A DNA stretch of 64,000 nucleotides. Source: Opitutus sp. GAS368. GTDB lineage: Bacteria; Verrucomicrobiota; Verrucomicrobiia; Opitutales; Opitutaceae. The stretch lies in assembly GCA_945874455.1 (NCBI GenBank), contig CAMCHO010000002.1, positions 28,155-92,154 of the forward strand, read 5' to 3'. This document shows positions 1 through 64,000 of the stretch, in pieces (position 1 is the stretch's first letter; each line of letters opens with the position of its first letter). The notes under the pieces are model-generated. The model worked only from the letters and a program-made list of their open reading frames with translations. It did no database searches and was not told where the DNA came from. The position numbers and the translations under genes were made by a program.

Positions 1-2
1 TG

Positions 3-335
3 GCGGGTTCGCACTATACGGGGCTGCAATTTCGCGGGGCGCGCGACCTGCTCGACGAGCATGGTGATGGGCGCATCGGGATCACGGCGGACGGCGCACT
101 GGCCGGTGAGGCGGCGGTGCAGGGAGCGGAGACCGCCGGGATGGAGTGGAATTGTCAGCACGACGGCACGCTGCGGCGCACGCGGATCCGGTTTGAAAAT
201 CTGGAAGGTCCGCTCCCTTGGTTTGTGCGCGCGAAAAATCCGTTGGCGGCGTTTTCGTTTCACCGAGGCACCCGCGCGTTATCCGCTGGTGCGACCTTGC
301 GCCTCGATCATCGTTTGGTGTTCTCTCACGCATGA
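3..335 (+). CDS. C-terminal part of a protein, possibly PmoA/DUF6807-like (truncated by window start)
   Basis: Open frame from base 3 to TGA at 333-335 (…FENLEGPLPWFVRAKNPLAAFSFHRGTRALSAGATLRLDHRLVFSHA*); ATGA overlap with next gene. Family guess from weak C-terminal resemblance. Confidence 0.5.
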   Translation, partial: AGSHYTGLQFRGARDLLDEHGDGRIGITADGALAGEAAVQGAETAGMEWNCQHDGTLRRTRIRFENLEGPLPWFVRAKNPLAAFSFHRGTRALSAGATLRLDHRLVFSHA

Positions 336-1618
336 ACCTCGATCGAAAAACGTTTCTACGGCGGTTGGGCGTGGGTGCGGTGGGGCTGGCCGCAGGGGCG
401 TCGACGCGCGGTGAACAACGTGCGGCGGCCGCGGCGGCGTGGCCGGTGTATTCCGAGCGCGAGCCCGAGCCGTATTGGACGGCGATTCGTGCTCAGTATT
501 TGCTGACGCCGGGCTTTGCCTACCTCAACACGGGCGGGCTCGGGCCGGCGGCGGGGCCGGTGCTGGATATTTACGACCGGACGTCGCGCCGGTTGCAGGA
601 AAAGTCGGAGACGGGCCACGCCTTGTTTGCGGAGGCGAGGAAGGTGCTTGCGCGGTTTCTCGGCGCGGAACCCACGGAAATTTCCTTTGTGCGCAATGCA
701 ACGGAGGGCAACGGAATCATCGCGGCGGGGTTGGCGCTGAAGGAGGGCGACGAAGTGATTTTTGACGATCACGCGCATCCGGGCGGCGCGTTTCCGTGGA
801 TCAACCAAGCCAAACAGCGCGGGGTGGTGGTGCGCATGTTCGAGCCGAGTGTGGCCGATGCAGCGGAAAATTTGGCGCGGATTGTGGCCCTCATTACGCC
901 GCGCACGCGCGTCGTGCAGGTGTCGCACGTGACGGCACCGACCGGCATTGTGCTGCCCGTGGTGGCGATCGCGAAGCTCTGTCGGGAGCGGGGGATTTGG
1001 TTTCACATCGACGGGGCGCAGTCGGCGGGGATGTTCCCGTTTGAGCTGCGCGCGATCGGCTGCGATTCGTTCGCCACGAGCGGACACAAGTGGATCGGCG
1101 GACCGCATGAGACGGGCGTGCTGTTTATCCGGCGTGAAAAATTAGACGAGGTCGCACCGACTATGGTGGGGGCCTACTCGAGTGACCAAGCGGATCTATC
1201 GATGGCGATGGCCTTCGTGGCCGGCACGCAGCGGCACGAGTATGGCACGCGCAACGCGGCGGCGGTCGTCGCGCTGGCGGCGGCAGCGGACACACAGGAG
1301 CGCATTGGGCGCGAACGGATCGCGGCGCGGGGACGGGCGATGGTGGCGCGGGTGCGTGCAGGCATCGCGGCGCTGCCCGACGTCGACATCCTCACGCCGG
1401 CTAATCCGGAGCTCAGCGCGGCGATGATCGCGTTTCGCACGCCGCGGATCGCCTACGACAAATTGTTCGGGCGGTTGCTCGGTGAGCATCGCTTGCGGTG
1501 CCGACCGGTGTCGGAGCAAAAACTGAATGCGGTGCGCGTGTCGCTGCACCTGTGCAACGGACTGGACGAGTGCGACCGCCTCGTCGCGGCGATGACCGCG
1601 ATTCTGAAAACAACGTGA
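332..1618 (+). CDS. Class V aminotransferase (isopenicillin-N epimerase-like), Tat-type signal
   Basis: MNLDRKTFLRRLGVGAVGLAAGAS twin-arginine leader; HIDGAQSAGMFPF…SGHKWIGGPHETGVLF PLP-lysine region. Confidence 0.85.
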   Translation: MNLDRKTFLRRLGVGAVGLAAGASTRGEQRAAAAAAWPVYSEREPEPYWTAIRAQYLLTPGFAYLNTGGLGPAAGPVLDIYDRTSRRLQEKSETGHALFAEARKVLARFLGAEPTEISFVRNATEGNGIIAAGLALKEGDEVIFDDHAHPGGAFPWINQAKQRGVVVRMFEPSVADAAENLARIVALITPRTRVVQVSHVTAPTGIVLPVVAIAKLCRERGIWFHIDGAQSAGMFPFELRAIGCDSFATSGHKWIGGPHETGVLFIRREKLDEVAPTMVGAYSSDQADLSMAMAFVAGTQRHEYGTRNAAAVVALAAAADTQERIGRERIAARGRAMVARVRAGIAALPDVDILTPANPELSAAMIAFRTPRIAYDKLFGRLLGEHRLRCRPVSEQKLNAVRVSLHLCNGLDECDRLVAAMTAILKTT

Positions 1619-1626
1619 TGCCCGCG

Positions 1627-2160
1627 TTATTGGACTTCCACGATCATCTCGATCTCGACTACGGCGCCGCGGGGGAGCGACGCCATGCCGAGGGCGGCGC
1701 GGGCGTGTTTGCCGCGGTCGCCGAAGACCGCGACGAGCAAGTCGGAGCAACCGTTCATGACGGCAGGCTGCGCCGTGAAGTCGGCGGTGCCGTTGACGAA
1801 GCCGGAGACCTTCACGATTCGCTTCACCCTCGACAGGTCGCCGATTTCTTTTTTCAGCGAGGCGAGCAGAGCGAGGGCGGTGGTGCGGGCGGCGGCGTGG
1901 GCGGTCTTTTCGTCGGTGTCTTGGCCGACCTTGCCGGCGATGACTTTACCGGCGGCGTCGTACGGCAAGTGGCCGGAGAGGAAGACGAGATTACCGGCGC
2001 GCACGGCGGGCACGTAGTTGGCGATGGGCGAATTCGTCACGGGCAGGGTGAGACCGAGGGCGGCGAGTTTCGCCTCGGGCGAGGTGGACGTTTCGGCAGC
2101 GCCGAGCGACGCGAGCGAGACGAGGGAGAGGCACAGGGTGGTGATGAGGAGACGGCGCAT
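1627..2160 (-). CDS. RidA family protein with signal peptide
   Basis: PAVRAGNLVFLSGHLPYD…KRIVKVSGFVNGTADFTAQPAVMNGCSDLLVAVFGDRGKHARAALGMASLPRGAVVEIEMIVEV is the RidA/YjgF signature. Confidence 0.88.
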   Translation of the reverse strand: MRRLLITTLCLSLVSLASLGAAETSTSPEAKLAALGLTLPVTNSPIANYVPAVRAGNLVFLSGHLPYDAAGKVIAGKVGQDTDEKTAHAAARTTALALLASLKKEIGDLSRVKRIVKVSGFVNGTADFTAQPAVMNGCSDLLVAVFGDRGKHARAALGMASLPRGAVVEIEMIVEVQ

Positions 2161-2180
2161 GGTGGCGACACGTTGAATTT

Positions 2181-3188
2181 ATGATCATCGCACGACGACT
2201 ATTTTTTTTCGCGCTGGCACTTTTGACTACGGGGGTCGGCGCGGCCGAGTTGCGACATGATCTCTATGTGTGCGTGAATCTGAGCGGGCAGGGGAGCGTA
2301 ATGGGGCGGAGTGGACCCTTGTTGAGCGGCCTCTATCGCTCGGCCGACCGCGAAAACTTTGAGCACCTCGGGCCGCACCACATTCGCACGTTTTCGCTGG
2401 CGCACGATCCGAGCGATCCGGCGCGGTTGTATGTGGCGCTGCTGGACGGCGTGCTGCGCACGCCGGACCGCGGGAAGACGTTCCGGATCGTCACGAGCTG
2501 GGACATGACGGAAGCCAAGTCGATCTCCGTGGACCGCAACCGGCCCGAGCACGTCTACGCAGGGATTCCCGACGGGATCGCGGTCTCGCATGATCGCGGG
2601 CAGACGTGGCAACGGATGAACGCAGGTATTCGCCGCGCCTATACCGAGGCGATTTTGGTCGATCGCACGGCGGCAGGCCGCGTGCTCGCAGGCACTGAGA
2701 AAGGTCTCTACCTCACCGAGGACGGCGCGCGCACGTGGCGGCTCGTGCACGGGACCGAAAAAGTCACTCATAGCCTCCGGCAATCACCGCACGACCCGAA
2801 GGTATTTTTTGCCGCAACGGGTGGCGATGGGGCGCTGTGGTCGTCGGACCGTGGCCTCACATGGACGCGCCTAGCAGGAATTTCGACAGAGAGAACCTTG
2901 CACAATGGCGAGTTTGATCCGCGCGATGCGCGCCGCTTGGTTTATTGTGGCTGGGGCGCGGGAGTACAGGTGTCGGCAGACGGGGGTAAGACCTGGCTCG
3001 ACCGGACGGCGGGCCTGCCGAAGCGCGAGGTGTGGAAAGTGGCGATCGATCCAGACCTGCCGGATCGGATTTACGCAGCGCCGTATATGGAGCCGTTGTT
3101 CGCGTCGGATGATTTCGGCCGGACCTGGCGGAAGCTCCAGTGGGAGAAAGCGAATGTCTTCGATCTCGTGTTTGTACCCCGGAAATGA
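2181..3188 (+). CDS. Secreted BNR/sortilin-type beta-propeller (glycosyl hydrolase-like)
   Basis: Repeated SxDRGxTW motifs (SHDRGQTWQRM, SSDRGLTWTRL, SADGGKTWLDR, SDDFGRTWRKL). Confidence 0.8.
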   Translation: MIIARRLFFFALALLTTGVGAAELRHDLYVCVNLSGQGSVMGRSGPLLSGLYRSADRENFEHLGPHHIRTFSLAHDPSDPARLYVALLDGVLRTPDRGKTFRIVTSWDMTEAKSISVDRNRPEHVYAGIPDGIAVSHDRGQTWQRMNAGIRRAYTEAILVDRTAAGRVLAGTEKGLYLTEDGARTWRLVHGTEKVTHSLRQSPHDPKVFFAATGGDGALWSSDRGLTWTRLAGISTERTLHNGEFDPRDARRLVYCGWGAGVQVSADGGKTWLDRTAGLPKREVWKVAIDPDLPDRIYAAPYMEPLFASDDFGRTWRKLQWEKANVFDLVFVPRK

Positions 3189-3190
3189 CC

Positions 3191-5095
3191 ATGAAAACTC
3201 GATCGCGCGTCGGCGCTTTTTTTTCTGTCCCGCCTCTCACGAGGCGGGCGACTACGTTAGTCTCGCTGCTGTTGCTCGCGGTGGTGACGGTCGGACTTGA
3301 GGCGCAACCGTCCTTCACGGCTCCGCCGCCGTCGACCGCGCCGGTGGAAGATCCGGCGCTGCGGCGCGACCAGTATCTGGCGCGCCGCATGGAGGCACTG
3401 CGGTGGCGGGCGGCGATGGCGACGCCGGGTGATCCGACGAAACTCGGACTCGCCGAGATTGCGGCGAAACTCGCGCTGCGCGAAGACGCTGCGGCGTGTT
3501 CGGAGCGTTTGATTGAACTGATGAAGAAGCCTGCGGCGGACATGTTCTGGATGTTTCCCGTGACCTGCATTTCGTATCTCGGCCGAGACCAGCTCACGGG
3601 TGAAGCCAAGGCGGCGATTCGCGAAGCGTGGCGCACGTATTATCCGCTGCGCGGCGACACCGAGAATCACTGGGTGATGTATTACACGACGATGCATCTC
3701 ATGGCCCAGCTCTGGCCCGGTGAGGGCGAAGACCGTTGGTTCAACGGTAAAACATCAGCGGAGATTTCGGCGGAATCGCGCGCCTGGTTGCTGCACTGGA
3801 TGGAGCTGACGACGACGATCGGGCAGGGCGAATACGACTGCACCCACTACCTGGGGGAATATTCGATTCCGATGTTATTTCTCGCCACCTGGGCGCAGGA
3901 CCCGGAGATGCGCCAGCGCGGAAAGATGATGCTCGACTGGGTGATCGCGGATTTTGCCGTGGAGACGCTCAATGGGATCTACATCGGTTCGCATGCGCGC
4001 ACGGACGACACGACGGTGTTGGAGAAATGGAACGCGCTCTCCTCGTATTTTGCGTGGCAGCTGCTCGGGAATTGTCCGCCCCAGGCGAGCTACGGCGGCT
4101 GGGGTATTTATTTCGCCACGGTGGCGGACCACTACGAGCTGCCGGAGGTGATCTATCGCATCGGCACGGATCGCAGCGGCGCCTACACGCATCTGGAGCG
4201 CAAACGCACGCGGCACCGTTGGCGTAATAGCGACGTGCGTAATGCGCCGGTTTACAAAACGAGTTACGTGACGAAGGACTACGCGCTCGGCTCCGACCAA
4301 GGCGGCCTGCTCCAGCCGATTCAGCAGCACTCGTGGGATCTCACCTGGGCGGTGCCGGATCCGCGCGGGGTGCACAACACGATCTTCTCGGTGCAGCCGT
4401 TCTATGGGGCGGAAGAGTTGATGATGTATTTCACGGAGATGCCCGACTACATGCCGGCGGCGGTGACGTTTCAGGGGAAGCCGACCTACATTGCGGAGAG
4501 CAAACTCCTCGGGGGTTCGCCGTATGAGCAGATTTTCCAGCAGGAGGACACGTTGATATCGTTGAGCGATGTGCCGGCGAGTGCGCCCTGGAAACAAGTG
4601 AACGGTTTTTTCTCCAAAGACCTCGCGTCGATCGAGGAGGACGCGTCGGGTTGGATATTTGCGCAGGGTGGCAGCACTTATATCGCCTACCGTCCGCTCG
4701 CGGGCTACGAGTGGCGCCCCTTGGAGAAAGGCGGGAAACGCCTCTTCTCGCCGCACGCGAAAAACGGAACGCTTTTGCAGGCGGCGGCGGCGAGTGAATT
4801 CAAGAGCTGGGACGCGTTCAAGGCGGCGATCCGCAGACTGCCGCTTGAGATCACGTTGACGCCGACCCCACGCGTGACCTTCACCACGCTGCGCGGGAAG
4901 AAAATCGAGGTCGCTTATGGTGCTGCGCCCCGCGTCGATGGGCGGGTGGTGGATTACGCCGGGCAGTGGAAACTATTCGCCGGGCCGTATCTCAACGGGG
5001 AGGTCGGCGGTCGCACGCTCACGATGACGCACGGCCGTTTGAAGCGCGTGCTCGATTTCAACACGCTCACGATTACCGATGCCGTGTTACCTTAA
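3191..5095 (+). CDS. Large secreted hypothetical protein (possibly alpha/alpha-toroid, lyase-like)
   Basis: Intact 635-aa frame with signal peptide; ATG overlaps the upstream stop region; fold guess is weak. Confidence 0.65.
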   Translation: MKTRSRVGAFFSVPPLTRRATTLVSLLLLAVVTVGLEAQPSFTAPPPSTAPVEDPALRRDQYLARRMEALRWRAAMATPGDPTKLGLAEIAAKLALREDAAACSERLIELMKKPAADMFWMFPVTCISYLGRDQLTGEAKAAIREAWRTYYPLRGDTENHWVMYYTTMHLMAQLWPGEGEDRWFNGKTSAEISAESRAWLLHWMELTTTIGQGEYDCTHYLGEYSIPMLFLATWAQDPEMRQRGKMMLDWVIADFAVETLNGIYIGSHARTDDTTVLEKWNALSSYFAWQLLGNCPPQASYGGWGIYFATVADHYELPEVIYRIGTDRSGAYTHLERKRTRHRWRNSDVRNAPVYKTSYVTKDYALGSDQGGLLQPIQQHSWDLTWAVPDPRGVHNTIFSVQPFYGAEELMMYFTEMPDYMPAAVTFQGKPTYIAESKLLGGSPYEQIFQQEDTLISLSDVPASAPWKQVNGFFSKDLASIEEDASGWIFAQGGSTYIAYRPLAGYEWRPLEKGGKRLFSPHAKNGTLLQAAAASEFKSWDAFKAAIRRLPLEITLTPTPRVTFTTLRGKKIEVAYGAAPRVDGRVVDYAGQWKLFAGPYLNGEVGGRTLTMTHGRLKRVLDFNTLTITDAVLP

Positions 5096-6503
5096 AGAGG
5101 GTCAGACTGCGGTTCGCTTGGTGAGTGGACTGAGCTGGGCAAGGCGGACGGGAGGCCGCTCTTATTGGCGGCGCGCGATGCTGGTGGTTTGCGTCGGGGT
5201 TACGTTGGGAGCGGCCGAACCGGCGACGCCGCACGCGTTCCTCGAAAAACTCTGCGACGATTTCGGCGGGCGGCTGACGGGCAGTGTGGCTAATGCCGGC
5301 GCGATGGAGCGGCTCGCGTCGGAGCTGCGCGCGCTCGGTTATGCGCCGGAAAACATTCCGTTCACGATGCCTGGTTGGGAGCGCGGAGACGACCGCGTGG
5401 AGGTGCTCGCGCCGTTGGCGCGACGCCTGCGGGTGGCCGCGCTCGGGTATGCGGAGGCGCACGCGTCCTTCGACGCGGACCTCGTCGACTTGGGCAATGC
5501 GAAGGCTAGCGATTTGGATAAGTTAGAAACGCGCGGACGCATCGGCGTGCTCTCGCCGACCACGGCGTTGCAGACGAGTGAGATTGTGGCGATGGCGGTG
5601 GCGCGAGGGCTGCGGGCCGTGCTGTTTATTAACCGCGAGGGCGGCGGGCAATTGCTGGCGCGCACGGGGAGTTTTTCGGGCACGCCGCTGCCGATACCGA
5701 TTTATTCGCTCGCACAGGAGGAAGGGCGATGGTTGCAGCGGCTCTTGGCGCGCGGTACGCCGGTGCGTTTACGGATGGAAACGAAGTCGCGCTGTCGCGA
5801 GGTGGCCACGGCGAATCTGCGACTCATCGTGCCGGGTCGCGTCGTTTCGCGGCTCGTGGTCGGCGCGCATTTCGACAGCTGGGATCTCGGGCAGGGCGCG
5901 ATGGACAACGGCATCGGGATTGCGCAGCTCTACGCTTTGGCGGTGGCCCTGCGCGGTGCGACGCTTCATCACACGGTCGAGCTGATCTGGTTTAATGGCG
6001 AGGAGCAGGGCCTCGCCGGATCGCGGTTGGCGGCGGCGCAGCTCGGGACGACGCCGATCGTGGCGATGATGAATCTAGACATGGTCGGCGTGCCCATCGG
6101 CGTGAACGCGCTCGGCGACGATTCGCTCGTGCCGGCATTGGAACGGTGGCAAGCGGCTCGGCAAGGCACGGCGCGGCTGGCGAAGGGGGTGGAGAATATC
6201 AACTGGGTCGGCAGCGACCATACACCCTACCAACTCGCCGGCGTGCGCGCGCTGACCTTCAACGGTCCGATTCCGCGCGAGTCGGTGCGCCACTATCACG
6301 ACATGGCGGATACGATCGACAAGGTGTCGCCGCAGTTGATCGACGATTCGGCGGCCGTGATCGTCGATGGCGTGCGCGCGCTGGCGGCGGATGAAACCTT
6401 GCGGGCGGAGCGGCGGTCGCCGTCGGAAACGGAAAAGCTTTTCACGCGCTTTGGCTTGGAAAAACGGATGAAGGCGATGGGGCTGTGGGGTTTTGGGCCG
6501 TGA
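5079..6503 (+). CDS. M28 family metallopeptidase
   Basis: LVVGAHFDSWDLGQGAMDNGIGIAQLYALAVAL…ELIWFNGEEQGLAGSRLAAAQ: M28 zinc-binding motifs. Confidence 0.85.
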   Translation: MPCYLKEGQTAVRLVSGLSWARRTGGRSYWRRAMLVVCVGVTLGAAEPATPHAFLEKLCDDFGGRLTGSVANAGAMERLASELRALGYAPENIPFTMPGWERGDDRVEVLAPLARRLRVAALGYAEAHASFDADLVDLGNAKASDLDKLETRGRIGVLSPTTALQTSEIVAMAVARGLRAVLFINREGGGQLLARTGSFSGTPLPIPIYSLAQEEGRWLQRLLARGTPVRLRMETKSRCREVATANLRLIVPGRVVSRLVVGAHFDSWDLGQGAMDNGIGIAQLYALAVALRGATLHHTVELIWFNGEEQGLAGSRLAAAQLGTTPIVAMMNLDMVGVPIGVNALGDDSLVPALERWQAARQGTARLAKGVENINWVGSDHTPYQLAGVRALTFNGPIPRESVRHYHDMADTIDKVSPQLIDDSAAVIVDGVRALAADETLRAERRSPSETEKLFTRFGLEKRMKAMGLWGFGP

Positions 6504-6608
6504 GGGGGGTGGCCTGCGGTCAGACGCGCGAAGTCGGCGCGGTCCGGGAGCACGTTTCTGGGCTGTGATCGGCTGGCTGGAGGCGGTGGGAAGCCGCCGG
6601 TCGATGGC

Positions 6609-7439
6609 TCACAGCGGCCGATTCGAGAGCACGACGTCGTCGACGAACAGGGTTCGCGCGGTGGTACGGGCGGTATTCGCCGTGACGCCGACTTGCATGC
6701 GATCGTAAACCGTCTTCGCCCGGGGCAGAGTCTTGCCCGCTTCATCGAGTACCTTGATCTGGTCCTGCCAAACTTGCATCCGGCCATCGGTACCATCGGA
6801 AAGGTAGAGGTGGATTTTTACTTCCACCCAGCGGTCTTTGGGGAATTTTGGCGCGCCAGTGGCCGCACGAAATTTTTTAGATGTCCACCATTTCCCCAAG
6901 TCGGAGGCGACCATTTCGCCGTCTTGTAAAAAGAGTCGGCGTCCGGGGGTGTTGCGAAGAGCCGTGGACTCGATATCCCAGAGGAAGACGGTCGATGCTT
7001 CGGACGTGCCTTCCAGCCAATACCAAGCGCTGAACCACAGGTCGTCGCCCTTTACGAAGCGGAGTCCATCGCGTTGGATTTCAGCCTCGGATGGTTTTTT
7101 CCCATCGAAGGGTGCTGCGATAAATTTCAACGCGTTGCGTCCTGAATGCGCTCGTTCGGTGGTCACAGCCACCGTATTGCTCGCGGATCCCTCGAGGGCT
7201 TGATGCGATGCCGTTTTCAGTCGGGTGGCGTCGCCGGGAAACAGATCGTCGGTTTTCGTCGGGTCCTCAAATCCGTCGCTAAAAACAAAGGGAGGGGAGC
7301 GTGGGGGCAGGGGACGAGCCGCCCACAACCACCAGGCGGCACCGGCAATGGCTACCAAGGCGGAAAAGGCTCCCACGGCGGTCAAACGGCGCAGCCAGCG
7401 AGGAGAGGCGCTCGAGAAAGGCGAGAGTGACTGCGGCAT
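6609..7439 (-). CDS. Membrane-anchored polysaccharide lyase-like (heparin lyase I-like) protein
   Basis: N-terminal TM segment then jelly-roll-like DGLRFVKGDDLWFSAWYWLEG…DRWVEVKIHLYLSDGTDGRMQVWQDQIKVLD…VGVTANTARTTARTLFVDDVVLS. Confidence 0.6.
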   Translation of the reverse strand: MPQSLSPFSSASPRWLRRLTAVGAFSALVAIAGAAWWLWAARPLPPRSPPFVFSDGFEDPTKTDDLFPGDATRLKTASHQALEGSASNTVAVTTERAHSGRNALKFIAAPFDGKKPSEAEIQRDGLRFVKGDDLWFSAWYWLEGTSEASTVFLWDIESTALRNTPGRRLFLQDGEMVASDLGKWWTSKKFRAATGAPKFPKDRWVEVKIHLYLSDGTDGRMQVWQDQIKVLDEAGKTLPRAKTVYDRMQVGVTANTARTTARTLFVDDVVLSNRPL

Positions 7440-7756
7440 GAGGGGCGAGCGGGAGAAAAAGGACTGCCCTGAAAAGCGCAATAAGAGTCCTGCGGGGTGC
7501 AGAAAGAGCCGAAGGGGAACCAAATCCGGACGTTCGGGTTGGGAATAGTGAGGAAGGCGTAGCCGTCGGCGGCGTGCCGCACCGACCCAGTGAGGGCGAC
7601 CTCCACTCGGAAGGCTCCGCGCACGGACTGCCTAGAGTGCGGGTGGGAGCGCAGGTTTCCGATGCCCCAGAAGCACGTTAACCGCTCCGGTAAACCCCTG
7701 CGCGACTTTGTGGGCACAGCGCTCTCGGTTCAGGCGCGGAGATGGGTAGGTCAGGG

Positions 7757-8509
7757 TCATGGCTTCTTTTTATCGTCCCCGAAGAGGCCCTTGAGTCCCT
7801 CGACGGCTCGCTTGACGCCCTCGGCGGTCGCAGCGCCTCCGGTTTTGCTGATGTCGCCGGCTGCTTTGACGGTGGCAACGACGACGTCTCCGGCAACGTG
7901 TTTGACGATTGCGGCGACAATTTGGTCGGGGCTGAGACCGCCTTCCTTGGTGCCGAGGTCGTTGAGTTCGATGTCGGGCATCGGGATCGTCATGCCGGTG
8001 CCGCCAGCGCCGAGGCGGATGCGGGCATTCGTGAGGCGAAACTTTTTGACCGCTACCTTAATGGGCTTGCCATCCTTGGTGGTTGCGAGGGAGGCGGTGT
8101 TTTTGCCACTGCGGAGCGCCGATTCAACGCTCTTGAGGAGGTCGTTGACGTTACTCGCGACGATCTTCGTCTCGTAGTTGATCTCGGGCGCATCGACGAT
8201 GATCTCGTTGACGACGATGTGGTCGCCGAGGAGGGAAAACGGCGCGACGTCAAGATGGACCTTGCCGAGGGTGCAGAGCGGGGTCTCGCCCCAGCCTCGG
8301 GGATTGCCGATGACGAGGCCGGTGAGCGTGCCGCTGCCGGTCAGTGGGGAAATGGAGGCATCCTGGAGCACGACGCTGGTCTGCGTGAGCTTGGGGGCGA
8401 AGTGATTAACGCCGGTCGTGACGGCGGAGCTGAGGAAGAGCTGGAGGGCGATTACGGCGGCGATGCCGAGCGCGGTGAGCACGCCGAGGACAATGAGGAG
8501 TGTTTTCAT
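7757..8509 (-). CDS. AsmA-like membrane-anchored protein
   Basis: [32 protein letters not shown] anchor, then [14 protein letters not shown]…[30 protein letters not shown] typical of AsmA-like proteins. Confidence 0.6.
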
Positions 8510-8550
8510 AGGGGAGAGCCCGCAGCTTGGGCTGATGGGGCTTGGCGGCA

Positions 8551-8586
8551 AGCGCTGCAAGCGCTGCAAGCGCTGCAAGCGCCGCA
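8551..8586. repeat. 9-bp tandem repeat (AGCGCTGCA x3 plus AGCGCCGCA)
   Basis: Direct reading: agcgctgca agcgctgca agcgctgca agcgccgca. Confidence 0.9.
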
Positions 8587-8635
8587 AACGCGCTTGTCAA
8601 CGCGCGTCGCCTGCCTCTGCTTGCCGCTTCCACCC

Positions 8636-10477
8636 ATGGCTCAAGCTTACACCGAAGCATCGATCAAAACGCTCTCCTCCCTCGAGCACATCCGCCTGCG
8701 TCCGGGGATGTATATCGGGCGGCTCGGCAATGGCACGCACGCCGAGGATGGCATTTACGTGCTCATCAAGGAGACGATCGATAATTGCATCGACGAATTT
8801 ACGATGGGCGCGGGCAAGAAGATCGAGGTCGTGCTCAACGAGCGCACGGTGAGCATCCGCGATTACGGCCGCGGCATCCCGCTGGGGAAACTCATCGACT
8901 GCGTCTCCATCATCAACACGGGCGCGAAATATGACAGCGAGACGTTTCAGAAATCGGTCGGCCTGAACGGCGTTGGGCAGAAAGCCGTCAATGCGTTGGC
9001 CTTCGAATATCGCGCGCAGGCGTTTCGCGATGGGCAGACAAAACTCGTGGAATTTTCCCAAGGGAAACTGAAGAAAGACCACAAGACAGTGAAGAGCGAC
9101 GAACGCACGGGCACGCTCGTGGAATTCACGCCCGACGAAGCCCTCTTTGGAAAGGATTTCAAATTCCGCCTCGAATTCATCGAGGACATGCTTTGGAACT
9201 ACGCCTTCCTCAATCGCGGGCTCACGCTCACCCTGAATGGAAAATCCTTCCGTTCGGAAAACGGCCTCAAGGACCTGCTCCAGAAAAATCTCAGCGGCGA
9301 GCCGCTCTATCCGATCGTGCATCTGGAAGGTGAAGACATCGAGGTCGCGATCACTCACGGCGCGCACTACGGCGAGGAATATTATTCGTTCGTCAACGGT
9401 CAGCACACGACGATGGGCGGCACCCACCTCGCGGCGTTTCGCGAAGCACTCGTCGATACGATCCGGAATTTTTTCAAAAAGGAGTATGACGCGGCGGACA
9501 TCCGTCAATCGATCGACGCCGCGGTCGCGGTGCGCGTGATGGAGCCGGTCTTCGAGTCGCAGACGAAGACGAAGCTCGGCTCGGCGGCGGTAGGGCCGAG
9601 TGGTCCCAGCCTGAAGGAATTTATCGGCAAGTTCATGCAGCAGTCGCTCGACGTTTATCTCCACAAAAACAAGGAGACCGCCGAGGTATTGAAACGCAAA
9701 ATTGAGGAAAGTGAACTCGAGCGCAAAGAGCTCGCCGGCATCCGCGGCCTCGCCCGCGACCGCGCGAAGAAGGCTTCGCTGCACAATAAAAAACTCCGCG
9801 ATTGCCGCCTCCACCTTGGCGACAAAAACCCGCGGGCAGAAGAGAGCACGCTCTTTATTGTGGAGGGCGACTCGGCGGCGGGTTCATTGACGGCGACGCG
9901 CGATGTGCAGACGCAGGCGGTCTTCGCGTTGAAGGGCAAACCGCTGAACACCTACGGGCTCTCGAAGAAAGTGATCTACGAGAACGAGGAGTTTCATCTT
10001 CTCCAATCGGCGTTGAACATCGAGGAAGGCCTCGACGGCCTGCGCTACAACAAAGTCGTGATCGCGACGGATGCCGACGTGGATGGCATGCACATCCGGT
10101 TGCTGTTGATCTCGTTTTTCCTGCAATTCTTCCCCGACTTGATCCGCAACGGGCATCTGTTTATTTTGGATACGCCGCTCTTCCGTGTGCGCAATAAGAA
10201 GAAAACGATCTACTGCTACTCGGAACAGGAGAAGCAAGCGGCGGTGTCGGAGCTCGGCGCGACCCACGAGATCACGCGCTTCAAGGGGCTGGGGGAAATT
10301 TCCGCGGGCGAGTTCAAGGATTTCATCGGCGAGAACATCCGCCTCGATCCGCTGACGTTGAACCACCTGCACAACAGCGACGAGTTGCTGACGTTCTTCA
10401 TGGGGAAAAACACCCCGGAGCGGCAGGATTTTATTATTGGAAATCTGCGGATCGAGAAGGATCTGGTGGCGGTGTAA
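8636..10477 (+). CDS. parE: DNA topoisomerase IV subunit B (GyrB/ParE family)
   Basis: [60 protein letters not shown] motifs. Confidence 0.9.
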
Positions 10478-10510
10478 AGTGAGGTGTGTTCTGAGATTGG
10501 AGGGCTGCGT

Positions 10511-10843
10511 TCAGAGCGTGCGGCTGGCGGCTTCGAGGGCGGCGGAAAAATCGGGCAGGCGCTTCCGTTTGGCGTAGGCTTGAAAGCGGCGGATGGCGAA
10601 GGGGGAGAGGTTCACCGTTTTGCGGAGCTTGCCCAGCGACTTGCGGCCCGCACCGGTGCGCACGCCGCCGCGGCCCGTGACGAGGACATGGCCGACAGCG
10701 ATGGCGGCCGCGGTGATTTCGGGCTGGTCGGAGAAGTCAATTTGGGCGTCGGGCTTGGTGGCGAGAGCGGCGAAATGGGCGCGCTCGGTGACGGTGAGCG
10801 GGCGGGCCAGAGCCTCAGCGAGGGTCATTTTAACGAGGGGCAT
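10511..10843 (-). CDS. brnA: BrnA-like antitoxin
   Basis: Downstream of and overlapping brnT; C-terminal GRKSLGKLRKTVNLSPFAIRRFQAYAKRKRLPDFSAALEAA like RHH-type antitoxins. Confidence 0.6.
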   Translation of the reverse strand: MPLVKMTLAEALARPLTVTERAHFAALATKPDAQIDFSDQPEITAAAIAVGHVLVTGRGGVRTGAGRKSLGKLRKTVNLSPFAIRRFQAYAKRKRLPDFSAALEAASRTL

Positions 10844-11102
10844 AATGGAGCTCTCTTTCGCGGCGGCTCGCGGGGCGGGCCGAGATAAGCCGGGTGACGC
10901 CGGCGCGGTCGGTAGGGGTGACGGTGAGGAGCAGGGCATCGGCCACGCGACCGATGGTGTTTTCCCTTCGCTCGACGGGATGGCGGGGATCGACCGCGGT
11001 GAGCCGGGCGGGATCGGCGAAGACGAGGGTGGCCCGCGCAAAATCCACCCCCTGTTTGGCGAGGTTGACAGCGGCCTTGGCGGCATCCCACGCGAACTGC
11101 AT
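10830..11102 (-). CDS. brnT: BrnT-family ribonuclease toxin
   Basis: MQFAWDAAKAAVNLAKQGVDFARATLVFADPARLT…RENTIGRVADALLLTVTPTDRAGVTRLISARPASRRERELHYA matches the BrnT pattern. Confidence 0.85.
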   Translation of the reverse strand: MQFAWDAAKAAVNLAKQGVDFARATLVFADPARLTAVDPRHPVERRENTIGRVADALLLTVTPTDRAGVTRLISARPASRRERELHYAPR

Positions 11103-11166
11103 GGCTGATAGCGTGCGCTCGATTTCAACTCGCGAAAGGGCGATTTTGGCGGGAGCTTTATCGTCA

Positions 11167-11228
11167 CGGAGCGGCAGGATTTTATGATCGGGAATCTGCG
11201 GGTGGAGAAGGATTTTGTGGTGGTGTAG
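11167..11228 (+). pseudogene. Duplicated 3' end of parE (ERQDFMIGNLRVEKDFVVV*)
   Basis: 62-bp match in length and frame to 10416-10477 ([19 protein letters not shown]), differing mainly by synonymous/conservative changes. Confidence 0.85.
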
Positions 11229-11252
11229 ATCGCGACTATTATCTATGCACCG

Positions 11253-11323
11253 ATAAAATATGTTTTATGGTAATATATTTATAAAATGAAGTTTATGATT
11301 GAAGATAGAAAATTAAATCTATT
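11253..11323 (+). promoter_or_regulatory. AT-rich promoter/operator candidate upstream of hipA-like gene
   Basis: Strongly AT-rich patch in GC-rich DNA; inverted repeats ATAAAA-TATG-TTTTAT (11253-11268) and ATAGA…TCTAT (11305-11323); AGGAGAA RBS just before ATG 11338. Confidence 0.5.
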
Positions 11324-11337
11324 CATAATCAGGAGAA

Positions 11338-12747
11338 ATGGCACGCCCGGCACAGCTCACCGTTGCCGACCTGACCCTGCGGTTTCAGGTGGGCGGAGCG
11401 TTGTCGGCGCAGGCGCTGGCGACGGCGTTGGACGTGACGCAGCCGACCATTTCGCGCGGGCTGACGCGGCTCGGTGAGTCGGTGGTGGTGCTCGGTGCGG
11501 CGCGGCGGGCGCGGTATGCGTTGCGACGGGCGGTGCGCTCGGCGGGAGATCGGTGGCCGGTTTATCGGGTCGACGCGGCGGGACGGGCGGGCGAGTGGGC
11601 GCGGGTCCATGCGTTGCACGGTGGAGTGTGGGTCGAGTGGGCGGGCGAGGCCCCGGCTTGGGCGGAGCGGGCGCTGGACCGAGAGGGATTTTTGGACGGG
11701 TTGCCGTTTTTCCTCGGTGATTTTCGACCGCAGGGATTTCTTGGACGGCAACAGGCACGACGGGTAGCGGAGGCGTTGCGGTTGCCGGCGGACCCGCGGC
11801 AGTGGGGCGACGATGATACGCTCGTTTTTCTTCAGGCGGAGGGCGACGATCTGCCGGGCGATCTCATCGTGGGCGAGGCACCCGTGCGGCGGGTGTTGGC
11901 CCGGGCGCTCGATGCGGCGACGACTTCAGCGACGGATGGAACGGTCGCGGAGAACGCGAGGGCGGTGCGCTATCCCGAACTCGCGACGCAGGTGTCGGCG
12001 GGTGGGATGGTGGGTTCGTCAGCGGGCGGAGAGCAGCCGAAGTTTTTGACGACGGTGCGACGCGACGCGGGCCCGGTGGAGCCGGTGTTGGTGAAGTTTT
12101 CCCCGCCGATGGAGACGCCCGTGGGGCGGCGGTGGGCAGATTTGTTGGCGGCCGAGGCGCACGCGCTGGCCGTATTGGCGGAGCATGGACTGGCGATGGC
12201 CGGGGCGCGGGTGCTCGATGCGGGCGGGCGGCGTTTTCTGGAAGTCGCGCGGCATGATCGGGTGGGCGCGCGGGGGCGGCGCGGGGTGGTGTCGCTGGAG
12301 GCGCTGCACGGGGCGTTTGACGGCGGTGGGGCGGCGCACGACTGGGTGGCGGCGGCAGAGTCGCTCGCGCGGGCGGAGTTGATCGAGGCGGCGTCGTTGG
12401 ACGCGGTCCGTCGGCTGCATTTCTTTGGCGAACTGATCGGAAATTCCGACATGCATTTCGGCAATCTCTCGTTCTGGCTCGATGATGCGCGCTGGTTTCG
12501 CGTGGCGCCCGCTTACGACATGCTGCCGATGGAGTGGTCGCCGAGCGTGCAGGGTGAGGTCGTGGTGCGGGAGTTGGTCCCTCGCGCGCCGTTGCCGGGA
12601 GCAGCGGGCACGTGGGGCGAAGTCGCGGCGTGGGCGGGGGATTTTTGGCGGCGCGTGGCGGAGGATGCGGCAGTGTCGGCGGAGTTTGCCGAGATCGCAC
12701 GGCGGGCGGGTGCGCAGGTGGAACGGATGCGAGGGCTGTTTGCATGA
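11338..12747 (+). CDS. HipA-family kinase, YjjJ-like with N-terminal HTH
   Basis: N-terminal HTH (LATALDVTQPTISRGLTRLGE), GGEQPKFL, HDRVGARGRRGVVSLEALHG, GNSDMHFGNLSF…RVAPAYDMLPM: HipA C-terminal kinase motifs. Confidence 0.88.
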   Translation: MARPAQLTVADLTLRFQVGGALSAQALATALDVTQPTISRGLTRLGESVVVLGAARRARYALRRAVRSAGDRWPVYRVDAAGRAGEWARVHALHGGVWVEWAGEAPAWAERALDREGFLDGLPFFLGDFRPQGFLGRQQARRVAEALRLPADPRQWGDDDTLVFLQAEGDDLPGDLIVGEAPVRRVLARALDAATTSATDGTVAENARAVRYPELATQVSAGGMVGSSAGGEQPKFLTTVRRDAGPVEPVLVKFSPPMETPVGRRWADLLAAEAHALAVLAEHGLAMAGARVLDAGGRRFLEVARHDRVGARGRRGVVSLEALHGAFDGGGAAHDWVAAAESLARAELIEAASLDAVRRLHFFGELIGNSDMHFGNLSFWLDDARWFRVAPAYDMLPMEWSPSVQGEVVVRELVPRAPLPGAAGTWGEVAAWAGDFWRRVAEDAAVSAEFAEIARRAGAQVERMRGLFA

Positions 12748-13988
12748 GGGCGGCACGGCGGCGAATCGGTGCGATGGGCTTGGCGTTCGCCTTGGCTTGG
12801 TTGGCTGGCTGCACGACTACGCCGGCGCCGCGGGTCGCTTTGGCGGCGGTGCCAGTCGAGCAACACGCGCGGGCGGAGGGAAACATGCGCGTGTTCGATC
12901 GCGTGTGGGGACTCGTCGCGGACTGGCACTACGATCCGAAGCTGCACGGCGTCGATTGGCCGGCGGCCGGTTTGAAGTATGGTGCGGAGGTGGCGGCGGC
13001 GGCGGACGACCAGGCACTCTACGCCGCGCTGGGCGCGATGGTGGGTTTGCTGAAGGACAGTCACACGCACGCGCTGTCACCGACGCAGACGAAGGAGCGG
13101 CGCACGCAGACGCGCGCGCGTACTGGGTTTTACATGACGCGGGTCGAGGGACGTTGGATCGTGAGCGAACTCGTGGCGGGCAGTCCGGCGGAGTTGGCCG
13201 GTGTGAAAACGGGCTGGGTCGTCGTCGCGCGGAATGGCACCGCGTTCGGTGAACGCAGCGAGGCGCGGCCGAAGGTGGGCGAAGTGGCGCAGTGGGAATT
13301 TTTGGACGATCGCGATCAGCCCGTGGCCCTGGCGATCGTCGCGGAGAGCCTCTCGACGAAGCCGCGGCAGGAGGTGCGGGTGCTGGCGGGTGGCGTTGTT
13401 TATCTGCGCTTCGATGCGTTCGACCCGGCGGACCGTCGCTGGCTGAGCGATCAGTTGAAAACGAATCGCGCGGCGTCGGGTGTAGTGATCGATCTGCGAC
13501 GAAATCCGGGTGGTGGGACGATTTCGCTGGGCATCACCATCGGAGAGTTTTTTGACCGGGCGGTGGACTGCGGGACGTTTATCACGCGTGGCGGGTATCG
13601 CGGCGGGAAAAGCTCATGGCAGATGGGGTCGGCGCGCTATGGCGGGAGCGTGGTCGTGCTCGTCGATGGTGCGACGGGGAGTGCGGCGGAGATTTTTGCG
13701 GCGGTGCTGCAAGAGCACGGGCGCGCGACGATTGTCGGCCGGAAAACGGCGGGGGCGGTGCTCGCGAGCTGGTATCATGGATTGCCGGACGGAGGGGAGC
13801 TGCAGCTGAGTCGCCAGGACTATGTGACGCCGAAAGGGCGGCGGCTGGAGAACGCGGGCGTCGCGCCGGACGTGAAGGTCGTGCGCACGGCCGCCGACGT
13901 GCGCGCGGGGAGGGATGTCGATTTGGAGGCGGCGCTGCGGGTGTTGGCAAAGGAGGCGTCCTCCCGATCGGGGGCCGCACGCCCCTGA
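12744..13988 (+). CDS. S41 family peptidase (C-terminal processing protease-like), lipoprotein signal
   Basis: LAGC lipobox; PDZ-like segment; GVVIDLRRNPGGG and VVVLVDGATGSAAEIFAAVLQEHGRATIVGRKTAGAV. Confidence 0.88.
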   Translation: MRAARRRIGAMGLAFALAWLAGCTTTPAPRVALAAVPVEQHARAEGNMRVFDRVWGLVADWHYDPKLHGVDWPAAGLKYGAEVAAAADDQALYAALGAMVGLLKDSHTHALSPTQTKERRTQTRARTGFYMTRVEGRWIVSELVAGSPAELAGVKTGWVVVARNGTAFGERSEARPKVGEVAQWEFLDDRDQPVALAIVAESLSTKPRQEVRVLAGGVVYLRFDAFDPADRRWLSDQLKTNRAASGVVIDLRRNPGGGTISLGITIGEFFDRAVDCGTFITRGGYRGGKSSWQMGSARYGGSVVVLVDGATGSAAEIFAAVLQEHGRATIVGRKTAGAVLASWYHGLPDGGELQLSRQDYVTPKGRRLENAGVAPDVKVVRTAADVRAGRDVDLEAALRVLAKEASSRSGAARP

Positions 13989-14149
13989 ACGGCGGCGACG
14001 GCGGCGACGAAGCGGGTCGAGACCGCGGCGTGAATGCGACACGGTGTGAAGTCGGAGGGTACTGATTAATCGGGGGTGAATCCGCGCCGCTTGACGCGCG
14101 GCGCGGGCGCGTGGCAGCCTGCGCGTTTTACCAATCTCTTTCGCGCGCA

Positions 14150-16312
14150 ATGCCCAAGAAACCGACTTCGAAAAACTCCGACCAATCCGAGTTGCCCCTC
14201 GACAGCGCAGCCGCGTCTGCGGCGGTGCCGACGCCCGTGGCGACGCCACCGCCGGAGACAAAGGCCGTCGAGTTCCCGGTGCCGGCAGAACCGGTGGCAC
14301 CCGCTGCGCCCAGCGTCGCGCTCGAAGGTCCGGCGGTCTTCACGCCCGGCCCGCGGCGCGGCGGTGCGAGCGTGCAGGAGGAAGATTCCCCGCTGGCGAA
14401 GAGTTACCGGGGATGGTTTCTTGAATACGCGAGCTACGTCATCCTCGACCGCGCCGTCCCGCACATCGACGACGGCCTGAAGCCGGTGCAGCGCCGGATT
14501 CTGCATACGCTGTGGGACATGGACGACGGGCGTTTTCATAAGGTCGCCAATGTCGTCGGTCGCTCGATGTCGCTCCACCCGCACGGCGACGCGTCCATCG
14601 GCGCCGCGCTCGTGGCAATTGGGCAACGCGCGTTCCTCATCGAGCCGCAGGGTAATTACGGCAATCTCCTCACGGGCGACGAGGCGGCGGCGCCGCGATA
14701 CATCGAGGCGCGCCTCACGAATTTCGCGAAGGACGTGCTTTTCAACCCGAAGACGACGGACTGGCAGCTCAGCTACGACGGTCGTGCGAAGGAGCCCGTC
14801 ACGTTGCCGGCGAAGTTCCCCATTGTGCTGCTCGAGGGTGCCGAGGGTATCGCGGTCGGCCTCGCGACCAAGATTCTCCCGCACAATTTCAACGATCTTT
14901 GCCGCGCGGCGATCAATCATCTCCAGGGAAAAACGTTCCGCATCTTCCCAGATTTTCCGACGGGTGGCATCGCGGACTTCACGGACTACAACGACGGCGA
15001 GCGCGGCGGAAAAGTAAAAGTCCGCGCCAAGATCGAGCAGCGCTCGAAATACCTCCTCGCGATCACCGAGCTGCCGTTCGGCTCGACCACGGAGACGCTC
15101 ATCGAGTCGATTTTGACCGCCAACGCGAAGGGCCGGATCAAGGTCAAACACGTCGACGACAATACGGCCGACTCCGTCGAAATTCTTGTCCACCTCCCGC
15201 AAGGTGCCGAGCCGGAGAAAGTCATCCAGCAACTCTACGTTTTTACAAACTGCCAGATGCAGCTCTCGCCGGCGGCGTGCGTGATCGAGAAGGACAAGCC
15301 GCAGTTCCTTGGCGTGAAGGAAATTTTGCGCCGCAGCGTCGAGCGCACGCGCGAGCTCCTCAAGCGCGAGCTCGAGATCAAGCTCGGCGAACTGGAGCAG
15401 CAGTGGCACTGGGATTCCCTCGAGCGCATTTTCATTGAGGAGCGCATCTATCGGAACATTGAGAAATCGAAGACGTGGGAGAGCGTGTTGCACGAAATCC
15501 GCACGGGCCTGAAACCGTTTCTCAAGCAGCTGCGTCGCGACGTGACGGACGAGGACATCACGCGCCTCACCGAAATCCGCATCAAACGCATCTCCGCTTA
15601 CAACCGTTTCCAGGCCGACGAAGCGCTGAAGAAAATCGAAGACGGGATGAAGGAAACGAAGGCCCATCTGAAGAATCTTACCGGCTATACGATCGCGTGG
15701 TTCGAGCTGCTTCAGGAAAAATATGGCAAAGGCCATAAGCGCCGCACGAGCTATGACGAGATTGAGCAGATCGACGCCTCGGCCGTCGTGTCGGCCAACC
15801 AGCGCCTCTACGTCAACAAAGACGACGGCTTCATCGGCCTCAACTGGCGCCAGCACGACTACATCCAAGACTGCACGATTCTGGACGCGGTGCTCTGCAT
15901 TATGCGCGACGGTTCGCTGAAAGTCGCGAAGGTGGCCGACAAAGTGTTTATGGGGCGCGACATTATTTACGTCACGATCTTCCCGAAGGACGGCGACACG
16001 GCGTTTTATTCGATGGTCTATCAGGACAAAGAGAGCGGAAAAGCCTTCGCGAAACGTTTCCAAATCGGCGGCCTCTCGCGCGACAAACTCTACCCGCTCG
16101 TGAAAAGTGAGGGCTCGAAGATCGTGTGGCTGCACGTGGCAAAGACGGAGAAAGAGATGCCGAAGCACGTGAAGGTCTTGATCGACGGCCGCAGCGGCGC
16201 CCGGGTGCGCGAGGTTGATTTCGACCTCGGGGCGATCCCCGTGAGCACCCGCAGCGCGAAGGGTGTGACGGTTTCGAAGTGGCCGGTGAAAGAAGTAAAA
16301 CTGATGGAGTAG
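14150..16312 (+). CDS. parC: DNA topoisomerase IV subunit A (GyrA/ParC family)
   Basis: [63 protein letters not shown]…PRYIEARLT. Confidence 0.92.
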
Positions 16313-16685
16313 GGCGGGGCGTCTCCGTGGCGGAGTGCGTGGGCGTAAAATTGTGGGTTAAGCGTAGCACGAGAGGGCGCGGCTCAGCACTCCACTTCCC
16401 GCGAGCGCAACGCCGTGAGCAAGCACCCGGCGATTGCGTGTAAGTTTCGCCTTGGCATCCGGCGCGCATGGCGCCGCCGGATTCAAAGCCCGGCAGCTCG
16501 GCGACCGGAGGCGGCAGCCCGACCGAGCCTTCGCGAGATTCGACAAAAAGGAGAAATTGCAATCGACGGTCTGAGTCCGGACCTTTCGCCGCGCTCTCGT
16601 AACTTGCGCGCGCGTTTTAGTGGGGAAGGTGACGAGAATAGGCGAAAATCGCTCGAATTAAGGAAGTCCGAATAGGCCTTACAAA

Positions 16686-17570
16686 TCAGGGTATTTTTTC
16701 ACGGATCCAACCCGAAAGACGGACCCGCTCGACCAAAACCATGTGGGGCACGGTCAGCGCTGCCAGTCCGACAAAGACCACTTGGACCACGCGCGCATCC
16801 AGCGCGGTGTCGCGAAGAAAAACCCACGCGAGGGCCGAGCCGGCCAGCACGCCAGCCATCGGCAGCAAGGCGGCACCGGCGACGTATCGCCACGAGGAGC
16901 GGCCGGAAAAATTCATCGTCCGTAAAATATGCCGGGCGCTGTGCATACCGCAAAAAAACACGACAAAAGACACCAACGGCGGCGCCACGATCGCGAGGAT
17001 ACCGGCCGCCGCCATTTCCAGCGCGGTCCAGAAATCATGGCGGGTTTGCCACAGCGAGGCGAAGGCGAGACCGACCAGCCAAGGCCACGCCAGCCACCGG
17101 AGCCACGGCACTAACGGCGCCGCCGTGGCGTCCCCCACCAACAAGCCAAAGAGTCGGCCGATTTCCTGCGCGTGCCCGATGGTGGGCAGCAGAATCACAC
17201 TGCCCCCGTAAAACAGGCGCGCCGGCCATGGCGCACCTTGCAAAGGATCGCCGGAAAAGTGCGCGGCGGAGATAGCCAGGAAACCGAGCAAAAACAGACC
17301 GGGTTGCCAGAGCCACAAACCGACCACCAGCGCGGCCAGCAGCAAATAGAGCAGGCTAAATTGCAACCAGCCGCTCAGGGTGCGAATGCCGTAGAGTTGC
17401 TTCGCAAAAATCGTATCGAGTGCCCCGTGCGGCACGCCCAGCACCCCAATGAGTACGGCAACCACGATCAATTCCAGCCGCGGCGACAGGCGCCCCAAGG
17501 CGAGCGTGCCAAGGGCGACCAGCAAAGCGCCTGCACTGAAGACAATACCCTGAACACGCAGCGCATTCAT
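16686..17570 (-). CDS. blh: Brp/Blh family beta-carotene 15,15'-dioxygenase
   Basis: Polytopic membrane protein with GVPHGALDTIFA, SAAHFSGDP, CGMHSARHILR, TVPHMVLVE histidine motifs; ATGA overlap with crtY. Confidence 0.9.
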   Translation of the reverse strand: MNALRVQGIVFSAGALLVALGTLALGRLSPRLELIVVAVLIGVLGVPHGALDTIFAKQLYGIRTLSGWLQFSLLYLLLAALVVGLWLWQPGLFLLGFLAISAAHFSGDPLQGAPWPARLFYGGSVILLPTIGHAQEIGRLFGLLVGDATAAPLVPWLRWLAWPWLVGLAFASLWQTRHDFWTALEMAAAGILAIVAPPLVSFVVFFCGMHSARHILRTMNFSGRSSWRYVAGAALLPMAGVLAGSALAWVFLRDTALDARVVQVVFVGLAALTVPHMVLVERVRLSGWIREKIP

Positions 17571-18739
17571 GCCGGTTGCTCCCGAAGGTCTTTGCTCGAC
17601 GACAAACCTTTCAACAGTTCCCGCAAAAACAGTCCCGGCGGCAGCGCGAGAATGATCCGCCAACAATCCGACCAGCGCGGACAATCGTTGAGGAAGCGAA
17701 TCATCGGGCCGCTGTTGGGCATCGCGAAAAGCTTCATAAACAGACCAGGGCCGGCCTCCGGGTGCGTCCGCAACACCCGCAGAAACAAATCGTCCATCGC
17801 CCGCAGCCGCCACGGATCGGTGGGTTGCGAGCAAGGGCCATGGCCGCAGGCGAGTTGCTCCGCGCATTGATCGGCCCACCGCTGAATGCGTTGAAACGCG
17901 AAGCCTGAAGCCGGCCGTGCCCCGCCACCCGCCAAGCCGGCGCGGCACCAGTTTCGGTGGGTTTGCTCCGCAATTTTAGAAAGTCCCATCGGAAGCGATC
18001 CTGATTCGACTCGAACCGTTTCACTGTTTGAAATGGCGAGCGACTTGGTCAGCACACCGTCGAGCAGCTCGCCCAACAATTCGGGTCCGAGCGGGTCGGG
18101 CGCAAATGCGGTTAGCTCGATCAAGGCTTGGCGAGCGGTGACCGGCAGCATGTAAACGAAGACAATCCGTCCGTCTTTCGTCGGTAGAAAATCCATCAGC
18201 GTCGCGCAGCCCGCATCGAAGCGATCGGTTTCGCAAAGAATTTCCCGGCCGTAGAACGATTGCCACAGCACGGCGTCTCCGCGCCGGGGAGACCGGACTG
18301 GGCGGGTATCGACCACCCATCGGGGCGAGTGGGTTCCGAACGGCGTGGAGATGGCCCAACGATTGCCGGTGCGGACGGGCTGATCGGAGACGGCCGTTCC
18401 GGTGACTAATTGGATGCGGGGATTTGCGGCGACCTCCCTTAACGCAGCCTCATAAAAGACTGACGCCGGGATCATTTCATAGGGTGAAGAGGTGCAATCC
18501 ACCTCGCGCTGACGACCCTCGGCACTTACCCGCACTCGGCTCCAGCGGTGACGAACAAGCGAGGTGAGTTGGGCGGAGGGTGTGCCCCAGAAACACCACG
18601 TGCGATCGTTCACGTAGCGCTCCCGAGACTCGACAATCAGGGTTTGCGGGCAGCGAGCGCCGAGTTTTGCGAGTCGCATGGCCAGACTGAGACCCGCACA
18701 GCCGCCGCCCAAAATCATCAGATCGATCTCACGACTCAT
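17567..18739 (-). CDS. crtY: Lycopene beta-cyclase
   Basis: DLMILGGGCAGLSLAMRLA Rossmann motif; NDRTWCFWG; VVDTRP; FLPTKDGRIVFVYMLPVT; LPMGL. Confidence 0.88.
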   Translation of the reverse strand: MSREIDLMILGGGCAGLSLAMRLAKLGARCPQTLIVESRERYVNDRTWCFWGTPSAQLTSLVRHRWSRVRVSAEGRQREVDCTSSPYEMIPASVFYEAALREVAANPRIQLVTGTAVSDQPVRTGNRWAISTPFGTHSPRWVVDTRPVRSPRRGDAVLWQSFYGREILCETDRFDAGCATLMDFLPTKDGRIVFVYMLPVTARQALIELTAFAPDPLGPELLGELLDGVLTKSLAISNSETVRVESGSLPMGLSKIAEQTHRNWCRAGLAGGGARPASGFAFQRIQRWADQCAEQLACGHGPCSQPTDPWRLRAMDDLFLRVLRTHPEAGPGLFMKLFAMPNSGPMIRFLNDCPRWSDCWRIILALPPGLFLRELLKGLSSSKDLREQPA

Positions 18740-19665
18740 GGCGGGGAATTTGCGCCCGGCAGACCGTTGAGTGCGGCGTGCAGCTCCGGTTGATGAGGTA
18801 CGGGGCGCCAAAAGCCGCGATTAAAGGGAAGCGTGCAAAACGCCTGCAGCGTGATCCGGATTTTGTCTGTTTTCGAAACAACCGCTCTGCCTTGCCACGT
18901 CGAAAAATTATTCCGTTGCAGGCGAACACCGATCGCCCGGTAGACCCGCGCCGCGATCAGAATGCCGAAGCGCGCCCGCAGCGGCAGGAAGGAAAGCCCG
19001 GCCTCGCCGCTGGCATAATAGCGGTCGGCCAGTTCCAGCAGTTCTCGGATCGTGCTACGGATCTGCTCGTGCAGCGTCTCGGCGGGTAAAATCAACCGCG
19101 CGGGTTCAACGTCACCCATCATGCTGGCGGGAAGATAACGGCGCCCGGCGCGCGCATCCTCGGCGACATCACGACAAATATTGGTCAATTGCATGGCCAC
19201 CCCCAGATCGATGGCATGTGGCCGAGCAGCAGGTCGGCTCACATCCAACGCTGCGGACATCATGATCCCGACCGTGCCGGCGACGCAGTAAGCGTATCGC
19301 AAGAGATCCTCGCGGGTTTGCATTCGTACCGGCTCGAGATCGGAGATCAGCCCGTCGAGCAGCGCATTGGGAATTTCAGGCGCAATGGAACACTCCCGAA
19401 ACAAGCGGATCCCATCGCAAATCCCAGCATCGTTCGATTGTCCGGTTGCGAGCGCGATGCGAATTTCACCAAAGGCTTTTTGCGGTTGGGAATTCGCGGC
19501 GCCGTCGTCGGCCAAATCGTCGAGCCGGCGACAGAAACCATAAAGCCGCGTCGCTCGCGAGGCATGTTGCGGCGACAAAAAGGTGCGGGCCCAGTGAAAA
19601 CTGCGTCCCTGCCGAGCGAGTGCCCGATTCGCCGTGACGAGCGCGGAATCCAGCGTCGCGGTCAT
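18736..19665 (-). CDS. crtB: Phytoene synthase
   Basis: RLYGFCRRLDDLADD, YCVAGTVGIMM, GVAMQLTNICRDVAEDARAGRRYLP signatures. Confidence 0.92.
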   Translation of the reverse strand: MTATLDSALVTANRALARQGRSFHWARTFLSPQHASRATRLYGFCRRLDDLADDGAANSQPQKAFGEIRIALATGQSNDAGICDGIRLFRECSIAPEIPNALLDGLISDLEPVRMQTREDLLRYAYCVAGTVGIMMSAALDVSRPAARPHAIDLGVAMQLTNICRDVAEDARAGRRYLPASMMGDVEPARLILPAETLHEQIRSTIRELLELADRYYASGEAGLSFLPLRARFGILIAARVYRAIGVRLQRNNFSTWQGRAVVSKTDKIRITLQAFCTLPFNRGFWRPVPHQPELHAALNGLPGANSPP

Positions 19666-21149
19666 GCGGTCGCGGCCTCCCGCCGAGCCGCCGGGACAAG
19701 TGCATCGACGACTTTCGCGGAGCACAAAACGCCCGGCAGTCCGGCTCCCGGGTGGGTTCCGGCCCCCGTGAGGTAGAGGTTTTGGATGCCCTCGGCTTGA
19801 TTGTGGAACCGGAACCAAGCCGACTGACGGAAGAGCGGTGCAACGGAGAAACCCGCTCCGTGCACGCTCAGGTAGTCATGGGCAAAGTCGTCCGGCGTTT
19901 TGTAAAAGTCCGCCGTAATGCTTCCACTCAAGCCGGGCAGAATGGTGCGATCGAGCGCCGCCACAATCCGATTGCGCAAGCGGGGTCCCTCGACCGACCA
20001 GTCGATGTTCGCCTGCTGGTTCGGCACTGGGCAAAGCACATAAAAGCTATCGCAGCCCGGTGGCGCAAAATCTGGGTCGGTCGCAGTCGGACGGTGCAGA
20101 TAAAGCGAAAAATCGTCCGCCAGAATTTGACGGTGGAAGATGTCGTTGAGGAGTTCGCGGTAGCGCGGACCCATCCAAATAGTGTGATGAGCCACCTCCG
20201 GATAGGTCCGGGTCGTTCCAAAATAGAGCACAAAGAGCCCCATGGAATAATGCGCCGCCGCGAGCTTCAACCGCGTCGTGGCATTCTGCTGCGCGGGGGG
20301 AATCATCGCGCGGTAAAGATGGGCGGCATCGGCATTGGAGACCACCACGTCGGCTGCCAGTTTCGTTCCGGTTTCCAAGCGAACACCCGAGGCCCGACCG
20401 TTTTCGATGACGATCGAGTCCACCGTTGTATCGAGCTGGATTTTGACGCCGTGGCGCTCCATCAGACCACCGAGTGCGGCCGTGACCGCACCGGTTCCGC
20501 CCATCGCAAAGTGCACGCCGTAAGCGCGCTCAAGAAAATGGATAAGCCCGTAGATGCTCGTCGTATCAAACGGATTGCCGCCAACCAACAAAGGTTGAAT
20601 CGAGAAAGCTTGCCGCAATTTTTCACTGCGCAGGTGGCGTTTCACCATACCCCACACCGTCTCGTAATTACGCAAACCGACCAAGCGCGGGATTTGCTTC
20701 AGCATGGTCGAGAACCGGTGAAACGGTTGGGCGGAAAGTTCGGTGAAGCCGACGTCGAAAATGCGGCGGGAGTGGGCTAAAAGGGCGAGATAGCCCGCGC
20801 GATCGCGGGGTTCGATGCGGCTGATTTCGGCGAGCGTATCTTCCAGCGTGCCGCCATAATCAAAGTGATCGCCGTCGGAAAACTCGAAGCGATACCACGG
20901 TTTGAGCGGAACTAACTTGAGGGAATCCTCCATGCGCTCGCCAAATAATTCGAAGAGTTCCTCCAAGAGAAACGGCGCGGTGATGACGGTCGGACCGGCA
21001 TCGTGTCGGAAGCCCTCCCGCACATACACCTGAGCCCGCCCGCCCAACATCGCACAGCGGTCGATCAGGCGGACTTCGTAGCCTTTCGCGCGCAAGCGTA
21101 ACGCCGACGCCATCCCCCCGAATCCGGCCCCGATGACGATTGCCTGCAT
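19662..21149 (-). CDS. crtI: Phytoene desaturase
   Basis: MQAIVIGAGFGGMASALRLRAKGYEVRLIDR FAD motif; RHDAGPTVITAPFLLEELFEL; C-terminal NLYLTGAGTHPGAGLPGVL. Confidence 0.93.
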   Translation of the reverse strand: MQAIVIGAGFGGMASALRLRAKGYEVRLIDRCAMLGGRAQVYVREGFRHDAGPTVITAPFLLEELFELFGERMEDSLKLVPLKPWYRFEFSDGDHFDYGGTLEDTLAEISRIEPRDRAGYLALLAHSRRIFDVGFTELSAQPFHRFSTMLKQIPRLVGLRNYETVWGMVKRHLRSEKLRQAFSIQPLLVGGNPFDTTSIYGLIHFLERAYGVHFAMGGTGAVTAALGGLMERHGVKIQLDTTVDSIVIENGRASGVRLETGTKLAADVVVSNADAAHLYRAMIPPAQQNATTRLKLAAAHYSMGLFVLYFGTTRTYPEVAHHTIWMGPRYRELLNDIFHRQILADDFSLYLHRPTATDPDFAPPGCDSFYVLCPVPNQQANIDWSVEGPRLRNRIVAALDRTILPGLSGSITADFYKTPDDFAHDYLSVHGAGFSVAPLFRQSAWFRFHNQAEGIQNLYLTGAGTHPGAGLPGVLCSAKVVDALVPAARREAATA

Positions 21150-21152
21150 CAC

Positions 21153-22055
21153 CTATATTCCCGCGGGCGAGAGGCGCTCATTCATCACTCGAGCCAGTTT
21201 GCCCAGCAATTCTCCGGAGCCGCTCGGGAGCCCGCTGGCCGCCGCCATGGCGGAGTGGAGGTGCCGTGATCCCATTTCGCGCGCGAGACGAACGGCCTCT
21301 GCCGGTGTAGTCCCGGTTTTGAGAACATTGAGGATATTCAGGGAAAGCGGGCCATCGCTTCCCGCATCCTCGAGATCGTCGATGATTTGATAGCCGATGC
21401 CAAAGGACTCGGCTGCTTCTTGGGCCAAACCAAAAGAATCCCGAACGCCCGCGCCCAATAGCGCCAACTCCAAGGGAAGACTGAGCAGAGCTCCGGATTT
21501 TCGGGCGACGATTGCTTCGTAGCGGGCTAATTCGGTCACGGGCCGCTTGCGAGCCGACAGATCGCCACATTGACCGTGGATTACCTGGGCGGTCCGCCGA
21601 TGAATAAGGCGGATCATCTCTGCGATTATCGCGGGTCTGGAGAAGCGGGCGATGGCCGCATAAGCCGACGAGAGCAGCAAATCTCCGGTAAGAATGGCCA
21701 CATCTGCGCCGCAAGCGGCGAAAACCGTGGGTGTTCCTCGACGAAGTACCGCGCCATCGTGCAAATCATCATGGACCAAAGAAGCATTGTGGAGGAGCTC
21801 TGCCGCTGCTCCGACGACGACAGCATCACAGTGCGACAAGCCCAATCGCAGTCCGGCATCGAGCCCCAGTCGGGCCCGCACCCGATGGCCACCGGAAGCT
21901 AGGTGTTGCAGAGCGGCTTGGACGGCATCGAGAGGTTCGAGGGCGGAAGGGGTCGAGTCAGATACCAACTCCTCCATCAGGCGCTCGATCTCCGAGAGAC
22001 TATCCGACAAACAAAAAACCTCCACCGATCCAGCGAGGTGCGTGGAGGCGGTCAT
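21153..22055 (-). CDS. crtE: Geranylgeranyl (polyprenyl) diphosphate synthase
   Basis: LVHDDLHDGAVLRRGTPTV and GYQIIDDLED aspartate motifs; adjacent to crtI. Confidence 0.87.
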   Translation of the reverse strand: MTASTHLAGSVEVFCLSDSLSEIERLMEELVSDSTPSALEPLDAVQAALQHLASGGHRVRARLGLDAGLRLGLSHCDAVVVGAAAELLHNASLVHDDLHDGAVLRRGTPTVFAACGADVAILTGDLLLSSAYAAIARFSRPAIIAEMIRLIHRRTAQVIHGQCGDLSARKRPVTELARYEAIVARKSGALLSLPLELALLGAGVRDSFGLAQEAAESFGIGYQIIDDLEDAGSDGPLSLNILNVLKTGTTPAEAVRLAREMGSRHLHSAMAAASGLPSGSGELLGKLARVMNERLSPAGI

Positions 22056-22124
22056 ATTGGGAATCTAAAAAAATCCAGCAGAACGCCAAAAAAATGACGC
22101 TCTGGCCGGAAGGGTACGGACGAA

Positions 22125-22913
22125 TTATTTCGCGGAAGATTTCTCGGACTCGGAGACGGCGACCGTCCAGATAATTACTCCGAACGCGATCTTGTTCACG
22201 ACATCGGCAAGGTTGTAGACGATGTTGAGCATCTTCATGCTGCTCTCCGGGCCGGAACCGGTCAAATAGCCGAGGAAGTAGCCGATCGGATAAATCGCCC
22301 AACCGACCACCACGATGGTGCGCATCAGTTTAAAAGCACTCTGAACGCCGAGCGGGGCTGATTCAGCGTTAATTTTTCCAGCTTGGCCGGCGTAGATTTC
22401 CCAAATGATAAACGCCCAGCCAGACATGCTGACAATGAATGCTGGCCAAACGGCCATGTAACCCGCCTCGCCCATGAAACCGGCGATGAGCATGACGAAA
22501 GTTCCGATCATCAAACGCCAAAACACACCGGCTGGAACCTTCGTGATGGCGGACAAAATCAAATAAAACTCCACCATCAGCAGCGGGACCGTGATGATCC
22601 AATCGATGTAACGATACACGGTGGGAGTGGTGCCGGTGGCAACCCACACGTCTCGCATGTAAAAGTAATGCCACGCCGCAACCATCGTCACGAGCCCGGA
22701 AACGGTCAGCGAAGTTTTCCACTTCGCCGTCACCCGCTGGGTCTCAAGGAAGAAGAAGGCGGTCGCCGCCACGAGCGCCATCGAGATCATCCAGAATGAT
22801 ACGCCAACGAAGTCATTTGATTTCAAAACAACCCCTGTGGACGCGTAAGCGTTCGAGGGGACGAGGAGGGCAACGAGTGCGAGGATTGGGGTCCGATTGA
22901 TAAGCGAGGTCAT
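22125..22913 (-). CDS. Proteorhodopsin-type light-driven proton pump
   Basis: Signal peptide + 7 TM; AWHYFYMR, RYIDWIITVPLLMVEFYLIL (Asp acceptor, Thr, Glu donor), GYMAVWPAFI, IYNLADVVNKIAFGVIIW (retinal Lys). Confidence 0.95.
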   Translation of the reverse strand: MTSLINRTPILALVALLVPSNAYASTGVVLKSNDFVGVSFWMISMALVAATAFFFLETQRVTAKWKTSLTVSGLVTMVAAWHYFYMRDVWVATGTTPTVYRYIDWIITVPLLMVEFYLILSAITKVPAGVFWRLMIGTFVMLIAGFMGEAGYMAVWPAFIVSMSGWAFIIWEIYAGQAGKINAESAPLGVQSAFKLMRTIVVVGWAIYPIGYFLGYLTGSGPESSMKMLNIVYNLADVVNKIAFGVIIWTVAVSESEKSSAK

Positions 22914-23098
22914 TGTTTTTTTGATTTTTGAATTTGGGACAACGTCTCGGAACGTTCGGGCATGCGCTTCGGATGCAAATTTCTTTAAAAAATCGCACGG
23001 TTACATTTTGACGTCATTCCGTCGGGGTTAGCCCCTCACCTCTTTGGTTCAGCTTGGTTAGCCGCCTCCGTTTCTGTGTTCGTGTTTCAGTGTTCGTG

Positions 23099-24084
23099 AT
23101 GGCACGAAAACCGAGGATCGAATTCGCCGGAGCTGTTTACCACGCCCGCAACCGTGGAAACTATCGTGGAGATCTGTTTGCGACAGCGGGCGCGGCGCTG
23201 GCGTTTGTCACCTGTCGGGGCGAAGCGTGTGAGCGGATGCTGTGGCACGTCCACGCGGATTGCTTGGTGAGGAATCACGACCATCTCGTCTTGCAGAAGC
23301 CGCGAGGGAATTTGGTCGCCGGCGTGTATTGGTTGCAGCGCACATTGGGGAATCGCTTCAACCGCTACCGGGGCGAGTTGGGGCGGGAGTCTCAAGGGCG
23401 CTCTCAAGCGATCGTGGTGGAGCCAGGCGTGCATCTCGCCTGCTTGGTTGGCGACATCGATCTCAACGCGGTGTGGGCGCGGCTCGTTGAGTTGGAACAG
23501 TGGGAGCCGTTTCGGTGGTCGAGCTATCGTGCCTTCGGCCCCGGGGCTGACGAGCGGGCAGTATGGCTCTCTTGCGAAGATTGATTGCGCAGGCGGGGAG
23601 AATCGCCGGAAGCGCTAGCGGGCTGGCTCAGGTCTCAGCATCACTGGGCGTGGCTGCTGGCAGACACCGGGCGGCAAAAGGAGGTGGCGTTTGAAACCAT
23701 GAGTCAGGGCTGGGCGCTCGGAAACAAGGGCAACCAACGCGAGGTGTTGGCAGAGTTGCCCGCGATGGAATAGGCGAAAGCTTGGGGTGGAGCGGAGGCG
23801 GTGAAGCTCAACCGAAGACACTGGCACGAACGGCTCGGGCCGGCGCGAACGCGATCGGTGCGTCACTGTTGAGTGCGGCCGCTGAGCCGAAATCCGCAGC
23901 GTGGAAGATCGCGCTGGCTGCGTGGCTGAAACGGGGAAGTAGTGTGTTCAATCGATGGATAGCGGAGCAACTGAACAGGGGCGCACCGAATGCGGTCGGC
24001 CGCTACGTGGGCGATGTAAATCGCGCCGACAGAGCGGCAGCAGTGGAAAAACTTCACGAGCTCTCTACAAAGGTTAGGGGCTGA
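23099..24084 (+). pseudogene. Degenerate REP-associated tyrosine transposase (RAYT, Y1_Tnp)
   Basis: MARKPRIEFAGAVYHARNRGNYR…NHDHLVLQKPRGNLVAGVYWLQ…RFNRYRG; in-frame stop at 23582-23584, continuing WAWLLADTGRQKEVAFETMSQGWALGNKG, then a frame change to PKSAAWKIALAAWLKRGSSVFNRWIAEQLNRGAPNAVGRYVGDVNR. Confidence 0.85.
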
Positions 24085-24350
24085 CCACGTTGGGTGGCGC
24101 GTAAAGACCTGGGGACCAAAAAGGCGGGGAATTTTTTCAAATTTCCGGCCCAAAATGCTGGCACTGGCAGGCACGAATTGAATCGAAGCACTGCGGCGGT
24201 GGCTCTCTCGGCTACGACCCGTACCCATCGTCGGGTTACTACGTCGGATTAACTGTAACAGATTTGTTAACCATCCGTCGCCCAAATGTAAGATTCATGT
24301 TCAAGGTTAGCCCTTGTGTAACGAGGCGTGTTCACCTGCACACTCATCGG

Positions 24351-27300
24351 ATGTTACCTAGATCCTTCCGCGGCGCGTTCACTGCCCTCTTTTGCTTCGT
24401 TGCGAATTGCGTGGTCTCGGCCCAAACGGCTGGCGCCACCGCTCACCTCTCCGGTCGCGTCTTAGTCGATCTCCCAGCGGACACCGCTGAGAAGTCGCTC
24501 CAGCGACTTTCTGAGCAGTCGGGCCGTGAGGTTCTCTTCCCAGCGGACGCGGTGGAGAACATGCGGACCCAAGCGGTGAAGGGCGAGATGACGCCGCGCG
24601 CGGCGCTCGACGCGATGCTCGCGGGCACGACCTTGATGGGCTTCGAGGATGCCAGAACCGGGGTGATCACCATCCGGCGAGGAGCTCTTTTTCCCAAAAA
24701 AGCCAGCGCCGCCCCGCGCGTTGACCCGTACTCTGCGCGGACGGCGGCCGAACCGTTGAATGAAATCGTCGAGCTCTCTCCCTTCGAAATTACGGAATCC
24801 TTCGACGACAAGTGGAGCGCCACCTCCACGCTCCTCGGCAACCGCACCGGACAGGAATTGGTAAAAGTTCCGGTGACGGTGGATGTGCTCACCCGCGATT
24901 TCATGAACGACATCGGCGTGTTCAATCTGGAGGATGCCGCGGCCTTCGTCTCGGGAGTCACCGCGGTCCCGCGCATCGAGGCCAAGAGTGACAACGACCG
25001 GCTGACCTTTCGCGGCCTCACCAGCGGCGGCAGCGGCAACGTGTTTGCGCCGCTCTCCTCGCGCAATTTTTTCCCGTGGATGGTGCCGTCGGACACGTAC
25101 AACGTCGAGCGCTTCGACTTCGGCAAGGGCTCCAACTCCCTCCTGTTTGGTGATTCCGCGCCGGGCGGCCAGGCGACCACGACCACGAAACGCGCGCGCT
25201 TTATCACCGCGAATGAGGTGCTCGCCTTCTACGACAGCTTCGGATCCTACCGGTTGCAGTTGGACTTGAACCGTAAGATTAATCGCCACTTGGCGATCCG
25301 CCTCAACGTCGTCAACCGCTCCGACAAAAGTTATGTCGAGGGGAACTATCAGCGCTTTCGCGCGGGCGACATCGCCGTCACCTACCGGCCGTTTACGAAC
25401 ACCGTGATCAGTCTCGAAGCGGAGCGTGGCCAGTTTCAGCGCCGCCGCGCCGACAACTATGCGGCCATCCGCGATGTCGCCGCACCCGGCCGCTCCTTTG
25501 CCACCAACAACCGTTGGGTCTACACCTCGGATGGCGAGATCATCCACCGCACCAGCACGAGCCCCGCCGCGATCGACCGCACCGGCACGGGCGGCAACGT
25601 CATGTCGCTGCTCGCAGGCCAGACCGTCGGCGTGCGCATGCCGGACGGCTCGCAAAAGCTATTTCGCGGCTTCGATCGCACCTTCAACCTCCGCGGCATC
25701 GGCGACTACCTCGACCGGCCCTACAATGTCGTCACCGCCATGGTCGAGCAGAACATCGGCAAGCTCTCCCTCCAGGCATCCTACAACCAGCAGTTTCAGC
25801 ATCAAGATCGCAACGATGTCGCCTTCGGCGCTGGCGTGACCACGGCTCCGGTGATCGACGTCGATGGCGCCGGGCGCCCCTACATCGATATGCCGGGGAA
25901 TATCGCGACCTACAAAGTCTTTGGTAACACCCTGAAAGCCGGGCGCCTCTCCGCCGCCTACCCCTTCGCGTTCGGCCGCGTGATGAAGCAATATCTCGTG
26001 TTAACCGCCACGCGCAGCCGCGACTACGCGGTCAACCGTCGCTTCGGGTTGGCCAACACGGCTGAACCGGGGCTTGCGGCCAACAACCTCCTGCAGTTCC
26101 GCGCCTACCTCGACGATCCCCGCGCCCTGAGCAACGGCGGTTGGGATCGTTTTCTCCTCGGTAACCTGCCCCGCACCGCCACCTTCCAGCCAACGGTGTT
26201 TGAAAGTTACCTGAATACCGGTCCGTTCATCGACGTTCGTTACACCCGCAACTATACCGCCTCCGCCTCAGGAGAATACTTTGGCGGTCGCCTGAACTCA
26301 CTCGTCGGCATCAGTTACAACCAGCTCTCGCGAAAAAATCCAGTCGATGCCGCCTATGCCACCGACGCCCGAGGCTTCGTCACTTTCTTCAAGACTCCCG
26401 AGGAGGCCCCGGAAATGTATCGCTACGATCCGAAGTACACCCTCACGGCCAAGAGCTGGCTCGCCGGCCTCACCTACGCACTCTTCAAAAGGGATGCCGC
26501 CAGCGTCAGCCTCTACGGCATCTACTCACAGTCGTTCAACTTTCAGTCTCAGCTCACATTCACCGGACGGGATCTCGGTCCCAGCAAGGGCAGCACCTAT
26601 GAGAGTGGGCTCAAAGGCGATTTGTTTCACGGCAAGGTCTTCTACACCATCGCCGCCTACGAGATCGAACGGCAGCACATGGGCTACGCGTGGACTCCGG
26701 ACACAGTCACGCCTTCGCAATTCGAAGACCTCTTCAATCCCAATAATCTTCTGCCCAGCGACCCCGCCTTTTTTCGGGTCGAGACCGGTCTCGGCAACGA
26801 GCGGCGCACGGTCGACTCGCAGGAAAAATCGTCCGGGATCGAACTCACACTTATCGGAAAACGCTTTCATGGCCTGCAAGCCCGCCTGACGTTTTCGAAA
26901 TCCAAGGTCGAAGCCACGCGCGACTTTTCCGACTTTAAGCGGATGCTCGACGCCGCCGTCGCTCGCACAGCCGCCGCCAACGCCCCCGGCGGCGACCGCA
27001 CGCAGGCGGAGAACGCGACCTACCTGGCCAACGCCCAAAATATTTTGCTGTCCAACACCAACATCACCGTCGTCACCGGTCGGCGGAGTGCGCCCTACAC
27101 CGGGAGCTTTGTGCTCGACTACCAGTTTACCCGGCCAGCTGGGCTACGCCTCGGTCTGACCGGCGTGTGGACACCCGACTATAATCTGGCGATTCTTAAT
27201 GCCGCCATCTACCAAGGCGGCGCCTCCTGTCCGCTGGGCCTCTATGCCATCTATGACTGCAAGATCTTCCGCCAGCGGACCAGCTTCCGGCTCGGTCTGA

Positions 27301-27446
27301 ACCGGGTTTACGACCTCGCCCAGGGCAACAGCGATTATTATAAGACCGGGGCGAACAGCCTCAACGCCGCCACCGGCAGGCCCAACTATATCTATCGCTA
27401 TACCGATCCCGTCAGCGCGACCCTCAGCGCGACCGTAAAATTCTGA
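24351..27446 (+). CDS. TonB-dependent receptor with N-terminal STN domain
   Basis: STN-like ADTAEKSLQRLSEQSGREVLFPADAVENMRTQAVKGEMTPRAALDAML; plug RLTFRGLTSGG…VERFDFGKGSNSLLFGDSAPGGQATTTTKRA; C-terminal beta strand ending in F. Confidence 0.88.
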   Translation: MLPRSFRGAFTALFCFVANCVVSAQTAGATAHLSGRVLVDLPADTAEKSLQRLSEQSGREVLFPADAVENMRTQAVKGEMTPRAALDAMLAGTTLMGFEDARTGVITIRRGALFPKKASAAPRVDPYSARTAAEPLNEIVELSPFEITESFDDKWSATSTLLGNRTGQELVKVPVTVDVLTRDFMNDIGVFNLEDAAAFVSGVTAVPRIEAKSDNDRLTFRGLTSGGSGNVFAPLSSRNFFPWMVPSDTYNVERFDFGKGSNSLLFGDSAPGGQATTTTKRARFITANEVLAFYDSFGSYRLQLDLNRKINRHLAIRLNVVNRSDKSYVEGNYQRFRAGDIAVTYRPFTNTVISLEAERGQFQRRRADNYAAIRDVAAPGRSFATNNRWVYTSDGEIIHRTSTSPAAIDRTGTGGNVMSLLAGQTVGVRMPDGSQKLFRGFDRTFNLRGIGDYLDRPYNVVTAMVEQNIGKLSLQASYNQQFQHQDRNDVAFGAGVTTAPVIDVDGAGRPYIDMPGNIATYKVFGNTLKAGRLSAAYPFAFGRVMKQYLVLTATRSRDYAVNRRFGLANTAEPGLAANNLLQFRAYLDDPRALSNGGWDRFLLGNLPRTATFQPTVFESYLNTGPFIDVRYTRNYTASASGEYFGGRLNSLVGISYNQLSRKNPVDAAYATDARGFVTFFKTPEEAPEMYRYDPKYTLTAKSWLAGLTYALFKRDAASVSLYGIYSQSFNFQSQLTFTGRDLGPSKGSTYESGLKGDLFHGKVFYTIAAYEIERQHMGYAWTPDTVTPSQFEDLFNPNNLLPSDPAFFRVETGLGNERRTVDSQEKSSGIELTLIGKRFHGLQARLTFSKSKVEATRDFSDFKRMLDAAVARTAAANAPGGDRTQAENATYLANAQNILLSNTNITVVTGRRSAPYTGSFVLDYQFTRPAGLRLGLTGVWTPDYNLAILNAAIYQGGASCPLGLYAIYDCKIFRQRTSFRLGLNRVYDLAQGNSDYYKTGANSLNAATGRPNYIYRYTDPVSATLSATVKF

Positions 27447-27458
27447 GCATCGACCCCT

Positions 27459-28793
27459 ATGATTATACCCTTCCCGGCACTCCGATGGCCTGTCGTTAAC
27501 GTCGCTTCGTGTGCGCGAATCCTGGCGCTGGCGATGCTCAGCGTGGCTGTTCCCGCCGCGTTGGCCGCGGTGCCGGGGAAGGCGCTGCCGCGCTGGGAGC
27601 GAGGAATGCTCGACATTCATCACATCAACACCGGCACGGGAAACTCGGCCTTCTTCGTGCTGCCCGACGGCACTACTTTACTGCTGGATGCGGGTGCCGG
27701 CTATCGGGAAGAAAAGGTCAAATCGCGTTACGATGCGCCCCCGCGCCCCGACGCCACGCTGCGCCCCGGACAGTGGATCGCGCGTTACGTTCAGCGGATG
27801 CACCCGATGGGGGCCGCGGGAGAGTTGGACTACGTTGTGCTGACTCATTTTCACGGCGATCACATCGGCGGCTTGGAGCCAGCCTCGCCGCGGGCGCCCG
27901 CTGGCACCTACCGCTTGACGGGCATCACGGACGTGGCCGAGGGGGTGCGCCTGCACACGCTGCTCGATCGCGGCTGGCCGAAGTATGACTATCCCGCCCC
28001 GTCCGGCGGTGCGTTGATGCTGAACTATCGTGCATTTCTGAAATGGCAGGTCGAGCACCGAGGGCTCCGCGTTGAAACGTTCGCTCCTGGCCGGTCAGAC
28101 CAACTTGTCCTGCGGGGTGGGCCGCGGGATTTTCCCACGTTCGAAATTCGCAATCTCGCGGCCAATGGCCGGGTCTGGACTGGGAGTGGCACGGCCACCC
28201 GCAGTCGCTTTCCGGAGGGAGCCGTGCCGAGCGAAAATAACTGTAGCACGGCCCTGCGACTTTCTTATGGGGCATTTTCTTATTTTAGCGGCGGCGACAT
28301 GTCCGGCGTCCCGAGCACCACGAGAGGGGCTTGGGACGAAATGGAATCGGCCGTGGCCTGGGTCTGCGGCCCGGTTGATGTCGCGTTGTTGAACCACCAC
28401 GCTTCACCAGGAGACGTCGCCAATGACTTTTTCCTGAGCGTGCTCCAACCGCGGATACACGTTGTTTCCGTCTATGCCGCGAGCCAGCCGGGTCCGGACG
28501 TCCTCCGTCGCCTGCTGTCGGAACGTACGTATCCGGGGCCGCGCGACATCTTCACGACCAACTGGCAATGGCCAGGGCGTCGGGACCACATGGTCAAGCT
28601 CTTCGGCGAATCCGACACGGCGTGGTTGTTCGACCGGATCAGTCAGATCGCCTCGAACCAAGGGCACGTTGTGGTGCGGGTCGATCCCGGCGGGGCGCAC
28701 TACCGCGTGATCGTGATCGACGATCAACGGGCCGAGGGAGTCGTATTATCCGTGCACGGGCCCTTTGCCGCCCGCAGCGTGCAGGCGCCATGA
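27459..28793 (+). CDS. Secreted MBL-fold metallohydrolase
   Basis: DIHHINTGTGNSAFFVLPDGTTLLLDAG; VLTHFHGDHIGGLE; LNHHA. Confidence 0.85.
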   Translation: MIIPFPALRWPVVNVASCARILALAMLSVAVPAALAAVPGKALPRWERGMLDIHHINTGTGNSAFFVLPDGTTLLLDAGAGYREEKVKSRYDAPPRPDATLRPGQWIARYVQRMHPMGAAGELDYVVLTHFHGDHIGGLEPASPRAPAGTYRLTGITDVAEGVRLHTLLDRGWPKYDYPAPSGGALMLNYRAFLKWQVEHRGLRVETFAPGRSDQLVLRGGPRDFPTFEIRNLAANGRVWTGSGTATRSRFPEGAVPSENNCSTALRLSYGAFSYFSGGDMSGVPSTTRGAWDEMESAVAWVCGPVDVALLNHHASPGDVANDFFLSVLQPRIHVVSVYAASQPGPDVLRRLLSERTYPGPRDIFTTNWQWPGRRDHMVKLFGESDTAWLFDRISQIASNQGHVVVRVDPGGAHYRVIVIDDQRAEGVVLSVHGPFAARSVQAP

Positions 28794-30040
28794 AGATCCC
28801 TCAGCTGAAGATAATTCTTTTCGGGACGGTCATTTTCGCCCTCTGCCCCCGCCCGATGAGCGGTGAGGATATCGTCGGGAGTGAGATCGCGCCCTGGGTG
28901 CCGGGGATGCTCGATATCCATCAAATCAGCACCGGCCGGGGCAATGCCGGCCTCTACATTTTTCCGGATGGAACGTCGCTGCTGGTCGATGCCGGCGAAC
29001 TTCCGCGCAAGACCGCGCGACAGACGCCGGATCGACCGGATGGCACGCGACCGGCCGGTGAATGGATTGCCCGGTATCTGCGCCATACACTCGCTCGGGA
29101 GCTACGCCCGACAATTGACTACGCGCTCATCACGCACTTCCACCCCGACCACATGGGTGGAATTTCCGGCAGCCAGCCCCAGGCGCTCCACGGTGACTAC
29201 TCACTCACGGGCATGACTTGGATGGGTGAATCGTTCCGGATCGGCAAGATGCTGGACCGCGGGTGGCCGGACTACGCCTACCCGAAGGCAATCGCCGATA
29301 TCGCCACGCGGAACTACCGCAGCTTTGTTCGGTGGCAGTCCGCCCACAACGGTATGAAGGCGGAACGATTCCTGCCGGGCCGCAACGACCAGATCGTCCT
29401 GCAACGGGATCCCGTAAAGTTTCCTCACTTCGAAGTGCGCAACATCAGTGCGAACGGCGAGGTTTGGACGGGGGTGGGGCGGGAGACGCGGCAGCATTTT
29501 CCTGCACTGGCAGATGTGCCGCCGGCCGACTGGCCGAACGAAAATATGTGCAGCATCGCTTTTCGTTTGAGCTACGGGAAATTCGATTATTTCAGCGGGG
29601 GCGACCTCCCTGGTATCCCGCAGGAAGGGTATCCGTTGTGGCACGACGTGGAAACGCCCGTGGCGAAAGCGGTCGGCCCGGTCGAGGCTGCGCTGCTCAA
29701 TCATCACGGCTATATTGACTCACAAAACGAGTTCTTCGTCGGCTCACTCCGCCCGCGCGTCTGGATCATCTCGACCTGGGATTCGGGGCATCCGACCGCG
29801 CGGGTTTGGCAACGCCTCCGGTCGGAGCGCGTTTACTCCGGGCCCCGCGATATTTTTGCCACCGATCTGCATCCGGGTACCCGCGATGTGGTCATGGGCA
29901 TCGAGAAACTGGCGAGTGATCGCGGGCACGTCGTGCTGCGCGTGGCCCCCGGAGGCGGAGCCTACCGCGTGGTGATTGTGGACGACGCCTCCGAGAGCCA
30001 CGTCGTCAAAAAAATCTTCGGCCCCTTCCCGTCGCGGTGA
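28790..30040 (+). CDS. Secreted MBL-fold metallohydrolase (paralog of upstream gene)
   Basis: DIHQISTGRGNAGLYIFPDGTSLLVDAG; LITHFHPDHMGGIS; ATGA overlap with upstream gene. Confidence 0.85.
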   Translation: MKIPQLKIILFGTVIFALCPRPMSGEDIVGSEIAPWVPGMLDIHQISTGRGNAGLYIFPDGTSLLVDAGELPRKTARQTPDRPDGTRPAGEWIARYLRHTLARELRPTIDYALITHFHPDHMGGISGSQPQALHGDYSLTGMTWMGESFRIGKMLDRGWPDYAYPKAIADIATRNYRSFVRWQSAHNGMKAERFLPGRNDQIVLQRDPVKFPHFEVRNISANGEVWTGVGRETRQHFPALADVPPADWPNENMCSIAFRLSYGKFDYFSGGDLPGIPQEGYPLWHDVETPVAKAVGPVEAALLNHHGYIDSQNEFFVGSLRPRVWIISTWDSGHPTARVWQRLRSERVYSGPRDIFATDLHPGTRDVVMGIEKLASDRGHVVLRVAPGGGAYRVVIVDDASESHVVKKIFGPFPSR

Positions 30041-30058
30041 CAGCTTTATGAACATTCC

Positions 30059-33031
30059 TTGCTGCTCTCCCCGGCCTTTCTGCTGGGGGGCTTTCACCAC
30101 GTAGCCGCTTGGATGCTGCTCGCCGCCCTCTCCGGTCCGGGGGGCAGTGCGGCCGAGCCGACGAGGAATGTCACCGCGGCGCTGACGGGCAGCGTCGCCG
30201 GCACCGTGAGCAACGCCGGCACGAGTAACCTCCTCGAAGGCGCGCACGTCGAACTGCCCACCCTGGGAATCGTGGCGGTCGCGGATCGCACCGGTCGCTT
30301 CATGCTCAATGGTATTCCGGCCGGCCCCCATGAGATCGTCGCCAGCTACACGGGCCTCGATCCCAAGCACGGCACGATCAACGTCACGCTCGGCGAGCGG
30401 GCGATCCGGGACTTCGATTTGACGGCATCTATCTATCGGTTGGGCGCATTTACGGTGAATGGAGAGCGGGAAGGGACCGCCGCCGCCCTCACGGCTCAGC
30501 GTAACGCTGAGAACGTCAAGAATGTCGTCGCGATGGATACCTACGGCAACCTGCCGAACATGAACGCCACCGAATTGGCGATGCGTCTGCCCGGCGTCGC
30601 CGGCATCCCCGGCGATGAGGTGTTCGAAGGCGTTACCATTCGCGGCATGAGCCTCGGCCTCAATACGATCACCATCGACGGAGGCATGATGTCGAGCTTT
30701 CAGGCCATGTCGCGGCAGACGCGGATGACGGCGTTTACCGGGGCCATGTTCGAACAACTTGAGCTGATCAAGGGGCACACGCCTGACCGGGGGGCGGATT
30801 CGCTGGGCGGAACGATTAACTTCAAGACCCGTTCACCGTTGAGCATGAAGGAAAAACGCCGGTTGACTTACGCCCTTTCGGCGCGCTTCGCACCCTCGTT
30901 TACCGAGCAGATTCCGATGCGGCGCGACCATCCCAGCCATCCGCTCCTCAACGCGTCGTACCAGGAGGTGTTTGATGTTCTGGGCGGTGCGCGGAACCTC
31001 GGCGTAGCGGTCAATCTGTTCTACAGTGAGAACGTCTTTGGCAATTTCCGCACCACCCGCGATTTCGAGAACACGCTCACGACGCCCGCGCATCTGTGGG
31101 ACTACCGCACGGAGGACAACTTCAACAACCGTAAACAAGCCAGCCTCAGCACCAAACTCGACTATCGGCTTTCGCCCGGCACCAAGCTCATGCTCAACGT
31201 GATTTACAACGACGCGTTTGAGCCCGCGCGCCGCCGATACACCACGCGAGCTTTCACCAATCAGACGGTGCCCAACGCGACGACCTCTGGCGTCATTCCA
31301 GGCTACACCTCCCGCATCACCCAAGTCCGCCCGGTGGCCGCCTCGCTCATCGATGTGACCTCCACCTTGGCGGAGCGCTTCCAGCGTCTGCGGCATGCCG
31401 ACCTCGGCGCGGAACACACGTTCGGCGCGGTGGCCCTCGACACTGCGGCACTGCTCAGCCGGACCCGTTACAGCATCGGCAACAACGACGGCGCCCTGAT
31501 AAATTGGGTCACGAATATTGGTTGGATTCTCGATCGCACGCAGTCGGATCTCTACCCGCGATTCACGCAAACCGCCGGAGCGGACATCACCAGTCCCCAA
31601 AGCTATCGGCCCGCGCCGACTGCGCTGAGTAGCAACAAAGGTATCCAAAACGAGCATCTGGTGAAGGATCTCCGCGCCAACATCAGCTTCCGACTCCCCA
31701 CTGAGGCGTTGGCTGTTTCATTGAAGACCGGCGGCCAATGGCGCCGGCAAACCGTTACGGATGCGGATGACCGCCGGCGCTGGAACTACACCGGCACCAC
31801 CGCCCTCGCCAACGACCCTGCGCTCATCACGTGGGATGAAAAGAAGACCGGCCGGCGCATTCCCACGTGGGACTTCGCCCAATTCATGCAGGACGGAGAA
31901 CCCGTCACACCGACTCTGTGGCGCGAGGATCTCTACTATGCCCAAGCTCAGAAATACACCCTTTCCCGCAGTGTGACCGAGACGGTCACGGCCGGCTACA
32001 TCATGACGCAGGGCAAAGTGGCCGCCACTGGTTTTCTGGCTGGGGTGCGCCTCGAGACCACTGATACGAGCAGTTATGGTTGGGTTCGCTCCCGCGTTGC
32101 CAGCACCGCAGCCCAGCAGGCGGTGGACCCGATCGGTTCCGCCCAGCGTGACTTTGCCAACAATCGCCGCGAGATCGAGGGTCGTTACACCAAGTCATTT
32201 CCGAGCATTCATCTCAACCGGAACCTCACCCGCAATCTCAAGGCCCGGCTGAGTTGGTCCACGAGTTTCGGCCGGCCCCCGATGACCAACGCCGTGCCCA
32301 ACGAAACCCCGAGCGAGGCGAACCGAACGCTCACCATCAGCAACCCGGCTCTGTTGCCGCAGTCCGCGACGAATGGGGATGCGACCCTCAAATACTATTT
32401 CGAGCCGGCGGGCGCTTTTTCCGTCGGCTGGTTTCACAAGAAAATCACGGACTACATCGTGACCGGGATCAACTCAGGCACCATCGGGACGGGCGTGAAC
32501 AACGGCTACAACGGTGACTACGATGGCTTCACGCTGCTGTCGTCGGCCAATGCCGGCACCGCGTTCGTTCAGGGCTGGGAGTTTAGCTACGTGCAGGCGT
32601 TCAAATTCCTGCCCGGACTGTTGAAGGAGCTGGGTCTTAACGCCAACTACACGCTGCTCAACACCCACGGGAACTTTGGTGGGAATATCAATCTGGGTAA
32701 TGGCCAGATCCCGCGTTTCATTCCGATGACGGGTAACCTCAGCCTCTCGTGGAGACACCGCGCCCTCAGCACCCGGGTGCTCTACAACGTGACGGGTGAT
32801 TACCCCGAGTCCTATGCGATCGCGACGATCGCGCGGAACCGCTTTGTGATGAGACGTGAAATCGTAAACCTCGGTGTGGCCTACGAACTCCGACCCCATT
32901 TAAGCCTGACCTGCGATGTCGCGAACCTCTTCAACGCCCCGCAGAAATTCTATCGCGGCGTTCCCGATCAGTTGGACACCGAGATCATTCAGGGCGCGAC
33001 GCTCACGATTGGCATGCAGGGCCGATTCTAA
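30059..33031 (+). CDS. TonB-dependent receptor with CarboxypepD_reg-like domain
   Basis: GSVAGTVSNAGTSNLLEGAHVELPTLGIVAVADRTGRFMLNGIPAGPHEIVASYTG; plug and barrel; terminal QGRF. Start uncertain (TTG 30059 or ATG 30113). Confidence 0.85.
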   Translation: MLLSPAFLLGGFHHVAAWMLLAALSGPGGSAAEPTRNVTAALTGSVAGTVSNAGTSNLLEGAHVELPTLGIVAVADRTGRFMLNGIPAGPHEIVASYTGLDPKHGTINVTLGERAIRDFDLTASIYRLGAFTVNGEREGTAAALTAQRNAENVKNVVAMDTYGNLPNMNATELAMRLPGVAGIPGDEVFEGVTIRGMSLGLNTITIDGGMMSSFQAMSRQTRMTAFTGAMFEQLELIKGHTPDRGADSLGGTINFKTRSPLSMKEKRRLTYALSARFAPSFTEQIPMRRDHPSHPLLNASYQEVFDVLGGARNLGVAVNLFYSENVFGNFRTTRDFENTLTTPAHLWDYRTEDNFNNRKQASLSTKLDYRLSPGTKLMLNVIYNDAFEPARRRYTTRAFTNQTVPNATTSGVIPGYTSRITQVRPVAASLIDVTSTLAERFQRLRHADLGAEHTFGAVALDTAALLSRTRYSIGNNDGALINWVTNIGWILDRTQSDLYPRFTQTAGADITSPQSYRPAPTALSSNKGIQNEHLVKDLRANISFRLPTEALAVSLKTGGQWRRQTVTDADDRRRWNYTGTTALANDPALITWDEKKTGRRIPTWDFAQFMQDGEPVTPTLWREDLYYAQAQKYTLSRSVTETVTAGYIMTQGKVAATGFLAGVRLETTDTSSYGWVRSRVASTAAQQAVDPIGSAQRDFANNRREIEGRYTKSFPSIHLNRNLTRNLKARLSWSTSFGRPPMTNAVPNETPSEANRTLTISNPALLPQSATNGDATLKYYFEPAGAFSVGWFHKKITDYIVTGINSGTIGTGVNNGYNGDYDGFTLLSSANAGTAFVQGWEFSYVQAFKFLPGLLKELGLNANYTLLNTHGNFGGNINLGNGQIPRFIPMTGNLSLSWRHRALSTRVLYNVTGDYPESYAIATIARNRFVMRREIVNLGVAYELRPHLSLTCDVANLFNAPQKFYRGVPDQLDTEIIQGATLTIGMQGRF

Positions 33032-33279
33032 GGCGGCCTCTATGCGGCGGCTGCGATCGACCCGCCCGTTGGTGGTCTGTTTCATTCCTGCTACGAAACG
33101 TTGAGTTTTCGCGAGGGAGCGCGCACGGCGATTTCCACGTGAACCTCCAGTGTCGCGTCCCGTGCGATTCAGAAAAATGCGTGAAACTCAGCAACGGCCG
33201 ACGCGCGGCCACGTCCGGCTCGACGCCACTCCACTTCGCTGCCCACCTTGCGACCACGGTTTCATTTCCCGAAAAAATT

Positions 33280-34227
33280 ATGTCCACCCCATCGTCTCCG
33301 ATTCCCTCGCTCGCCCCGCTCTCTCGGCGCCGCTTCCTCGCCGCCGCCGCTGCCGTCCCTGCGGCCCTCGCTTTCGCCTCCCTCGCCGGCCGCGCCCAAT
33401 CGGCCTCGGCTGCCACCGCGCTGACGGCGAAGCCGACCAAGCCGAAAAAATATCCCATCGGCATCGAGCTCTACGCCGTCCGTGGCGAACTCGCGAAGGA
33501 TCTCCCCAAGACGCTCCAGACCGTCGCCAAGCTCGGCTACGAGTGCGTCGAGTTCTACTCGCCGTATTTCGGGTGGACGTTTCCGTTCGCCAAAGATGTT
33601 CGCCGGCAGCTCGAGGATCTCGGGCTGCGCTGCTACTCGACGCACAATAGTTTCGCGTCGTTCACGCCCGGCGAGACGATGGGCCGCGCGATCGAGCTCA
33701 ACCAAATTCTTGGCGCGAAAACCCTCGTGCTCGCGAGCGCCCCCCGCACCGCTGTCGGTGCCGAGGGTTGGAAAAAACTCGCCGGCGATCTCGCCACCGC
33801 CACGGCGGAACTCGTGAAGCACGGCCTCTCTGCCGGTTTCCATAATCACGCCAGCGAGTGGAAAAAAATCGAGGGTGAGGCTCGCATCATGGACTTGCTC
33901 GCGGCCGGCACGCCGCAGGACTTTGTACTCCAGTTCGACGTCGGTACCTGCATCGAGGCCGGTGCCGATCCCATCGCCTGGATCAAGGCCCACCCCGGCC
34001 GTATCCAGAGCGTTCATCTCAAGGACTGGGCGCCGGGCACGCGCGCCGAGGAAAAAGGTTTCCGCGTCCTCTTCGGCGAGGGCGTCACGCCGTGGAAAGA
34101 AATCCTCGCCACGGTCGAGTCGGTCGGCGGTGTGGAGTTTTATCTGATGGAGCAGGAAGGCAGCCGCTACTCCGAGTTCGAGACCGCTGAGCGCTGTCTC
34201 GCCACGTGGAAAAAAATGCGCGCCTGA
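33280..34227 (+). CDS. Sugar phosphate isomerase/epimerase (TIM barrel), exported
   Basis: SRRRFLAAAAAVPAALAFASLAG leader; IGIELYAVRGELAKDLPKTLQTVAKLGYECVEFY; FHNHASEWKK; QFDVGTCIEAG; SVHLKDW. Confidence 0.87.
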   Translation: MSTPSSPIPSLAPLSRRRFLAAAAAVPAALAFASLAGRAQSASAATALTAKPTKPKKYPIGIELYAVRGELAKDLPKTLQTVAKLGYECVEFYSPYFGWTFPFAKDVRRQLEDLGLRCYSTHNSFASFTPGETMGRAIELNQILGAKTLVLASAPRTAVGAEGWKKLAGDLATATAELVKHGLSAGFHNHASEWKKIEGEARIMDLLAAGTPQDFVLQFDVGTCIEAGADPIAWIKAHPGRIQSVHLKDWAPGTRAEEKGFRVLFGEGVTPWKEILATVESVGGVEFYLMEQEGSRYSEFETAERCLATWKKMRA

Positions 34228-34405
34228 TCGCGCGCCACTCGCTCGTTCGCGCCGCGTCCTCAAAAACGCGGCGTATTTTTTTCCTCCCTGCATCGTTCCG
34301 CCCAAGCGTAGTGGCCTTGAAGGCCCAGGGATATTTTGGCTGGGCACCGTTTGGATCGAAACGTGAGTCGCACTCCGCATTGGGGTTTCGTGGCCCCTCG
34401 TTGTT

Positions 34406-34642
34406 TCAGTGAGTTGATTGCTTTTTTGGAGCGGGAAGATCGTCGCCTTCGACGGCGACGCCGGCGGGGCCTCGCTCGTCTTGCAGGATCACTCCGATGA
34501 ATTCGCGCTTGAGCGACACGTGCACGACGTGACGGCCCTCGCGATCGACGCCGATGCTGCGCGCTGGCGTGAACCGTGTGTCGATCGCGATTGGGTAGAG
34601 CGTCTTGAAACCGTCGGGCTCCTGCTTGCCGCCGAATGACGC
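34406..34642 (-). pseudogene. Orphan 3' fragment of a decayed gene
   Basis: Minus-frame reads (*)LASFGGKQEPDGFKTLYPIAIDTRFTPARSIGVDREGRHVVHVSLKREFIGVILQDERGPAGVAVEGDDLPAPKKQSTH*; in-frame stop immediately upstream, no start. Confidence 0.55.
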
Positions 34643-34690
34643 GAGCTATTTTCCGGCGCGCTCGCAGCGATGGAGGGTGTCGCTGGCTTA

Positions 34691-34810
34691 TCCCAACGTC
34701 TTTTGAACTCTGGAATTTTCGGTAGCTGCGAGCGCCAGCGAGTGGTGATCCGTCCACGCGCTGGCGCTCGCGGCTACCGGGCGCCTCACAGTCTGAATCT
34801 TTGGGGCGAT
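34691..34810. repeat. 120-bp palindromic repeat, copy 1
   Basis: TCCCAACGTC.TTTGAAC…GGTAGC.GCGAGCGCCAGCG…CGCTGGCGCTCGCGGCTAC…TTGGGGCGAT; near-identical to 38998-39117. Confidence 0.9.
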
Positions 34811-35089
34811 GGGGATCAGCCGTCGATGACGTCGAGGTCGCCGTTGGGTGGGACGTGCCTCGCGCGCATACGGAGGATACGTTTGCCCCCGCCGGGTTTT
34901 TGGCGATCTCGCCCTTGGCGTTTTTAAATTTTAGAAATCGTGAAATCGTGAATTCTGGCAGCGGTCATTTGGCCCCTCGGAATTTCAAACCAGCGATCAC
35001 TCACCTCTGAAGGGCCTTTGAGCGCATGGCTCAAAATCGGAAATTACAGAGGCGCGATGACCGATGCGCGATTTCAAGATTCGGGGTCT

Positions 35090-35977
35090 TCAAGCGTGGC
35101 GTCCCTTGAACGTGAGTTCGGCGACGCCGCTTTTGTCGAGATGGCCGAGGTTGAGTGCGACCAGCTTGTCGAACTGCTGTTTCGTCGCGCCGGCGAGTGG
35201 CAGATTGAGGCCGGCTTGGGCCCCGAGAATCCACGCGATGGTGGAATCCTTGGCCGCGTGCGCGCCGGAGAAATAGCAATCGTGTGCGCGGTTTTGCATA
35301 TCCTCGCCATCGGTCTTGAGGACCTGCGAGTTGGCGCCGGTTTGGAGGAAAACCTCGCGCAGCATGTCGAGGTTGAGCCCGAGCGCGGCACCGAGGCCGA
35401 GGCCTTCGGCGAGGGCGCAGGTGTTGATGTTCATGACCATGTTGACGAGCGCCTTCACCTGCGCGGCTTGGCCGGTGCCGCCGATGTGGCGTAGCGCGCT
35501 GCTCAGTTTTTCGAGGATGGGCTTCACCCGGGCAAACGTCGCGGCGTCGCCGCCGCACATGAGATAGAGCGTGCCGGCGCGCGCCTGCGGGATCGACGAG
35601 GCCATGCAGCCTTCGAGGGTCACCGCGCCGACCGATTGCGCGCGGCGCTCGACTTCGACATGCGTGGCAGGCGTGAGCGTGGCGCAGTTGACGAAGGTCT
35701 TGCCGCTGGCACCCACGAGGAGGGAATCGCCTTTTTCGGCAAACACGCCGAGCTGCGAGGCATCGTCGGTGACGACCGTGAAGATGACGTCGGCGGCCGC
35801 CGTGACTTCGGCCAGCGTGCGTACGCTCGTCGCGCCGATCTCGGCGGCGAGGGCGTCCGCGGACGGTGCGTGGACATCGTGGACGGCGGTGACGGCGTAG
35901 CCGCAATCTTTGAGGCGGCGAGCCATGTTGGCTCCCATGCGGCCGACTCCAACAAAGGCGATGCGTTCAGAATTCAT
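35090..35977 (-). CDS. NAD(P)-dependent beta-hydroxyacid dehydrogenase (3-hydroxyisobutyrate dehydrogenase-like)
   Basis: IAFVGVGRMGANMARRLKDCGYAVTAVHD; TLEGCMASSIPQARAGTLYLMCGGD; GTGQAAQVKALVNMVMNIN. Confidence 0.9.
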   Translation of the reverse strand: MNSERIAFVGVGRMGANMARRLKDCGYAVTAVHDVHAPSADALAAEIGATSVRTLAEVTAAADVIFTVVTDDASQLGVFAEKGDSLLVGASGKTFVNCATLTPATHVEVERRAQSVGAVTLEGCMASSIPQARAGTLYLMCGGDAATFARVKPILEKLSSALRHIGGTGQAAQVKALVNMVMNINTCALAEGLGLGAALGLNLDMLREVFLQTGANSQVLKTDGEDMQNRAHDCYFSGAHAAKDSTIAWILGAQAGLNLPLAGATKQQFDKLVALNLGHLDKSGVAELTFKGRHA

Positions 35978-36242
35978 GTGAGGGAAATAATGGGAAAAAC
36001 GTCAGGGCACTGCTTGCCAGGGCCCGGGATGAAAACGAAAAACGGGCTGCGGCAAGCAGCGGGCCTACGCGTACCCGGCATGGGCATGAACTCAACATAA
36101 GAAACGAAATGTTCAGAAACAGTGACAATAACCGTAGCGAAGGACAATGCGGGTGTCGCGAGGCACTCAGCACGAAAGAAGTCTGGAGTAAAGGCACGAC
36201 CGTAGGAGCACGAACATGCGAACATGAAACCGGCGCAGCCCC

Positions 36243-36353
36243 TTCAATCTGGAGCGCGATCTCCCCGAGGAACAGAACTTGATTGCGGCGGAGCCTGAAA
36301 TCGTGGCTCGCCTGCAGATGGAGCGGGTCCGGATTCGCGCCGGCCAGCGCTGA
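36243..36353 (+). pseudogene. Sulfatase-like C-terminal remnant
   Basis: In-frame FNLERDLPEEQNLIAAEPEIVARLQMERVRIRAGQR* resembles sulfatase C-termini (LYNLxxDPxExxNLAxxxPEVVARL); no upstream frame. Confidence 0.4.
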
Positions 36354-36444
36354 CGCCGAATACTCGCCTAGGACAACGCCTGCGGCGGCTGAGCGGCCCT
36401 CGTGACGCGTGGTGGGATCCGCCGTCTGCCATCTTCCCCGCGAT

Positions 36445-36855
36445 TTACTTGAGCTGGAGCAAATCCCACTGGTTGCCGTAGAGATCGCGGAAGACCGCGA
36501 CGGTGCCGTAGTCCTCCTCACGCGGCGCTTCGAGAAACTCGACCCCGCGCTCTCGGAAGGCGCGGTGGTCGCGGTGGAAATCGTCGGTGTGGAGAAAGAG
36601 AAAGACGCGCCCACCGGTCTGGTTGCCCACGGCGGCGAGTTCGGCGGCGTTCTTCGCCTTCGCGAGCAAGAGCTGGCACGCGCCCGCGCTGTCGGCGCCC
36701 GGCGGCGCGACGAGCACCCAGCGTTTGTCGGGCTGCGACGCGGTGGGCTGGGCGCGGTCTTCGACGAGCCGAAACCCGAGGGCGCCGGTGTAGTAGGCGA
36801 GGGCCTCATCGTAATCGCGGACGACGAGGGAAACGGTGGCGATGGATTGGCTCAT
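36445..36855 (-). CDS. VOC family protein (glyoxalase-like)
   Basis: VSLVVRDYDEALAYYTGALGFRLVED…VFRDLYGNQWDLLQ. Confidence 0.9.
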   Translation of the reverse strand: MSQSIATVSLVVRDYDEALAYYTGALGFRLVEDRAQPTASQPDKRWVLVAPPGADSAGACQLLLAKAKNAAELAAVGNQTGGRVFLFLHTDDFHRDHRAFRERGVEFLEAPREEDYGTVAVFRDLYGNQWDLLQLK

Positions 36856-37020
36856 GACCCACGCTGCACCAGCCGGTCACTGGGCTGCAATCGACGATCG
36901 CGAAATTTCCGCAGCTTTGGGTGGACACGACGGGACGTTTTCCGGATGAACTATCCGGTTCCGTTTACTTCAGTTGTTCCCCGTTCTCCCAGTCTCTCAT
37001 CGCTCAGTCCATTATTCCCC

Positions 37021-38160
37021 ATGTCCACCTCCCGCCGCCTCGCCCTCGCATTCTGTGCTTTCGCCTCCCTCGCCGCCGCCCATCCGGACGACGCGCCGGC
37101 TTCGACCGTTCGCAAAGTCGCAGCTGCGCCAATCCCCGCCGGCCCCCTCGGCTCGGGTCAGTGGAAATTTCAGGTCGAGAGCGGTTGGGCCAAGATTCCT
37201 TCGCCAGCGACGCTCGGTCCTACCCACGGCGGCGTGGTGGTGGATCGTGCGGGCCTGATTTATGTCAGCACCGACGGTCCTTCGGGTATCCTTGTCTTCA
37301 AGCCGGACGGCAACATGGCCCGCACCATCGCCCCGGAGTTCAGCGGTATTCACGGCCTGATGCTCCGCGATGAGGGTGGTAAGCAATTTATCTACGCGGC
37401 GCACGTGAAGGGTAATCAGGTCGTCAAGCTGGGGCTCGATGGAAAACTCGAGTGGAAGATTGCCTGTCCCACGCAAAGCGGTCTCTACCCTGCACTCGAG
37501 GCCTGGAAGCCCAATGCCAAGACGCCCAACGCCAAGCCCGGCGCTACGGTGGTGGGCCACGATGGCCGGACCTATGTCGTCGACGGTTACAGGCCCACGG
37601 CAATCACAGTGGGACCCGACGGGCGGATCTACGTCGCGGATGGTTACGGTGCGAGCGTGATCCATGAGTATTCGGCTGACCGGAAATGGACACGCGTGAT
37701 CGGCTCGAAGGGCACCGGCGAAGGCCAGTTTGCCACCTGCCATGGTATCACGTTGGATACCCGTTACGGCGCGCCGCGACTCCTCGTGGCCGACCGCGCG
37801 AACAAGCGTCTCGTGCACCTCGATCTCGACGGCAAATGGCTGGGCGTGCTCACGACGGATCTGCGTCTGCCCTGCGCCATTTCGATCTTTGGTGAATTTG
37901 CCGCCGTGGCCGAACTGCAAGGCCGCGTGGTCATCACTGACAAGACCGGCAAGATCGTCTCCACGCTCGGCGACAATCCTGATCAAAAACAATGGGCGGC
38001 GTTCAAGCTGGCGCCCGAGTTCTGGCAGGATGGCATTTTTATCGCGCCGCACGGCCTGTCGTTTGACGCCGCGGGCAATCTTTTCGTGCAGGATTGGAAT
38101 GCCACCGGACGCCTCACGAAGCTGCGTCGCGAAGGCAAGGGCCTCGCGCTGGCACCGTGA
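37021..38160 (+). CDS. Secreted NHL/6-bladed beta-propeller protein
   Basis: GPDGRIYVADGYGASVIHEYSADRKWTRVIGSKGTGEGQFATCHGITLD; signal peptide. Confidence 0.82.
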   Translation: MSTSRRLALAFCAFASLAAAHPDDAPASTVRKVAAAPIPAGPLGSGQWKFQVESGWAKIPSPATLGPTHGGVVVDRAGLIYVSTDGPSGILVFKPDGNMARTIAPEFSGIHGLMLRDEGGKQFIYAAHVKGNQVVKLGLDGKLEWKIACPTQSGLYPALEAWKPNAKTPNAKPGATVVGHDGRTYVVDGYRPTAITVGPDGRIYVADGYGASVIHEYSADRKWTRVIGSKGTGEGQFATCHGITLDTRYGAPRLLVADRANKRLVHLDLDGKWLGVLTTDLRLPCAISIFGEFAAVAELQGRVVITDKTGKIVSTLGDNPDQKQWAAFKLAPEFWQDGIFIAPHGLSFDAAGNLFVQDWNATGRLTKLRREGKGLALAP

Positions 38161-38440
38161 TGCCGTCGCGCTTGCGCCGGCACTGCGCTCAAGGTCGGCG
38201 CAGTGTTTTCCGCCGGGAAACTCGCGAGATTCGCTCAATGGGATGCACGGATTCGCGAGCCTTTAGTTTCAATCGGTGACCCTCTTTCCGTCCTTGTCCA
38301 GGCCCATGGATCATACCGACCAGATCCGTGGGCGCCTCGAGAGCGGCATGCCGTTTACGCGACCCGAGCTGAACGTGATGCAGAGGGCAGATTCGCGCTC
38401 GGCTGAAGCCGCGGGATGAACTCACGATGTGGAGTGCGAT

Positions 38441-38734
38441 CTGCTGCTGCACCGCGGCAGCTATGCGGTCGCGGGTACGCTCGTCGATCCACGCCTGCGG
38501 GTCTTCACTGGTGCCGCGCTCGTCGCTGAAAACGATAACTGAAGTGCGGTCGGCGCCGAGGCTGCGGTCACGGCGCAAGCGGCGCGGGACACCGGAGCCT
38601 TTGCGCTCGCGAACGGCAGCAAAGACGCGGCGCTGATTCTGACTTTGGCGCCTGGGGCCTACACGGCCCAAGTCAGCGGCGCCGACGGGACCAGCACCGG
38701 CGTCGCGTTGATCGAGGTGTACGAAGTGCCCTGA
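38441..38734 (+). pseudogene. C-terminal domain remnant of a large secreted protein
   Basis: One frame reads LLLHRGSYAVAGTLVDPRLRVFTGAALVAENDN*SAVGAEAAVTAQAARDTGAFALANGSKDAALILTLAPGAYTAQVSGADGTSTGVALIEVYEVP*, broken by a TGA at 38540-38542 where the family normally has AENDNW. Confidence 0.7.
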
Positions 38735-38997
38735 GGCCAAACTCCATTGTCTACGCTGATTTCTCATTTATAGTCCGGCTAGCAAACGGGATGAGGAGTT
38801 GAACCGCTGATTTTCGTTCATTTATCGGTCTCGGAAGATTCACCTGATCGGCGAATCAAACCAGCGACGCAGCAGGGTTTTCTCTGCGTGCCGGTATCGT
38901 CTCTGCGGTGCAAATGGACCGGCGTGGAGCGACTAGCGTGGAGCGAATAAACGGAGAGGGCACCGCAGAGACAGGAGAATCCGACGCAGAGGAGTAA

Positions 38998-39117
38998 TCC
39001 CAACGTCCTTTGAACCCTGGACTTTTCGGTAGCCGCGAGCGCCAGCGAGTGGACGATTCACCACTCGCTGGCGCTCGCGGCTACGGGGCAAATCACAATC
39101 TGAAGCTTTGGGGCGAT
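38998..39117. repeat. 120-bp palindromic repeat, copy 2
   Basis: Same length and order of motifs as 34691-34810. Confidence 0.9.
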
Positions 39118-39124
39118 TGCTATG

Positions 39125-39183
39125 ACCACTCGCTGGCGCTCGCGGCTACGCGGCAAATCACAGTCTGAAACTGTTGGGCGATT
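39125..39183. repeat. Partial right-half copy of the 120-bp palindromic repeat
   Basis: CCACTCGCTGGCGCTCGCGGCTACGCGGCAAATCACAGTCTGAAACTGTTGGGCGAT repeats the right half of copy 2. Confidence 0.85.
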
Positions 39184-39210
39184 GATATTAGCCATCTGCG
39201 CTGCGGGCTC

Positions 39211-40782
39211 TCAGCGCGGGCCGGGGGCGTTGATTCGGACGGCGTTGCGCTCGGAGCCCGCCGGGGTACCGCGGGGTGCGGCTTTGCCCCCTTTTGCGGC
39301 CTTGGTTGCGCCCGCCGCTTTGATCGCTGCGCCGGTTTCTCGGTCGAAGCTGTCGCCGGTGAGTTGCGCGGGTACGGTGTCGCCGGTCGCGTCGCTCCAC
39401 TCAGCGAGCAGTTTCGCGAGGCGGATTTTGGTGCCGCGATGCTGCGGATCGGCGGCGAGATTCTTTAACTGCAGTGGATCGGCCGCGGTGTCGTAGAGTT
39501 CTTCGGACGGACGTGGCGCGAGGAACACATCCGCTTGCGCGGGCGTGAGTGGCCCGGCGGAACGGGCGGCGCGAAGGGCCTGATGTGACGCACCGCGCAC
39601 GGAGTCGGCAGGGCCTTGCCACGCCAAGGCCGGACGGTGATTGGAAATGTAAAGAAATCCCTCGGAGCGCACCGCGCGACCGTGGGCCTCGTAGTCGTGC
39701 CAGTTGTGTTCGGAAAACGCGTGCTGGCGCACCGTGGCGGCGGGATTTTTCAAGACGGGGAGGAAACTGACGCCTTGCATCGTGGGAGCGACCGGCACGC
39801 CGGCAGCGGTCAGCACGGTCGGGGCGATGTCGATGGCGCTGACGAGACTAGGCGAGGGTCGGCCGGGCTGCGCCAAGCCGGCAGGCCAATGCGCGATGAA
39901 ATACGTCTTCATGCCCGAATCGTGCAGGCGCGTTTTGGCGCGGGGGAAAGCGCGGGTGTTGTCGGCCATCACGAGAATGAGCGTATTCGCGAGCGAGCCT
40001 TCGTTTTCGAGCGCGGCGACGACGCGGCCGACATAGTGGTCGAACCGGGTCACCTCATTATAGTAAGAGGCGAGGTCGGCCCGCGTCGCGGCGTCGTCGT
40101 GCAAATACGCCGGGACGCGGACGGCAGCGGGTTCGTGTTTCGGTCCGTAGCGTTCGGGCTGCCACTCTTTGTCACCGTCCCAGTCGCGGTGGGCGTCGAG
40201 TGCGGCGAACCAAAAGAAAAACGGTTTATCCTTCGGACGCTCCTGCACGACTTTCACCCAGTTTCCGTGACCGCCGCTGTTGCCGGGAATCTTGCCGGTA
40301 TCGACATGGTCAAACGGCGTGGGCTGCGGCGCTTCGCCGGCGGCGGGCGCCTCGAAAGTCATGTGATGTTTGCCGCTGAGCGCGGTGTAATAACCGGCCT
40401 CGCGGAGCAGGCGCGGAAACCACGGCAAGTGCGCGGCGATGGGTTGGTGGAGCTCGGAGGCGCGACCGTTGTTGTGCGGATAGCGGCCGGTCACGACGCT
40501 GCTGCGACTCGGGCTGCAACTGCTCGCAGTCAAATACGCGGCGTCGAAGCGGCGCCCGTTGGCCGCGAGGCGATCGAGGTGGGGCGTGCGCGCGGTGGGA
40601 TTGCCTGTGCAACCGAGATCGTCCCAACTCACGTCGTCGGCGATGAAGAGAATCACGTTAGGGCGGGCCGATGCGGGTGGGGTAGCAGCCGGGGCCGACG
40701 ACGATATCGAAATCAGTAGCACGGCTGCACAGAACAATCCGGTGCGAGTGAGCGGGTGGCCCAAGAGGAGGGTGGGGTGCAT
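39211..40782 (-). CDS. Sulfatase (formylglycine-dependent, arylsulfatase family)
   Basis: RPNVILFIADDVSWDDLGCTGN; SSCSPSRSSVVTGRYPHN (CxPxR); SGKHH. Confidence 0.93.
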   Translation of the reverse strand: MHPTLLLGHPLTRTGLFCAAVLLISISSSAPAATPPASARPNVILFIADDVSWDDLGCTGNPTARTPHLDRLAANGRRFDAAYLTASSCSPSRSSVVTGRYPHNNGRASELHQPIAAHLPWFPRLLREAGYYTALSGKHHMTFEAPAAGEAPQPTPFDHVDTGKIPGNSGGHGNWVKVVQERPKDKPFFFWFAALDAHRDWDGDKEWQPERYGPKHEPAAVRVPAYLHDDAATRADLASYYNEVTRFDHYVGRVVAALENEGSLANTLILVMADNTRAFPRAKTRLHDSGMKTYFIAHWPAGLAQPGRPSPSLVSAIDIAPTVLTAAGVPVAPTMQGVSFLPVLKNPAATVRQHAFSEHNWHDYEAHGRAVRSEGFLYISNHRPALAWQGPADSVRGASHQALRAARSAGPLTPAQADVFLAPRPSEELYDTAADPLQLKNLAADPQHRGTKIRLAKLLAEWSDATGDTVPAQLTGDSFDRETGAAIKAAGATKAAKGGKAAPRGTPAGSERNAVRINAPGPR

Positions 40783-40879
40783 GGTGAAATGTTTCTGCGT
40801 CGGAACGGGCTTTCAAACTCCATTCTGCGCCGGCCGCTGATTCCAGCAGTCCGGCGACGATGTTGACGCGGAGGTAGAC

Positions 40880-43800
40880 ATGGCGCGAAAACCTCTTCTA
40901 GTGTTTTCCTCATCCCCCATGGCTTGTTACCCAACGATAATTTTTTCACCGTGGTCGACCGCGGTTCTGAGTGTTTCCCTGCTGGCCGCGATCGCGGCGT
41001 CACCGGTTCACGCGGCAGCAGCAGCAGCGCCCGCGCCGATCCAGTATAACGCGCAGATTCAGCCCATCCTCGCGGAGAATTGTTTCGCGTGTCACGGACC
41101 CGATTCGGCGGGACGCAAGGCCAAGCTGCGCCTGGATCGCGCAGAGTTTGCAACGGCCGAGCGCGGTGAACACGCCGCGGCGATTGTGCCGGGAAAACCC
41201 GACGCCAGTCCGCTCGTGGAGCGTATTTTTTCCACCGATACGGAGGAGATCATGCCGCCCCCGGACTCGCATAAAACGCTCAAGCCCGAGGAAAAGGCCT
41301 TGCTCAAGCGGTGGATCGCCGAGGGGGCAACCTATCAAGAGCACTGGTCTTTGCTCGCACCTGTGCGGCCGGCGGTTCCGGTGGCCGGCGCCACGAAGAC
41401 GTGGGTGCGCAACCCCATCGACGCCTTCATCGCGCAGACCCTCACATCGTCCGGTCTCAAGCCGAGTCGCCCTGAGGAGCCGGCGCGTTTGCTGCGGCGC
41501 GTGACGTTTGATCTCACGGGCTTGCCGCCGACGCCGGACGACCTCGCGGCGTTTATGCGCGATCCTTCGCCCGCGGCTTACGACCGCGCCGTCGATCGGC
41601 TCCTCGCCACGGACGCATCCGCCGAGCAATTCGGGCGGCAATGGCTCGACGCCATCCGCTACGCCGACACGCACGGTATCCACATCGACAACTACCGTTC
41701 GATTTGGCCGTTTCGCGATTGGGTCGTCGGAGCGTTTCGGCAGAATCTGCCCTTTGATCAATTCACCATTGAACAGATGGCCGGCGATCTCTTGCCGAAT
41801 GCGACGCTGGAGCAGAAGGTGGCGTCCGGTTTCAACCGTTGCCTGCCGACGACGAGTGAGGGCGGCGCGATTGCCGCCGAATACGAGGCGATCTACGCAA
41901 AAGATCGCGTCGAGACGATGTCCACTGTCTGGCTCGGTCTCACGACGGGCTGTGCAGCGTGTCACGATCACAAATTTGATCCGGTGAGCACCAAAGATTT
42001 TTATGCGCTCACGGCATTTTTCCGTAACAACACGATGCCCGCGATGGACGGCAACGTCGCCGACACGAAGCCGAACCTCTTCGTGCCGGCCGTCGCCGAC
42101 CGCGCGCGGTGGACCGTGATTCAAGGCGGGATCGAATCGTTGCGTGCCGAGCAGAAAACGCGCGCCATGGCGGCCGACGCGGATTTTGCGAAGTGGCTCG
42201 CGACGGCCAAATCGCTCGCGGTTCCGCCGAAGGACTACGACGTAGCGCTGCACGCGCCGCTGGTCGGGCCGGCGCTCGTCGCCGCGCCGTCGGCAGAAAA
42301 CGCCGGGCCTACCACTGGTAGCCCTTCGGAAAATAATGCGCGCGCGGCCGTCGCCGGTCCCTATGGCGCGGCGACGCGCATCGATGGCCGCAGCGTGACG
42401 CTCGGAGCCGGGATTCCGCTGCGCCGCGAAGAATCCGACAGCATCGCCCTCCTCGTGCGGATCGTCGGCACGCCGAGCGGGCCGCTCGTATCGGCGCTGG
42501 ATGCGGGCGAGCGTGGTGCCGGCTGGGAAGTATTTCTCGACAAGGGGAAAATCGGCGTGCGCCTGCGAGGCGGGCGGCCGGATTTTTCGCCGAGTGGAAC
42601 CGCCGCCGCCGTACTCGCTCCGGGCGAGTGGCACCACGTGTTGTTCACGTTCGATTCGGGCGCGTGGTCGAATCGCTCGGTGGACGTGTATGTGGACGGC
42701 AAAGTCGGTGCCAACGCTGGCAACATCAACCACGTGCCCGCCGACCTCGTGCCCGCCGCTCCACTCACGCTCGGTGCTCGGCCCGACGCCGCGCTCGCGG
42801 GTGGCGAAGTCTGGGTGCAGGACGTGCGGCACTACCGGCGCGGTTTCACGGTGGCGCAGGCGAAACCGCTCTCGTCGGTGATCGAAACCTACGCGGCGCT
42901 CACCACGGAGGCGTCGGCACGGACGCCCGCGCACACGAAGCTGCTACGCGAGCATTTCCTCGCCGCTGTCGATACGCCTTCGCTCGCGATCGCGGCCACG
43001 CTCGATCGGCAGCTCGCCGAGGATGCGACGCTGCGCAAGCGCGGCGGCATTTCACTGGTCATGGAGGAGAAGAAGGACTCGGAGGCGTTCGCCCACGTGC
43101 TGACGCGTGGCGAGTATTCGCAACTCGGCGACAAAGTGTCCGCCACCACGCCGGCGGTGCTGCCCCCGCTCCCGGCTGACGCCCCGCGCAACCGCCTCTC
43201 GCTCGCGCGTTGGCTTGTTGACTCGCAGAATCCGCTCACCGCCCGCGTCACCGTGAATCGCGTGTGGCAGGGCTTTTTTGGCACGGGCCTCGTCGAATCC
43301 GCCGGCGACTTCGGCGTGACGGGGAGTCAGCCCTCCCATCCGGCGCTGCTGGATTGGCTCGCGGTCGAGTTTCGCGAGGGCGGCTGGAACTATCGTCAAC
43401 TGGTGCGGCTGATCGTGACGAGTGCGACCTATCGCCAGTCTGCCGTGGTATCGCCCGCGCTCCTCGAACGCGATCCCGCGAATCGTTTACTGGCTCGCGG
43501 GCCGCGTTTCCGCCTCGAAGCGGAGCAGCTCCGTGATCAGGCCCTCGCCGCCTCTGGCCTGCTCGTGGCGAAGGTCGGTGGCCGCCCCGTGCGCCCGTAT
43601 CAGCCCCAAGGTATCTGGGAAGATGTCGCGATGAAGGAGTCGACTACGCGCTTCTATCGCACCGACTCCGGAGAAAATCTTTACCGGCGCTCGCTCTACA
43701 CGCTGATCAAGCGCACCGCGCTCGCACCCGCCATGGATATCCTCAATGCTCCGAATCGCGAGGTCTCTTGCGTGCGTCGCGACCGCACGAATACACCGCT

Positions 43801-44134
43801 CCAGGCCCTCGTGACGCTCAACGATCCGCTCTTCGTCGAAGCCTCGCGTCAGCTGGCCGCCCGCGCGGTGGACGCCGCCCCGGCGTTCGATGCGCGACTC
43901 GACTTGGTGTCGTTGCGCCTGCTGGGGCGCACATTTTCGCGAGCGGAACGAGGCATCGTGCGCCGCACTTTGGACGAAGCGCTCACGACCTATCGCCGCG
44001 ATCCGTCCGCGGCGAAACAACTCTTGGCCATCGGGGATTCTCCGGTGCACGAAAAAATCCCCGCGCCCGAGCTCGCGGCCTGGACGCTCGTCGCCAGCCA
44101 AGTGATGAACCTCGACGAATCCTTGACCAAGTAA
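40880..44134 (+). CDS. PSCyt1/DUF1549/LamG/DUF1553 cytochrome protein (pair 1)
   Basis: ENCFACHGPDSAGR; LTGLPPTPDDLAAF; GCAACHDHKFDPVSTKDFYAL; LamG-like insert; NPLTARVTVNRVWQGFFGTGLVESAGDFG; TNTPLQALVTLNDP. Confidence 0.93.
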   Translation: MARKPLLVFSSSPMACYPTIIFSPWSTAVLSVSLLAAIAASPVHAAAAAAPAPIQYNAQIQPILAENCFACHGPDSAGRKAKLRLDRAEFATAERGEHAAAIVPGKPDASPLVERIFSTDTEEIMPPPDSHKTLKPEEKALLKRWIAEGATYQEHWSLLAPVRPAVPVAGATKTWVRNPIDAFIAQTLTSSGLKPSRPEEPARLLRRVTFDLTGLPPTPDDLAAFMRDPSPAAYDRAVDRLLATDASAEQFGRQWLDAIRYADTHGIHIDNYRSIWPFRDWVVGAFRQNLPFDQFTIEQMAGDLLPNATLEQKVASGFNRCLPTTSEGGAIAAEYEAIYAKDRVETMSTVWLGLTTGCAACHDHKFDPVSTKDFYALTAFFRNNTMPAMDGNVADTKPNLFVPAVADRARWTVIQGGIESLRAEQKTRAMAADADFAKWLATAKSLAVPPKDYDVALHAPLVGPALVAAPSAENAGPTTGSPSENNARAAVAGPYGAATRIDGRSVTLGAGIPLRREESDSIALLVRIVGTPSGPLVSALDAGERGAGWEVFLDKGKIGVRLRGGRPDFSPSGTAAAVLAPGEWHHVLFTFDSGAWSNRSVDVYVDGKVGANAGNINHVPADLVPAAPLTLGARPDAALAGGEVWVQDVRHYRRGFTVAQAKPLSSVIETYAALTTEASARTPAHTKLLREHFLAAVDTPSLAIAATLDRQLAEDATLRKRGGISLVMEEKKDSEAFAHVLTRGEYSQLGDKVSATTPAVLPPLPADAPRNRLSLARWLVDSQNPLTARVTVNRVWQGFFGTGLVESAGDFGVTGSQPSHPALLDWLAVEFREGGWNYRQLVRLIVTSATYRQSAVVSPALLERDPANRLLARGPRFRLEAEQLRDQALAASGLLVAKVGGRPVRPYQPQGIWEDVAMKESTTRFYRTDSGENLYRRSLYTLIKRTALAPAMDILNAPNREVSCVRRDRTNTPLQALVTLNDPLFVEASRQLAARAVDAAPAFDARLDLVSLRLLGRTFSRAERGIVRRTLDEALTTYRRDPSAAKQLLAIGDSPVHEKIPAPELAAWTLVASQVMNLDESLTK

Positions 44135-44139
44135 TCGCT

Positions 44140-45651
44140 ATGAATCCTCTCCCTCCTGAGTGGCAGAACACCTTCGACGACTACAACGCGGCGCTCACGC
44201 GCCGGCAGTTTTTTCGCCAGACGGGCAGCGGCCTCGGTGTTGCGGCGCTCTCCGCGCTGCTCGGCCAACGGGCCCTCGGCGCCGGCGCCGCGCCGACCGG
44301 CTCTGCCGCCGCGACGCTCACTACCGCGATGACGGAGCCCTGGAAAATCGCGCCCAAGGCGAAACGGGCGATCTACATTTCGCTCATCGGCGCACCGTCG
44401 CAGCTCGACCTCTTCGACTACAAGCCCGCGCTGCAAGGCCGCTTTAGAGAGGATCTCAAAGGCTGGCTGGCCGGGCAGGGTGAGCGACTCACTGGGATGA
44501 CGGCGAACCAAGCGGCGTTTCCCCTCGCGCCGACGACGTTCAAGTTCGCGCAGCACGGGCAAGGTGGCATGTGGCTCAGCGAGCTGTTGCCGAACATTGC
44601 GAAGATGGCCGACGACCTCTGCTTCATCCGGTCGATGAAGACCGACGCGATCAATCACGAGCCGGCCAACCAGCTCGTTTACACGGGCTCGATGCAAAAC
44701 GGCAAAGCCTCGATGGGCTCCTGGCTCTCCTACGGGCTCGGCACGCTCAATAAGGATTTGCCCTCGTTCGTCGTGCTGCACGCGAAACACACCAGCCCGT
44801 TCTCGAACGTGCAGGCGATTTCGTCGCGGCTGTGGGGCAGCGGTTATCTCGAGGGCCGGCACGCGGGCGTTTCCTTCCGCTCGCAGGGTGAGCCGGTGCT
44901 TTATCTCAATGACGCACCGGGCATCCCGCGCGAGTTGCGCCGCAAAATGCTCGACGGTCTGGGTGAACTCAATCGCCGCAGCTACGAACAGATCGGCGAC
45001 CCCGAGATCCAGACGCGCACCCAGCAGTACGAGCTGGCGTTCCGCATGCAGACGAGTGTGCCCGAGCTGGCGGATATGTCGGGCGAGTCGCCGGCGACCT
45101 ACGAACTCTACGGCGAGGAAGCGCGCACGCGCGGCTCGTTTGCGAGCTCGGCGCTGATGGCGCGGCGGCTCGTGGAGCGCGGCGTGCGCTTCGTGCAGAT
45201 TTTCCACCGGGGTTGGGATCAACATGGCAGCCTCCCTCGCGACATCGCGTCGCAGAGCAAAGACGTCGACCGCGCGTGCTACGGCCTCGTGCAGGATTTG
45301 AAACAACGCGGCATGCTCGACGAGACCCTCGTCATCTGGGGAGGCGAGTTTGGCCGCACGGTTTATAGCCAAGGCACGCTCACCGAGACCAACTACGGCC
45401 GCGACCATCACCCACGCTGTTTCACCATCTGGATGGCGGGCGGCGGCATCAAAGGCGGCGTGGTGCACGGCGAGACCGATGAGATGTCCTACAACATCGT
45501 GAAAGACCCGGTGCACGTGCGCGACCTGCACGCGACGATTCTGCACCTCCTCGGCCTCGATCACGAACGGTTTAGTTTCAAATTCCAGGGCTTGGACCAG
45601 CGCCTCACGGGAGTGGTGCCGGCGCAGGTGGTGAAGGCGATTCTGGCCTAA
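44140..45651 (+). CDS. DUF1501 protein (pair 1)
   Basis: LTRRQFFRQTGSGLGVAAL leader; IYISLIGAPSQLDLFDYKP; FIRSMKTDAINHEPA; WGGEFGRTVYSQG; GRDHHPRCFTIWMAGGG. Confidence 0.93.
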   Translation: MNPLPPEWQNTFDDYNAALTRRQFFRQTGSGLGVAALSALLGQRALGAGAAPTGSAAATLTTAMTEPWKIAPKAKRAIYISLIGAPSQLDLFDYKPALQGRFREDLKGWLAGQGERLTGMTANQAAFPLAPTTFKFAQHGQGGMWLSELLPNIAKMADDLCFIRSMKTDAINHEPANQLVYTGSMQNGKASMGSWLSYGLGTLNKDLPSFVVLHAKHTSPFSNVQAISSRLWGSGYLEGRHAGVSFRSQGEPVLYLNDAPGIPRELRRKMLDGLGELNRRSYEQIGDPEIQTRTQQYELAFRMQTSVPELADMSGESPATYELYGEEARTRGSFASSALMARRLVERGVRFVQIFHRGWDQHGSLPRDIASQSKDVDRACYGLVQDLKQRGMLDETLVIWGGEFGRTVYSQGTLTETNYGRDHHPRCFTIWMAGGGIKGGVVHGETDEMSYNIVKDPVHVRDLHATILHLLGLDHERFSFKFQGLDQRLTGVVPAQVVKAILA

Positions 45652-45749
45652 ACGGAGCGGCGGGTTTCCCACCGCCGATTTCCCGCGAAGCCGCTTTCGC
45701 CTAGCGGTCCGCCTTTGACTCTCCCGTCTCCGCAACCATCTTCCGTCTC

Positions 45750-46310
45750 ATGCCGCCCGTCACCGCCGCCGCTGAAATGCTGACCGTCGAGGACTACCGT
45801 GCCACGCCGGAAGGGACGCGTTATCAGCTCGTCGAGGGATCGCTTTACCTTATGTCACCTTCACCCAGATTCACGCACCAGGCGATCGTTTGGAATCTGG
45901 TCGGCATCTTGAGCCGCTATCTGGAGCGGCACCCGGTGGGCCGCGCCTTTGTGGCCCCGTTCGATGTTTTCCTATCGGACAACGATGTCGTGCAGCCGGA
46001 TGTTTTTTTCGTGGCCAATGACAGGTTGAAGGCGTTGCAGGACGACGGAGTCCACGGCGCGCCCGACCTGGTGATTGAGGTGCTCTCGCCCTCGACCGCC
46101 CAGCTCGACAAGAAAACCAAACGCCGCGTTTATGCGCAGGCGGGAGTGAAGGAAATGTGGCTCGTGGATCCGCTGCTGTCGCAAATCCAGCGCTACGATT
46201 TCGCGAGCGATACCGCGAAGCCGGTGGCGCTCATTGAGGAAAACGAAACATTTTCGACGCCGCTGCTACCGGGCCTGACGATCTCGGCGACGGAGATTTT
46301 CAAACGATAG
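45750..46310 (+). CDS. Uma2 family endonuclease-like (DUF820)
   Basis: LTVEDYRATPEGTRYQLVEGSLYLM…VVQPDVFFV…GAPDLVIEVLSPSTAQLDKKTKRRVYAQAGVKEMWLVDP. Confidence 0.9.
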   Translation: MPPVTAAAEMLTVEDYRATPEGTRYQLVEGSLYLMSPSPRFTHQAIVWNLVGILSRYLERHPVGRAFVAPFDVFLSDNDVVQPDVFFVANDRLKALQDDGVHGAPDLVIEVLSPSTAQLDKKTKRRVYAQAGVKEMWLVDPLLSQIQRYDFASDTAKPVALIEENETFSTPLLPGLTISATEIFKR

Positions 46311-46611
46311 GTGCGGTGGATCGTGGTGGCGGGTGTGCCGCCGCAAATTTCTCATCCCGTACGCTAGCCGACAGTGGGCGCTTTCTCCGTCCTTCCCGAG
46401 TGGCACGAGCGGGCGCTTCGGCACCATCGCTCATAGCGCCATCGAACGCTTTCCGGTAGAGATCGTCGGCTGTAGGCCGTTCCAGCGTTGGTGGAATTCT
46501 TTCGGAGGGCGGTCTCCACGCTAAAACTCTCCGCGCAAAAACTCCGCGCGGAAACGAGGGATTGCCTCGGCGCGGCAAGGTGGCGCATTTTCCCGCGCTG
46601 TGCCCCCTCTG

Positions 46612-49116
46612 ATGAGCTGTCGGTCCGTTGTCCTGCTGTTTCCCCTGCTGTCCTTTTGGCCAGCGTTCGGAGCGGAGGTGGGGATCCCTGCGCAGATCGA
46701 GTTCAACCGCGATGTGCGGCCGCTGCTGGCCGACAACTGCTTCGCTTGCCACGGCCCCGACGCCGCGAACCGCCAGGGTAAGCTTCGCCTCGACGTGCGC
46801 GAGGCGGCGCTCGCCAAAGAAGCGTTTTTCCCGGGCAAGCCCGCGGAGAGCGAACTCGTCGTGCGCATCCACTCGCAGGACAAGGACGAGATGATGCCGC
46901 CGCCCGACTCCCACAAAAAACTCTCCGCGCGCGACAAGGCTGTGCTCGCACGTTGGATCGCACAGGGCGCCGAATATCAGAACCACTGGGCCTACGAACG
47001 GCCGGTGAAGGCCGCGATTCCCGCCGGGGCCAACGCCATCGATACGCTCGTCGCGCGCCGGCTCATCACTGTCAGGATGAAGCCGTCACCCGAAGCGGAT
47101 CGGCGCACGCTCATTCGGCGTTTGACGTCGGATCTGATTGGGCTGCCCCCCACGCCCGCGGAGGTGGCGGCGTTTATGGCCGATGCGACGCCGGATGCTT
47201 ATGCGCGATTGGTCGATCGGTTGCTGGCCGATCCCCGCTATGGTGAGCGTATGGCCGTGGGCTGGCTCGATCTCGTGCGGTTTGCCGACACCATCGGCTA
47301 TCACAGCGACAACCCGCGCAATGTTTGGCCCTATCGCGATTGGGTGATCCAGAGTTTCAATACGAACAAACGCTTTGACCGTTTTACGCTCGAGCAAATT
47401 GCCGGCGATCTGTTGCCCGATGCGAGTGTGGAGACGCGCGTCGGCTCGGCTTTCAACCGGTTATTGCTCTCGACCGAAGAGGGCGGGGCGCAGCCGAAAG
47501 ATTACGAGGCGCGCATGATGGCCGATCGCGTGCGCGCGATCGGCACGGCATGGCTCGGGCAGACGACCGGTTGCGCGCAGTGCCACGATCACAAATTCGA
47601 TCCCTTCACGACGCGGGATTTCTATTCGCTCGGTGCCTTTTTCGCCGATGTGAAGGAGCCCTTGGTTGGCCGGCGCGAGGAAGGGATGCCCGTGACGACG
47701 CCGGAGCAAACGGCCCGGCTCGCGGAGCTGAGAGAGGCTGTCGCCGCCGCGCGGAAAAATGTCGCTGCGCTGGCGACGCACATTGACGCGGCGCAAGCAG
47801 CCTGGGAGGCCCACGGGCAGGTAAGCGCGGCTTCCTCCCAAAACGATCTGCCGCGTGAAGTCGCGGCGGCGCTGAAGAAAGTCGCGATGAAGCGCACGGC
47901 GAAGGACCAGCAGACGGTGAAGGCGCACTTTCGCACGCAGGTCAGTTCGGTGGCGCGCGGCGAGCTCGATCGACTCGCAGAGGCCGAACGCGCGCAGCAA
48001 GCATTCGTGGATGGGGTGCCGCATTGCCTCGTGACCGAGGCCGCCGCCGTGGCTCGCACGGTGCGCGTCTTGCCGCGCGGCAACTGGATGGACGAGACCG
48101 GTGAGATCGTAAAACCGGGGCTCCCTGCGTATCTTCCGCAGCCGGATTTCGCGGGTCGTGCACTCACCCGGCTCGATCTGGGGCGTTGGCTGGTCGCGCG
48201 TGAAAATCCGCTCACCGCGCGGGTGTTTGCGAATCGGTTGTGGAAACAGTTTTTCGGCACGGCGCTGAGCCGGGTGCCGAGCGATCTCGGCGCGCAGGGC
48301 GAACCGCCGCCCAACGGTCCGCTGCTCGATTGGCTCGCGTGCGAATTTATGGACACCGGCTGGGACGTGAAACAGCTCGTGCGCGTGATCGTCACGAGCA
48401 CGACGTACCGGCAGGTTTCCACCGCGACGCCGACGCAGCTCGCGGCCGACCCGGATAATCGCGAGTACGCGCGGCAGGGCCGACCCCGCTTCGAGGCGGA
48501 GGGGGTGCGCGACGCGGCGTTGGCGGTCGGCGGGTTGTTGTCGCCGCAGATTGGCGGGCCCAGCGTGAAGCCCTACCAACCGGATCGCTACTGGGAGAAT
48601 TTGAATTTTCCGCCGCGCGATTACGCGGTCGATCGCGGCGACGCGCAGTATCGGAGAGGCTTGTACGTCTGGTGGCAGCGGTCGTTTCTCCACCCGAGCC
48701 TGCTCGCGTTTGATGCGCCGAGCCGCGAGGAGTGCGTCGCCGAGCGCAACCGCTCCAATTTGCCGCAGCAGGCGCTCGTGCTCCTCAACGATCCGACCTA
48801 TGTCGAGGCGGCGCGTGCGTTGGCGGCGCGGATCGTCAGCGAGGGTGGCGGCACGACCGAGGCGCGACTGACGCTCGCGTGGAGCCGTGCGTTGCAACGC
48901 CCCCCGCGCGCCGAGGAAGTGCGCACGGCGACCGGTCTGCTCGACGAACACCTCCGGCTCTACCGCGCCGATCCCGCGGCGGCGAGCGCGCTGCTGGCCA
49001 CCGGAGATTTGCCGCTGCCCGCCGGCCTCAGCGCAGAGGCTCGCGCCGAACTCGCCGCTTGGACGCACGTGGCGCGCGTGCTGCTCAATCTCCACGAGTT
49101 CATCACGCGCGAATGA
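46612..49116 (+). CDS. PSCyt1/DUF1549/DUF1553 cytochrome protein (pair 2)
   Basis: DNCFACHGPDAANRQGKLRLD; LIGLPPTPAEVAAFM; GCAQCHDHKFDPFTTRDFYSL; NPLTARVFANRLWKQFFGTAL. Confidence 0.93.
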   Translation: MSCRSVVLLFPLLSFWPAFGAEVGIPAQIEFNRDVRPLLADNCFACHGPDAANRQGKLRLDVREAALAKEAFFPGKPAESELVVRIHSQDKDEMMPPPDSHKKLSARDKAVLARWIAQGAEYQNHWAYERPVKAAIPAGANAIDTLVARRLITVRMKPSPEADRRTLIRRLTSDLIGLPPTPAEVAAFMADATPDAYARLVDRLLADPRYGERMAVGWLDLVRFADTIGYHSDNPRNVWPYRDWVIQSFNTNKRFDRFTLEQIAGDLLPDASVETRVGSAFNRLLLSTEEGGAQPKDYEARMMADRVRAIGTAWLGQTTGCAQCHDHKFDPFTTRDFYSLGAFFADVKEPLVGRREEGMPVTTPEQTARLAELREAVAAARKNVAALATHIDAAQAAWEAHGQVSAASSQNDLPREVAAALKKVAMKRTAKDQQTVKAHFRTQVSSVARGELDRLAEAERAQQAFVDGVPHCLVTEAAAVARTVRVLPRGNWMDETGEIVKPGLPAYLPQPDFAGRALTRLDLGRWLVARENPLTARVFANRLWKQFFGTALSRVPSDLGAQGEPPPNGPLLDWLACEFMDTGWDVKQLVRVIVTSTTYRQVSTATPTQLAADPDNREYARQGRPRFEAEGVRDAALAVGGLLSPQIGGPSVKPYQPDRYWENLNFPPRDYAVDRGDAQYRRGLYVWWQRSFLHPSLLAFDAPSREECVAERNRSNLPQQALVLLNDPTYVEAARALAARIVSEGGGTTEARLTLAWSRALQRPPRAEEVRTATGLLDEHLRLYRADPAAASALLATGDLPLPAGLSAEARAELAAWTHVARVLLNLHEFITRE

Positions 49117-49146
49117 CAACTGAGACTACGCCGCGCAGGGTTCGCC

Positions 49147-49221
49147 GTAGCCCGCCTCGTGAGAGGCGGGACGGATCGCTTTTGAACGCCCCTCGGTCCC
49201 GGCTCTCACGAGCAGGGCTAC
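49147..49221. repeat. REP-like palindrome pair
   Basis: GTAGCCCGCCTCGTGAGAGGCGGGAC (49147-49172) and inverted GTCCCGGCTCTCACGAGCAGGGCTAC (49196-49221). Confidence 0.8.
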
Positions 49222-49237
49222 ACTCATCGATCCACCC

Positions 49238-50680
49238 ATGAATTATTTTCCGACTCCGTTTCAAACCCGCCGCGCGTTTCTTGGACGCGTCTCGCACGGC
49301 GTTGGCGCGGTCGCGCTGGCTTCGCTGCTCGAAAAATCATCGTCACTCCACGCGGCGTCGGCGCGCCCGGCGGCCCGCGGGGTGGTGTACCCACTCCCGC
49401 TGCCGCAAAAGGCCAAACGCGTGATCTGGCTGACGATGGCGGGCGGCCCGTCGCAGTTTGAGACCTTCGATCCGAAGCCGAAGCTCGCGGAATTACACGG
49501 CGAGGCGATGCCGGAGAGTCTGACGCGCGGACAACAGCTCGCCCAGTTGCAGGGGCAACGACTCGTTTGTCACGCGCCGCAGTTTCCATTCGCAAAATTT
49601 GGGAAAAATCAGACGGAGATCTGCTCCCTCTTTCCGCACATCGGCTCTGTCGTGGACGATATTTGTATCATTCGTTCGATGACGACGGACGCGATCAACC
49701 ACGACCCGGCTCACATGTTCATGAACACTGGCTCGCAGATCGCGGGGCGTCCGAGCATGGGGGCATGGGTGAACTACGGGCTCGGCAGTGAGGCGGAAAA
49801 TCTGCCGGGATTTGTGGTGATGGTGTCCACGGGCCCGGGTCGCTCGCCGCAACCGATCGCGACGCGGCAATGGAGCAGCGGGTTCTTGCCGAGCCGTTTT
49901 CAAGGTGTGCAGCTGAACGGTCGCGGCGACGCCGTGCACTACCTCACCAATCCCGGCCGCGTTTCGCGTGCGCAGCAGGGTGCCGACGTGCAGGCGATCA
50001 CGGCGTTGAACCGCCAACACGACGCCTTCGTGCACGACCCCGAGATCGCGACCCGCATCGCGCAATATGAGATGGCGTTCCAGATGCAGGCGAGCGTGCC
50101 CGAGCTGACGGATCTGCGCGGCGAGGACGCGCGCACCCTGGCACTTTACGGCTGCACGCCCGGTGACGGTTCGTTTGCCGCGAACTGCCTGCTCGCGCGT
50201 CGTCTTGCGGAGCGCGGCGTGCGTTTTATCCAGCTCTACCACCGCGATTGGGATCACCACAGTCTGCTGAAGGAGGAGTTGCCGCTCCGCGCCAAGGAGG
50301 TCGACCAAGCCTGCGCCGCGCTCCTTACCGATCTCAAGCAGCGGGGGATGCTCGATGACACCCTCGTCGTGTGGACCGGCGAGTTTGGGCGCACGCCGAT
50401 GTCGCAGGGCAACAAAGGCACCGTCGGCCGTGACCACCATAACAAGTCGATGTCGATGTGGCTCGCTGGCGGCGGTGTGCAGCGCGGTCGGGTTTATGGA
50501 GCGACGGACGAACTCGGCTACGCCGCGATGGAAAACATCTGCACCGTCCACGACCTCCACGCGACGATGCTGCACCAGCTCGGCATCCGCCCCGACGCGT
50601 TCACGGTGAAGTTTCAAGGGCTCGACGCGAAACTCACCGGCGTGGAAGGCGGCGGAGTGATCGAGGGGATTTTGGCCTGA
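49238..50680 (+). CDS. DUF1501 protein (pair 2)
   Basis: VIWLTMAGGPSQFETFDPKPKLAELHG; IIRSMTTDAINHDPAHMFMNTG; WTGEFGRTPMSQGNKGTVGRDHHNKSMSMWLAGGG. Confidence 0.93.
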   Translation: MNYFPTPFQTRRAFLGRVSHGVGAVALASLLEKSSSLHAASARPAARGVVYPLPLPQKAKRVIWLTMAGGPSQFETFDPKPKLAELHGEAMPESLTRGQQLAQLQGQRLVCHAPQFPFAKFGKNQTEICSLFPHIGSVVDDICIIRSMTTDAINHDPAHMFMNTGSQIAGRPSMGAWVNYGLGSEAENLPGFVVMVSTGPGRSPQPIATRQWSSGFLPSRFQGVQLNGRGDAVHYLTNPGRVSRAQQGADVQAITALNRQHDAFVHDPEIATRIAQYEMAFQMQASVPELTDLRGEDARTLALYGCTPGDGSFAANCLLARRLAERGVRFIQLYHRDWDHHSLLKEELPLRAKEVDQACAALLTDLKQRGMLDDTLVVWTGEFGRTPMSQGNKGTVGRDHHNKSMSMWLAGGGVQRGRVYGATDELGYAAMENICTVHDLHATMLHQLGIRPDAFTVKFQGLDAKLTGVEGGGVIEGILA

Positions 50681-50829
50681 ACGGTGTCCGGAAACGGAGG
50701 CGTTGGGGAAAAGGAAAGGTCTTCGGCGCCAGCGGCAGACGTCTGTCAGCAGACGAGGGCTTGCTACGCGGCCTTGGGGGTATTCGCTTGGGAACGTCGT
50801 CTTAAGGTATCGTCTGAACATTTCCCCCG

Positions 50830-53800
50830 ATGCGTCGTCTCGTTTTCCTCCTTGCCCCCGTGTTGATGGTGACGGCGGGTGCCGTTCGTTCGGCTACGCC
50901 TGCCGCGCCCAAGCTTTCGTTTAACACGCATATTCAGCCGATCCTCGCGGAGAACTGCTATGCGTGCCACGGCATCGACGCGGCGGCGCGCAAGGCGGAG
51001 TTGCGGCTCGACCGCTTTGAGTCGGCCACCGCGAAGCGCAAGGATGGCGCCCCGGCGATTGTGCCCGGCAAGCCCGAGGCCAGTCCGCTCCTCGAGCGGA
51101 TCACCTCGAAGGATGAAAAGAAAATCATGCCGCCGCCCGAGAGTCACAAAACCCTCAAACCCGAGGAAATCGCCGCCTTGCGACGGTGGATCGCCGAGGG
51201 CGCGGGGTATGAGCAACACTGGTCGTTCATCCCGCCGATCCGCCCCGCGGTGCCCACGGTCGCGCGGGCGCAGGCGAAGGGCGTGCGCAATCCGATCGAT
51301 GCCTTTGTCATCGCGCGACAGGCTCAAAATGGACTCACGCCGGCCGCGGAAGCAGACCGGCGCACCTTGATCCGTCGGGTGACACTCGACCTGACCGGGA
51401 TCGTGCCGACGTCAGCGGACGTCGAAGCGTTTGTTGCGGATCAGTTACCCGGGGCTTATGAACGCGTGGTGGATCGGCTGTTCGCGAGTCCCCGCTTTGG
51501 CGAACACCGCGCGCGCTACTGGCTCGACTACGTGCGCTACGCGGACACGCACGGTATCCACTTCGATAACTACCGGGCGATTTGGCCGTATCGCGATTAC
51601 GTGATCGGTGCATTCAACACGAACAAACGCTTCGACACGTTTGTGCGTGAGCAACTCGCCGGCGATTTGTTGCCGGCCCGCACGCTCGACCAATTGGCGG
51701 CGACGGGTTTCGTGCGCTGCAATCCCACGACCAACGAGGGCGGCACGATCACCGAGGAAGTGTATGTGAACCAAACCCGCGATCGTGTGGAGGCGTTTGG
51801 GGCGACCTTTCTCGGGCTGACCACGGGTTGTGCCGCGTGCCACGACCACAAGTTCGATCCGCTTTCGCAAAAGGACCACTATGGTCTGGCCGCGTTTCTG
51901 GGGAACACGCTGGAGAAACCATGGGATCTCAATATCGCGGAGCCGTTCCCGGTGCTGCGGCTGCCGAAGCCGGAAATGAAGGCGGCGGCGGAGTTCGTGC
52001 TCGGGCAGAAGGCCGGCTTGCAGGAAAAACTGGAGGCCCGGCGCGAGCGGTCGCGTGAACTCACGGCGGCCTGGCTCGCGGCCGGCAACCGGCCGAAGCC
52101 GGTCGATGCGACCGGGCTCGAGCTGCGTCTCCGCCTCGACGAGGCGCAGGGCGATGTGCTGAAAAATTCCGCCCCCAAAGCGAAAGTGGCCGAGTTTAAA
52201 GCGGACACGAATCCCTTAGTTTGGGGTGAGAGCACCTGGTTCTGGCCCACGATGCGAATGGACATTCTATCGCGGATTAATTTGGGCGATCACGGCGATG
52301 TCGAGGCGGGTGATAAGTTTTCCGCCGGGGGCTGGCTGTTCCTCCGCGCGAAGCCCGGCGGCGGTGCGCGCACCGGCACGGGCAATGGCTCGCTGCTGGC
52401 CAAAATGGGCGATGAAAAACGCCGCGGTGGTGCGGGTTGGGACATCGCGCAGGAGGCCTTGCAGATCATCGTGAGCCTCACCCCCGCGCCCACGCCGTCG
52501 ACGCAGACGGAGATGATTACCGAAATGGCCCCGCCGGTGGCGGCCCCGCGGGCGGCTAAAAAGGGCAAAGCGGGCTCCAATCCCCGGGCCATCGCGGCCG
52601 CTCCCGCCCAGCGCGGCATTCAAATCGCGACCAAGCTCGGCCAGTTTACGCGCGACGAATGGGTGCACCTCTTTGTCACCTACGACGGCTCGCGCAAAGG
52701 CACGGGGGTGAAAATTTATCTCAACGGAAAACTGGCGGAGACTGAGGTTAAAATCGATGCGATGGGAGCGAAGGATTCCATTCGCACGGATGCCGCCATG
52801 CACCTCGGCCGCCGCGATGATTACAATCCCATGCGCGAAACTCGCTTTCAGGACGTGCGTTTCTACAAACGCGCGCTGGCGCCCGCGGAAGTCGCGCGCC
52901 TCTCCTATGAGGATGTGGCGAGTGAGATCGTGGCGCGCCAGCCGGATGCGGCGAAGTGGACGACGGAGGAGAAGTTTGTCGTCGCCGATCGTTTTTTCCT
53001 AGGGGAAAAGGACGCTGAGACGATCGCCTTGGCCGCAGCGGTCGCGACGCACGACCAAGCGTTTGACGCCCTCACCAAGGACGGTGCGGCGACTCTGATC
53101 GCGATCGAGAAGCCGACGCCGGCCTTTGCGGATGTCCTGAAGCGCGGCGACTACTTCGCCCGCCTGGAGCGGGTGGAGCCGACGGTGCCCCATTTTATGA
53201 GCGACCTGCCGGCCGGCTCGCCGCGGAACCGCCGCGGGCTCGCTGAATGGTTGCTCGCGCCGACGCAGCCGCTGATGGCGCGGGTGACGGTGAATCGCAT
53301 GTGGCAGGAAGTATTTGGGCGCGGGCTCGTCGAGAGCGCCGGGGATTTTGGAATTATGGGCGATCGTCCTTCGCATCCAGAATTGCTCGACTGGCTGGCG
53401 GTGGAATTTCGCGACGGCGGCTGGGACGTGAAGACGTTTTACCGGCTGCTCGTCACGTCCGCGACGTATCGCCAGACGGCGGTGGCGACGCCGGAGCACC
53501 TCGCCAAGGATGCGAGTAACAAACTGCTCGCGCGCGGGCCGCGGTTCCGGATGGATGGCGAAATGTTGCGCGACAGCGCCCTCGCCACGGCCGGGCTGCT
53601 CGTGGAGAAGGTCGGCGGACCGTCGGTGAAGCCTTACCAACCCGAGGGGATTTGGGAGGAAGTCGCGATGCCCGGATCGACCACGCGGACCTACGTGCCC
53701 GACAAGGGCGAAGGCCTCTACCGGCGCAGCGTGTATACGTTTTGGAAACGCGCGTCGGCGCCGGCGTCGTTGGAGACCTTTGATGCGACCTCGCGCGAAG

Positions 53801-54171
53801 TCGTCTGCTCGCGTCGTGCGCGCACCAATACGCCGCTGCAGGCGTTTATAACCATGAACGATCCGCAGTGGGTCGAAGCGGCACGCAAGGTGGCCGAGCG
53901 CGCGATGCAGGCGGCGCCAACCACGCCCCAACGTCTCGATTTTATCGCCCGCCTGACCCTCGCCCGCCCGTTGGATGCGCGTGAGACGGCGGTGCTCACG
54001 AAAACCGCCGCGACGTTCCGCGCGAAATTTGCGGCGAGTGGAGACGACGCGAAAGCTATTCTCGCGGTAGGCGAGTCTCCCGCCGATCCCGCCCTGGCGG
54101 TTCATGAACTCGCGCAGTGGACCCTCGTCGCGAGTCAGTTCCTTAACCTCGACGAATTTCTGACCAAGTAG
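50830..54171 (+). CDS. PSCyt1/DUF1549/LamG/DUF1553 cytochrome protein (pair 3)
   Basis: ENCYACHGIDAAARKAELRLD; LTGIVPTSADVEAFV; GCAACHDHKFDPLSQKDHYGL; LamG-like insert; RVTVNRMWQEVFGRGLVESAGDFG. Confidence 0.93.
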   Translation: MRRLVFLLAPVLMVTAGAVRSATPAAPKLSFNTHIQPILAENCYACHGIDAAARKAELRLDRFESATAKRKDGAPAIVPGKPEASPLLERITSKDEKKIMPPPESHKTLKPEEIAALRRWIAEGAGYEQHWSFIPPIRPAVPTVARAQAKGVRNPIDAFVIARQAQNGLTPAAEADRRTLIRRVTLDLTGIVPTSADVEAFVADQLPGAYERVVDRLFASPRFGEHRARYWLDYVRYADTHGIHFDNYRAIWPYRDYVIGAFNTNKRFDTFVREQLAGDLLPARTLDQLAATGFVRCNPTTNEGGTITEEVYVNQTRDRVEAFGATFLGLTTGCAACHDHKFDPLSQKDHYGLAAFLGNTLEKPWDLNIAEPFPVLRLPKPEMKAAAEFVLGQKAGLQEKLEARRERSRELTAAWLAAGNRPKPVDATGLELRLRLDEAQGDVLKNSAPKAKVAEFKADTNPLVWGESTWFWPTMRMDILSRINLGDHGDVEAGDKFSAGGWLFLRAKPGGGARTGTGNGSLLAKMGDEKRRGGAGWDIAQEALQIIVSLTPAPTPSTQTEMITEMAPPVAAPRAAKKGKAGSNPRAIAAAPAQRGIQIATKLGQFTRDEWVHLFVTYDGSRKGTGVKIYLNGKLAETEVKIDAMGAKDSIRTDAAMHLGRRDDYNPMRETRFQDVRFYKRALAPAEVARLSYEDVASEIVARQPDAAKWTTEEKFVVADRFFLGEKDAETIALAAAVATHDQAFDALTKDGAATLIAIEKPTPAFADVLKRGDYFARLERVEPTVPHFMSDLPAGSPRNRRGLAEWLLAPTQPLMARVTVNRMWQEVFGRGLVESAGDFGIMGDRPSHPELLDWLAVEFRDGGWDVKTFYRLLVTSATYRQTAVATPEHLAKDASNKLLARGPRFRMDGEMLRDSALATAGLLVEKVGGPSVKPYQPEGIWEEVAMPGSTTRTYVPDKGEGLYRRSVYTFWKRASAPASLETFDATSREVVCSRRARTNTPLQAFITMNDPQWVEAARKVAERAMQAAPTTPQRLDFIARLTLARPLDARETAVLTKTAATFRAKFAASGDDAKAILAVGESPADPALAVHELAQWTLVASQFLNLDEFLTK

Positions 54172-54223
54172 GACGGATTTCATTCCGCCATTCTCTACGC
54201 CCGATGGCGGACTGAAGTCCGCC
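54172..54223. repeat. Second REP-like family, inverted pair
   Basis: GACGGATTTCATTCCGCC…GGCGGACTGAAGTCCGCC between DUF1553 stop and DUF1501 start. Confidence 0.75.
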
Positions 54224-54234
54224 CACCTCACTCC

Positions 54235-55782
54235 ATGAATCCCTCATCTCCCGATCATCACCTCTGCTCCGATCACTGCGGAGAGAATCCGACTGTGTGG
54301 GATTTGCCGCACGTGCCGCTCGGCTTGAAACGCGAATGGCTCGATCTGGAGACGCGCCGGCACTTCCTTGGGCAAGGAGTGAAAGCGCTCGGTTGGGCGG
54401 GGCTCGCGACGCTCCTCGGTCGCTCGGCGCCCAATCTGTTGGCGAATGCACCGATCCCCGGAGCGCCCGCGATGCTGCCGCACTATGCGCCGAAAGCGAA
54501 ACGCGCGATCTACCTCTTCATGGCGGGCTCGCCCTCGCAGATTGAGACGTGGGACTACAAGCCGACCCTCGCTGATTTGTTCGACAAGGATCTGCCGGAG
54601 TCTGTGCGCGGCGGCCAGACGCTCACGGGCATGACGGCGAGTCAGACGCGTTTTCCGATTGCACCGAGTCTCTACAAATTTGCCCGGCAGGGGAAAGCGG
54701 GCCGCTTCGTGTCGGAGCTCTTCCCCTACACCGCAAAAGTTTCCGACGAACTGTGCGTGATCAAGTCGCTCCATACCGATGCGATCAATCACGAGCCGGC
54801 GATCCTGCAATTGACGACCGGCAATATGTTTCCCGGCAAGCCGTCGATCGGTTCGTGGCTCTCCTATGGGCTCGGTGCGATGAATGCCGAGCTGCCGACG
54901 TTTGTCGTTATGACCTCGAAGATGCCGCACCGGACGAATGTGCAGGCGCTCTCGAACCGGTTGTGGTCCTCGGGGTTTCTTTCGCCCGAGCATGCGGCGG
55001 TGGCCTTGCGTTCGGGCAGCGATCCCGTGCTGTACCTCAACAATCCGAAGGGCATCGCCAGCGATGTGCGGCGCGCGATGATCGACGGGGTCAACGACCT
55101 GAACCGCCAGCTGTTCGAGCGGGTCGGCGATCCGGAGATCAACGCGCGGATTTCCCAATACGAGATGGCGTTTCGCATGCAGACGTCGGTGCCGGAGCTG
55201 ACCGATTTTTCCAACGAACCGCAATCCACCTGGGATCTTTACGGTCCGAAGGCGAAGGAGCCCGGCACGTTTGCCTACAACTGTCTGATGGCGCGACGCC
55301 TCGCGGAACGCGGCGTGCGCTTTACGCAAATTTTCCTGCGCAGTTGGGACCAGCACAGCCGCCTGCCGACCAATATTAAACTGATGGCCGAGGACTCGGA
55401 CCAGCCGACCTACGCGCTCGTCACCGATCTCAAGCGGCGCGGCCTGTTGGACGACACCGTGGTGATTTGGGGCGGCGAGTTTGGCCGCACGGTTTACTCG
55501 CAAGGCGCGTTGACGCCGGATAATTACGGCCGCGATCACCATCCCCGCTGCTTCAGCATGTGGATGGCGGGTGGCGGCGTGAAGCCCGGTATTTCCTACG
55601 GCGAGACGGACGATTTTTCCTATAACATCGTGAAAAACCCGATGCATATCCGCGACCTGCACGCCACGATTCTCCATCTCTTCGGCCTCGATCATAATAA
55701 GCTCTCGTTCAAGTTTCAGGGCCTCGATCAAAAACTCACGGGCGTCCTGCCCTCGAAAGTCATCAATGACCTCCTGGCTTAG
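54235..55782 (+). CDS. DUF1501 protein (pair 3)
   Basis: AIYLFMAGSPSQIETWDYKPTLADLFDKDLPESV; IKSLHTDAINHEPA; WGGEFGRTVYSQGALTPDNYGRDHHPRCFSMWMAGGG. Confidence 0.93.
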   Translation: MNPSSPDHHLCSDHCGENPTVWDLPHVPLGLKREWLDLETRRHFLGQGVKALGWAGLATLLGRSAPNLLANAPIPGAPAMLPHYAPKAKRAIYLFMAGSPSQIETWDYKPTLADLFDKDLPESVRGGQTLTGMTASQTRFPIAPSLYKFARQGKAGRFVSELFPYTAKVSDELCVIKSLHTDAINHEPAILQLTTGNMFPGKPSIGSWLSYGLGAMNAELPTFVVMTSKMPHRTNVQALSNRLWSSGFLSPEHAAVALRSGSDPVLYLNNPKGIASDVRRAMIDGVNDLNRQLFERVGDPEINARISQYEMAFRMQTSVPELTDFSNEPQSTWDLYGPKAKEPGTFAYNCLMARRLAERGVRFTQIFLRSWDQHSRLPTNIKLMAEDSDQPTYALVTDLKRRGLLDDTVVIWGGEFGRTVYSQGALTPDNYGRDHHPRCFSMWMAGGGVKPGISYGETDDFSYNIVKNPMHIRDLHATILHLFGLDHNKLSFKFQGLDQKLTGVLPSKVINDLLA

Positions 55783-56764
55783 TCGTGCATTTTCTGTGGC
55801 CCGCTTCGTGAGAAGCGGGAAGGCAGCGCTGTTTTCTGTGGCCCGCTTCGTGAGAAGCGGGACGGCAGCGTCCTCAGCTCGTCGTCCGTCCCTGCTCTCA
55901 CGAGCAGGGCTACTAGGAGTCGCGTCTTTGGTCATCGCGGTGTCTTCGTCGCGAGCTGAAGACACGTTTTTCGCGCAGCGGGTCGCGCCGATTTTCGAGG
56001 AGAAGTGTGTCGCCTGCCACGGAGAGAAAAAACAAAAGGGGAAGTTGCGTCTCGATAGTTTCGCCCAGCTCATGCGCGGCGGTGAAGGCGGCGGCGTGGT
56101 GAAAGCCGGCGCGCCGAAGGCAAGTGAACTCTTCATTCGCGTGACGATGGACCCCACGGACGAAGAGTTCATGCCGGCGGACAGCAAGCCGCCCTTGACG
56201 CCTGATGAAGTGAAGGTGCTGGAAGTGTGGATTGCTGCAGGAGCGTCGGAGACGGCGCTGCTCTCTTCGATCAAGGGCGCTCCGGCGCTCGCCGCTCCGC
56301 AGGGGCCGACCGTCGCGCTCGCACCTGATTGGCATCCGCGCGCGTTGCAGATCGCCCAGCTTGAAAAGACGCTCGGGCTGCGGCTCGTGCCGCGTTCTCA
56401 CGTACCGACCGATGGACTCGTGCTCCGCACGGCGAGTTCGCCCGGACGTTGTGATGATGCCGCCCTCGCCCAGCTCGCGTCGGTGGCCGATCTCATCGTC
56501 GAGGCAGAACTCGCGCGCACCCAGATCACCGATGCCGGCCTGACCGCGATCGCCGCCTTCGCCAATCTTCGCGCGCTCGACTTGACGCGCACGGCGGTGA
56601 CCTCGGCGGGTGTGGGAAAGCTCGTGGTGTTGAAAAAACTCGAATCGATCAACCTGACGTCAACCGCGGTGGACGATGCGGGTGTCGCGCCACTGCGTTC
56701 AGTGGCGTCTTTGAAAAACGTGTGGACCTTCGATACGAAGGTTTCGCCGCCTGGGCCGCGTTAG
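55766..56764 (+). CDS. PSCyt1 c-type cytochrome fused to leucine-rich-repeat-like segment
   Basis: EEKCVACHGEKKQKGKLRLDSFAQLMRGGEGG…; then ITDAGLTAIAAFANLRALDLTRTAVTSAGVGKLVVLKKLESINLTSTAVDDAGVAPL. Start uncertain. Confidence 0.75.
   Translation: MTSWLSRAFSVARFVRSGKAALFSVARFVRSGTAASSARRPSLLSRAGLLGVASLVIAVSSSRAEDTFFAQRVAPIFEEKCVACHGEKKQKGKLRLDSFAQLMRGGEGGGVVKAGAPKASELFIRVTMDPTDEEFMPADSKPPLTPDEVKVLEVWIAAGASETALLSSIKGAPALAAPQGPTVALAPDWHPRALQIAQLEKTLGLRLVPRSHVPTDGLVLRTASSPGRCDDAALAQLASVADLIVEAELARTQITDAGLTAIAAFANLRALDLTRTAVTSAGVGKLVVLKKLESINLTSTAVDDAGVAPLRSVASLKNVWTFDTKVSPPGPR
55791..55914. repeat. REP-like palindrome cluster (two direct units plus one inverted)
   Basis: TTTCTGTGGCCCGCTTCGTGAGAAGCGGGA(A/C)GGCAGCG twice in tandem, then GTCCCTGCTCTCACGAGCAGGGCTAC. 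Confidence 0.85.
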
Positions 56765-56790
56765 CTGCGGGCAATCGAGCGGCGGCGCCG

Positions 56791-57108
56791 ATGACTGATA
56801 GGGGACTGGATTTTCAGGGGGATCGGGTCCGGGAGGGGTTTACCGAAGCCAAGACCGGCAAAAGTAAGAAAGACAAAGCCAAGGCCAAAGCTAAGGCCGC
56901 AGAACCCGTAGCCCCCAAGGCAGGCGACAACAAGGATCGCGGCGCCTTGTTCGACGGCCGCGATACGAACAAGGACGGCAAGCTGAACAAAGAAGAGTTC
57001 CTGATCCGCCAGAGCGACACCGAGCAAGCCGCTAAGAACTTCGTGGAATCCGACGAGGACAAGAGTGGCGACGTCAACCGCGAGGAATACGTCACCTCCG
57101 GCAATTAA
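56791..57108 (+). pseudogene. EF-hand protein, probably 5'-truncated at a repeat junction
   Basis: Two EF-hands (DGRDTNKDGKLNKEEF, ESDEDKSGDVNREEY); N-terminal codons lie inside the 47-bp repeat and there is no signal peptide. Confidence 0.6.
56794..56840. repeat. 47-bp direct repeat, left copy
   Basis: ACTGATAGGGGACTGGATTTTCAGGGGGATCGGGTCCGGGAGGGGTT identical to 63766-63812. Confidence 0.95.
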
Positions 57109-57114
57109 GCCGGG

Positions 57115-57984
57115 TCACTCCGAGCGCAGCCGATCCGTCTCGCGGGCGCGGAATTGCGACGGGGTCAATCCCGTGTGCTTCTTGAAGTCCTTGCTGAAGA
57201 AGTATCGGTCCGAATAGCCCACCTGTTCGGCGATCTCCTTGATGTCGTCGGCCGTATCGGCGAGGCGACGCTTCGCTTGGCTGATACGTTCGCGCCGCAG
57301 CCAATCGATCGGACTCGTACCGAAGGAGGTCTTAAAGACACGGGAGAAGTGGGTCGGGCTAAGGCCGGCAAGACGGGCTAGTGACGGCACCGTATGTTTC
57401 TCGAAATAGAAGAGCTGCATCTGCTCGACGCAGCGGGCGAGAGCCGGCGGGATTTTCGGCGTGAGTTCACCGGACTGCTGGCGGGCGCAGTAGGCCTGCG
57501 CGACCAGCTCCGCCACCTGGGCATGGATCAGCGCCGGCGAGGACGGAGCGCCTTCGGCAATAAGTCGGAACAGCTGCTTGAAGACCGGAGAAGCCTTGCG
57601 CAGGTCCATGCCAGAGATAACCGGAGTGCCGCGGACGCCGAGCAGATCGGATAACTGCGCCAGACGCGGACCCTCGGCACGGATCCAATAGACCTCCCAA
57701 GGGTCGTCTTGGACCGCGCCATGTTCGTGCGGGTGATGGCAGTTGATCCAGACCAAGTCGCCGCGGCGGACCTGATGCATCCGGCCGGCGATACGGGTCC
57801 ACCCCTTGCCGCGCAGGCAGAGAATGAGCTCATGTCCGGGGAAGTGGTCGCGCTTGATATGGTGCTCCGTGCCGGCGAGGAGATGCCCCGCACGAGGCAC
57901 GGTATAGAACACCTCCTGGTGCGACGGATTCGGGGTCGCGTAGAGCGAGATCGGGATGCGGTTGGCGACGGGGGTCTGAGCCAT
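57115..57984 (-). CDS. AraC family transcriptional regulator
   Basis: Cupin-like sensor (HELILCLRGKGWTRIAGRMHQVRRGDLVWINCHHPHEH) and double HTH (VPSLARLAGLSPTHFSRVFKTSFGTSPIDWLRRERISQAKRRLADTADDIKEIAEQVGYSDRYFFSKDFKKHTGLTPSQFR). Confidence 0.92.
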   Translation of the reverse strand: MAQTPVANRIPISLYATPNPSHQEVFYTVPRAGHLLAGTEHHIKRDHFPGHELILCLRGKGWTRIAGRMHQVRRGDLVWINCHHPHEHGAVQDDPWEVYWIRAEGPRLAQLSDLLGVRGTPVISGMDLRKASPVFKQLFRLIAEGAPSSPALIHAQVAELVAQAYCARQQSGELTPKIPPALARCVEQMQLFYFEKHTVPSLARLAGLSPTHFSRVFKTSFGTSPIDWLRRERISQAKRRLADTADDIKEIAEQVGYSDRYFFSKDFKKHTGLTPSQFRARETDRLRSE

Positions 57985-58056
57985 GGTAGGATAATACAAC
58001 CTGCCGGTCGCGGCTTGCCATTTAAAACTGCCGGCTTTGGCGTAGAATAACCCCAG

Positions 58057-61000
58057 ATGAATCAGCCGGCCCCTCTGCTCCTCGCCTTGATGGCTTCCCT
58101 TCTCCCCGCGACCGCGGCGGAGCCGGTGAGCTTCAGCCGCGACGTGTTGCCGATCCTTTCCGACAACTGCTTCGGATGCCACGGCCAGGATGAATCGCAC
58201 CGCAAGGGCAAGCTGCGGCTCGACCTCCGGGACGTGGCGTTGGCCAAGGAAGCGGTCGTCCCCGGCAAACCCGAAGCCAGTGAACTCATCAACCGCATCG
58301 TCACCACCGACGAGGACGAACTCATGCCCCCGCCCAAGTCGCACAAAGCGCGACTCACCGCGGCGCAGACCGATATCCTGCGGCGCTGGATCGCGGAGGG
58401 CGCCGTGTGGGGAAAGCACTGGGCGTTCGAACTACCCGTCAAGGCCAGCGTACAAGGCCACCCCGTCGATGGCTTCGTCGGCAAGAAACTCGCCGCCGAA
58501 GGACTCACCCTGGCGAAGGAAGCGCCGAAGCACACCCTGCTCCGCCGGCTGTCGTTCGACTTGACTGGCCTACCGCCCACCGAAGCGGAGACCAAGGCGT
58601 TCCTGGCGGACACTTCTCCTCAGTCCTACGAAAAGGTCATCGATCGCCTGCTCGCCTCGCCGCACTACGGCGAACGCATGGCCATGTGGTGGCTCGATGC
58701 TGCGCGTTATGCGGACACCGATGGATTCCAGTCCGACGCCACGCGCACCAACTGGCCGTGGCGCGACTGGGTCGTCGAATCGTTCAACCGTAATATTCCT
58801 TACGACCAGTTCACCCTCGAGCAGTTCGCGGGCGATCTCCTGCCGAATGCCACGCCTGAGCAGAAGCTCGCGACCTGCTTCCAGCGCAACCACATGACCA
58901 ACGGCGAAGGCGGCCGTGATCCCGAGGAATCCCGCGTCGACTACGTCCTCGACCGCGTGAACACCATGGGCACCACCTGGCTCGGCATGACCCTGGGCTG
59001 CGCGCAGTGCCACACCCACAAGTTCGACCCTATCACCCAGTCCGACTACTATGCCCTCTCGGCCTTCTTCAACAGCATCGACGAGGACGGCAAGGCCGGC
59101 GGCGGCGCCAAGCCCTTCCTGCCTTATCAATCTAAGCATGCCGCCCGAGCGATCGCGGAAGCCCAGCAACTCGTCGACGCCACCAAGCCCGCCGAAGCCG
59201 CCGCGCGGACCGCGGCCATAGGTCCGTTCGAGCAGCGGCTTGCCGAACGGCGTATCCAGACGAAACCCGAATGGCAGACGTGGAAAGTCATCAAGGCCGA
59301 TTCGCTTGAGACCGCCGAAGGCACCGTCCTGAAGCAGGAAGCCGACGGTGCCGTCCAAGCCTCGGGACCGCACCCCAACCAGGATGAGTATCGCATCGTC
59401 AGCCATGATCGCCTCGAGCGCATCACCGGCCTGCGCCTCGAAGTCCTGCCACACCCCTCGCACACCAAGGGCGGACTTTCCCGCGGTAAAGACGGCGAGT
59501 TCAAACTCACCGACCTTAAGCTCCAGGTCCGCACGCGCGGCAATTCGCAGATCCGGGACATCCTCATGGCCAACGCGGTCGCCGACGTCATGGCGGACAA
59601 GAAGAAGCATGGCGGCTATGGCGAGGTGAAGGATACCCTCGACGACGACCCGCGTAACGGCTGGACGACCATCGGCTTCGATCAGACCAAACCGCACGTG
59701 GCCCTCTATGCACTCTCCGAACCGCTCGTGCTCGGTGCGGATGACGAACTCATGATCGAGTTGCGCCAGCGTTCGACGCTGGGCGACGCCAATATCGGCC
59801 GCTTCCGACTCTCCATCGCCGCCGAAGCCGGCGACGCCGTTAACAAGGTAGGCCGGAGCCCCCGCGAAGAACTCGCCGCCCTGCCCGCCGACCAACCGAT
59901 CGACGCCAAGCTCCGAGAGCGCCTCTTCGATGAATTCTTGGTGGACCATGCGCCGTACCAGATTCCTCGGCAGGCCTTAGACCGCGCCCAGCGCCAGCTT
60001 GCCGAAACCAAGTCCGCCGCGGGTAAGCTCAACGTCATGGTCCTCGCGGAGCGCAAGCAGCCGCGCGACACGTTCGTCCTTGTGCGTGGCGTCTGGGATA
60101 AGCACGGCGACAAGGTCGGCCCCGACGTCCCGCAGGCGCTCGCCGCTTGGCCAGAAGGCGAAGCCCGTACACGCCTCGGCCTTGCACGCTGGCTGACGTC
60201 GAAGGAAAACCCACTGACCGCACGCGTGACCGTCAACCACCTTTGGCAGATGCTTTTCGGCCAAGGACTCGTGCGGACTACCGAGGACCTCGGATTGCAG
60301 GGCGAACATCCCCTCCATCCGGAGCTCCTCGACTGGCTCGCCGTCGACCTTGTCGAGCATGGCTGGGACCTCAAGCGGACCCTCAAGCTCATCGTCCGCA
60401 GCCGCACCTATCGCCAGGATTCCTCCGTCACGCCCGCCTTGCTTGCCAAGGACCCCGACAACCGCCTGCTCGCCCGCGGTGCGCGCTTCCGCCTGCCCAG
60501 CTGGATGATCCGCGACTCCGCCTTACGGACCGCCGGCCTCTTCAATCCCGCGCTCGGCGGACCGCCTGTGCGCCCGTATCAGCCCGACGGCGTTTGGGAA
60601 GAGCTCTTCATGGGTCGCTTCAAATATGAACCCAGCGAAGGCCCGGCCCAGTATCGTCGGACGCTCTACGCCTTCTGGCGTCGCTCCATCGCACCCACGT
60701 TCTTGTTCGACTCCGCGCAACGCCGCTCGTGCGAAGTGCGTACTGGCCGGACCAACACCCCGTTGCAAGCACTGACCCTGCAGAACGACCTCACCTATCT
60801 CGAAGCCTCGCAAGCCATCGCGGCCGATGTGTTACGTGAAAACGGCGACGCCGGACGACTCCAGAAACTTCTCCGCAAGGTACTCTCACGTGAGGGCGAC
60901 GACCGTGAAGCCGCGTCACTTGGCAAGACCCTGACCCAAGCGAGGAACTACTACCGCGCCCATCCCGCCGAAGCCGCCAAGTTCCTCAAAGTCGGCCAAC

Positions 61001-61095
61001 GCCGGCCCGCTGGCACAGACCTCTCTGAACTCGCCGCCTGGACCATCGTCGCGAGCCTCGCCCTCAACCTCGATGAGGCGATTACGCGGGAATGA
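58057..61095 (+). CDS. PSCyt1/DUF1549/DUF1553 cytochrome protein (pair 4)
   Basis: DNCFGCHGQDESHRKGKLRLDLRDVALAKEAVVPGKPEASELINRI; LTGLPPTEAETKAFL; GCAQCHTHKFDPITQSDYYAL; RVTVNHLWQMLFGQGLVRTTEDLGLQGEHPLHPELLDWL. Confidence 0.93.
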   Translation: MNQPAPLLLALMASLLPATAAEPVSFSRDVLPILSDNCFGCHGQDESHRKGKLRLDLRDVALAKEAVVPGKPEASELINRIVTTDEDELMPPPKSHKARLTAAQTDILRRWIAEGAVWGKHWAFELPVKASVQGHPVDGFVGKKLAAEGLTLAKEAPKHTLLRRLSFDLTGLPPTEAETKAFLADTSPQSYEKVIDRLLASPHYGERMAMWWLDAARYADTDGFQSDATRTNWPWRDWVVESFNRNIPYDQFTLEQFAGDLLPNATPEQKLATCFQRNHMTNGEGGRDPEESRVDYVLDRVNTMGTTWLGMTLGCAQCHTHKFDPITQSDYYALSAFFNSIDEDGKAGGGAKPFLPYQSKHAARAIAEAQQLVDATKPAEAAARTAAIGPFEQRLAERRIQTKPEWQTWKVIKADSLETAEGTVLKQEADGAVQASGPHPNQDEYRIVSHDRLERITGLRLEVLPHPSHTKGGLSRGKDGEFKLTDLKLQVRTRGNSQIRDILMANAVADVMADKKKHGGYGEVKDTLDDDPRNGWTTIGFDQTKPHVALYALSEPLVLGADDELMIELRQRSTLGDANIGRFRLSIAAEAGDAVNKVGRSPREELAALPADQPIDAKLRERLFDEFLVDHAPYQIPRQALDRAQRQLAETKSAAGKLNVMVLAERKQPRDTFVLVRGVWDKHGDKVGPDVPQALAAWPEGEARTRLGLARWLTSKENPLTARVTVNHLWQMLFGQGLVRTTEDLGLQGEHPLHPELLDWLAVDLVEHGWDLKRTLKLIVRSRTYRQDSSVTPALLAKDPDNRLLARGARFRLPSWMIRDSALRTAGLFNPALGGPPVRPYQPDGVWEELFMGRFKYEPSEGPAQYRRTLYAFWRRSIAPTFLFDSAQRRSCEVRTGRTNTPLQALTLQNDLTYLEASQAIAADVLRENGDAGRLQKLLRKVLSREGDDREAASLGKTLTQARNYYRAHPAEAAKFLKVGQRRPAGTDLSELAAWTIVASLALNLDEAITRE

Positions 61096-61226
61096 GAGTA
61101 TTGAGTATGGAGTATCGAGTATAGGAAACACACCAAACCCCTAGGCACAGAGCATCACACTGCCTCGTCGCTCATCATCCATCTGCTATCCGTCATCTGT
61201 CCTCTTTTATCTGCCATCTTATCTTC

Positions 61227-62291
61227 ATGTCATCACTCTCCCGACGTTCCTTCCTCGCCACCGGCGTAGCCGCCTTCGCGGCGCCGCGCCTGCTCGCGCA
61301 AGCTGGAGCCTCCCCAGCTCATCACGGTGCGATTGTCGGGCATGGCGCATTCCGCTATCGCGTCGACAAGCTCTGGTGCCTGGCCGACAAGGCCAAGCAC
61401 CCGGTCAAGGATTGCCATGAGATGGTCCAGTCCGCGGACGGGCGCCTCTTCCTCATCACCAACGTCAAGCAGAACAACGTGCTCGTCTTCGATGTCGGGG
61501 GCAAGGTGCTCGACGCATGGACGCTCGGACTCAGCGCCGGCCACGGACTGACGCTGCATCGCGAGGCTGACGGCTCCGAGTACCTCTATCTGACCGACAA
61601 CACCGGCCGCATAGCCAAGACCACGCTTGCGGGCAAAGTCGTGCTCGAGCTGCCGCACGCGCAGAAGTGCGGAGCCTATTCGGACAAAGAACCCTACGCA
61701 CCGACCGAGACCGCCATCGCTGCCAACGGCGATATCTTCGTCGCGGACGGCTACGGCTCGCAGTTCATCCTCCGCTTCGACAAGACGGGAAAATACCTGA
61801 GCAAGTTCGGCGGCAAGAGCACGCAGCCCACCAACCCAGGCAAGTTCATGCAGGCGCATGGCGTCGCGATCGATAACCGCGGCCCCGAGCCTCTGCTCGT
61901 CTGCACCGAACGCGTCCGCAACGAATTCAACTGGTTCACCCTCGAAGGAAAACACGTGCGAGGCGTCTACCTGCACGGAGCGTATGTCAGCCGCCCCGTG
62001 ATCGCCGGCAAGCACCTCTATTCCGGCGTGTGCTTCGGCGCCAAGCCCGACGACACCCGCATGTGGCAAGGACGGGGCTTCGTCACCATCCTCGACGAGC
62101 ATGATCGCGTCGTCTCCAATCCGGGCGGCGAGGAACCCAAGTACGTCGACGGACGCCTCCAGCTCATGCTGCAGGACCAGCCCGTCTTCAACAACTGCCA
62201 CGACGTGTGCGTCGACACGCGGGGCGACCTTTACGTCTGCCAATGGGCCAGCGGCAACGTGTACCCCTACAAACTTCATCGCCTCGCATGA
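61227..62291 (+). CDS. Exported NHL/6-bladed beta-propeller protein
   Basis: MSSLSRRSFLATGVAAFAAPRLLAQ leader; GDIFVADGYGSQFILRFDKTGKYLSKFGGKSTQPTNPGKFMQAHGVAID. Confidence 0.85.
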   Translation: MSSLSRRSFLATGVAAFAAPRLLAQAGASPAHHGAIVGHGAFRYRVDKLWCLADKAKHPVKDCHEMVQSADGRLFLITNVKQNNVLVFDVGGKVLDAWTLGLSAGHGLTLHREADGSEYLYLTDNTGRIAKTTLAGKVVLELPHAQKCGAYSDKEPYAPTETAIAANGDIFVADGYGSQFILRFDKTGKYLSKFGGKSTQPTNPGKFMQAHGVAIDNRGPEPLLVCTERVRNEFNWFTLEGKHVRGVYLHGAYVSRPVIAGKHLYSGVCFGAKPDDTRMWQGRGFVTILDEHDRVVSNPGGEEPKYVDGRLQLMLQDQPVFNNCHDVCVDTRGDLYVCQWASGNVYPYKLHRLA

Positions 62292-63730
62292 GCTCCGACC
62301 CGCTCGACCCATCGCGTCGCTACTTCCTCGGCCAGTGCACCGGCCTCTCGCTCGGCGCCATGGCGCTCTCGACGCTCATCGGCCGCGCCCTCGCCGCCGA
62401 CGGCAGCAGCAAGCTCGGCTTGCCGAACCTCCCGCACTTCGCCGCCAAGGCCAAGCGCGTCATCTTCCTAACCCAGTCCGGCGGGCCTTCCCAGATCGAG
62501 CTCTTCGACGAGAAGCCCGGCCTCATGAAACTTGCCGGTACCGAACTTCCTGAATCCGTCCGGCGTGGCCAGCGCCTGACCACCATGACCTCGGGGCAGA
62601 AGCAACTCATCAAACCCGCCGCCACGAAGTTCGAGCGCTGCGGCAAGAGCGGCCAGAGCATCGGCGAATGGCTGCCGCACCTCAAGACCGTGGCGGACGA
62701 CCTTTGCATCGTGCGCTCGATGCACACCGACCAGATCAACCATGCGCCCGCCATGACGCAGTTCCTGACCGGCAACCAGATCCCCGGCCGTCCGAGCCTC
62801 GGCGCCTGGGCGAGCTACGGCCTCGGCAGCGAGAACCGCAACCTGCCCGATTACCTCGTCCTGCTCTCCAAGATGCAGCGGCCCAGCGATCAGCCCTTGT
62901 ATGATCATTATTGGGGCAGCGGCTTCCTCCCCTCGCGCTACCAGGGCGTCAAGCTGCGCAGCGCCAAGGACCCTGTCCTCTACCTCCGCGACCCCGACGG
63001 CCTGCCGCGCGAGCTTCGTCGCGAGATGCTGGACGGACTCGGCGCCATGAACCAGCGTGCGCTCGAGCGCAGCGGCGACCCCGAGATCTCCACGCGCATC
63101 CGCCAATATGAGATGGCCTACCGAATGCAGGCCAGCGTACCCGAGCTGACGGACCTCAGCGACGAGACGGAAGAAGTCTTCGAACTCTATGGGCCAGATT
63201 CCCGCCGCCCTGGCAGCTATGCTGCCAACTGCATCCTCGCGCGTCGCCTGATCGAGCGCGGCGTTCGCTTCGTGCAGCTCTTCCATCCGGACTGGGATCA
63301 TCATAGCCGCCTCACTTCTTGGTGTACCGCGCGTTGTCGCGACACCGACCAGCCCAGCGCCGCGCTCATCAAGGACCTCAAGCGTCGCGGACTACTCGAG
63401 GACACCCTCGTCGTCTGGGGTGGTGAGTTTGGCCGCGGCGTCGCGGGCCAAGGCAAGTGGGACAGCCCCGAAGCCGGACGAGACCATCATCCGCGCTGTT
63501 TCACCATGTGGATGGCCGGGGGCGGCGTCAAAGCCGGGATCAGTTTCGGCGAGACCGACGAATTCAGCTACAATGTCGCCAAGGATCCCGTGCATGTGCA
63601 CGACCTGCACGCCACCATCCTGCACCTCATGGGCATCGACCACGAGCGCTTCACCTATCGCCATCAGGGACTGGATTTCCGCCTCACCGGAGTCGAGCCG
63701 GCGAAGGTCGTGAAGGGGATTGTCGCGTAA
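62288..63730 (+). CDS. DUF1501 protein (pair 4)
   Basis: DPSRRYFLGQCTGLSLGAMAL leader; VIFLTQSGGPSQIELFDEKPGL; VRSMHTDQINHAPAMTQFLTG; WGGEFGRGVAGQG…GRDHHPRCFTMWMAGGG; ATGA overlap with propeller gene. Confidence 0.93.
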   Translation: MSSDPLDPSRRYFLGQCTGLSLGAMALSTLIGRALAADGSSKLGLPNLPHFAAKAKRVIFLTQSGGPSQIELFDEKPGLMKLAGTELPESVRRGQRLTTMTSGQKQLIKPAATKFERCGKSGQSIGEWLPHLKTVADDLCIVRSMHTDQINHAPAMTQFLTGNQIPGRPSLGAWASYGLGSENRNLPDYLVLLSKMQRPSDQPLYDHYWGSGFLPSRYQGVKLRSAKDPVLYLRDPDGLPRELRREMLDGLGAMNQRALERSGDPEISTRIRQYEMAYRMQASVPELTDLSDETEEVFELYGPDSRRPGSYAANCILARRLIERGVRFVQLFHPDWDHHSRLTSWCTARCRDTDQPSAALIKDLKRRGLLEDTLVVWGGEFGRGVAGQGKWDSPEAGRDHHPRCFTMWMAGGGVKAGISFGETDEFSYNVAKDPVHVHDLHATILHLMGIDHERFTYRHQGLDFRLTGVEPAKVVKGIVA

Positions 63731-63765
63731 GCGCGGCGAAGCCGCGACACACGTTAGTTAACTGA

Positions 63766-63832
63766 ACTGATAGGGGACTGGATTTTCAGGGGGATCGGGT
63801 CCGGGAGGGGTTACTGATAGGGGACTGGATTT
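63766..63832. repeat. 47-bp direct repeat, right copy, plus partial tandem second copy
   Basis: 63766-63812 identical to 56794-56840; 63813-63832 (ACTGATAGGGGACTGGATTT) restarts the same unit. Confidence 0.95.
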
Positions 63833-63833
63833 A

Positions 63834-64000
63834 TCAGCGCAGCTCCTTGACCCGGACGTTACGGTACCAAACGTGCTTCGCCTCGTCCTGGAAGCCGACG
63901 TGGCCATCGACTGGACGGTCCTTCATGGGCGAGGCGGCGAGATCGATGACGATGGTTCGCTCGCCGTTAAAGTCGACCGTCAGGTGGCGGTCCTTAAGCG
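63834..64000 (-). CDS. C-terminus of a DUF1080 (3-keto-disaccharide hydrolase-like) protein, truncated by window end
   Basis: Minus-frame LKDRHLTVDFNGERTIVIDLAASPMKDRPVDGHVGFQDEAKHVWYRNVRVKELR*. Confidence 0.8.
   Translation of the reverse strand, partial: LKDRHLTVDFNGERTIVIDLAASPMKDRPVDGHVGFQDEAKHVWYRNVRVKELR

Follow-up and report, generated by a model that had tools for sequence, protein, structure and literature searches.

A brnT-type toxin-antitoxin cassette between two copies of the parE 3' end in Opitutus sp. GAS368, with repeat-flanked toxin-antitoxin loci elsewhere in Verrucomicrobiota

The window analysed here is a 64,000-nt stretch of the Opitutus sp. GAS368 genome that contains parE, the gene for topoisomerase IV subunit B (8636..10477, plus strand, 613 residues), and parC (14111..16312, plus strand). 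The latter was placed from the ORF list and from the parE-parC order in relatives, and forms the right border of a variable gap. ParE, the product of the target gene, has an intact C-terminus and is 98–99% identical to its full-length relatives from the same genus. The stop codon of parE is followed by a 751-bp unit (10478..11228), consisting of a cassette and one further copy of the parE tail. The cassette encodes brnT on the minus strand (10830..11102, 90 residues), the predicted RNase toxin of a type II toxin-antitoxin pair, with a BrnT domain scoring above the curated cut-off (PF04365, E=2e-19). A second minus-strand ORF (10511..10843, 110 residues) overlaps the 3' end of brnT. The initial annotation took the two genes for a brnTA module, and the domain match bears this out for brnT; the 110-residue ORF has no family match in Pfam, NCBIfam or PDB and is therefore designated a putative BrnA-type antitoxin by its position and gene order alone. 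The unit is followed by an AT-rich spacer (11229..11337) that is common to genomes G002, G008 and G005 in the alignment of downstream sequences, and by a HipA-type toxin gene of the YjjJ family (11338..12747, plus strand; NF007297, E=9e-141; PF07804), the second module in the gap. An S41-family peptidase gene (12744..13988, plus strand), assigned from PF03572 (E=8e-34) and gene order, separates hipA from parC.

The inserted unit is bounded by a direct repeat. Copy 1 (10416..10477, plus strand) is the functional 3' end of parE including its stop codon, and copy 2 (11167..11228, plus strand) is a non-coding relic of the same end that reads ERQDFMIGNLRVEKDFVVV and a stop in translation. The two copies align without gaps over 61 nt, at 87% identity. 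Within the parE-parC gap, the 62-base parE tail finds its best match at 11167, with 53 of 62 positions identical, compared with a mean of 29.8 and a maximum of 35 in 1000 dinucleotide shuffles. Thus, the two parE tails with a brnT-type pair between them on the minus strand are confirmed as originally described. Among 374 ORFs from 464 kb of this genome, parE alone has a downstream copy of its tail that is not an interspersed repeat. Own-genome matches at three other loci (L166, L271 and L272) were rejected as tails and represent interspersed repeats; L166 and L272, both on contig C12 of this genome (G000), carry a 50–90 bp repeat (GCAGAGACGRCACYGRCACGCAGRGAAA...) with several copies nearby. 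Within the window, large paralogous ORFs between 49238 and 61095 have mutually similar C-terminal DNA, which gives rise to weak tail matches that are not insertion scars.

A parE gene was found in 74 of 76 related genomes, some of the matches in distant genomes being to paralogs. Within the genus, the cassette recurs in three other species (G003, G005 and G008), each with a second tail at a distance of 751 bp. G002 contains hipA, with neither the cassette nor the second tail, and the sequence directly after its parE stop codon is ATCGCGACTATTATCTATGCACCGATA / ATCGCGACTATTATC; in the window, this sequence comes after copy 2. Therefore, the 751 bp correspond to a unit that was either inserted or excised, and copy 2 is a tail joined to native downstream sequence. 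These observations support the earlier proposal of a cargo segment inserted at the end of parE, and they amend its description of a scar in that copy 2 is the tail attached to the native sequence. No relative within the genus lacks brnTA yet retains the second tail. A tree of the parE body has the topology (G005,((G000,G008),(G002,G003))), with G006 and G007 outside and weak support for the G002/G003 fork. Since G002 is nested among carriers, its lack of the unit may be due to a later excision in which the two tails recombined. The insertion reading is qualified accordingly: the direction of change at parE is either gain in the other species or loss in G002, which weighs against the explanation favored below. 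In G004, G006 and G007 the S41 peptidase gene lies directly after parE, and from this gene order it is the probable ancestral neighbor of parE.

Elsewhere in the family (loci L033–L072), the parE-parC gap ranges from about 0 to 8.6 kb and its gene contents differ. Other cargo between parE tails, which the initial annotation had suggested looking for, does occur. In a second genus (G031, locus L041), an independent second parE tail is located 813 bp downstream, with a reading 6 bp longer that ends in VVAEA and a stop codon, and the intervening ORF resembles a secreted protein rather than a toxin-antitoxin component. A weak second tail about 1.7 kb downstream of parE in G244 (L122; 58% at the protein level, E=0.004) was not counted, and in G046 (L054) the 3' end of parC recurs about 0.3 kb downstream of the gene as a weak and decayed repeat of 80 nt. 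E. coli K-12 (L375) likewise has a toxin-antitoxin pair, mqsRA, in the interval between parC and parE.

The affinities of the tails were compared over a 57-nt stretch, a length that does not allow a firm tree. In the window, copy 1 differs at 1–4 positions from the tails of G008, G003 and G002, and copy 2 differs at 4 positions from the parE tail of G005 and at 2 from copy 2 of G008, whereas the two window copies differ from each other at 8. Within the limits of this short stretch, the two tails are thus not each other's closest relatives, and in both G000 and G003 copy 2 is nearer to the G005 tail than to copy 1 of its own locus. In G005 itself, copy 2 has decayed and no longer contains a stop codon. 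In one strain variant of G008, copy 2 is similar to copy 1 of G003, a pattern that gene conversion or recombination would give.

The cassette is also out of step with the gene beside it. Divergence from G005 is 5–7% for the cassette, about 10% for parE and 13–24% for most of hipA. Expressed as the ratio of the distance to G005 over the distance to G003, the cassette has a value of 1.21 (95% interval 0.91–1.68) and parE a value of 1.97 (1.67–2.36), with a bootstrap P of about 0.006. The lower divergence of the cassette from G005 therefore indicates that it has moved between lineages. However, the contrast between cassette and parE is weakened by the mosaic nature of the region: proximity to G005 extends to the 3' end of parE and to the initial 450 bp of hipA, but not to copy 2 or the spacer. 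Replacement is also evident further downstream: in G003 (L035) a homolog that is 38% different takes the place of the window hipA (11338–12747), and parE and parC are nearly those of G002.

Differences between tail copies were further examined at the codon level. When seven tail pairs not belonging to the parE clade of this genus were pooled, synonymous changes made up 23.5 of 35 differences, compared with 9.8 expected from neutral change, and none of 2000 simulations reached the observed value. Therefore, both copies were coding sequence for some time, which is expected of tails derived from different lineages. The mostly codon-neutral divergence noted in the initial annotation holds weakly for the window parE pair taken alone, where 4.5 of 9 changes are synonymous and 2.7 are expected, an excess that is not significant (P=0.09). 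Two fresh cases have identical copies, of 42 bp in G261 and 43 bp in G188; these fit simple duplication without any foreign tail and weigh against the favored explanation. The simplest reading of the tails is that they would have arisen by duplication at first entry and been exchanged between lineages afterwards.

The layout is not peculiar to parE, on which the initial annotation had focused, and appears to be a wider habit of toxin-antitoxin loci in Verrucomicrobiota. Loci were taken blind to repeats (RelE-type and HicA loci from the family, and further RelE-type loci from across the phylum) and counted with full flanks; GNAT and GT2 loci of the same family served as controls. Direct repeats of 24–155 bp spanning the locus were found at 21 of 91 toxin-antitoxin loci and at 0 of 57 control loci (P=1.3e-5). 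Under an automatic rule for repeats of the gene-tail type, the counts are 9 of 91 and 0 of 57 (P=0.011), and most repeats at the 21 loci fail this rule. Since toxin-antitoxin loci are not independent draws, related genomes sharing some of the cases (e.g. L289 and L293), these P values serve as guides. Random windows of the Opitutus genome contain spanning repeats in 3 of 120 cases. The dinJ-yafQ, yafNO and mqsRA loci of E. coli K-12 have no spanning repeats, and the recurrence is thus reported here for Verrucomicrobiota only. Brn-type loci as a special case were rejected, as RelE and HicA loci show the same layout.

At several loci the repeats are the 3' ends of unrelated genes, including those for mutY-like, radical-SAM, ceramidase-like, MGDG-synthase-like and GSDH proteins. 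Two further scars were found through BrnT relatives: one of 46 bp at a uvrD-like gene (L155), with a RelBE-type pair and BrnTA between the copies, and one of 37 bp at a DUF7305 protein gene (L135), with BrnTA and HicBA-type genes between. A repeat of 155 bp at L209 is 77% identical between copies and has a stop within copy 2. A second empty site concerns the ceramidase-like gene. In G261 the toxin-antitoxin insert at this gene is accompanied by the 42-bp, 100% identical duplication, which spans the stop codon; in G264, from the same genus, the exact empty site has a single repeat copy without an insert, and the two sequences cease to align precisely at the repeat. Arrays are also present. Outside the window, positions 62–4362 of contig C137 in G000 (L266) contain a tandem series of toxin-antitoxin-like modules in which a single 87-bp repeat, present four times, separates the units: a RelE-type, an MNT/HEPN-like, a HicBA-type and another RelBE-like pair, with names read from the ORFs except for the HicA marker. 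Contig C34 of G254 (L314) contains HicBA and RelE-type modules with three copies of the 87-bp repeat, in an order that differs from C137.

These data make it probable that brnTA is a small mobile cassette without an enzyme of its own, which was inserted at the parE 3' end and duplicated that end in a manner like insertion with long target duplication, and which was later subject to homologous exchange. The nearest alternative is that the entire history consists of such an insertion followed by decay in place, so that the copies were identical at first, copy 2 drifted, and neither a foreign tail nor transfer between lineages was involved. The identical copies in G261 and G188, the decayed copy 2 of G005 and the diverged repeat at L209 are all what this account would produce, but it has difficulty with the predominantly synonymous differences of the pooled pairs, with the affinity of copy 2 in G000 and G003 for the G005 tail, and with a cassette whose divergence does not follow that of parE; it is a possible but unlikely account overall. 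A foreign tail would arrive in a single step by homology-facilitated illegitimate recombination, known from competent bacteria and from conjugation in E. coli (PMC3240628), in which homologous recombination within parE and an illegitimate join inside the resident tail would leave the scar with no mobile cassette at all. The low divergence from G005 shared by the parE 3' end and the cassette agrees with this mechanism. Nevertheless, it leaves unexplained both the bias of spanning repeats towards toxin-antitoxin loci and the multi-module arrays with one repeat between modules, and we regard it as rather doubtful.

Integrases often use the 3' ends of genes and restore them, and the unit could accordingly be the remnant of an integrase-driven element with its attachment site at the parE 3' end and its integrase since deleted; the variation of the gap in the family, up to 8.6 kb, would suit such elements. 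In agreement with the initial annotation, however, the ORF list and domain searches reveal no integrase or site-specific recombinase, either between the tails or elsewhere in the parE-parC gap (hipA and the S41 peptidase gene). A viral carrier was rejected, as neither the tail core nor a BrnT relative occurs in viral contigs, and a plasmid or phage carrier was rejected as well, the cassette being without a match in plasmids and phages. Together with the same layout at unrelated target genes, this makes the remnant improbable. Assembly artefacts or strain mixing can create look-alikes: a second tail in G170 was discarded as an N-bridged scaffold duplicate of identical sequence, and an apparent third tail in G008, which has two strain-variant contigs over the region, proved to be such a contig overlapping the same locus. 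The parE structure itself is very unlikely to have this origin, given that it recurs with differing copies in four assemblies (three of them MAG records) and that a 100% identical repeat is present in the single-contig genome G188.

In the favored scheme of a mobile brnTA cassette, the module would enter at the parE 3' end such that the upstream copy completes parE and the downstream copy is left as a scar. First entry would probably proceed through insertion with long target duplication; an empty site, a precise extra unit and a long repeat are observed, and a breakage or strand-switch step may have made the repeat. The module flanked by two tails could then be exchanged, lost or moved to another lineage by homologous recombination at the tails or flanks. 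The cassette out of step with parE, the tails of mixed affinity and the strain variants of copy 2 are seen in the genomes, and circular or linear intermediates may have been involved. Persistence at the site might be favored because insertion after the stop codon would spare an essential gene and loss of an addiction module would be penalized. Comparison of genomes shows both the presence and absence of the cassette and its movement; the molecular route is one that we infer. Given the same layout at other toxin-antitoxin loci, modules of this kind seem to travel as bare cassettes that lack an enzyme of their own. The distribution of small chromosomal toxin-antitoxin modules is patchy, although a means of movement is not visible in most of them. 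A recurring, searchable scar, the duplicated gene tail on both sides of a module, would make their mobility testable genome by genome, would tie their spread to the route proposed for restriction-modification systems, and would explain how they settle beside essential genes harmlessly.

Several known systems share parts of this layout. As in integrative elements at gene 3' ends, the insert restores the 3' end of its target and the displaced tail lies at the far side; in contrast to these elements, the units here are smaller than a kilobase, have unrelated targets and come with no integrase. The minimal mobile elements of Neisseria are variable modules between two conserved genes that are exchanged by recombination in the flanks, and the differing gene sets in a parE-parC gap of about 0 to 8.6 kb are similar; the module here, however, is bounded by a direct repeat of the end of the upstream gene. 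Integron gene cassettes are likewise small, often encode toxin-antitoxin pairs and form arrays separated by a repeat, as on contigs C137 of G000 and C34 of G254, but no integrase was seen among the ORFs examined here, and the repeats differ by locus, several being derived from the adjacent gene. A broader and tentative idea, which we consider unlikely as it stands, is that toxin-antitoxin modules of Verrucomicrobiota form an integrase-free cassette system, in which a pair together with a host-gene 3' end would move by tail recombination while regenerating the gene, and repeated entry would build shuffling arrays, a recombinase-free analog of integrons.

The closest parallel is found in restriction-modification systems, whose insertions, unlinked to known mobile elements, have been reported to be accompanied by target duplications that are long (about 100 bp in order of magnitude) and variable in length (PMC3874152, PMC3031569, PMC1643837; Nobusato et al. 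2000 and Furuta et al. 2010, as cited therein). Type I and II toxin-antitoxin systems are reviewed as residing mostly on known carriers or at ordinary chromosomal positions (PMC3874152), and a literature search, mostly outside subscription papers, found no description of long target duplication for toxin-antitoxin modules. The common features are that the module is addictive and lacks a transposase, that the insert is flanked by long direct repeats whose length varies (61 nt at parE, 24–155 bp at the other toxin-antitoxin loci), and that relatives have a single-copy empty site (G264 at the ceramidase-like gene and G002 at parE, the latter possibly by secondary loss). The identical copies in G261 and G188 agree with a duplication of the resident target; the mixed affinities of the parE tails do not. 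The systems also differ in that the cargo here is a type II toxin-antitoxin pair (BrnT and its putative antitoxin) rather than restriction-modification genes, the repeat often consists of a gene 3' end that the insert regenerates, the copies can come from different lineages, arrays occur, and the hosts are Verrucomicrobiota instead of Helicobacter. The structure at parE is real, recurrent and unusual, and we interpret it as the toxin-antitoxin counterpart of insertion with long target duplication, followed by exchange through homologous recombination at the tails.
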